A stretch of 39,450 nt of DNA, from contig CALVKN010000068.1 of assembly GCA_944332715.1 (NCBI GenBank), positions 143,755 through 183,204 of the forward strand, given 5' to 3'. The stretch is from an uncultured Bacilli bacterium. GTDB taxonomy: Bacteria > Bacillota_I > Bacilli_A > RF39 > UBA660. Shown in pieces: positions 1 to 39,450 of this stretch; within the stretch, counting starts at the first letter, position 1, and the number at the start of each line of letters is the position of its first letter. A model generated the notes under the pieces. The model worked only from the letters and a program-made list of their open reading frames with translations. It was not told the DNA's origin and searched no databases. The translations under genes and the position numbers were made by a program.

Positions 1-117
1 CTTTTCTCCGGTTTCGGGATCGTATGCGTAGGCCCCACTGTCGCGGGTGGGCGCATACAGCCTTGTCGGCGGGGCGCCGTTTCGCCGCTCGTCGCGTTCA
101 AAGCGGATTTTCTCCAT
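1..117 (-). CDS. Partial gene after rsmH, position of ftsL (N-terminus only)
   Basis: The first 39 codons of a leftward gene, cut by the window edge. An ATG at 117 is preceded by a GAGGGAT ribosome site, 70 nt after the rsmH stop. The visible protein is hydrophilic and rich in Arg, Glu and Pro, with no membrane segment yet. In Firmicutes the gene after mraZ-rsmH is usually the small septal protein FtsL, which starts with a charged cytoplasmic tail before one membrane helix. What is seen is compatible with that, but FtsL is too divergent to recognise from so little. The call rests on position only. Confidence 0.45.
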   Translation of the reverse strand, partial: MEKIRFERDERRNGAPPTRLYAPTRDSGAYAYDPETGEK

Positions 118-187
118 GCAGATCCCTCACTATCTCTATGCGGTCAATGGCACAAATTAGCACGCGCTTTCTGCCGGCGCCGGCGGT

Positions 188-1144
188 TCAGGCCCGCGGC
201 GCTGCCGCGTCCAGCTTTTCGATCGCGCGCAGCTTGGCGCACGTGGCGCGGCTGTTTTCCTTTGCCTCTTCCGGCGTGCACGAAAGGGGCTTGCGGGTGA
301 GCACCCTGGCCGTGGGCTGCCTGCCGCAGGTGCAGATGGGCGCCTTGGGCGGGCAGGTGCAGGGGTGCTCGTAGGCGCGGAACGCCTGCTTTACGATGCG
401 GTCCTCGAGCGAGTGGAACGTGAGGATCACGAGCCGGCCGCCGGGGGCGAGCAGGTCGTGCGCATCGTCGATGGCGGCGCGCAGGCCGTCCAGCTCGCCG
501 TTGACGGCGATGCGGATGGCTTGGAACGTGCGGCGGGCCGGGTGCTGCGCCTCGTGGCGGCTTTTGGCCGGCATGGCCGCGGCAACCAGGCGGGCGAGCT
601 GCCCGGTCGTCTCGATGGGCGCCTTTTCGCGCTCGCGTACAATGCGGTCCGCAATGCGCGCGGCATAGCGCTCTTCGCCGTAGTCGCGCAGGATGTGGCA
701 CAGCGTCTCAAACGAGCTGCCGTTTACCACGTCGCGCGCCGAGAGCGGGGCCTTCTGATCCATGCGCATGTCCAGCGGGGCGTCGGCATGGTAGGAAAAG
801 CCGCGTTCCGGCGTGTCGAGCTGGTGGCTCGATACCCCGAGGTCCAGCAGGATGCCGTCCGCGGCGTGGACGCCGAGCGGCGAGAGCAGCTCCCGCATCT
901 GAAAAAAATTGCCATGAACAGCGAGGAAACGGGCGCCAAAGGCCCGCAGTCTTTCCTCCGATGCTGTCACGGCTTCCCAATCCCGGTCGATTCCGATCAG
1001 CCGGCCCGTCTCCGGCATGCGGCTGAGCACCAGCTCCGCGTGGCCGCCGCCGCCCAGCGTCCCATCCACAAACAGGCCGCCCCGCTCCGGCCGCAGATAT
1101 TCCAATACCTCCCGCGACAGGACGGGAACGTGCGAAAAACTCAT
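188..1144 (-). CDS. rsmH: 16S rRNA (cytosine(1402)-N(4))-methyltransferase RsmH (MraW)
   Basis: Transfers a methyl group from S-adenosylmethionine to N4 of C1402 in the 16S rRNA decoding centre. The 318-residue product is normal for the family. It opens with MSFSHVPVLSREVLEYL, followed by the SAM-binding loop DGTLGGGGHAE near residue 25, then GIDRD, LLDLGVSSHQLD and LTFHSLEDRIVK, all RsmH signatures. The ATG at 1144 overlaps the mraZ stop by four bases (ATGA), so the two genes are translationally coupled and share the mraZ promoter. The frame stays open far upstream of this start, but that part lies over mraZ and resembles no RsmH. Confidence 0.96.
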   Translation of the reverse strand: MSFSHVPVLSREVLEYLRPERGGLFVDGTLGGGGHAELVLSRMPETGRLIGIDRDWEAVTASEERLRAFGARFLAVHGNFFQMRELLSPLGVHAADGILLDLGVSSHQLDTPERGFSYHADAPLDMRMDQKAPLSARDVVNGSSFETLCHILRDYGEERYAARIADRIVREREKAPIETTGQLARLVAAAMPAKSRHEAQHPARRTFQAIRIAVNGELDGLRAAIDDAHDLLAPGGRLVILTFHSLEDRIVKQAFRAYEHPCTCPPKAPICTCGRQPTARVLTRKPLSCTPEEAKENSRATCAKLRAIEKLDAAAPRA

Positions 1145-1587
1145 ATGCCCAGCTGCTGCAGGTGCTGCAGCGCGTCCGCAAAGCCGGCGTCTGCCGCTTC
1201 GCTGTGGCGGCGCAGCTGATCCGGATCCCAGAACTCGATGCGGTTGCCCACGCCGATCAGCGTGGCCTCGCGCGTGAGGCCGGCGATCTCCCGCAGCTGT
1301 GCCGGGATGAGCACGCGGCCCTGCTTGTCCGTCTCGCACGCGGCGGCCATGGCGTACAGCCGCCGGCGCACCGCCTGGCCCGCCATGTCCGTGACCGGCA
1401 GGGAGGCGAGCTTTTCGGAAAACAGCTCCCATTCGGACACCGACATGCCAAACAGGCAGGTGGCGTCGCCGCCGCCGAGCAGGCCGAGCGTCACGATGAG
1501 CACGTCGCCCACGTCGTCGCGCCATTTGGCGGGGACGAACACGCGCCCTTTTGCGTCGAGCGTGTGCGAAAAAGAACCGATCAACAT
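1141..1587 (-). CDS. mraZ: Transcriptional regulator MraZ
   Basis: MraZ is a ring-forming DNA-binding protein with two AbrB-like SpoVT/MraZ domains. It represses its own cell-division gene cluster. The 148-residue product has both expected repeats: DAKGRVFVPAKWR near residues 11-24 and DKQGRVLIPAQLRE near residues 82-95. The start at 1587 follows a GGGGGAA ribosome site and gives the usual MLIGSF N-terminus. It is the first gene of a leftward operon with rsmH. Three TGG boxes exactly 10 bp apart in its promoter (see the operator entry) fit autoregulation. Confidence 0.96.
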   Translation of the reverse strand: MLIGSFSHTLDAKGRVFVPAKWRDDVGDVLIVTLGLLGGGDATCLFGMSVSEWELFSEKLASLPVTDMAGQAVRRRLYAMAAACETDKQGRVLIPAQLREIAGLTREATLIGVGNRIEFWDPDQLRRHSEAADAGFADALQHLQQLGI

Positions 1588-1691
1588 GGCGCGTTCCCCC
1601 TTTCCAAGCGGCGGTATCGGGCGGCATGCCCGCCCGCGCGGGGCGCCGGCGACGGCCGAGACGGCCGACACTTTCACCCTCTTGTGCAGTA

Positions 1692-1727
1692 AGTATACAC
1701 CACTTTGCCCCATTTGTCACCACCTAC
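1692..1727 (-). promoter_or_regulatory. mraZ promoter with three-box MraZ operator
   Basis: On the minus strand a -35 box GTGACA (1720-1715) and a -10 box TATACT (1697-1692) are separated by 17 bp. Overlapping them are three TGG cores whose complements (CCA) begin at 1700, 1710 and 1720, exactly one helical turn apart. MraZ operators in other bacteria are known to be three or more short G-rich direct repeats with 10-bp spacing. The boxes cover the spacer and the -35 element, so bound protein would block polymerase. The leader to the mraZ start is about 100 nt. Confidence 0.75.
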
Positions 1728-1834
1728 ACGGTCAATTTGTCCGTTTTTTTTGAACAAATTATAAATTCGACAAAAAACCCCCGTTTCTCGCGCCACGCAA
1801 GGCGGGACGGGGGGATTCGCAAGCGCACAATTTG

Positions 1835-1843
1835 TGGTATACT
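1835..1843 (+). promoter_or_regulatory. Probable extended -10 promoter of the topoisomerase genes
   Basis: TGG followed by TATACT (1838-1843) forms an extended -10 element 34 bp upstream of the subunit B start. The matching -35 region (about 1815-1821) is poor, as is common with extended -10 promoters. The stretch from here back to 1728 also holds A/T-rich sequence upstream of the divergent mraZ promoter. Confidence 0.5.
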
Positions 1844-1877
1844 ATTGTTCCGGTAAGACATAGATGTGGGGGTATCC

Positions 1878-3863
1878 ATGGCAAAGACATATACCGTATC
1901 GGATATTCAGGTGATCGAGGGGCTGGATGCGGTCCGCATGCGGCCGGGCATGTACATCGGCTCGACCGGGCAGCGCGGGCTGCACCACCTGCTCTGGGAA
2001 ATTGTAGACAATTCCATCGACGAGGCGGCCAACGGCTATGCGTCCGAGGTGAGCGTCACGCTCAACCGCGACGGGTCGGTCACCGTGGCGGACAACGGGC
2101 GCGGCATCCCGGTCGGCATCCACGAAAAGCTGGGCGTGTCGGGCGTGGAGGTCGTGTTCACGCAGCTGCACGCCGGCGGCAAGTTCGGCAACGACAGCTA
2201 CGGCTATTCGGGCGGCCTGCACGGCGTGGGCGCGTCGGTGGTCAACGCGCTGTCGGAGTGGCTGACGGTCGAGGTGTTCTATGAGAACCGCGCGTACAAG
2301 ATGGAGTTTGAGAGCGTGGACGACGGCACGGGGCACATCGTCTCCGGCAGGCCGAAATACCCGCTCACGGAGGTCGGGCGGACGCGCCGGCAGGGCACGG
2401 TGGTCACGTTCAAGCCGGACGCGCGCGTGTTTGAGACGGTGGAGATGAACTATGACGTCGTGTCGCGCCGGCTGCGGGAGCTGGCGTACCTGAACCGCGG
2501 TGTGCGCATGGTGCTGACCGACAACCGGCGGCGCAGCGCCGCCGAGGACGGCGAGGAGCGGCCGCGCACGGTGGAATACCGGTTCGACGGCGGCCTGTCG
2601 GACTTTGTCACGTTTTTGAATGCGGACAAGACGGCGCTGTACGAGCCGCCGATCCACGTGCAGGGCAGCAGCGGCGGCATCGTGGTGGAGCTGGCGCTGC
2701 AGCACAACGACGGCTATGCCGACAGCCTCTTTTCCTATGTGAATAACATCCCGACCACCGAGGGCGGCACGCACGAGACGGGGTTCAAGGCCGCCTTCAC
2801 GAAGGTAATGAACGACTACTGCCGCCGCACCGGCATTTTGAAGGAGAAGGACGCGTCGCTCGCGGGCGAGGATTTCCGCGAGGGCATCACGGCGGTGCTG
2901 AGCCTCAAGATGCGCTCCATCCAGTTTGAGGGCCAGACCAAGACGAAGCTGGGCAACACGGAGGCGCGGCCGGCCGTCGAGGCCGTGGTGGGCGAGGAGC
3001 TCACGCGGTTTCTCGAGGACCTGAAGCACGCCGCCGTGGGCAACGCCATCGCGGAAAAGGCGGTCAAATCGGCCAAGGTGCGCGAGGCGGCGCGCAAGGC
3101 CAAGGCCACCGCGCGCGAGAAGAACAAGCTGGAAAACGCGCCGCTCGTGGGCAAGCTGTCCAGCTGCACCGGCCGCAACGCGGCGGTGAACGAGCTGTTC
3201 ATCGTCGAGGGCGACTCCGCGGGCGGCAGCGCCAAGCAGGGGCGCGACCGCCGCTTCCAGGCGATTTTGCCGCTGCGGGGCAAGCCGCTCAACGTCGAAA
3301 AAAAGCGGCTCGACCAGGTGTTGCAGAACGAGGAGTTCCGCTCCATGATCACGGCCATCGGCACCGGCATCGGCGAGGATTTCGACATCCGTTCGCTCCG
3401 GTACGACAAGATCATCATCCTGGCCGACGCGGACCAGGACGGCGCGCACATCCGCTCCATCCTGCTCACGTTCTTCTACCGGTACATGAAGCCGCTCATC
3501 ACCGAGGGGCACGTGTACATCGGCCGGCCGCCGCTCTACAAGGTGCAAAAGGGCGGCAAGTCCGTCTACTGCTACGACGACGACGAGCTGCGGCAGGCCA
3601 CGCGCAGCGTGGGCCGCGGCTATACGCTCCAGCGTTACAAGGGGCTGGGCGAGATGAACCCGGAGCAGCTCTGGGAGACGACGATGAACCCGCAGAACCG
3701 GCAGCTCATCCGCGTCACGATCGAGGACGCGGCGGACGTGGAGCACCTGGTCACCGTGCTCATGGGCGACAAGGTGCAGTCCCGCAAGGAGTACATCTTC
3801 GAGTATGCGGATTTCAACCGCCGGCGCGACGACGTGTTTGAAAAGATGGCCAACCGACAGTAA
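1878..3863 (+). CDS. Type IIA DNA topoisomerase subunit B (GyrB/ParE family)
   Basis: ATPase subunit of a type II topoisomerase, which passes one DNA duplex through another. The 661-residue product has the GHKL ATPase ([11 protein letters not shown] with Glu41 and Asn45, DNGRGIPVG, and [18 protein letters not shown]), the transducer domain, and the TOPRIM domain with [15 protein letters not shown] near 443 and [10 protein letters not shown] near 516. It ends in the short C-terminal block [13 protein letters not shown]. The length is that of Gram-positive GyrB or ParE; no long proteobacterial insert is present. The ATG at 1878 has a GGGGG site 5 nt upstream; an in-frame ATG at 1866 sits before that site and is rejected. 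TOPRIM wording ([14 protein letters not shown]) is gyrase-like, but the partner lacks a GyrA box, so ParE is possible. Confidence 0.9.
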
Positions 3864-3874
3864 AGGACGACGAT

Positions 3875-6274
3875 ATGCCAAAGACGACGGAACCGATCCA
3901 GGAAAAGATCCTGCTGAGCAGCATGGACGAGGTCATGCACAACTCCATGATGCCCTATGCCGAGCACGTCATTCTGGAGCGCGCGCTGCCGCGCGTGGAG
4001 GACGGGCTCAAGCCCGTGCAGCGCCGCATCCTGTTCACGATGCTCGAGCTGGGGCTTACCCAGGACAAGCCGCACCGCAAGAGCGCGCGCATCGTGGGCG
4101 ACTGCCTGGGCAAGTACCACCCGCACGGCGACTCTTCCGTGTACGACGCCATGGTGCGCATGGCGCAGCCGTTCAACATGCGCGTGCCGCTCGTGGACGG
4201 GCACGGCAACTTCGGCTCGGTCGACGGCGACACGGCCGCCGCCATGCGCTATACCGAGGCGCGCATGACGGAGGCGGCCGCGCAGCTGCTGCGGGACATC
4301 GACCGGGACACCGTGCCGTTTGTGTTCAACTTTGACGACACGACCAAGGAGCCGGAGCTGCTGCCGGGGCGGTTTCCAAACCTGCTCATCAACGGCGCGT
4401 CCGGTATCGCGGTCGGGCTCGCGACGAACATCCCGCCGCACAACCCGGCCGAGGCGATCGACGCGGTCATCGCCACGATGGAAAACCCGCGCATCCCGCT
4501 GGACGAGCTGATGCGCATTTTGCCCGCGCCGGATTTCCCGACGGGCGGCTTCCTGCTCGCGTCGGACGAGATCCGCCGCGCGTACGAGACGGGCCGCGGC
4601 AAGCTGACCATGCGCGCGCGCACGCATTTTGAGGAGCAGAAGAACGGCAAGACGCTCATCGTCGTCACCGAGCTGCCGTATCAGGTCAACAAGGCGGCGG
4701 CGCTCGAGAAGATCCTGGCCGTCAGCCAGGAGAAGAAGACGCTGTTCCAGGGCATCGGCGACATCCGGGACGAGAGCGACCGGCAGGGCATGCGCGCCGT
4801 CATCGAGGTCAAGAAGGACGGCGACCCGGAGAAGATCCTGCAATATCTGTACAAGTATTCCGACCTGCAGTGCACGTTTGGCGTGAACATGGTCGCCATC
4901 GCGGGCGGCAAGCCGCAGCAGATGGGCCTGAAGGAGATTTTGCAGCACTACATCCGCCACCAGCGCGACGTGGTCACGCGCCGCACGAAAAACGAGCTGG
5001 AGACGGCGGAGCGGCGGGAGCACACGCTGGCCGGGCTGATGATCGCCGTGAACCACCTCGACCGCGTGATCGCGCTCATCCGCGCGTCCAAATCCCCGCG
5101 CGAGGCCAAGGAAGGGCTCATGGCGGAGTTCCGGCTCACCGAGCTGCAGGCGCAGGCGATCCTCGACCTTCGGCTGCAGCGGCTCACGAACCTGGAGCTG
5201 CGGGCCATCGAGCGCGAGTACGCGGAGGTCGTCAAGCTCATTGGCGAGCTGCGCGCCATCCTGGCGTCGGACAAAAAGCTCGTCGCGCTGATCAAAAAGG
5301 AGCTGCTGGCCATCCGCGCGCAGCTGGCCGACCCGCGCCGCACGCAGGTCATCGAGGGCGAGGCGGCCATCGCCGTGGACGCGGAGGAGCTCTCCACCGC
5401 GGAGGACGTGACGGTCGCCGTATGCGAGGGGCTCAAGGTGCGCCGCTGCCCCACGCGGCTGTTCAATTTGTCGCAGATCGCCGAGGACCGGCCGCTGTTC
5501 GTCGTGGAGACGCGCTCCGACCGGCGCATCCGCCTGTTTACCGATCAGGGCGCGGTGCTTTCGCTCACCGCGGACGAGATCCCGGAGACGCGCGCCACGG
5601 CGCGCGCGGCCAACCTCGCGTCCCTGCTGCCGTTTGAGAAGAACGAGCGCATTGTGGCCGCCTTCCCGGACGAGGAGGAGGGGGAGTACCTGTTTTATAC
5701 GCGCAGCGGCAACGTCAAGCGCACGGCCGCGGCCGAATACCGGCTGCGCGTCAAGCGCACGGCGGCCATCGCGCTCAAGGAGCGGGACGCCGTGTTTGGC
5801 GTGGAGCGCCTCACCGGCGACACGCTGCTGCTCGTCACGCGGCTGGGCATGAGCATCCGCTTTACGACCGAGTCCATCCCCGCGATGGGGCGCGTGAGCG
5901 GCGGCGTCAAGTGCATCAAGCTGGACGAGGGGGACGCGGTGTGCTTTGCCGGGCAGCTGCCGGACGAGGGCGAGCTGCTGGTCGTCACCGACCGGGGCTA
6001 TGGCAAGCGCAGCTTCCTGTTCGATTACGAGGTGCAGGGGCGCAACGGCAAGGGTGTCAAGACGTTTGACTTTAAAAAGAACGGCGCGAACGGCAACTGC
6101 ATCCAGGCAGTGTTCCACGTGTGCGAGCCGTTCCCGATCACGCTCGTGCAGCGCCACGGCGCGGAGACGACGATCTCGACCGAATCGGTGCACATCGAGC
6201 CGCGCGCGGGCCGCGGGGCGATGCTCGTGGCCGTCGTGCTCGACGACGACGTGGTCGAGGTGCGCAGGGGATAA
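3875..6274 (+). CDS. Type IIA DNA topoisomerase subunit A (topoisomerase IV-like, GyrA/ParC family)
   Basis: DNA breakage-reunion subunit. The 799-residue product has the winged-helix core with [20 protein letters not shown] near 75-94 and the catalytic tyrosine in AAAMRYTE (Tyr126). A coiled region follows, then a C-terminal beta-pinwheel (about 500-799). The quinolone-determining positions are Ser87 and Asp91, the sensitive-type residues. The GyrA box (Q-R/K-R-G-G-K/R-G), which gyrase needs to wrap DNA and introduce negative supercoils, should lie around 505-530. Instead the sequence reads [15 protein letters not shown] with no such motif. That favours a ParC-like relaxing/decatenating enzyme or a second, non-canonical gyrase paralogue. 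It starts 11 nt after subunit B with its own AAAGGA site, so the two form an operon. Confidence 0.9.
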
Positions 6275-6622
6275 CGCCGCGCGCGGTGGGCGCGATCCGG
6301 CGGACGCCTTGCATGCGCCGGGCTGCGCCCCCGGGCGGCGATGTGCGCGGGCGGGCTGGGAACGCGCTTTTCGGCCGGGCCTGCTGGCGCGGCCGACGGG
6401 AAAAGCGCCGTGCAGCTGGGCAAAGGCGCGGGGCAGGCGCCCGGAACGTGTTGCCGGGAAGGGCGAAGGGGGCGCCGCGGCTGGTGGACGGCTGCAGTGC
6501 CCCGTTTGTGCCCGATGCAACCAGACGCAACCGCCGGTTGCGGCATTGCAAGGCACGGCGTATGGCTTTGCCACGGCTACGCCGGATAGAATGGAGAAAA
6601 CCACATATCTGGGGAGGATCCT
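6275..6622. other. Gene-free GC-rich spacer after the topoisomerase operon
   Basis: 348 bp with no gene I can support; the short open frames here have no ribosome site or family signature. It contains a perfect 7-bp dyad GCAACCG-C-CGGTTGC at 6527-6541, not followed by a T run, so it is not a convincing terminator. No clear promoter is visible for the regulator that follows at 6623, although a weak TTGCGG-17-TATGGC pair (6538-6566) is possible. Confidence 0.5.
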
Positions 6623-7246
6623 ATGAAGCTATCGGAAAAGATCTACTATTGCCGCAAAAAGGCCGGCAAATCGCAGGAGGAGCTGGCGGCGCTGCTGGGC
6701 GTGTCGCGGCAGGCGGTCAGCAAGTGGGAGACGGGCGACGCGGAGCCGGAGATCGGCAAGCTGCGCCTGCTGTCGGAGACGTTCGGCGTGTCGGTCGACT
6801 GGCTGCTGTCGGAGGAGGAGCCGCAGGGCGCGCCGGAGGGCGCGCAGGCGGCGCCGGCGCAGGGCGGCAGGGCGGACTGGGTGGACGCGTTGCCGGGGAT
6901 GCTCGGGCGGCTGTTCCGGCGGTACGGCTGGCTTGCCGGCGTGTATATCGCGCTCACGGGCGCGGGCTTTGCGCTCGTGGGCGGGCTGGCGCGCGGCATC
7001 AGCCGGAGCATGTTTTCCTCCTTTTCCGGCGTGGTGAACGACCCGTTTGGCAGCCTTGGCGGGGGCATGTCCGGCTGGACGGTGTCCGGCGACCTGCCGT
7101 GGGACGCGGTGAACGGCGGCATGGCGGGCTTTGTGCGTAACAACCCCGTCACGGTGTTCGGCACGGTGCTCCTGGTCGTCGGGCTGTGCCTCATCGTGGC
7201 GGGCGTGGTGCTCGCGGTCGTGCTGAAGCGCCGGGCGCGCTCCTGA
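6623..7246 (+). CDS. XRE-family helix-turn-helix regulator with membrane-spanning C-terminus
   Basis: The 207-residue protein has an N-terminal HTH_3/Cro-C1 domain (residues 5-62; KSQEELAALLGVSRQAVSKWE is the recognition unit). A Glu/Ala/Gly linker follows, then two hydrophobic segments near 112-136 and 172-200 with an Arg-rich end. This layout is common in Firmicutes: a DNA-binding head tethered to the membrane, often autoregulatory. The start has a strong GGGGAGGA site. The signal it senses cannot be read from the sequence. It is a single gene closed by a strong terminator. Confidence 0.85.
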   Translation: MKLSEKIYYCRKKAGKSQEELAALLGVSRQAVSKWETGDAEPEIGKLRLLSETFGVSVDWLLSEEEPQGAPEGAQAAPAQGGRADWVDALPGMLGRLFRRYGWLAGVYIALTGAGFALVGGLARGISRSMFSSFSGVVNDPFGSLGGGMSGWTVSGDLPWDAVNGGMAGFVRNNPVTVFGTVLLVVGLCLIVAGVVLAVVLKRRARS

Positions 7247-7262
7247 CGTTTCGCGCGCAAAG

Positions 7263-7307
7263 CGCCGGCCCCGCCCCCGTTTGCCGGGGTGGGGCCGGCG
7301 TATTTTT
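7263..7307 (+). terminator. Rho-independent terminator of the XRE regulator gene
   Basis: A near-perfect stem of about 15 bp: CGCCGGCCCC (7263-7272) pairs with GGGGCCGGCG (7291-7300) and continues inward. TATTTTT follows. It lies between convergent genes. Confidence 0.9.
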
Positions 7308-7318
7308 GGCCCGTGGCC

Positions 7319-8080
7319 TCACGGTTCCGTCCAGAAATGGGTAATCTCCCCGGTGGCGGCGTCCACGACCAGCCGGCAGACGAACGGGCCCTGCGGCTGA
7401 TACACCTTCAGCAGATATTGCCCTGTCGGCTCGCTCTCCAGCAGCGACACCGAGCAGGGTGCGCTGTGAAACTGCTCCGCCATTGCGCCGCCTGTTGCGT
7501 CGCAATGGTCGCTTACGCGCTGTAGAATGGCAGACGCCCATCCGCTTTGCCGGAACAGCGTGCGGGCGTCCGGCCCGAGCCCCTGCAGGCTCTGCGTCTC
7601 GTGGCCTGCCAGCCTGTCCGGCTCCAGAACAAACGTGCTGGACACGATGTATCCCGAATGCGCAAGGTACTCCACCGCATATCGCTCGCCGACGAGCCAG
7701 TTTGTCCGGGACGAATCCACCCCGTCGAGCAGCCAGCGCCCATCCAGCAGGCAACGGCCGGAGCCTTTGTAGAAGAAGCCGGGCTTTCGAGCCTCCAGCG
7801 TTGCCACCGTCCGGCAGGTGCCGGTCGCCTGTAAATCCAGGCGGAGCAGGCCGTACTGCCGGGCCGTCCCCGCAAATCCCGCCAGGCAGATGGCCAGCAG
7901 CACGCCGGCGGTGCACAGCAGCCCGGCCAGGCGATACAGCCGTTTTGCGGCGTGCCGCCGCCGCAGCCTGCGGATGCCCCAGAAAAACAGCAGGCCCAGC
8001 AGCAGTATGGCGCCGCCGCACAGGAGCATGGCGTGCGCGTCCCGCTCTTGCAGCGTGTGAATCAGCTGTGCCGGTTGCAT
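7319..8080 (-). CDS. Unknown two-helix membrane protein
   Basis: A 253-residue protein I do not recognise. It has two hydrophobic helices (about 17-36 and 54-72) separated by an Arg-rich loop. After them comes a roughly 180-residue soluble domain ending VVDAATGEITHFWTEP, a turn reminiscent of the last strand of PepSY-like folds (weak). The start at 8080 has a GGAGGGAGG site and lies 31 nt downstream of the zinc-ribbon gene, so the two are probably cotranscribed from the promoter at 9387-9415. Function is unknown; it may act with its partner at the membrane. Confidence 0.7.
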   Translation of the reverse strand: MQPAQLIHTLQERDAHAMLLCGGAILLLGLLFFWGIRRLRRRHAAKRLYRLAGLLCTAGVLLAICLAGFAGTARQYGLLRLDLQATGTCRTVATLEARKPGFFYKGSGRCLLDGRWLLDGVDSSRTNWLVGERYAVEYLAHSGYIVSSTFVLEPDRLAGHETQSLQGLGPDARTLFRQSGWASAILQRVSDHCDATGGAMAEQFHSAPCSVSLLESEPTGQYLLKVYQPQGPFVCRLVVDAATGEITHFWTEP

Positions 8081-8111
8081 GGCCTCCCTCCTCTGTCGCG
8101 GTGCAGGTCAG

Positions 8112-9368
8112 TCAGTGCCGGTCAGGCATATTTGCCGGGCCGGTTGCCGGCAGGCGCGTCTTTTCGTCCAGCAGGCGGGCGATGCGCTTGTGCGTTGCGC
8201 CCCGCAGGCAGCAGAACACGATGCACACCACGAGCGACGGCGGGAACAGCAGCAGCGCAGGTATGGCCAGCTCGTCCGGCACGTTCCCCTCCAGCCCCTG
8301 GACCAGCAGCGCCAGCGTCGCCGCGGTCGCAATGGCGGACCAAAGCCGCCACACGTACTGCCGCGCGTACCGCGCGTTCAGCGCTGTCAGCGCGGGGTCC
8401 GTCTCCAGCAGGCGCTGCTGCGCCCTGCACGTGCGCAGGTCAAAGCCGCAGCGCGGGCAGAAGTCGGCGTCCGGCGGTACCGGGGCTTCACAGCCGGGGC
8501 AGCAGTCCGCGTCGTCGCCGGCGTACGCTTCGGCAAACGCGGCCGCTGCGGCCGCGTCCGGAGCGCCGCCCGGCGTCCCTGCCGCCTGGTATCCGGCGTC
8601 CGGCCGCGCGCCGCCCTCCGTCCCCGCGGGGGCGGACGCGCCTGCCGCGGGCGCGGGTGGCACGGTTGACGCGCCGTCTTCCGCCAGGCCGGGGAAGCAG
8701 GCCGGCAGCCGGAACCGCCGCTGCCGCCCGTCCGCCGTCTCGTATGCGTATAGCGTGCAGCGCCGGGCGGTCCGGAGCACGAATGGCCGGCGCAGCTCCG
8801 TCACGCGCACGTCGCCGCCGGTCCATATGTTGTATCGGTTTTCGCCGCGCCGGTAGCGCTCCACTTCGGACACGATCACGGCGCCGATCCGCGCCAGCCG
8901 GCCCTGCCGCCTGGCGTTTTCGAGGTTGTGGGCCGCGGCGGCGGCGCGCGTGGCGGCGTCAAAGCCCACGTCGGTGTCGCCGGTCAGCGTCACATAGTAC
9001 AGCGTGTCGGACCGGTGCTCGCGCACGACGGCGGACTGACGCGCGAGAAAATACCGGCGGGACAGGCAGGTGTCCACGACGAGCGCCGCCACGCCGGCAA
9101 ACGACAGCAGCAGGCCGGCGAGCATCCACCCGTCGCCAAAGAACAGGAGCACCAGCGGGCAAAGCACATAGGCCAGCCCGCGGCCGAGCAACCGCCCGAA
9201 CGTGACGCAGGCGCCCCGCTGCCGCGCGTAGGCGGCGTCATAGGCAAAGATGTCGTATCGCTCGGCAGCCGTGCCGGGCTGCCCGGCGCCGCACCGGCCG
9301 CAAAAGAAAGCGCCTGCCGGCAGCGTGGCGCTGCAGTGGGGGCAAAGCGCCGCGTGTGCGGATTCCAT
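8112..9368 (-). CDS. Membrane protein with two zinc ribbons
   Basis: A 418-residue protein of unknown function. The N-terminal ribbon CPHC-x10-CGRC (Cys9, 12, 23, 26) and a second ribbon CPGC-x10-CPRC near residue 315 should each bind one zinc ion. Between them are a hydrophobic pair (about 60-95), a soluble domain (about 100-230) and an Ala/Pro/Gly-rich linker. Another hydrophobic pair follows the second ribbon. The start at 9368 is set by a near-perfect GGAGGTGA site; the open frame beyond it is antisense to the next gene. It probably forms an operon with the 7319-8080 gene. Confidence 0.75.
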   Translation of the reverse strand: MESAHAALCPHCSATLPAGAFFCGRCGAGQPGTAAERYDIFAYDAAYARQRGACVTFGRLLGRGLAYVLCPLVLLFFGDGWMLAGLLLSFAGVAALVVDTCLSRRYFLARQSAVVREHRSDTLYYVTLTGDTDVGFDAATRAAAAAHNLENARRQGRLARIGAVIVSEVERYRRGENRYNIWTGGDVRVTELRRPFVLRTARRCTLYAYETADGRQRRFRLPACFPGLAEDGASTVPPAPAAGASAPAGTEGGARPDAGYQAAGTPGGAPDAAAAAAFAEAYAGDDADCCPGCEAPVPPDADFCPRCGFDLRTCRAQQRLLETDPALTALNARYARQYVWRLWSAIATAATLALLVQGLEGNVPDELAIPALLLFPPSLVVCIVFCCLRGATHKRIARLLDEKTRLPATGPANMPDRH

Positions 9369-9386
9369 ACCGTCACCTCCGCATAT

Positions 9387-9415
9387 ATTGTACCATGGCC
9401 GCACGGACCCGGCAA
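9387..9415 (-). promoter_or_regulatory. Promoter of the zinc-ribbon gene pair
   Basis: Minus strand: TTGCCG (9415-9410), 17-bp spacer ending TGG, then TACAAT (9392-9387). Transcription would begin only about 12 nt before the coding start, leaving room for just the GGAGGTGA ribosome site. Confidence 0.7.
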
Positions 9416-9450
9416 TGTGTAGTGCAAATGCCGCCAATTGTGACAAAAGT

Positions 9451-9525
9451 TTGACTTTTTGGGGTGTTTCCGATATAGTAATATCGCTATCATAGCGCCT
9501 GATGTTATGATGGCGTGATATCATA
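9451..9525 (+). promoter_or_regulatory. Promoter of the acyltransferase-ligase operon with two downstream dyads
   Basis: TTGACT (9451-9456), 17-bp spacer, TATAGT (9474-9479). Just downstream are two dyads: CGCTA-TCA-TAGCG at 9485-9497 and TATGAT-N8-ATCATA at 9506-9525. They lie over the predicted start point and early leader, where a repressor would sit. I do not recognise the operator family. Confidence 0.65.
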
Positions 9526-9542
9526 CTTTTATATGAATAGGA

Positions 9543-10451
9543 ATGGACGACCGTATGGAACACATGGAGAAAAAACCCAAGCGCCGCCGGGGCGACCGGC
9601 GGGACGGCGTATGGCTGCGCGATCTCGACGCGCTGCACGGGTTTACGCCGTACCTGTTCCCCAACCGCGCGGACAACGAGGCTTTCATTGAAGAACAGAT
9701 CGACCTGACGAACATCCTGGCCTATCTGGAAAAGAAAAACGCCGGGCAGCCGCAGTACCGGTACACGATTTTCCACGTCATCGCCGCGGCGGCGGTGAAG
9801 TGTTTCGTGCTCCGGCCGAAGATGAACCGCTTCATCCAGGGCAGCCGCATGTACCAGCGCAAGGTGCTGACGCTCTCGTTCGTGGTCAAAAAGCAGTTCA
9901 ACGACGAGTCGCACGAGGCGCTGGCCTTCCAGTATTGCGACGGGAACACGACGATCGACACGCTGCACGAGGCGATCATGAAGGAGATCACGGAGTTTCG
10001 CGGCGGCAAGACGGACAATTCCACCGACGGCATGGATATGCTGCTCAAGCTCCCGCGCTGGCTGCTGACCATCGTCATCCACCTGCTGCACACGCTGGAT
10101 TATTACGGCCGCGTGCCGGAGTTTCTCGTCAAGACCGACCCGAACTATGCGTCGATCTTCATCTCCAACCTGGGTTCGATCAAGCTCAACGCCGGGTATC
10201 ACCATCTGACCAACTGGGGGACGACGTCGTTTTTCGCCGTCATCGGCGAAAAGCACATGGCGCACGTGGTCGACGCGGAGGGGAACGACAGCATCCGGCC
10301 GGTGCTCGATCTCGGGCTGACGCTCGACGAGCGCATTGCCGACGGCTACTACTACTCCAAAACGGTCCGGTTGCTCAAGTACCTGCTGCAGCATCCGGAG
10401 CTGCTGGAGCTGCCCGCAGGCACGGAGGTAGATTATGAACAGTCCCATTGA
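9543..10451 (+). CDS. 2-oxoacid dehydrogenase E2-like acyltransferase (catalytic-domain only)
   Basis: A protein of about 302 residues resembling the chloramphenicol-acetyltransferase-fold catalytic domain of E2 enzymes. It has no lipoyl domain, no subunit-binding domain and no E1 or E3 gene nearby. Family-like features are YTIFHVIAAAAVKCFVLRP near 74-92, FISNLGSI, and the C-terminal DERIADG (262-268), which aligns with the E2 active-site DHRVIDG. The catalytic His is replaced by Glu263, while the Asp and Gly are kept. A true E2 role is therefore unlikely. It overlaps the ligase gene by 17 bp, so the ligase probably supplies its acyl group or acts on the same product. Starts at 9543, 9555 or 9564 are possible; AGGA at 9539 suits 9555 somewhat better. 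Confidence 0.75.
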   Translation: MDDRMEHMEKKPKRRRGDRRDGVWLRDLDALHGFTPYLFPNRADNEAFIEEQIDLTNILAYLEKKNAGQPQYRYTIFHVIAAAAVKCFVLRPKMNRFIQGSRMYQRKVLTLSFVVKKQFNDESHEALAFQYCDGNTTIDTLHEAIMKEITEFRGGKTDNSTDGMDMLLKLPRWLLTIVIHLLHTLDYYGRVPEFLVKTDPNYASIFISNLGSIKLNAGYHHLTNWGTTSFFAVIGEKHMAHVVDAEGNDSIRPVLDLGLTLDERIADGYYYSKTVRLLKYLLQHPELLELPAGTEVDYEQSH

Positions 10452-12165
10452 AAACCGCCCGGAACCGAAGGCGCCCTGGCTGCGCTTTTACGGCAAGGTG
10501 CCGGCGCACCTCGAGTACCCCACCGGGTCCATGATGGACGCGGTGACCGCCGTGGCCGAAAAGTACCCGCAGCAGACGGCGTATACGTTCCAGGGCGTCA
10601 AGACCACCTACCGGGAGCTCGTGGAGCAGGCGCACCGCGTCGCGCGTGCGTTTGCGGCGGCGGGCGTGCAAAAGGACGACCGCGTAACCATTTGCCTGCC
10701 CAACTGCCCGCAGGCGGTACTGTGCTTTTACGGCCTGAACCTCATCGGCGCGGTGGCCACGATGATCCATCCGCTTTCGAGCGTGGGCGAGATCGCGTTT
10801 TTCCTGCGCGACTCGGGCTCGAAGGTCGCCGTCACGCTGGACCAGTTTTACGGTAAATTCCAGGACGTGATGCGCGAGCAGCCGCTCGACCGGCTGATCG
10901 TGGCGAACGTGGGAGACGCGCTGTCGCCGGTGCTGCGCGCCGGTTACTGGCTCACGCAGGGGCGCAAGCTCCACGTGCCGCAGATCGTTGCGCCGGCCAT
11001 GAAGTGGCGCGCGTTTTTGCAGCAGGGCGACGTGTACGAGCAGCCGTACCTCATCAAACGGGACGCGGAGGAGCCGGCGGTGATCCTCTTCTCCGGCGGC
11101 ACCACGGGCGTGACGAAGGGCATCCTGCTCTCCAATCTCAACTTCAACGCGCTGGGGCTGCAGACCATCGCGATGGCCACGACGTTTGAGCCGGGGCAGC
11201 GCATGCTGGCGGCCATGCCCGTGTTCCACGGGTTTGGGCTCGGCGTGTGCATCCACACGATGCTCATCGCGGGGGGCACGTGCATCCTGGTGCCGCGCGT
11301 CTCGGTCGAAAGCTACGCAAAGCTGCTCAAGAAGGAGAAGCCGAACTATATTGCCGGCGTGCCCACGCTCTTTGAGGGCATCACGCGCAACCCGTACATG
11401 GACGGCGTGGATCTCTCGTGCCTCAAGGGCGTGTTCTCGGGCGGCGATTCGCTCTCGATCGAGCTCAAGAAGAAATTCGACCTGTTCCTCAAGCAGCACG
11501 GCGCGACCGTGCAGGTGCGCGAGGGATACGGCACGACGGAGTGCGTGACCGCGAGCTGCCTGACGCCGTACGACATGTACCGCGAGGGCAGCATCGGCCT
11601 GCCGTTCCCGGACACGTATTACAAGATCGTCAAGGTCGGCACGACCGACGAGGTGCCGTATGGCGAGGAGGGCGAGATCTGCCTGACCGGCCCGTCGATG
11701 ATGATGGGCTATGTCAACCAGCCGGAAGAGACGGCCCACACCATGCAGGTGCATGCGGACGGCCGTACCTGGGTGCACACGGGCGACCTGGGGCTCATGG
11801 ACGAGGATGGGTTCGTGTATTTCCGCCAGCGCATCAAGCGCATGATCGTGACGAGCGGCTACAACGTGTATCCCTCGCAGCTGGAGAATATCCTCGATGC
11901 GCACGAGGCCGTGCAGATGAGCTGCGTCATCGGCGTGCGCGACAGCTACAAGATGCAGAAGGTCAAGGCGTTCATCGTGCTCCGGCCCGGGCTGCAGGAG
12001 ACGCCGGAGCTCATGGAGTCGATCTGGGAGCACTGCCGCCGGCACATCGCCAAATATGCGATGCCGTACGAGATCGAGGTGCGCGACTCGCTGCCCAAGA
12101 CGCTCGTGGGCAAGGTCGCCTATACCGTGCTGGAAAAGGAGGAGCTGGCGCGACAGTCTGCCTGA
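10435..12165 (+). CDS. AMP-dependent acyl-CoA synthetase/ligase
   Basis: A 576-residue adenylate-forming enzyme that activates a carboxylic acid as acyl-AMP and usually transfers it to CoA. It shows the phosphate-binding loop ILFSGGTTGVTKG near 218-230, the EGYGTTE adenine motif, HTGDLG with the ribose-binding Asp, FRQRIKRMIVTSGYNVYP as the hinge region, and the C-terminal catalytic lysine in PKTLVGKVAY near 558. The length and the absence of a carrier domain match free-standing fatty or aromatic acyl-CoA ligases; the substrate is not readable. The start at 10435 lies inside the end of the E2-like gene with a GGAGGT site, so translation is coupled. A terminator follows. Confidence 0.9.
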   Translation: MNSPIENRPEPKAPWLRFYGKVPAHLEYPTGSMMDAVTAVAEKYPQQTAYTFQGVKTTYRELVEQAHRVARAFAAAGVQKDDRVTICLPNCPQAVLCFYGLNLIGAVATMIHPLSSVGEIAFFLRDSGSKVAVTLDQFYGKFQDVMREQPLDRLIVANVGDALSPVLRAGYWLTQGRKLHVPQIVAPAMKWRAFLQQGDVYEQPYLIKRDAEEPAVILFSGGTTGVTKGILLSNLNFNALGLQTIAMATTFEPGQRMLAAMPVFHGFGLGVCIHTMLIAGGTCILVPRVSVESYAKLLKKEKPNYIAGVPTLFEGITRNPYMDGVDLSCLKGVFSGGDSLSIELKKKFDLFLKQHGATVQVREGYGTTECVTASCLTPYDMYREGSIGLPFPDTYYKIVKVGTTDEVPYGEEGEICLTGPSMMMGYVNQPEETAHTMQVHADGRTWVHTGDLGLMDEDGFVYFRQRIKRMIVTSGYNVYPSQLENILDAHEAVQMSCVIGVRDSYKMQKVKAFIVLRPGLQETPELMESIWEHCRRHIAKYAMPYEIEVRDSLPKTLVGKVAYTVLEKEELARQSA

Positions 12166-12194
12166 GGATGGCGCGCACGGGCATGTGCAGTATG

Positions 12195-12228
12195 GCGGGG
12201 GAGCCTGTGGGGCGCCCCCGCTGCTTTT
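12195..12228 (+). terminator. Probable terminator of the acyltransferase-ligase operon
   Basis: GCGGGGG (12195-12201) pairs with CCCCCGC (12215-12221), followed by TGCTTTT. The loop is long (13 nt) and the T run short, so efficiency may be moderate. Confidence 0.55.
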
Positions 12229-12237
12229 CCGGCGCGC

Positions 12238-12265
12238 TTGCATTTGCGGCTGTGTGTGGTATACT
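12238..12265 (+). promoter_or_regulatory. Promoter of the GNAT-like gene
   Basis: TTGCAT (12238-12243), 16-bp spacer ending TGG, TATACT (12260-12265). It lies just after the upstream terminator and 36 bp before the coding start. Confidence 0.7.
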
Positions 12266-12301
12266 GAACCTGGGATCAGAGGAAAGGGGAGTATCACCGT
12301 T

Positions 12302-13462
12302 ATGGTAACAATCAGGGAAGCGGTGCGGCGCAGGGACATCGTCCGGTTCATGGAGTTTCCCAACCGCCTGTACCGCGGCAATCCATATTATGTGCCGGAC
12401 ATGCTCGACAGCCAGGTGGCGGACATGATGCGCGACAAGAACCCCGCGTTTGAATATTGCGAGGCCAAGTGCTTTCTGGCCTACCGTGGGAAAGAGATCG
12501 TCGGGCGCATCGCCTGCATTCTCAACCGGCGCGCCAATGCGAAGTTCCAAAAGGAATATATGAACATCTCTCACATCGATTTTATCGACGACGACGAGGT
12601 GGTCGACGCGCTGTTCGACGCGGCGGAGGCGTATGCGCGGGAGCTCGGCTGCGTGGCCGTCCACGGCCCGCTCGGGTTTTCCGACATGGACCGGGAGGGC
12701 ATGCTCATCCATGGGTTTGACAAGCCCAGCCTGTTTTACACCTATTACAACCATCCGTATTATGTCACGCAGATGGAGCGCCGCGGCTACGTCAAGGAAG
12801 TCGACTGGCTCGAATACCGCGTCACCATTCCGGACAAGCCGGTGGAGCGCATCGACCGCATGGCGGACATGATCCGCAAGCGCTATCATCTCCACACGAT
12901 CGATCTCGACCATCTCGACCGCCCGCTGTCGCGCCTGGTAGAGGATGTGTTCAAGCTCTATAACGAGACGTACCTGGCGCTGTTCGGCGTCGTGGCGCTC
13001 ACGCCCAAACAGGTGGAGAAGTATGTGCGGGAGTTTCTGCCCATGGTACAGGGACGCACCACCTCATTTGTGTACAACGACAAGGACGAACTCGTGGCAT
13101 TCGGCATCTGCTGTCCGTCGCTCGACCGGGCGCAGCAGAAGAATGGCGGCCGGCTGTTCCCGTTCGGCTGGATCCCGCTGCTGCGGGCGCTCAAGAGCCG
13201 CAAAAACGAGCAGCTCGACATGCTGCTCGTGGCGGTCAAGCCGGAGTTGCAGGGCTGCGGCATCAACGCCGCCATCATGGGCGACATGATGCACAAGGTG
13301 ATCGCCTCCGGGTTCCGCTTTGCAGAGACGGGGCCGCAGCTGGAGTACAACACCAAGGTGCAGTCCCAGTGGAAGTTTTTCCCGGTGGAACAGCACAAGC
13401 GGCGCCGCTGCTGGGTGAAGGAGCTGTCCGGTGGAGCCGGCGACGGAGACGGCACGGTCTGA
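12302..13462 (+). CDS. GNAT-superfamily-like protein (YghO-like family)
   Basis: A 386-residue protein. The N-terminus (about 1-150: FPNRLYRGNPYYVPDM, then GKEIVGRIACILNRRAN and VHGPLGFSDMDREG) and the C-terminal half (QLDMLLVAVKPELQGCGINA, with a Q-x-x-G-x-x-A acyl-CoA-loop-like motif) resemble two GNAT-type folds. Many bacterial genomes carry such roughly 380-residue proteins annotated only as GNAT-like. A transferase using an acyl-CoA donor is the family expectation; the acceptor is unknown. The ATG at 12302 is preceded by AGGGGAG; the frame is open further upstream, but over the ligase gene and the promoter. Its place right after the ligase operon suggests, but does not prove, a joint pathway. 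Confidence 0.75.
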   Translation: MVTIREAVRRRDIVRFMEFPNRLYRGNPYYVPDMLDSQVADMMRDKNPAFEYCEAKCFLAYRGKEIVGRIACILNRRANAKFQKEYMNISHIDFIDDDEVVDALFDAAEAYARELGCVAVHGPLGFSDMDREGMLIHGFDKPSLFYTYYNHPYYVTQMERRGYVKEVDWLEYRVTIPDKPVERIDRMADMIRKRYHLHTIDLDHLDRPLSRLVEDVFKLYNETYLALFGVVALTPKQVEKYVREFLPMVQGRTTSFVYNDKDELVAFGICCPSLDRAQQKNGGRLFPFGWIPLLRALKSRKNEQLDMLLVAVKPELQGCGINAAIMGDMMHKVIASGFRFAETGPQLEYNTKVQSQWKFFPVEQHKRRRCWVKELSGGAGDGDGTV

Positions 13463-13478
13463 ACAAGGAAAGGGTACG

Positions 13479-13510
13479 CCCGGCGGGCCGAAAGGCTCGC
13501 CGGGTGTTTT
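13479..13510 (+). terminator. Terminator after the GNAT-like gene
   Basis: An 11-bp stem (13479-13489 with 13494-13504, one G-U pair) closed by a GAAA tetraloop and followed by TGTTTT. Confidence 0.85.
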
Positions 13511-13529
13511 GCAAAAAGGAGGGCGTGGG

Positions 13530-14408
13530 GTGAAGCGCGCGATCGGCTCTGTATTGGTAGGGTATGGCCTGTGGGGGCTGCTGCCCATGTTCTGGAAGCA
13601 GTTCCACACGCTGGACGCGGTGTACCTGCTGGCGGTGCGCATCGTGATGTCCATGGTTTTCTGCCTGCTGCTCGTGGCGGTGACGCGGCGCTTTGACGCG
13701 CTGCGGGCGGTGCTGCGGGATCGCCGCGTGTGCCTGCGCCTTGCGGTTTGCGGCGTGGTCATCACGGCCAACTGGTGGATGTACATCTATGCCGTGAGCA
13801 GCAACCACATCCTCGATGGGAGCCTTGCGTTTTACATCAGCCCGCTGTTGTCCATCCTGATCGGACGGCTGGCGTTTGGCGAGCGGCTGGCCCGGGAGCA
13901 GTGGGCGGCGGTGGGGCTTGCGCTGCTGGGGGTACTCGTGCCGGTGGTGGAGTCCGGCCGGCCGCCGCTGCTGGCGCTGGGCATCGGCGCGACATTTTCC
14001 GTCTATGGGGCCATCAAAAAGCAGCTGGCCGTGGACAGCATCGTGTCGCTGACGGTGGAGACGCTGTGCATGACGCCGCCGGCGCTGTTGTTTGTGGCCT
14101 GGATGGAGCGGGACGGCGGCTATCTCTTTTCGGGCGCGGTGCCGGATGGGGAACTGGCGCTGCTGTTGCTCACCGGCGTGGCCACGTCCGTGCCGCTGCT
14201 GTTTTTCGCTGCGGGCGTGCACCGGCTGCCCGTTTCGCTTTCCGGCATGCTGCTGTATCTCAATCCCACGCTGCAGCTGCTGCTGGGCGTGCTGGTGTAT
14301 CGCGAGCCGTTTACCGGCACGGACGCGGTCATGTTCGCGCTGGTGTTCGCCGCAGTGGCGCTGTTCCTGCTCGGCGGCAGGCGCCGGGGCAAAGCGCTGC
14401 CCGGGTGA
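13530..14408 (+). CDS. rarD: RarD/EamA-family membrane transporter
   Basis: A 292-residue integral membrane protein with about ten hydrophobic helices. It matches RarD of the drug/metabolite transporter superfamily along its length: GYGLWGLLPMFWKQ at the start, GVVITANWWMYIYAVSSNHILDGSLAFYI style blocks near 70-100, ATFSVYGAIKKQ near 155, and SVPLLFFAAG followed by YLNPTLQ late. RarD proteins are assumed to export small metabolites; the substrate is uncertain. The start is a GTG at 13530 with AGGAGG seven bases before it. The frame is open upstream, but that part lies over the terminator of the previous gene. No terminator of its own is evident. Confidence 0.88.
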   Translation: MKRAIGSVLVGYGLWGLLPMFWKQFHTLDAVYLLAVRIVMSMVFCLLLVAVTRRFDALRAVLRDRRVCLRLAVCGVVITANWWMYIYAVSSNHILDGSLAFYISPLLSILIGRLAFGERLAREQWAAVGLALLGVLVPVVESGRPPLLALGIGATFSVYGAIKKQLAVDSIVSLTVETLCMTPPALLFVAWMERDGGYLFSGAVPDGELALLLLTGVATSVPLLFFAAGVHRLPVSLSGMLLYLNPTLQLLLGVLVYREPFTGTDAVMFALVFAAVALFLLGGRRRGKALPG

Positions 14409-14488
14409 CGACCGGCCCCGGGCGGGCGCGTTCGGTTATGACGGCTTTCCACGGGACAGGGCCACGGGGCGGCCAAACGGCACAAATT

Positions 14489-15622
14489 GGGGGGAAGGAG
14501 CAGAGGGAACATGGGACTGACGATCGGAAGCCTGCACATGATGGGAACGCTGACGCAGGAGCAGCAGGCAGCAAACCCATACCGCCTGGAACGGGATGGG
14601 AGGGTCAGCCTGTATAACCTCGACTGGGACAATCCTCTTATCTTGTATGCGGATGCAGAGACGCTTTCGTGCGAGACGGGCAAAGACGTGCTGGCCTTTT
14701 ACTGCTTCGATGAAGACGCGGTGGCGCTGGTGCTCTACCGGGACGGCAAAGCGGTGGCTGGCGGCGCATCGTCGCTGGATGAAGGGCTCTCTCAACCGCC
14801 GAAGAACATGGGCTTGATCGCGGCGGCGTTCGTCGTAGAAGATGCGGGCGGCGCGACACTGGAGCGGCTGATGACGGACGCCCCGGTGGATACGATGCAG
14901 CAGATTGACGAACTGGCGGCGTATCTACGGCTGCCGCTGCTGCCGGACGCGGCGCCGGCAGAGCAGATGGAGAACGGCGAGCAGGAGCGAAAGCGTCCGG
15001 CCGCTGCGCAGAGACTGGATGCAGGGGCGCAGGAAAAGCAGGTGGCGGAGCGTGTGGGGGGGAAAGAGCAGGGAAACATGAGGCTGACGATCGGGAGCCT
15101 GCACATGATGGGGACGTTGACGAAGGAGCAGCGGGCAGCAAACCCGTACCGATACGAACGGGATGGGCGGGTCAGCCTGTATGACCACAATTGGGATAGT
15201 TGGCATATCCTTCTCAGGGATGCAGAGACGTTTTCACTCAAAACCGGCAAAGACGTGCTGGTCTTTTACTGCCACAATGAAGACTCGGTGGCATTGGTGC
15301 TCTACCGGGGCGGCAAAGCGGTGGCTGGCGGTATGTCATCGCTGGATGAAGGGCGCTCTCAAACGCCGAAGCGCATGGGCTTGATCGCGGCGGCATTCGG
15401 CATCGAAGATGCGGGCGGCGCAAAGCTGGAGCGGCTGATGACGGTCGCGCGGGCGGATGTGATGCGGCAGATTGACGAGCTGGCGGAGCATCTCAAGCTG
15501 CCGCTGTTGCCGGGCACAGCGCTGGCAGAGCAGATGGAGGCGGACGAGCGGGAGCGGAAGCAAAAGCTGCCGACCGGTGCGAAGAGACTGGATGCAGAGG
15601 CGCAGGAAATCTTTGGGGAGCG
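14489..15622 (+). repeat. Tandem duplication of about 567 bp inside one gene
   Basis: The unit beginning near 14489 recurs 567 bp later near 15056. The two start codons are at 14511 and 15078. The first 60 coding bases differ at 7 positions (about 88% identical). The unit includes the leader and ribosome site of the first copy and the first codons of the C-terminal region. In the second copy the former leader is read in frame as VGGKEQGN just before its Met. Confidence 0.9.
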
Positions 15623-16523
15623 GATGGCGGCGCTGGGGTTTCAAACTTTCAAATATCATCGGTGGTATAAGCTGATCTGCGACGAGGTGCTGCTGTCGTT
15701 CGGACTGGTGCCATATAACGGATCATTTGACATGCTGATCGGCATTCAGCCTACCTTCGTGCCATATTTGGGCTCTTTTATGACCGAAAAATTGGAGAGT
15801 TTGCCGTATGTCATGAGTGTTCAAGATACGCCAAATGAAATGCAGAACTGGCGTCATGATTCGCGTTCGGTTCATTATATTTTTTCTTGCGACGATCTCC
15901 ACCTAACCAAATGGACAAGGTATACGGTGGAGGAGATATTCGGCAAGGTGGTGGAACCGATGCTACGCAGGATCACCAACGTGCAGGATGCGGTGAAGGA
16001 ACTGCAGTGGTGGATGTTTGTCATGTGCAGACAGTACAACTGGGATCAACAGGTATCTGGGGGTAAGGTGAGGCTACCGACGGTAGAGAACTATGAACCG
16101 CGGGGAGAGCCGGTACATATCGTATTCAACCAGTATTGCTTTTTCCGGATGTATGAGGAACTGTGGCATAAGACGCTGCGAGATGAAAGCGGATATTCCG
16201 TTTCCCGCCCGACGCCGGGCGTGCGCGGCTGGGACGACTACGAGGGGATGGAGCGCGTGATCGAGGCAAAGGAGAACAAACGGGAGGAATACCTGCTGCT
16301 GAAGAACCGGGACGAGGCGGCGATAGAGGAGCGGCTGCATCGGGCGTATGAGGAAAACCTGAAACTGATCAAGCGGCGGCTGAAGCTGACGCCGGATTGC
16401 AGCGACACGATCTGGGACCGGGACTACCGGCATCCGTACGACATCAAGCAGATGCTGCAGGAGCGGTATGAGCGGTGCGCCCCGCGTATGCACGAGGGAG
16501 ACTATACCATCGACTTTATCTGA
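14511..16523 (+). CDS. Unknown protein with tandemly duplicated N-terminal domain
   Basis: A 670-residue protein of no family I recognise. Residues 1-165 and 190-355 are two copies of one domain (GSLHMMGTLT, then NPYR-ERDGRVSLY, GKDVL-FYC, VALVLYR, GKAVAGG and SSLDEG in both), each ending in a charged linker. The unique C-terminal part (about 365-670) has Trp- and Tyr-rich stretches (YHRWYKLICDEVLLSFGL, ELQWWMFVMCRQYNW) and a charged helical tail. No signal peptide or membrane helix is seen, so it is probably cytoplasmic. GGAAGGAG lies 12 nt before the ATG. The G+C content of the C-terminal half drops to about 45-50%, unlike neighbouring genes, suggesting transfer. The second copy keeps a ribosome site and ATG at 15078 that could produce a shorter 481-residue form. 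Confidence 0.75.
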   Translation: MGLTIGSLHMMGTLTQEQQAANPYRLERDGRVSLYNLDWDNPLILYADAETLSCETGKDVLAFYCFDEDAVALVLYRDGKAVAGGASSLDEGLSQPPKNMGLIAAAFVVEDAGGATLERLMTDAPVDTMQQIDELAAYLRLPLLPDAAPAEQMENGEQERKRPAAAQRLDAGAQEKQVAERVGGKEQGNMRLTIGSLHMMGTLTKEQRAANPYRYERDGRVSLYDHNWDSWHILLRDAETFSLKTGKDVLVFYCHNEDSVALVLYRGGKAVAGGMSSLDEGRSQTPKRMGLIAAAFGIEDAGGAKLERLMTVARADVMRQIDELAEHLKLPLLPGTALAEQMEADERERKQKLPTGAKRLDAEAQEIFGERMAALGFQTFKYHRWYKLICDEVLLSFGLVPYNGSFDMLIGIQPTFVPYLGSFMTEKLESLPYVMSVQDTPNEMQNWRHDSRSVHYIFSCDDLHLTKWTRYTVEEIFGKVVEPMLRRITNVQDAVKELQWWMFVMCRQYNWDQQVSGGKVRLPTVENYEPRGEPVHIVFNQYCFFRMYEELWHKTLRDESGYSVSRPTPGVRGWDDYEGMERVIEAKENKREEYLLLKNRDEAAIEERLHRAYEENLKLIKRRLKLTPDCSDTIWDRDYRHPYDIKQMLQERYERCAPRMHEGDYTIDFI

Positions 16524-16545
16524 CAGACCAGCGGAGAGCGAGGCA

Positions 16546-17196
16546 ATGGATCGCGAAAGGGAACGTATGAAGCGGCTTTTTGCAAACGGGCGCGGCCTGC
16601 GAATCATACCGGCAATCATGGTAGTGTTCACAGGATTGGTCGTGGCAGGATTGACCAGCTGGAGCCGCAGCCAGAATGACGCGCTGGCGGAGAACGCATA
16701 TGCGCAGTTGCCGCTCGGTGCGCTCACACGAATTGAAATGATACGATATATCACGGAACAAGGCGGGGAGGCCATTACCACTAACCATGCGGACAATTTT
16801 TACCGCATGAGAATGGGAGATGATTATCTTGTCCTTGTGTGTGGCTCGAAGGGGACAATCGACGCAACTGCCGTCTATTCGGAAACGGGAGATTTGCTTG
16901 ATACCAACGGAATTGATCCGATCTCATTTGATCGCGAGTACGTTCCGCAGACATATGCCGAGCTGTGTGAAAGATATGGCGCTCCGCATGGCGAGCGCGG
17001 TTCAGGATTGTATTACGCATGTTATTTGACCGATGAAGCGCAGATCGTTGCATTTCGTATGGAACCTTCGGCCGAATCATATTTTGTCGGAGATGATGAT
17101 ACGGGTGAGCAACAGGACGAGTTGGTCATACGTTCCATATATGTTGAGAACATTGCGACGATGGAGGATAATAGGCAATATATTTTAGAACCATGA
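16546..17196 (+). CDS. Unknown single-pass membrane protein
   Basis: A 216-residue protein with a basic N-terminus, one hydrophobic helix (about 21-45) and an acidic extracytoplasmic-looking domain (DNFYRMRMGDDYLVLVCG; TYAELCERYGAP). I do not recognise the family. It follows the duplicated-domain gene by 22 nt and shares its lower G+C, so the two are probably one acquired operon. Two starts are plausible: 16546 (GGAGAG site) and 16567 (AAAGGGAA site); the longer one is given. Convergent with dacF. Confidence 0.65.
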   Translation: MDRERERMKRLFANGRGLRIIPAIMVVFTGLVVAGLTSWSRSQNDALAENAYAQLPLGALTRIEMIRYITEQGGEAITTNHADNFYRMRMGDDYLVLVCGSKGTIDATAVYSETGDLLDTNGIDPISFDREYVPQTYAELCERYGAPHGERGSGLYYACYLTDEAQIVAFRMEPSAESYFVGDDDTGEQQDELVIRSIYVENIATMEDNRQYILEP

Positions 17197-17250
17197 ATGC
17201 GAGATCTTTTGACGCGCAGCCGACTTGTGCGGCGGCGCGGCAAAGGGAGA

Positions 17251-17303
17251 GGGGGCCGGCAGATACTGCCGGCCCCCTGTTGCGCCCGGCCGCGGGGCCG
17301 GGC
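17251..17303. terminator. Paired hairpins between convergent genes
   Basis: A perfect 12-bp stem with an ATA loop (17251-17262 with 17266-17277), and a second perfect 8-bp stem GCCCGGCC-GCGG-GGCCGGGC (17284-17303). Tails are only moderately T-rich on either strand. Probably a bidirectional terminator for the 16546 gene and dacF. Confidence 0.65.
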
Positions 17304-17328
17304 GGGGTGTTTGGCTGCCGTGCGGCGC

Positions 17329-18807
17329 TTACCGCCGCTGCCGCGGCGGATACTCGCCGCCGCGCTGCTGCGCCTGCATGCGGCGCTGCTGTTCGAGCCG
17401 GCGCTGCCGCCTGCGGCGCGCGGCGGCGCGCCTGCGCGCGCGGACGATGGCCAGCGCGACGATGAGGATGACGAGCAGCGCGACGAGCGCGATCAGCAGG
17501 TACACGAGGAAGCCGGGCCCGTTCTGCCCCGCGGGCGCGCCGTCCTGGGAGGGCGGCGTGAGCAGGGAACTGTCGCCGGTGTTGCCGGGGCCGTCCGTCG
17601 CGTCCGGCTGCACGATGGCGGCTTCCAGGATGTCGCTGGTGGTCGTGAGCGGGATGGAGTAGATGCACTCGCCGTTGAGCATATAGCGGACGGTGCCCAG
17701 CGTCTCGCCCGCGCTGATCGGCGCGGACAGCGCGTCGCGCCACTCCACTTCAGCGACGATGTTGCCGGCGTTAGCCTTGTATTGCGCGGCCACGGCCGGC
17801 AGCGCGCGGAGCTGGAGCTGGCTCACGTCGGCGGTCAGCACATACTGCCCGTCGGCGTTCAGGTCCTCCTGGCGCGCGCCGGCAATGGACACGGCAAATT
17901 CCGTCTGGAGCTGCAGGTCCGCGCCGCTCAGCACGGTGTATTTTTCGGTAAAGACGCTTTCAAAGATGCCGGCCGCCGCGTGGAAGCGGGTATATTGCGC
18001 GTCGTTGGCGTCGCCAAAGAGCACGATGATGGCGGTCGCGCCGTCCTTTTCGGCGGCGGCGACGAGGCACTTGCCGGCCATGGTCGTGTCGCCGGTCTTG
18101 ACGCCGATGGCGTATTCGTACAGGCAGCTCTCCGTGTCGGTCGCGAGCGTGTGGATGAGTTTGTTGGTGTTTTCGAGCGTCAGGGGCGTGGCGCGCAGGT
18201 TGGACGCGTCAACCGTGTAGGAGCCCGTGGAGACGATGCTGCGGAACTGCTCGTTCTTCAGCGCGTAGGCGGTGAGCCGCGCCATGTCGCGCGCGGTGGT
18301 GTAGTGGTCGTCGTTGTGTACGCCATGGGGGTTCACAAAATGGGTGCTGGTCATGCCGAGCTCGGCGGCCTTGCTGTTCATGCGGTCGGCGAACGCCTCG
18401 ATGGAGCCGGCCAGGTGGACGGCGATGGCGGCCGCCGCGTCGTTGCCCGAGACGAGCATGAGCCCGTAGAGCAGGTCGCGCAGGCTGACCGTCTCGCCGA
18501 TCTCCAGCCCCATGAGCGAGCTGTGCTCGGTAAAGCCCTTCTTGACCTCTTCGCCCACGGTGACCTGCGTGTCCAGATCTTCGCCGCTTTCAAGCGTCAG
18601 GATGCACGTCATAATCTTCGTGGTGCTGGCCGGGTAGGCGCGCTCGTCCGCGGCGCGCTCATAGAACACCTGGCTGGGGTCGTTCCCGTCGGTCACGATC
18701 ATCTTGGGGGTGGGAACGGTGCTGTAATCGTATTCGGCAAGCGCGGCGGCAGGCAGCGCGAGAGACAGCGCCGCCGCCAGCAGCATGCAGAGAAGTCGTT
18801 TTTTCAT
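17329..18807 (-). CDS. dacF: D-alanyl-D-alanine carboxypeptidase (DacF type, penicillin-binding protein 5 family)
   Basis: Removes the terminal D-alanine from peptidoglycan stem peptides outside the cell. The 492-residue precursor has a signal peptide (cleavage likely after the ALA at 22-24). It carries the three serine-enzyme motifs: Ser61-x-x-Lys64 in ASTTK, Ser120-Gly-Asn122 in VSGND, and Lys237-Thr-Gly in GVKTGDT. A beta-rich C-terminal domain follows, then one membrane helix near residues 440-462 and a very basic Arg/Gln tail of about 30 residues. Most family members anchor by an amphipathic helix, so the full helix plus basic tail is a small variation. The ATG at 18807 has a GGGAG site. 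Single gene, transcribed from 18881-18853. Confidence 0.92.
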   Translation of the reverse strand: MKKRLLCMLLAAALSLALPAAALAEYDYSTVPTPKMIVTDGNDPSQVFYERAADERAYPASTTKIMTCILTLESGEDLDTQVTVGEEVKKGFTEHSSLMGLEIGETVSLRDLLYGLMLVSGNDAAAAIAVHLAGSIEAFADRMNSKAAELGMTSTHFVNPHGVHNDDHYTTARDMARLTAYALKNEQFRSIVSTGSYTVDASNLRATPLTLENTNKLIHTLATDTESCLYEYAIGVKTGDTTMAGKCLVAAAEKDGATAIIVLFGDANDAQYTRFHAAAGIFESVFTEKYTVLSGADLQLQTEFAVSIAGARQEDLNADGQYVLTADVSQLQLRALPAVAAQYKANAGNIVAEVEWRDALSAPISAGETLGTVRYMLNGECIYSIPLTTTSDILEAAIVQPDATDGPGNTGDSSLLTPPSQDGAPAGQNGPGFLVYLLIALVALLVILIVALAIVRARRRAAARRRRQRRLEQQRRMQAQQRGGEYPPRQRR

Positions 18808-18852
18808 GTCGTTCTCCCATCTTGTCCAAAGCCGGACAGAATTCGGTATTTT

Positions 18853-18881
18853 AGTATAGCAACATCCCGCTAATTTGTACA
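18853..18881 (-). promoter_or_regulatory. dacF promoter
   Basis: Minus strand: TGTACA (18881-18876), 17-bp spacer, TATACT (18858-18853). Divergent from the rubrerythrin promoter eight bases away. Confidence 0.65.
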
Positions 18882-18888
18882 GTTTTCC

Positions 18889-18917
18889 TTGAAAAAAACC
18901 CATTTTGGCGCTATAAT
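18889..18917 (+). promoter_or_regulatory. Rubrerythrin promoter
   Basis: TTGAAA (18889-18894), 17-bp spacer, consensus TATAAT (18912-18917). No Fur- or PerR-like palindrome is obvious in the short leader. Confidence 0.8.
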
Positions 18918-18954
18918 ACCCCACGAAAAGACAGAATAAAAGGAGGATGCACCT

Positions 18955-19497
18955 ATGAAGAAGTTTCGTTGTCCCGTCTGCGGTTACATCCATGAGGGCG
19001 ATACCCCGCCCGAGTTTTGCCCCCAGTGCAAGGCGCCCGGCAGCAAGTTTGTCGAGGTCGTGAACGAGGAAAAGACCTATGCCGCGGAGCATGTCGTCGG
19101 CGTGGCCGCCGGCTGCGACCCGGAGATCCTGGCCGGCCTGCGCGCCAACTTCGAGGGCGAGTGCAGCGAAGTGGGCATGTATCTGGCCATGAGCCGCGTG
19201 GCGGAGCGCGAGGGCTATCCCGAGGTGGCCGAGGCGTTCAAGCGCTATGCGCTGGAAGAGGCGGAGCACGCCGCCAAGTTTGCCGAGCTGCTCGGTGAGG
19301 TGGTGACCACGTCCACCAAGAAGAACCTGGAGCTGCGCGCGGAGGCTGAGTTTGGCGCGTGCCTCGGCAAGACGGAGCTGGCCAAACTGGCCAAGCAGCA
19401 GAACCTGGACGCCATTCACGACACCGTGCACGAGATGGCGCGCGACGAAGCCCGCCACGGCAAGGGCTTTGAGGGCCTGCTGCGCCGCTACTTCTGA
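18955..19497 (+). CDS. Reverse-type rubrerythrin (rubredoxin domain first)
   Basis: A 180-residue non-haem iron protein that reduces hydrogen peroxide in the cytoplasm of anaerobes. Its rubredoxin-like Fe(Cys)4 site is at the N-terminus (CPVCG with Cys6 and Cys9, CPQCK with Cys22 and Cys25). The four-helix ferritin-like diiron domain follows ([34 protein letters not shown] carry the Glu and His ligands). In classical rubrerythrin the order is the opposite, so this belongs to the reverse rubrerythrins described in clostridia. AAAGGAGG precedes the ATG. Single gene. Confidence 0.93.
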
Positions 19498-19527
19498 GCG
19501 GACGGCCGGACAACCGAAAATGCTATC

Positions 19528-19571
19528 GAGCGCGGCGGCGCGGCGATATTCGCTGCGCCGCCGCTCGCTTT
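19528..19571 (+). terminator. Probable terminator after rubrerythrin
   Basis: A long GC-rich stem (19528-19541 against 19555-19566, one bulged C) followed by GCTTTCT. The tail is imperfect. Confidence 0.55.
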
Positions 19572-19589
19572 CTGTCCGCCCTGTCCGGG

Positions 19590-19618
19590 TGGACTTTTTT
19601 TCGGCGATCCGGTATAAT
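19590..19618 (+). promoter_or_regulatory. deoC promoter
   Basis: TGGACT (19590-19595), 17-bp spacer, consensus TATAAT (19613-19618). The leader is about 70 nt. No DeoR-like operator is evident. Confidence 0.7.
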
Positions 19619-19691
19619 AGAGCACGGTTGTACGGCAGGGCCTGCGGCCTGCCCGTGCGACGACGAAGAGACAAGAGAGGTTTGACACACG

Positions 19692-20336
19692 ATGGATTAC
19701 GAACTGGCAGCCAAGATCGACCACACCCTGCTCAAGGCGGACGCCACGCGCGCGGACATTCTGCGCGTATGTGAGGAGGCCAAGACCTATCATACCGCGA
19801 GCGTATGCGTCAATGCGTTCTGGGTGCCCGTCGTTGCAAAAGCGCTTGCAGGCAGCGGCGTCAAGACGTGCTGTGTGGTCGGGTTTCCGCTGGGGGCGAT
19901 GAGCTCTGCCGCCAAGGCGTTTGAGGCGCGCGAGGCGGTCGCCGCCGGCGCGCAGGAGGTGGACATGGTGCTCAACGTCGGGCTCGCCCGCGGGGGCGAG
20001 TGGGACGCGGTCGAGGCGGACATCGCGGCCGTCGTGCAGGCGGCCGGGCAGGCGACCGTGAAGGTCATCCTGGAGACGTGCCTGCTCACGGACGCGCAGA
20101 AGCGCCGCGCGTGCGAGGCCGCCAAAGCGGCAGGCGCCGGGTTTGTCAAGACGTCGACCGGGTTTTCCACCGGCGGGGCGACGGAAGCGGACGTGCGCCT
20201 GATGCGCGAGGCCGTAGGCCCGGTCATGGGCGTGAAGGCGTCTGGCGGCATCCGCACCCGCGAGGACGCCGAGCGCATGCTGGCGGCGGGCGCCAACCGC
20301 ATCGGCGCGAGCGCCACGGGCAAGATCGTCGGCTGA
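19692..20336 (+). CDS. deoC: Deoxyribose-phosphate aldolase
   Basis: Cleaves 2-deoxyribose 5-phosphate to glyceraldehyde 3-phosphate and acetaldehyde, feeding deoxynucleoside carbon into glycolysis. The 214-residue TIM barrel has the usual short bacterial length. Key residues are visible: IDHTLLK at the start, Asp91 in EVDMVLN, the Schiff-base lysine Lys153 in FVKTSTGF, and Lys182 in [14 protein letters not shown] lies about 11 nt before the ATG. It stands alone here, not in a deo operon, and ends 16 nt from a convergent NTPase gene. Confidence 0.95.
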
Positions 20337-20352
20337 GCCGCCCGAAGGCGCG

Positions 20353-20856
20353 TCAGAGCTGCCGGAGAAAGGCGCGCGCCCGCGCGAGCGCGGCGTCGCG
20401 CGTCGCTGGCGTGACTGCGTACAGCGCCACGTTTGCGTGGCCGCGCAGGTAGCAGAGCAGCGGCGTGTCCTTGTCCGCGCGGCACACGCCCAGGATATGG
20501 ACGTCCGTCCGGTCGAGCAGTGCGCGCACCAGCGCGGAAAAGCCGGCGGCGTCCCGCTCCAAAAAACCGATTTCATCCATCAGTACCAGGCTGCCGGGCC
20601 GGATGTGCCCGAGGAGTGCGGCGCCGAGCGCGTCAAAGCGCGCCGCGTCCGCGACTGGGGGGCGTGCCGAGATGCAGGCGACGCGGTGCGCCGCATCCTC
20701 CGGCGCGGGCGCGCCGGCCGGGCCGAGGTACACAAAGCCGTCTGCGGCCTTGTGGGAGCGGAACCCACAGACCGGCAGCTCCCGTTCCGCAATCGCCTGC
20801 TCGAGGGCAAAGCTCTTTCCTGCGCCGCTTGGGCCGTGAAAAAACAGGTGTTTCAT
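20353..20856 (-). CDS. Nucleoside-triphosphatase of the THEP1 family
   Basis: A 167-residue P-loop protein. Walker A is GPSGAGKS (residues 8-15), Walker B is LVLMDEIGFLE, and the pattern resembles the NTPase_1/THEP1 family, whose members hydrolyse NTPs and whose cellular role is unsettled. The ATG at 20856 sits directly before MKHLFFHGPSG and has an AAGGG site. The open frame continues further upstream, but that part has no ribosome site. Convergent with deoC; no terminator between them. Confidence 0.8.
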   Translation of the reverse strand: MKHLFFHGPSGAGKSFALEQAIAERELPVCGFRSHKAADGFVYLGPAGAPAPEDAAHRVACISARPPVADAARFDALGAALLGHIRPGSLVLMDEIGFLERDAAGFSALVRALLDRTDVHILGVCRADKDTPLLCYLRGHANVALYAVTPATRDAALARARAFLRQL

Positions 20857-21099
20857 GCAGGAACCCTTTCGTATCCACGCAAAATCCGTCGCTTTTTTTG
20901 GTATCAAATCTATATATAGCATGAAACCGGGAAAACCACCACAACATTTACACTTTATCCATAAATTCTTCACAATTTATTGTAAGAATTCCTGCAGGGT
21001 TATTGGTACACTAAGATTGCAACAATGAGCGGCTCTCTGCCTTTGTGCCGCTGTTCCACATGGTTGAAGGGGAATTGTTTACTGAAGGAGAGGTAAAAA
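20857..21099. other. A/T-rich divergent intergenic region
   Basis: 243 bp between the THEP1-like gene and the peptidoglycan-binding gene, distinctly richer in A+T than its surroundings. It must hold promoters for both. TATATA near 20912-20919 (minus strand) and TACACT near 21006-21011 (plus strand) are candidate -10 boxes, but neither has a good -35 box. A single DnaA-box-like TTATCCATA is present near 20954. Confidence 0.4.
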
Positions 21100-21990
21100 A
21101 TGGAAGAACAGGAATACAGACCCAGGAGGAAAAAACGCCGCAGCCGGTTTGTACGCCGCCTTCGGGCGTTTGTACGGCATATGGCAGAGCTGCCCGCGCA
21201 GACGCTGCTCGTCATCGGCGGCAGCATTGCCGTCATCCTGATTGCCGTCATCCTGCTGGTCGTGCTGTTGCCGCGTGGCGAACAGGTGGTGGACGGGGAT
21301 GTGAACGCGTCGGCCGCGCCGTCCGAATCGCCGGCCCTGCCCACGTTCACGCCAGCGCCCACGGTTCCGCCAACGGCGACGCCGCACCCGCTGACCGGCA
21401 TCGGCACGCAGGGGGAGTACGGCTGGTATTTACAGCTGAACGTGGTGGACGACATCGTGGCGGACATCCAGACGCGCCTGATCGAGCTGGGCTACATGGA
21501 GACGCCGGTCGTAGACGGCGTGGCCCAGGTGACCACGACCTATGGCCCGGCCACGCGCAAGGCGGTGCAGATGTTCCAGGCGATCAACGACATCGAGATC
21601 GACGGCTGTGTCGGCGAATCCACATACGACCTGCTCATGAGCGAGAACGCCAAGGGAATGACGCTCAAGCGCGGGCTGGACGCCACGCTGTTTGAGGAAG
21701 ACGTGACCAAGCTGCAGAACCGGCTGATCGAGCTGGGCTACATGACCGGTACGGCCACGGGGCGGTATGGCGACACGACCATCAAGGCGGTCACCGACTT
21801 CCAGACGGCCAACGCGCTCGCGGCGGACGGCATTGCCGGCCCGGACACGCTGCAGCTCATTTACAGCGACCAGGCGCTGCCAAAGGGCAGCGCGGCGGCG
21901 AACCCAGCGCCGGCGACCACCTCGCCGGATACGGCTGCCTCGCCCGACACCGCGGCGACGCCCGATACCGTGACCTCGCCCAACCCGTAA
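21100..21990 (+). CDS. Membrane-anchored protein with two peptidoglycan-binding domains
   Basis: A 296-residue protein with an Arg/Lys-rich cytoplasmic tail (1-30), one membrane helix (about 35-58) and a Pro/Thr/Ser-rich linker. Two PG_binding_1 domains follow (about 108-178 and 196-262; both show the LQ/IQ-x-RLIELGYM helix, YG-x-x-T-x-KAV and FQ, and a closing DG-x-x-G-x-x-T). The C-terminal tail repeats SPDTA/TPDTV units. There is no catalytic domain, so it probably holds onto cell-wall glycan as a tether or scaffold rather than cutting it. AAGGAGAGG precedes the ATG. Single gene with a strong terminator. Confidence 0.87.
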   Translation: MEEQEYRPRRKKRRSRFVRRLRAFVRHMAELPAQTLLVIGGSIAVILIAVILLVVLLPRGEQVVDGDVNASAAPSESPALPTFTPAPTVPPTATPHPLTGIGTQGEYGWYLQLNVVDDIVADIQTRLIELGYMETPVVDGVAQVTTTYGPATRKAVQMFQAINDIEIDGCVGESTYDLLMSENAKGMTLKRGLDATLFEEDVTKLQNRLIELGYMTGTATGRYGDTTIKAVTDFQTANALAADGIAGPDTLQLIYSDQALPKGSAAANPAPATTSPDTAASPDTAATPDTVTSPNP

Positions 21991-22021
21991 ATTCCGAAAA
22001 GCAGAGCAAACCGACGCGCGG

Positions 22022-22065
22022 CGGCGCCGCCCGACGGCCATTGGCCGGGGGCGGCGCCGTTTTTT
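22022..22065 (+). terminator. Strong terminator after the peptidoglycan-binding gene
   Basis: CGGCGCCGCCC (22022-22032) pairs with GGGCGGCGCCG (22049-22059), with an inner ACGGCC/GGCCG stem. TTTTTT runs from 22060 to 22065. Confidence 0.92.
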
Positions 22066-22253
22066 GCCGCGAAACGGGTTGCCCGCTGCGCCGGGGCGGA
22101 GACATGCCGTATGCGCTGGGGCACCCCTGCCCGTGTTTGGCCCGGGGGCGTTGCGGGGCGCGCCCGGCCGGCGCCCGAAGGGCCCGCAAGCCGGCGCGGC
22201 GCCCGGGGCGCCCACGGTTGCTGCGGCGCGCGCCGGCTCCTCCGGCGGGGGAC

Positions 22254-22281
22254 AAAAAAGGCCGCCGCATGTGCGGCAGCC
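22254..22281 (-). terminator. Terminator of the rpsF-ssb-rpsR operon
   Basis: Minus strand: a 9-bp stem (22281-22273 with 22268-22260, one U-G pair) followed by TTTTTT (22259-22254). The 188 bp between here and the plus-strand terminator at 22065 are extremely GC-rich, with no gene I can support. Confidence 0.85.
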
Positions 22282-22324
22282 CTGCCAACGTTCCTCGTAA
22301 GGGGTCTTTTGCGGGTTTTGCGGT

Positions 22325-22567
22325 TCAGTCTGCCACGTAGGGCAGCAGAGCCACGATGCGCGCGCGCTTGATGGCGATGGCCAGGTCGCGCTGGTGCTTG
22401 GCGCAGACGCCGCTCATGCGGCGCGGCATGATCTTGCCGCGCTCGGTCACGAACTTTTCCAGCGTGCGGACGTCTTTGTAATCGATGCTCGTTGCCTTAT
22501 CCACGCAGAACTTGCAGACCTTGCGGCGGCTCCGTCTCGGACGGGGACGCATTTTTCTCTCTTCCAT
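22325..22567 (-). CDS. rpsR: 30S ribosomal protein S18
   Basis: The 80-residue small-subunit protein binds S6 and the central domain of 16S r[16 protein letters not shown], then [13 protein letters not shown] and [18 protein letters not shown], are diagnostic. Cys18, Cys21, Cys55 and His58 form the zinc-binding version of S18; many bacteria also have, or instead have, a zinc-free form. AGGAGG lies eight bases before the start. It is the third gene of the operon, 26 nt after ssb. Confidence 0.98.
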
Positions 22568-22593
22568 GGTGCAAGCCTCCTATTGCTCAGAAA

Positions 22594-23007
22594 TTAAAAG
22601 GGGATGTCGTCGGACTGGATGTCGGTAAACCCGGCCAGGTCCTGCGGCGCGGCGGTCTGGCGCGGCGCGGGCGCGCCGCCCTCGTCCTGCCCGCGCGGGG
22701 ACAGGAACTCGACCTCGTCTGCCGACACGTCGAGCGACATGCGGGTGGTGCCGTCCGTGCCCTGGTAGGTGCGGGCCTGCAGCTCGCCGACGACCGCAAC
22801 CTTGCGCCCCTTGGAGAGGTAGCGCGCGCACGTTTCGCCGAGCTGGCGCCACGCGTTGATGCGGAAGAAGTCGGTCTGCTTTTCGCCGCCCTGCTGGGCG
22901 AAACGGCGGTTCACGGCGATGGTGAAGGAGCATACCGTTACGCCGCTGGGCGTGGAACGCAATTCCGGATCGCGCGTCAGATTCCCGATGAGCATAATCT
23001 TATTCAT
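22594..23007 (-). CDS. ssb: Single-stranded DNA-binding protein
   Basis: The 137-residue protein has an OB fold (1-105: MNKIMLIGNLTRDPELR, FTIAVNRRF, FFRINAWRQLGE, KGRKVAVVGELQARTYQ). A short Gly/Pro/Ala linker and the acidic tip SDDIPF follow; the tip recruits repair and replication partners. The linker is short (about 25 residues). It lies between rpsF and rpsR, as in most Firmicutes. Confidence 0.98.
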   Translation of the reverse strand: MNKIMLIGNLTRDPELRSTPSGVTVCSFTIAVNRRFAQQGGEKQTDFFRINAWRQLGETCARYLSKGRKVAVVGELQARTYQGTDGTTRMSLDVSADEVEFLSPRGQDEGGAPAPRQTAAPQDLAGFTDIQSDDIPF

Positions 23008-23038
23008 GCCGTCTTACCATCCTTTCCGTCCTGTCTGT

Positions 23039-23326
23039 TCAGGCTTCCTTGCGGGTAACCATGTACCGCATGATGCGCTCGTCGTTCTTGAAGTTGCGCT
23101 CGAGCTCCGCGGGGAATTCCGGCGCGCTGTTGAACGACATCAGCACGTAATAGCCTTCCGTCTTGTAGTCGATCGGGTAGGCCAGGCGGCGCTTGCCCCA
23201 CTCGTCCACGCCGGCGACTTCGCCCGCGTTGGATTCGACGATGCCCTTGAACTTTTCGATGGTGGCCTTGGTGGCCTCCTCGTCCAGCTCGGGGACGATG
23301 ATGTACAACGCTTCGTAGGGATTCAT
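23039..23326 (-). CDS. rpsF: 30S ribosomal protein S6
   Basis: The 95-residue S6 pairs with S18 on the small subunit. NPYEALYIIVPELDEEAT, EWGKRRLAYPIDYKTEGYYV and NDERIMRYMVTR are family signatures. The ATG at 23326 is chosen because GGAGGTGA lies at the right distance; an in-frame GTG at 23335 falls inside that site. First gene of rpsF-ssb-rpsR. rplI and dnaB, often next in Firmicutes, are absent here. Confidence 0.97.
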   Translation of the reverse strand: MNPYEALYIIVPELDEEATKATIEKFKGIVESNAGEVAGVDEWGKRRLAYPIDYKTEGYYVLMSFNSAPEFPAELERNFKNDERIMRYMVTRKEA

Positions 23327-23352
23327 TCGTTTCACCTCCTCATGGTCTGTTG

Positions 23353-23373
23353 GCCCCGCCCGCCGGGCGGAGC
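23353..23373 (-). promoter_or_regulatory. Leader hairpin of rpsF (possible S6:S18 autoregulatory site)
   Basis: In the roughly 60-nt leader, GCTCCGCCC (23373-23365) pairs over nine positions (one G-U) with GGGCGGGGC (23361-23353) around a GGC loop. It lies about 17 nt before the ribosome site. S6:S18 complexes are known to bind rpsF leaders in several phyla; whether this hairpin carries the required CCG bulge cannot be judged by eye. Confidence 0.35.
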
Positions 23374-23394
23374 AAGAAGGACGTTAGCTTTCAA

Positions 23395-23423
23395 AGTATA
23401 GCACAGGCGGACAGCCTGCGCAA
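23395..23423 (-). promoter_or_regulatory. rpsF operon promoter with a dyad in the spacer
   Basis: Minus strand: TTGCGC (23423-23418), 17-bp spacer, TATACT (23400-23395). The spacer holds a dyad: CAGGC (23404-23408) with GCCTG (23414-23418), extended to eight-base arms with one mismatch (23401-23421). Confidence 0.65.
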
Positions 23424-23432
23424 GCGGTTTTT

Positions 23433-23453
23433 TGCCGTCTGGCGGCATTTTTT
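23433..23453 (+). terminator. Plus-strand terminator with no plus-strand gene before it
   Basis: TGCCG (23433-23437) pairs with CGGCA (23443-23447), followed by TTTTTT (23448-23453). Genes on both sides run leftward, so this signal would stop only antisense transcripts heading toward pepV. Confidence 0.5.
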
Positions 23454-23460
23454 GCGGTGG

Positions 23461-24804
23461 TCACGCCTGTTTTCCGGCCAGCAGTGCAATGGCTTCCGCC
23501 ATGACGGCCGTGTTGAAGCGCAGATCCTCCACGGCGATCGACTCGTTCGGCATGTGGCAGCAGCTTGTCTGCCCTTCGCGGAGGATGCCGAACCCGACGG
23601 CGTTGCGGAAGGCGCGCGCGTAGGTGCCGCCGCCGATCGACAGCGGCTTGGCGGCGTGGCCGGCGTGGCGCTCATAGACGGACAGGAGCGTCTGCACGAG
23701 CTCGCTCTTCGGGTCGATGAAGTGGCCCGCCTTGCACTCCGCCGAGGCGCGGGCAAAGCCGATGGCGCCAAACGCCGTGTCGAGCGCCGCCAGCAGGCGC
23801 TCCTGCGTCACGGCGAACGGGAAGCGGCAGTCCAGCGTGAGCGACGCGCCCTGCGCGTCCACGTGCAGCATGGTCGGCGCGAGCGTGAGCGTGCCGGAGG
23901 CGTCCGTCACGTCGAGGCCAAACCCTTCGCCGTGCAGGTCAAAGTCGAGCAGCGCGTGGAGGCTGGTCACGAGCGACAGCGCCTCCGCGTCGAGCGGCTG
24001 CTGCGCAAGCGCCGCCAGCAGGCCCTGCAGGGCGTTGCGCGCGAGCTCCGGGCTTGCGGCGTGCCCGCCAAAGCCCTTGACGCGCACGGTGTGCCCGTCC
24101 GTCTCGACCGCCATGCCGGAAGGCGCGTCGCACGGCACGGCGGGGCAGGGCAGCGTCGCCGCCGCTTCGCCGGGCACGACGTTGGACGCCGTGCCGCAGT
24201 CGATGGACAGGCCGCAGCCGGACAGCGCCCGCGTGTAGACCGCGTGGCAGATGCCCATCTCCGAGTGGACGAGCGGATAGTCCGCGTCCGGCGTAAACGC
24301 GAGGTCCGGCTCCGGCTCGGTCTCCTTGTAGCGGTCGATGCACCGCCAGCCGGCCTCTTCGTCGCACCCGAGCAGGATGCGCACGCGCCGGCGCATGGGG
24401 ATGCCGGCGGCCTTGACCGCGGCGAGCGCGTACAGCGCCGACACGGCCGCGCCCTTGTCGTCCGCCGTGCCGCGGCCAAATACGCGCCCGTCACGCAGCT
24501 CGCCGGAAAACGGGTCGCCGTCCCAGCCGGCGCCGGCCGGCACCACGTCCAGATGCGCCATGATGCAGAGCATCTCGTCGCCCTCGCCGTAGTCGACGAG
24601 GCCGCACAGCCCGTCCAGCGAGCGCGTGTCGGCAAAGCCCAGCCGGTTGGCCAGCGCGAGCGCGGCCGTCAGCGCGTCGTGCACGCCCTGGCCGAGCGGC
24701 ATGCCCTCTTGGGGCTCGCCCCGGCTCACGCTCGGGATGCGCACCAGCGCCTGCAGGTCGCGTACCTGCGCGTCCAGCGTGTCGTCGATCCATTTTGTAA
24801 ACAT
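23461..24804 (-). CDS. pepV: M20-family dipeptidase (PepV-like)
   Basis: A 447-residue zinc peptidase of the PepV/carnosinase-like branch, cleaving dipeptides in the cytoplasm. Metal ligands are seen in IMAHLDVVPAG (His84), GRGTADDKGA (Asp115/116) and GCDEEAGW (Glu149/150). The late GGGTYARAFRNAVGFG block and the CCHMPNESI histidine are also typical of PepV. A dimerisation lid lies between the two halves of the catalytic domain. The start at 24804 has an AGGAGGAT site. It follows yitT by 56 nt with no promoter between, so the two are probably cotranscribed. Confidence 0.9.
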   Translation of the reverse strand: MFTKWIDDTLDAQVRDLQALVRIPSVSRGEPQEGMPLGQGVHDALTAALALANRLGFADTRSLDGLCGLVDYGEGDEMLCIMAHLDVVPAGAGWDGDPFSGELRDGRVFGRGTADDKGAAVSALYALAAVKAAGIPMRRRVRILLGCDEEAGWRCIDRYKETEPEPDLAFTPDADYPLVHSEMGICHAVYTRALSGCGLSIDCGTASNVVPGEAAATLPCPAVPCDAPSGMAVETDGHTVRVKGFGGHAASPELARNALQGLLAALAQQPLDAEALSLVTSLHALLDFDLHGEGFGLDVTDASGTLTLAPTMLHVDAQGASLTLDCRFPFAVTQERLLAALDTAFGAIGFARASAECKAGHFIDPKSELVQTLLSVYERHAGHAAKPLSIGGGTYARAFRNAVGFGILREGQTSCCHMPNESIAVEDLRFNTAVMAEAIALLAGKQA

Positions 24805-24860
24805 CGGTCTATCCTCCTGTGTCGCATATGGAAGCGGCGTGCGCGGGAAGGGCGCCGCCG

Positions 24861-25784
24861 TCAGTTGTTCGGGGTGAAGCCGCGGCCCACGACCTCGCGC
24901 GTGTCGATGATCGAGAACATGGCGCGCGGGTCGACGTCCAGCACGATGCGGCGGATGGCGGCCAGCTCCGTGGTGCGCGCGATCACGTAGACCACGGTCT
25001 TGTCCTTGCCGGTGTAGGCGCCCTTGGCCGGGATCAGCGTCACGCCGCGGTGTACCTCCTTGAGCACGTGCGGGGCGATCTCCTCCCAGCGGTCGGAGAT
25101 GATGAACAGCGTCTTGGTGCGGTTGAGCCCCTGCAACACGTTGTTGAACGCGGTGCTGGAGACGAACATCACGAGGATGGCCAGCGCGGCCACGTCCAGC
25201 CCGTTGACAAAGGCCAGCGCGCCGGTGACCAATACGTTGAACACATAGCTGATCGTGCCCATCGGGAAGGAGAAGCGCTTCATCAGCAGCAGCGACACGA
25301 TGTCCATGCCGCCCGTCGAGGCGCCGCGCCGCACGATCGGCGCGCCGACCGCGCCGCAGATCACGGCGCCGAGCAGCGCGCTGGTCAGCTGCGAAAGCGG
25401 GTTTGCAAAGTCGAACGGGATGCGGATGCCCGCCGTAAACGCCATGGCGGCGGAAAAGTAGACCGACGCGACGATCGTATACAGCGTGAACTTGAAGTGC
25501 AGCTTCCACACCGCAAGCGCGAGCAGCGGGATGTTGAGCAGCAGGATGGACAGCCAGGAGGGGAAGCCGGTGATATACTCGATCAGCATGCCGACGCCGG
25601 TGACGCCGCCGCTGATCAGGCCGTTCGGCTTGTACAGCCCGTTGATGGCGACGCACTGGATGGTGATCATCGACAAAATGGTCGCGAGCGTGAGCAGCTC
25701 CGACTTCCAGTCCCAGTGTTCCGTTTTCCATGGCCAGCGGCCGGCGGCCGGCGCGGCGCCCGGCGCGGTTGGTTGCTTCTTCAT
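24861..25784 (-). CDS. YitT-family membrane protein (DUF161 + DUF2179)
   Basis: A 307-residue protein with five or six hydrophobic helices (about 30-210, including NGLISGGVTGVGMLIEYITG and RRGASTGGMDIVSLLL, hallmarks of YitT). A cytoplasmic C-terminal DUF2179 domain follows (KTLFIISDRWEEIAPHVL, then RGVTLIPAKGAYTGKDKTVV). Function in the family is not established; small-molecule transport is often suggested. The ATG at 25784 has no ribosome site and lies seven bases after the -10 box, implying a leaderless message. Likely first gene of yitT-pepV. Confidence 0.88.
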   Translation of the reverse strand: MKKQPTAPGAAPAAGRWPWKTEHWDWKSELLTLATILSMITIQCVAINGLYKPNGLISGGVTGVGMLIEYITGFPSWLSILLLNIPLLALAVWKLHFKFTLYTIVASVYFSAAMAFTAGIRIPFDFANPLSQLTSALLGAVICGAVGAPIVRRGASTGGMDIVSLLLMKRFSFPMGTISYVFNVLVTGALAFVNGLDVAALAILVMFVSSTAFNNVLQGLNRTKTLFIISDRWEEIAPHVLKEVHRGVTLIPAKGAYTGKDKTVVYVIARTTELAAIRRIVLDVDPRAMFSIIDTREVVGRGFTPNN

Positions 25785-25791
25785 AACTTGG

Positions 25792-25819
25792 AGTATAGCA
25801 GAAACCGGCAAAAAAGCAA
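25792..25819 (-). promoter_or_regulatory. yitT promoter, apparently leaderless
   Basis: Minus strand: TTGCTT (25819-25814), 16-bp spacer, TATACT (25797-25792). Only CCAAGTT separates the -10 box from the ATG, so transcription should start at or within two bases of the start codon. Confidence 0.65.
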
Positions 25820-25889
25820 CCGCGAAAACGCGCCCCGCGGCGCGGGGCCGGGGGCGCGGGCAGGATGAGGCTCTTTTCGGCCGGCGGCG

Positions 25890-26750
25890 TCACTCTGCCA
25901 GCAGCTGTTCGCACGGACGCAGGCTCGCCTCAAGCGCGTGCAGATAGTCCGTCAGGTCGCCCGTGCGCACGACGGCCGCCTGGCGCAGAAAGTCCGTGTT
26001 GATACGCACGAGCGAGCGGAATGCCGCGCACAGCGCGTCGTAGCGCTCCTGCTGCTGTTGGAGCTGCTCGCGGAGCGCGGGGGCTTCGTCCGCGCCGCCG
26101 TCCGCCGCTGCGCCGCCCCGCACGGCCTGCAGCGCGAGCGTGCCCAGGGCGGACAGGAACGCCTGCACGTCCAGCCCCTCCACCTGTTCCAAACGGGATA
26201 CCACGTCCGCCGCGGCCATGCGCTGTTCCTGCTTTTTGGGTCGCCCGGCGTGCCGCCCGTTGCCGCGGGCATACGGGTCGAATGCCGGCACGCCGCGCCC
26301 GGCCAGTTCCGAGAGCACGCTGCGCACGAGCGCCGGCTTGCTGCGGATGAGCGAACGGTATTTGTTCTGGTAGCGCAGCATGGCGCTCTGGTCGCCCTCG
26401 CCGAGGCGCAGCGTGCAGGCGCGGACGGATTCGCCGGCGGCCTGGGCGGACAGCACCGCTTCCAATAGCGCGCGCGTCTCCGCCTCCGTGAAGGGGATGA
26501 ACGCCGGGGTGTGGCGGTATGTGCCGCCGCCTTCCTTGACGCGGGCGTAGTAGTAATTGCGCACGCTGTTGGGGCGGCGCCCGGTCTGCCGGGCCACGTC
26601 GTCGAACACCGCCTTGAGGGGCGCGCCCTCCGCCTGCGCCCGGGCCGCCTGCTCAAACAGCAGCGCGTTTTCGGCTGCGTTCCAGCCGGCGTGCGGCCGC
26701 GGCGCGCGCGCCTCCGCCTGCCCGGTTTGCAAAGTTGACATGTTTTCCAT
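25890..26750 (-). CDS. Myb/SANT-like two-repeat DNA-binding protein (RsfA-like)
   Basis: A 286-residue protein with two tandem Myb-like helix units: residues 21-70 (GWNAAENALLFEQ, then GRRPNSVRNYYYARVKEG) and 83-135 (PFTEAETRALLEAVL, then MLRYQNKYRSLI). A basic AT-hook-like GRPKKQ (169-174) and a C-terminal coiled-coil-like Gln/Glu-rich region (about 220-286) follow. The layout resembles RsfA-type regulators of spore-forming Firmicutes, though more divergent. A sporulation role is an inference. The start at 26750 has GAGGTGA eight bases before it; the frame is open further upstream with no ribosome site. Upstream promoter not clear. Confidence 0.7.
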   Translation of the reverse strand: MENMSTLQTGQAEARAPRPHAGWNAAENALLFEQAARAQAEGAPLKAVFDDVARQTGRRPNSVRNYYYARVKEGGGTYRHTPAFIPFTEAETRALLEAVLSAQAAGESVRACTLRLGEGDQSAMLRYQNKYRSLIRSKPALVRSVLSELAGRGVPAFDPYARGNGRHAGRPKKQEQRMAAADVVSRLEQVEGLDVQAFLSALGTLALQAVRGGAAADGGADEAPALREQLQQQQERYDALCAAFRSLVRINTDFLRQAAVVRTGDLTDYLHALEASLRPCEQLLAE

Positions 26751-26897
26751 CGAACGTTCACCTCGCTGTTGTTGTTGCATCGAGTATGGACAGCATGTTG
26801 TATGTCTATACCTATGTTCTGCCCGGCTTGTCTGATGCTGGCGGCGCCGCGGATTTTTTTCGCCCTGCATGCCGCGCCCGTACCCCACGATGTGTGC

Positions 26898-26930
26898 AAA
26901 AAAACGCCCCGCGCCGTTTCAGGCGGGGGC
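26898..26930 (-). terminator. Terminator of the HD-domain gene
   Basis: Minus strand: a GC-rich hairpin (26930-26905) around TGAAAC, followed by seven T (26904-26898). Confidence 0.85.
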
Positions 26931-26976
26931 GGTGGGAACGGGGCCGGCCGTGCGGCGGGCAGGGGAGGCCGGGGCG

Positions 26977-27531
26977 TCAGAGCCCCAGCGCCTCGTGCAC
27001 GGCGCGCATGCCTTCGATGCTCTCGGCGATCACGTCGTCGAGCGTCATGCCGAGCATGTCGCAGCCGGAGAGGATCACGTCGCGGTTGACGCCGGCGGCG
27101 AAGTGCTTGTCCTTGAATTTCTTTTTGACGCTCTTGACCTCCATGTCCATCACGCTGCGCGATGGGCGCATGAGCGCCGCAGCCGTGATGAGCCCGGTCA
27201 GCTCGTCGATGGTATAGATGGTCTTTTCCACCGGCAGCTCCGGCTTGACGTCTGTGCAAAGGCCGTAGCCGTGCGCGCACACGGCGCGGATAAACGCCTC
27301 GTCAAATCCCGCTTCCTTTAAGATCCGGGGCGCGACCTGCAGATGTTCGTCCGGCCACTTTTCATAGTCCACGTCGTGCAGCAGGCCGACCAGGCCCCAC
27401 GCGTCCGGGTCCTCGCCAAAGCGCGCGGCAAAGCGGCGCATGACCGCCTCCACGGCATAGGCGTGCTTGAGCAGCGCGTCGCTCTCGTTGTACTGCTTGA
27501 GCAGGGATAGCGCCTCTTCGCGTGTCTTCAT
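26977..27531 (-). CDS. HD-domain hydrolase-like protein
   Basis: A 184-residue HD-superfamily protein. Metal-binding positions appear as His23 (LLKHAYAVEAV), His52-Asp53 (LLHDVDYEKWP), His63 and a later His (VCAHGYG). Similar stand-alone HD proteins are annotated as hydrolases of nucleotides or phosphate esters; the substrate is unknown. The ATG at 27531 has a GAGGG site. It is divergent from rpoB, and its promoter (27597-27569) backs onto the rpoB promoter. Confidence 0.82.
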   Translation of the reverse strand: MKTREEALSLLKQYNESDALLKHAYAVEAVMRRFAARFGEDPDAWGLVGLLHDVDYEKWPDEHLQVAPRILKEAGFDEAFIRAVCAHGYGLCTDVKPELPVEKTIYTIDELTGLITAAALMRPSRSVMDMEVKSVKKKFKDKHFAAGVNRDVILSGCDMLGMTLDDVIAESIEGMRAVHEALGL

Positions 27532-27568
27532 CGGGATCGCCCTCGCTTTCCGGTATGATAACCAAATT

Positions 27569-27597
27569 ATTGTATCGGAACGGGCAAAAAATAGCAA
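27569..27597 (-). promoter_or_regulatory. Promoter of the HD-domain gene
   Basis: Minus strand: TTGCTA (27597-27592), 17-bp spacer, TACAAT (27574-27569). Confidence 0.75.
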
Positions 27598-27616
27598 TAT
27601 ATTTCGCAAATTTCCC

Positions 27617-27645
27617 TTGACAACTTGATTTCCTGCTGATATCAT
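27617..27645 (+). promoter_or_regulatory. rpoB promoter
   Basis: Consensus TTGACA (27617-27622), 17-bp spacer, TATCAT (27640-27645). A second TTGACT at 27652-27657 with poor -10 candidates near 27675-27682 may give a weaker second promoter. The leader from the first is about 160 nt. Confidence 0.8.
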
Positions 27646-27680
27646 ACAAAATTGACTTATGATGGATATACTGTGGTAAT

Positions 27681-27811
27681 ATGCCCAAAATGGTCTTTCT
27701 CATGCGTCCCGGACGCATGGAAAAGACAGGAAATGGGCATCCTCCACGGTGGATCCTGTGGGAAAAACAGCAAATTGATGCGCTGCGACGCATCGGCAAG
27801 GGGTGAACGCG
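27681..27811 (+). promoter_or_regulatory. Structured rpoB leader RNA, candidate cis-regulatory element
   Basis: Four hairpins lie in a row. The first spans 27681-27740: ATGCCCA (27681-27687) with TGGGCAT (27734-27740), GTCTTT (27693-27698) with AAAGAC (27722-27727), and CATGCGT (27701-27707) with ACGCATG (27713-27719). Then TCCAC/GTGGA (27743-27753), CTGT/ACAG (27756-27770) and GATGCG/CGCATC (27777-27794), four bases before the AGGGGTGA ribosome site. ATGCGTC at 27702-27708 could instead pair with GACGCAT at 27787-27793, breaking the first and last hairpins. No T-run terminator is present, so control of translation is more likely than attenuation. No known leader class was recognised. Confidence 0.55.
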
Positions 27812-31561
<3,750 letters not shown>

Positions 31562-31603
31562 CACCTGCGACGGGGCAATATGCCCGAAGGGAGATAGGAT
31601 ATC

Positions 31604-35131
<3,528 letters not shown>

Positions 35132-35165
35132 GCGGCAAAACGGCCGGAAAGGGGGAGGGGCGCGC

Positions 35166-35936
35166 GTGGACAGGACGATCGATAACCGGGATTGCCCGCT
35201 GTATGGCACGCATTACTGTGAATTGCTGCATATGCGGGAGTGCGGCCAGTGCCCGCTCACCCGCCCGTCGTCGGACGTGACGCCGGAGAGCCTGCGCAGC
35301 GACCTGGACCTCTATGAGTCGCTGTTGCCGGAGGGGGGTGTGGCCCCGCTGTTTGAGGCGAAGACGTGCCGCTTCTGCCGCGACGAAGCTGCCGCGCGCA
35401 GGCGGCAGGGCTACGCCATCTTCAACATGGCGCACCCGGAGCCGAAGCGGATGCAGAACGGGCTGCTCTTTGGCAAGCGGCGCGCGGCGGTGGGCACGAT
35501 GATCCCCGTGCAGGTCGCCATCTGCCCGCACTGCCGTCGGCGGCTGCTGCTGCTCGAGTACCTGCCGGTGCTGCTGCCGCTCGTCGTGGGCGCGGCGTTC
35601 CTGCTGCTGCTCACGCTTTCCGACGTGGGCGATGCGCTCATCCGCGTGGCGCCCGTGCTGCCGTTTGTGATCTGGGTGGCGGGCATGGCACTCGCTTGGG
35701 GCGTGGCAAAGCTGCTGCGCGTCGCGCTCAAACGGCGCTTTGCGCACGACATGTACGTGGACATCCTGGAGCATCCCACGCTGCGGCGAATGCTTGAGAA
35801 GGGCTGGTTCCCGGTGCCCAACCAGGGAGGCGTGCGGCCGGTGTTCAGCAAGAGCCGCCTGCAGCGGGGGCTGGGCACGGCGCCGTCGCAGACGGCCGGG
35901 CAGCGCGCGGCGGGGACCGCGCCGGAGAATCATTGA
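35166..35936 (+). CDS. Unknown Cys-rich membrane protein in the rpoC-L7Ae gap
   Basis: A 256-residue protein I do not recognise. Eight cysteines fall in an N-terminal cytoplasmic-looking region (Cys10, 18, 26, 29, 68, 71, 120, 123), probably two zinc sites. Two membrane helices follow (about 132-150 and 161-181), then a basic tail. The GTG at 35166 has a GGGGGAGG site. It starts 34 nt after rpoC, so it is probably on the rpoBC transcript. Its stop codon is part of the -35 box of the next gene. Most Firmicutes have no gene here. Confidence 0.72.
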   Translation: MDRTIDNRDCPLYGTHYCELLHMRECGQCPLTRPSSDVTPESLRSDLDLYESLLPEGGVAPLFEAKTCRFCRDEAAARRRQGYAIFNMAHPEPKRMQNGLLFGKRRAAVGTMIPVQVAICPHCRRRLLLLEYLPVLLPLVVGAAFLLLLTLSDVGDALIRVAPVLPFVIWVAGMALAWGVAKLLRVALKRRFAHDMYVDILEHPTLRRMLEKGWFPVPNQGGVRPVFSKSRLQRGLGTAPSQTAGQRAAGTAPENH

Positions 35937-35961
35937 CAAGCGCGGCGGATGCTGATACAAT
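35933..35961 (+). promoter_or_regulatory. Promoter of the L7Ae-like gene and ribosomal cluster
   Basis: Consensus TTGACA (35933-35938), 17-bp spacer, TACAAT (35956-35961). TGA within the -35 box is the stop codon of the preceding gene. Its position rules out translation starts before about 35968. Confidence 0.82.
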
Positions 35962-35999
35962 ACATGTTTGGCGGCATGCGCCCGGAAATGGGGAAAGCG

Positions 36000-36245
36000 A
36001 TGCAGACCGATGCATGGAAAAGCCGGATTGTGGGCATGAAACAGGTGTTGCGTGCTCTGGAAGCGGACGAAGTTGCCGCCGTCTATCTAGCCGATGATGC
36101 GGAGACGCGCATCCGCGAACGCGTGGAGGCCGCGTGCGCGGCGCACGCGGTGGAGGTGCGGCACGTGCCGTCCATGCGCGAACTGGGCCGCATGTGCGGC
36201 ATTGACGTGGGCGCTGCCTGCGCGGGTGAAATGCGCGCGCGGTGA
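36000..36245 (+). CDS. rplGB: L7Ae-family ribosomal protein (YbxF/RplGB-like)
   Basis: An 81-residue L7Ae-fold protein. SRIVGMKQVLRALEADEV, VYLADDA and MRELGRMCGIDVGAA match the Firmicutes YbxF/YlxQ family, which binds kink-turn RNA. In Bacillus the gene sits between rpoC and rpsL, as here. The frame is open from 35949, but the promoter lies across that start. The ATG at 36000, with a GGGGAAAG site, gives the usual family length. Confidence 0.88.
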   Translation: MQTDAWKSRIVGMKQVLRALEADEVAAVYLADDAETRIRERVEAACAAHAVEVRHVPSMRELGRMCGIDVGAACAGEMRAR

Positions 36246-36258
36246 AGGCGCTGCCCGG

Positions 36259-36290
36259 CGCGCCGGTTTCCGGCGCGGTTTGGGCGTTTT
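36259..36290 (+). terminator. Weak terminator or attenuator before rpsL
   Basis: A perfect 8-bp stem CGCGCCGG-TTT-CCGGCGCG (36259-36277) followed by GTTTGGGCGTTTT. The interrupted T run suggests partial read-through into rpsL. Confidence 0.5.
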
Positions 36291-36317
36291 GGCAGGACAA
36301 TCATCCCTACAGTCGGG

Positions 36318-36347
36318 TTGCAGGGAGTTGTAAGATATAGATATAGA
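36318..36347 (+). promoter_or_regulatory. Possible rpsL promoter
   Basis: TTGCAG (36318-36323), 18-bp spacer, TATAGA (36342-36347) within an A/T-rich stretch. Confidence 0.45.
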
Positions 36348-36374
36348 ATTTGAAAAGATACAGGAGGAACATCC

Positions 36375-36749
36375 ATGCCGACCATTAACCAGTTGGTTCG
36401 CAAGGGAAGAGAGCAGGTGGAGTACAAGTCCACCGCGCCGATTCTGAAACAGTGCCCGCAGCGCCGCGGCGTTTGCACGGCGGTGCGTACCATGACCCCC
36501 AAAAAGCCGAACTCCGCGCTGCGCAAGATCGCCCGTATCCGTCTGAGCGACGGCCTCGAGGGTACCGCGTACATCCCGGGCATCGGCCACAACCTGCAGG
36601 AGCACTCCGTGGTGCTCATCCGCGGCGGCCGTGTCAAGGACCTGCCCGGCGTGCGTTACCACATCATCCGCGGCGCGCTCGACACCGCCGGTGTCGCCAA
36701 CCGCAAGCAGAGCCGCTCGCTCTATGGCGCGAAGCGCCCGAAGAAGTAA
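36375..36749 (+). CDS. rpsL: 30S ribosomal protein S12
   Basis: The 124-residue decoding-centre protein. [23 protein letters not shown] (Lys43, the streptomycin-determining lysine, unmutated), [20 protein letters not shown] and [10 protein letters not shown] are diagnostic. Cys27 and Cys34 are present. AGGAGGAAC precedes the ATG. First gene of rpsL-rpsG-fusA-tuf. Confidence 0.98.
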
Positions 36750-36764
36750 GGGGGGAAAAGAGCT

Positions 36765-37235
36765 ATGCCGAGAAGAGGATTTATCCCCAAGCGGGAAGTG
36801 TTGGCCGATCCGATCTACAACAGCGTCACCGTGACCAAGCTCATCAACCAGGTCATGCTCGACGGCAAGCGCGGCGTCGCCCAGAAGGCGGTCTACGAAG
36901 CGTTTGACATCATCAAGGAAAAGACCGGCGTGGAGCCGCTCGACGCGTTCGAGCAGGCGATGAACAACGTCATGCCCGTGCTCGAGGTCAAGGCGCGCCG
37001 CGTCGGCGGTTCGACCTATCAGGTGCCGATCGAGATCCGCCCGGAGCGCCGGCAGACGCTCGGCCTGCGCTGGCTGGTGTCCTATGCGCGCGCCCGCGGC
37101 GAGCGGACGATGCGCGAGCGCCTGGCCGGCGAGATCATGGACGCCATGAACTCCCAGGGCAACGCCTTCAAGAAGAAGGAAGACACCCACAAGATGGCCG
37201 AGGCGAACAAGGCGTTTGCCCATTACAGATGGTAA
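36765..37235 (+). CDS. rpsG: 30S ribosomal protein S7
   Basis: The 156-residue protein that nucleates assembly of the 30S head. [39 protein letters not shown] and [20 protein letters not shown] are family signatures, and the length is exact. GGGGGGAA lies before the ATG. 15 nt after rpsL. Confidence 0.98.
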
Positions 37236-37246
37236 GGTAGACTGTT

Positions 37247-39325
37247 TTGCCAAGAGATACTGCACTTGAATTAACCAGAAATATCGGCATCATGGCCCAC
37301 ATTGACGCGGGCAAGACGACGACGACCGAACGGATCCTGTTCTACACGGGTAAGATCCACAAGATCGGCGAGACGCACGAGGGCGCGGCCACCATGGACT
37401 ACATGGTGCAGGAGCAGGAGCGTGGCATCACGATCACCTCCGCCGCGACCACCGCCTACTGGCGCGGCCATCGGATCAACATCATCGACACGCCGGGGCA
37501 TGTCGACTTCACCGTCGAGGTGGAGCGCTCGCTTCGCGTGCTCGACGGTGCCGTTGCCGTGTTCTGCGCAAAGGGCGGCGTGGAGCCGCAGTCGGAGACC
37601 GTCTGGCACCAGGCGGTCAAGTATGGCGTGCCCCGCATTGCCTATGTCAACAAGATGGACATCACGGGCGCAGACTTTTTCAACGTCTGCAACATGATGC
37701 GCGAGCGCCTGGGCGCCAATCCGGTGCCCGTGCAGCTGCCCATCGGCACGGAGGCGGACTTCCGCGGCATTATCGACCTGGTGACCATGAAGGCCGAGGT
37801 CTACTATAATGACGACGGTACCGACATCCGAGAGGAAGAGATCCCCGCTGAATACCAGGCGCAGGCGGAGGAATACCGCCAGTCGCTGCTCGACAACGTC
37901 CTGGGTGAGGACGACGCGGTCATGGAACGCTATCTGGAGGGCGAGGAGGTCTCGGAGGACGAGATCCGTGCCTGCATCCGCAAGGCGACGCTGGCCGGAA
38001 GCGCCATCCCGGTGACGTGCGGCACTTCGTACCGCAACAAGGGCGTGCAGCCGCTGCTCAACGCGATCGTCGACTACCTGCCTTCCCCGCTGGACGTGCC
38101 GCCTGCAAAGGGCACGTCGATCGACGGGGAGAGGGAGATCGAAGCGTTGCCGGATGACAACGCGCCGTTTGCCGCGCTGGCGTTCAAGATCGTGACGGAC
38201 CCCTATGTGGGCAAGCTGGCGTTCATCCGCGTGTACAGCGGTACGCTCAAAAACGGCTCCTACGTCTACAACGCGAGCAAGCGCAAGCGCGAGCGTGTCG
38301 GGCGTATCATGCTCATGCACGCCGACCACCGCACCGAGGTGGAGGAAATCCACGCGGGCGACATCGTCGCGCTCGTCGGCATGAAGGAGACGACGACGGG
38401 TGATACGCTCTGCACGGAAAACCATCCGCTGTTGCTCGAGTCCATGACGTTCCCGGAGCCGGTCATCCGCGTGGCCATCGAGCCCAAGACCAAGGCAGGC
38501 CAGGAGCGCATGACGCTGGCACTGGTCAAGCTGGCGGAGGAGGATCCGACGTTCAAGACGTATACCGACCAGGAGACGGGCCAGACCATCATCGCCGGCA
38601 TGGGCGAGCTGCATCTGGAGATCATCGTCGACCGCCTGATCCGCGAGTTCCACGTGGAGGCGACGGTTGGCAACCCGCAGGTGGCCTATAAGGAGACGAT
38701 CACCAAGTCCGTCAAGGTCGAGGGGCGGTACGTCCGCCAGACCGGCGGCCATGGCCAGTTCGGCCACGTGGTGGTCGAGTTCGAGCCGCAGGAGCCAGGC
38801 GCCGGCTACCTGTTCGAGGACAAGATCGTCGGCGGCGTCGTGCCGCGCGAGTACATTCCGGCCGTGGACCGCGGCATCCGCGAGGCGCTGCAGTCCGGCT
38901 CGCTTGGCTATGAGGTCGTGGACGTCAAGGCCACGCTCGTGGACGGCTCGTATCACGAGGTCGACTCGTCTGAGCTTGCGTTCCAGATCGCCGGCTCGCT
39001 GGCGGTCAAGGAGGCGCTGCCGAAGGCGGGCGCCGTGCTGCTCGAGCCGATGATGAAGGTCGAAGTGCTCGTGCCGGACGAATATCTGGGCGACGTGATG
39101 GGCAACCTGAATGCGCGCCGCGGCCGCGTGAGCGGCATGGACATGCGGCAGGGGATGCAGGTGGTGCACGCCATCTGCCCGTTGTCCGAGATGTTCGGCT
39201 ATGCGACCGACCTCAGGTCCAGAACGCAGGGGCGCGGCACGTTCACGATGCAGTTCGAGCGCTATGAGGAAGCGCCTGCGTTTGTGACGGAAAAGCTATT
39301 GAACCGCTATGGCAAGCGGTTTTGA
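37247..39325 (+). CDS. fusA: Elongation factor G
   Basis: The translocation GTPase, 692 residues. Its GTP-binding motifs are [16 protein letters not shown] (residues 17-32), [17 protein letters not shown] and [10 protein letters not shown]; the switch I region is [15 protein letters not shown]. Domains II to V follow to the end ([15 protein letters not shown] in domain IV). The expected [19 protein letters not shown]-terminus requires a TTG start at 37247, 11 nt after rpsG, with TAAGGT upstream. The weak start suggests translational coupling to rpsG. Confidence 0.97.
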
Positions 39326-39373
39326 CGACTGACATTTACAACACTGTTTGGAGTATGGAGGAGAGAAAAGCAC

Positions 39374-39450
<77 letters not shown>

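Follow-up and report, generated by a model that had tools for sequence, protein, structure and literature searches.

The rpoB gene in the window (the whole 39,450-nucleotide stretch of DNA analyzed here) is preceded by what is very probably, judging from sequence comparisons, an rpoB-specific promoter and leader conserved in Clostridia. The best-conserved part of the leader region is a 12-nt block at the predicted start of the transcript (window 27652-27663). We propose that this rpoB-specific initial transcribed sequence, which lies at a fixed distance after the promoter, may act on promoter escape or pausing, and we give the explanation as a whole (conserved promoter and leader, together with an escape or pause mechanism) a probability of about 0.5.

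The rpoBC Unit and Its Relatives

The coding part of the locus comprises the following features.

27798-27803, plus strand: ribosome binding site AAGGGG, identified from the sequence and kept in relatives
27812-31561, plus strand: rpoB coding sequence, with Pfam Rpb2 domains and a start kept in relatives
31604-35131, plus strand: rpoC, the second gene of the rpoBC unit, with Pfam Rpb1 domains

Conservation of the start in relatives favors ATG 27812 over GTG 27803 as the rpoB start codon. In many bacteria, rplJL lies 5' of rpoBC. The earlier note on this DNA reported that rplJ and rplL are absent 5' of rpoB here, and this is correct; in relatives, the L10 leader is found on a contig other than that of rpoB, and it adjoins rplA where that was read. 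The best reading is that rpoBC is an independent transcription unit with its own promoter and 5' leader. On the minus strand, an open frame of 2427 aa (27926-35209) lies antisense to rpoBC; it most likely arises as a side effect of the high G+C content of the coding sequence. Elsewhere in the window, gyrB and gyrA lie side by side (1866-6274, assigned by Pfam).

The genome bin that holds the window's contig (C68) comprises 1.52 Mb and contains a second rpoBC on contig C10. The G+C content of the window (1-39450, G000:C68) is 64.7%, versus 30% at the C10 rpoB locus, and the second rpoBC is AT-rich and resembles the rpoB of the bin's genus. Because the G+C content differs and the bin holds a second, genus-type rpoBC, C68 has most likely entered its bin as a contaminant. 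We considered the genus relatives of the window's own assembly as a comparison set and dropped them, as their rpoB genes, in the searched genomes where one was found, are just 57-59% identical to that of the window. The relatives used for comparison were instead the family of G030 (uncultured Clostridiales RUG14713 and others), within which the closest relative, G033, shows 98% identity over the first 200 RpoB residues.

A Conserved Block at the Predicted Start of the rpoB Transcript

Three elements make up the promoter and the predicted start of the transcript.

27617-27645, plus strand: rpoB promoter, with -35 element TTGACA (27617-27622), 17-nt spacer, TG (27637-27638), and -10 element TATCAT (27640-27645); 11 of 12 consensus positions match
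27646-27651, plus strand: constant 6-nt gap ending at the predicted start, the purine A27651; gap length fixed across Clostridia
27652-27665, plus strand: initial transcribed block TTGACTTATGATGG, class consensus YTGCATYAnnAT(G), conserved across Clostridia

The promoter is kept in nearly all of the Clostridia rpoB upstream regions examined. When 80 such regions, from rpoB genes found via the protein alone, were aligned, they shared the promoter, the constant 6-nt gap, and then the block YTGCATYAnnAT(G). Across 137 promoters, 60 of which were found with the model described below, the information was concentrated at +2 to +12. The sixth base of the gap, which is the predicted start, was a purine in 91% of these promoters and the next base was a pyrimidine in 82%; transcription in the window is predicted to start at A27651. 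The window's own block, TTGACTTATGATGG, keeps the TG and the TATGAT end, and its middle departs from the class consensus (GACT for GCAT).

As a control for bias, we picked promoters by their match to the -35 and -10 elements only (n = 77) and counted a match to TGYATYA when at least 6 of 7 positions agreed. The motif was present at exactly the same offset in 45 of the 77 promoters, against a background of 1.6% per offset (about 1 expected by chance), and it lay one nucleotide nearer (offset -1) in 6 more.

We then built a sequence-only model of the promoter plus block from 47 sequences. At E values up to 0.01, the model matched in 217 of 245 whole Clostridia genomes. Among the best 30 of these matches, 29 were upstream of rpoB, and all 20 of the lower-ranked matches that were fetched lay 62-305 bp before the rpoB coding match. 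The model's E values are rough, and the resulting total of 49 out of 50 matches just upstream of rpoB covers the best 30 and these 20 lower-ranked matches. In a phylum-wide sample searched at a stricter threshold (E up to 1e-4), 15 of 159 genomes passed, with 13 of those matches at rpoB. Fourteen genomes were searched closely: each had one strong match, and in all 14 the best match was at rpoB, with second matches in six of them scoring 16-19 bits versus 21-36 bits for the first. Of 12 family genomes searched for a longer pattern, 10 have it once and the other two, from a divergent clade, lack it. The sole non-rpoB match among the best 30 (L239, 1501-1556) is a close match, ATGTATTGTAATGG, that precedes an apparent rpsT (ribosomal protein S20, judged by its N-terminus); it is either a chance occurrence or a second user of the element. 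A literature search, made with limited access to subscription journals, found no description of the Clostridia block, although one may exist.

Two simple accounts of the block were rejected. An anti-start role (UGCAUUAU to AUGAUGCA) suits some clades but, judged by eye, neither the window's clade nor Lachnospiraceae. A second promoter beginning at the block would rely on the family's next hexamer, TAATAT at a 19-nt spacing, and this hexamer is lost in clade D. The window also carries a series of -10-like hexamers between 27640 and 27682 (TATCAT at 27640, TATGAT at 27658, TATACT at 27667, and TAATAT at 27677; spacings of 18, 9, and 10), which may represent tandem starts or sigma-dependent pause sites.

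No intrinsic terminator was found on the plus strand of 27400-28000, and the lack of a terminator-like site on that strand makes transcription attenuation at the window's rpoB leader unlikely. In Geosporobacter ferrireducens (L018, just upstream of 3001), a terminator-like hairpin followed by a T run (AAGTCTTCC...GGAAGACTTTTTT-like) ends the rpoB leader just before the ribosome site, and attenuation may operate in that lineage. Limiplasma-like genomes (L007, L008, L013, and L019) have an rpoB leader of their own, in which the block runs on into GTATC; this has a complement, GATAC, close to the ribosome site in at least three of the four, and a conserved TGCGAGAACA then precedes AAGGGG.

The Leader Contains a Long Hairpin and a Covarying Hairpin, P4

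The leader lies where the earlier note placed it, between the promoter and the rpoB ATG at 27812. The predicted fold of 27646-27811 has an energy of -60.3 kcal/mol, versus -44.1 (sd 4.1) for shuffled sequences (z = -3.98; 0 of 200 shuffles folded as well). Its elements are as follows.

27664-27756, plus strand: long irregular hairpin, from the fold; partner arms co-vary in several clades
27664-27667/27753-27756, plus strand: helix P0, from the fold
27669-27676/27744-27751, plus strand: helix P1, from the fold
27681-27687/27734-27740, plus strand: helix P1b, from the fold
27693-27698/27722-27727, plus strand: outer part of helix P2, from the fold
27700-27708/27712-27720, plus strand: inner part of helix P2, from the fold
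27680-27690, plus strand: strip UAUGCCCAAAA in the 5' strand of the long hairpin, conserved in most family leaders, clades A to E
27756-27770, plus strand: P3, a weak small hairpin (CTGT..ACAG), assigned by eye; the region differs in other clades
27777-27794, plus strand: P4 (GATGCG/CGCATC), directly before the ribosome site; 13 distinct arm pairs

The hairpins are at the places previously described, but what had been taken for a 60-nt hairpin forms the interior of a 93-nt irregular one. Helices P0, P1, P1b, and P2 have predicted probabilities of 0.78 to 1.0.

We compared over 50 family leaders, both by eye and in MAFFT alignments. The 5' strand of the long hairpin is nearly constant (CUGU, UAUGCCC), and its partner arms change along with it in several clades, both at P0 (GGAU/AUCC, CCU/AGG, GCU/GGC) and at P1 (CUGUG/CACAG, CUGUC/GACGG, CUGUA/UACAG). 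In duplex tests against shuffled or foreign partners, the long hairpin was strongly supported in the window, L111, L127, L128, and L110. The result was mixed overall: by duplex energies with own versus foreign partners, support for P0-P1 was absent from the 94% clade and from much of the 87% clade. Conservation of P0-P1 by pairing is thus moderately supported and limited to some clades; the hairpin as a whole is kept as a shape whose sequence drifts freely, in P2 above all.

P4 is present in most clades, with arms such as GATGC/GCATC, GATGT/ACATC, GATGA/TCATC, GATGG/CCGTC, GATAC/GTATC, GGCGC/GCGCC, GGTAC/GTGCC, GGCAC/GTGTC, and GCCGC/GCGGT. MAFFT misplaced the 5' arm, and the arms were therefore aligned by hand. 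All 65 cells of the 13 distinct arm pairs were canonical, compared with 51.5 in shuffles, a figure that is inflated because the arms were chosen by eye; two to four pair types per position still remain. That the pairing of P4 has been kept by compensatory changes is well supported by these alignments. The earlier note had proposed testing aligned upstream regions of relatives for such changes, and they were indeed seen in the hairpins, chiefly in P4. Its suggested comparison with Rfam gave no match for the leader at gathering or permissive thresholds.

Comparison with Known Regulatory Systems

The Lacto-rpoB motif (RF01709) is a candidate structured RNA, likely to be cis-regulatory, from Lactobacillales (PMC2864571). 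It shares with the leader described here a position directly before rpoB. It had no match in the window at the gathering score, none in the loci of eight relatives at E values up to 5, and none in the 159 genomes of the phylum sample at E values up to 0.001, whereas the control, Lactococcus lactis, does match. On this evidence, we do not regard the window's leader as a member of Lacto-rpoB. The L10 leader (RF00557) is likewise a control leader associated with this group of genes. It was matched in seven of eight family genomes at E values up to 0.001, two of them above the cut-off, but these matches were at other loci on other contigs, and neither the window's rpoB leader nor those of its relatives matched it.

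In E. coli, rpoBC is reported to be under autogenous control that is separate from L10 (PMC10931766). There, rpoBC follows rplJL in one operon, whereas here it has its own promoter; the likeness lies in the genes and in control apart from L10. Also in E. coli, promoter-proximal pauses are associated with a canonical -10 element, a 6-7 nt spacer, a YRY start, the motif G-10Y-1G+1, and -10-like sequences (PMC7876045). The Clostridia rpoB promoters resemble these pause promoters in having a -10 box, a 6-nt spacer, a predicted purine start followed by a pyrimidine, and a downstream -10-like sequence. They differ in that a pyrimidine before the start is not typical, in that the -10-like hexamer lies further downstream, and in that a complete block has been kept at a single gene throughout a class. 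Within the 137 promoters, the triple G3/Y12/G13 occurred in 28-35%, compared with a background of 3%, but not above the product of the single columns; A2 and T6 of a -10-like hexamer at +7 were found in 54%, compared with 11% expected. Pause-type features are partly enriched at rpoB promoters, a pattern that is suggestive of a pause but no proof of one.

Possible Modes of Action

The fixed spacing of the block from the -10 box suggests that it would act during initiation or early elongation. The step affected would be either promoter escape or a pause close to the promoter, near nucleotide 13, and the block would in this way tune how often the polymerase makes its own large subunits. The remainder of the approximately 160-nt leader, with its long hairpin and P4, would be a stable, non-switching structure that sets ribosome access and mRNA stability. 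We advance the escape or pause mechanism itself as a tentative proposal, one that could well be wrong even if the element has been correctly identified.

The main rival is autoregulation at the level of RNA, in which polymerase or a subunit assembly would bind the leader RNA (the 5' end and the long hairpin) and repress translation of rpoB; it has this standing because E. coli rpoBC is reported to be autogenously controlled, independently of L10 (PMC10931766). The leader is structured and P4 abuts the ribosome site, as this model would have it. However, the best-conserved block keeps a fixed distance to the -10 box and lacks a consistent pairing partner in the leaders compared, and the structure of the leader varies between families while the block persists. 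We consider RNA-level autoregulation unlikely. A similarly low probability attaches to the idea that the hairpins serve mainly as an RNase III site or a 5' mRNA stabilizer, with no regulation. Such a role would suit a long hairpin that keeps its shape and is free to change in sequence, but it leaves the 5' block unexplained, and the hairpin was not observed in all clades.

It is more doubtful still that the block is the DNA site of a dedicated transcription factor overlapping the rpoB start site. A short, almost gapless motif at a fixed distance from the promoter and nearly exclusive to rpoB could be such a site, but the block contains no consistent palindrome, no candidate regulator gene is linked to it, and it would be unusual for a regulator to have essentially one site per genome in hundreds of genomes.

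The 3' arm of P4 (CGCATC) can also pair with the start codons, AUGAUGC, and when the coding sequence was included, the probability of P4 in the window was 0.37. Translation could then be regulated by a choice of CGCAUC between its own 5' arm (start open) and AUGAUGC (start closed), and several leaders from clades B to E are predicted to pair with the start codon. The predicted probability of this pairing is only about 0.03 in G033 and 0.01-0.03 in the 94% clade (seven of its eight members), in which both arms of P4 have changed away from complementarity. Because the pairing is nearly absent from G033 and most of the 94% clade, we do not take it for the ancestral switch or function, and we regard regulation of this kind as improbable.

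The model of the earlier note, in which 27702-27708 and 27787-27793 pair to form one of two mutually exclusive folds that toggle the ribosome site, is highly improbable: the segments ATGCGTC and GACGCAT exist and are complementary, but the pairing is neither energetically competitive (its probability is about 1e-14, and the forced fold, which breaks two strong stems, is 20.1 kcal/mol worse) nor conserved in the nearest relatives. It cannot form in G033, where the first hairpin is CCATGCAAGGAAATGTATGG and P4 is nearly identical to that of the window, or in the 94% clade, where P4 reads differently (GGCGCG/CGCGCC, for example) and the sequence of the first hairpin is unrelated; relatives keep both hairpins as hairpins and not the pairing between them. 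The accompanying suggestion that the leader is a separate control element for RNA polymerase synthesis survives the loss of the switch. The leader does look like such an element, since rpoB is served by a near-consensus promoter of its own, since this promoter and the transcript start are rpoB-specific and conserved across Clostridia, and since P4 covaries.

Implications

To our knowledge, how the amount of RNA polymerase is set in bacteria outside the enterics is poorly understood. The present result corrects the proposed two-way RNA switch, and the class-wide initial transcribed element was unexpected and had been missed by the earlier note. A short element at a fixed position before one gene throughout a class lends itself readily to mutation and in vitro transcription, and the promoter-plus-block model finds rpoB promoters in raw genomes. 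More speculatively, and at odds that we would put below even those of the escape or pause mechanism at the block, polymerase across Clostridia may read the first dozen or so bases of this transcript as a pause or escape signal that controls its own synthesis, so that rpoBC output would report the state of the enzyme. If this is true, control of polymerase synthesis would be linked to the polymerase's own initiation step.
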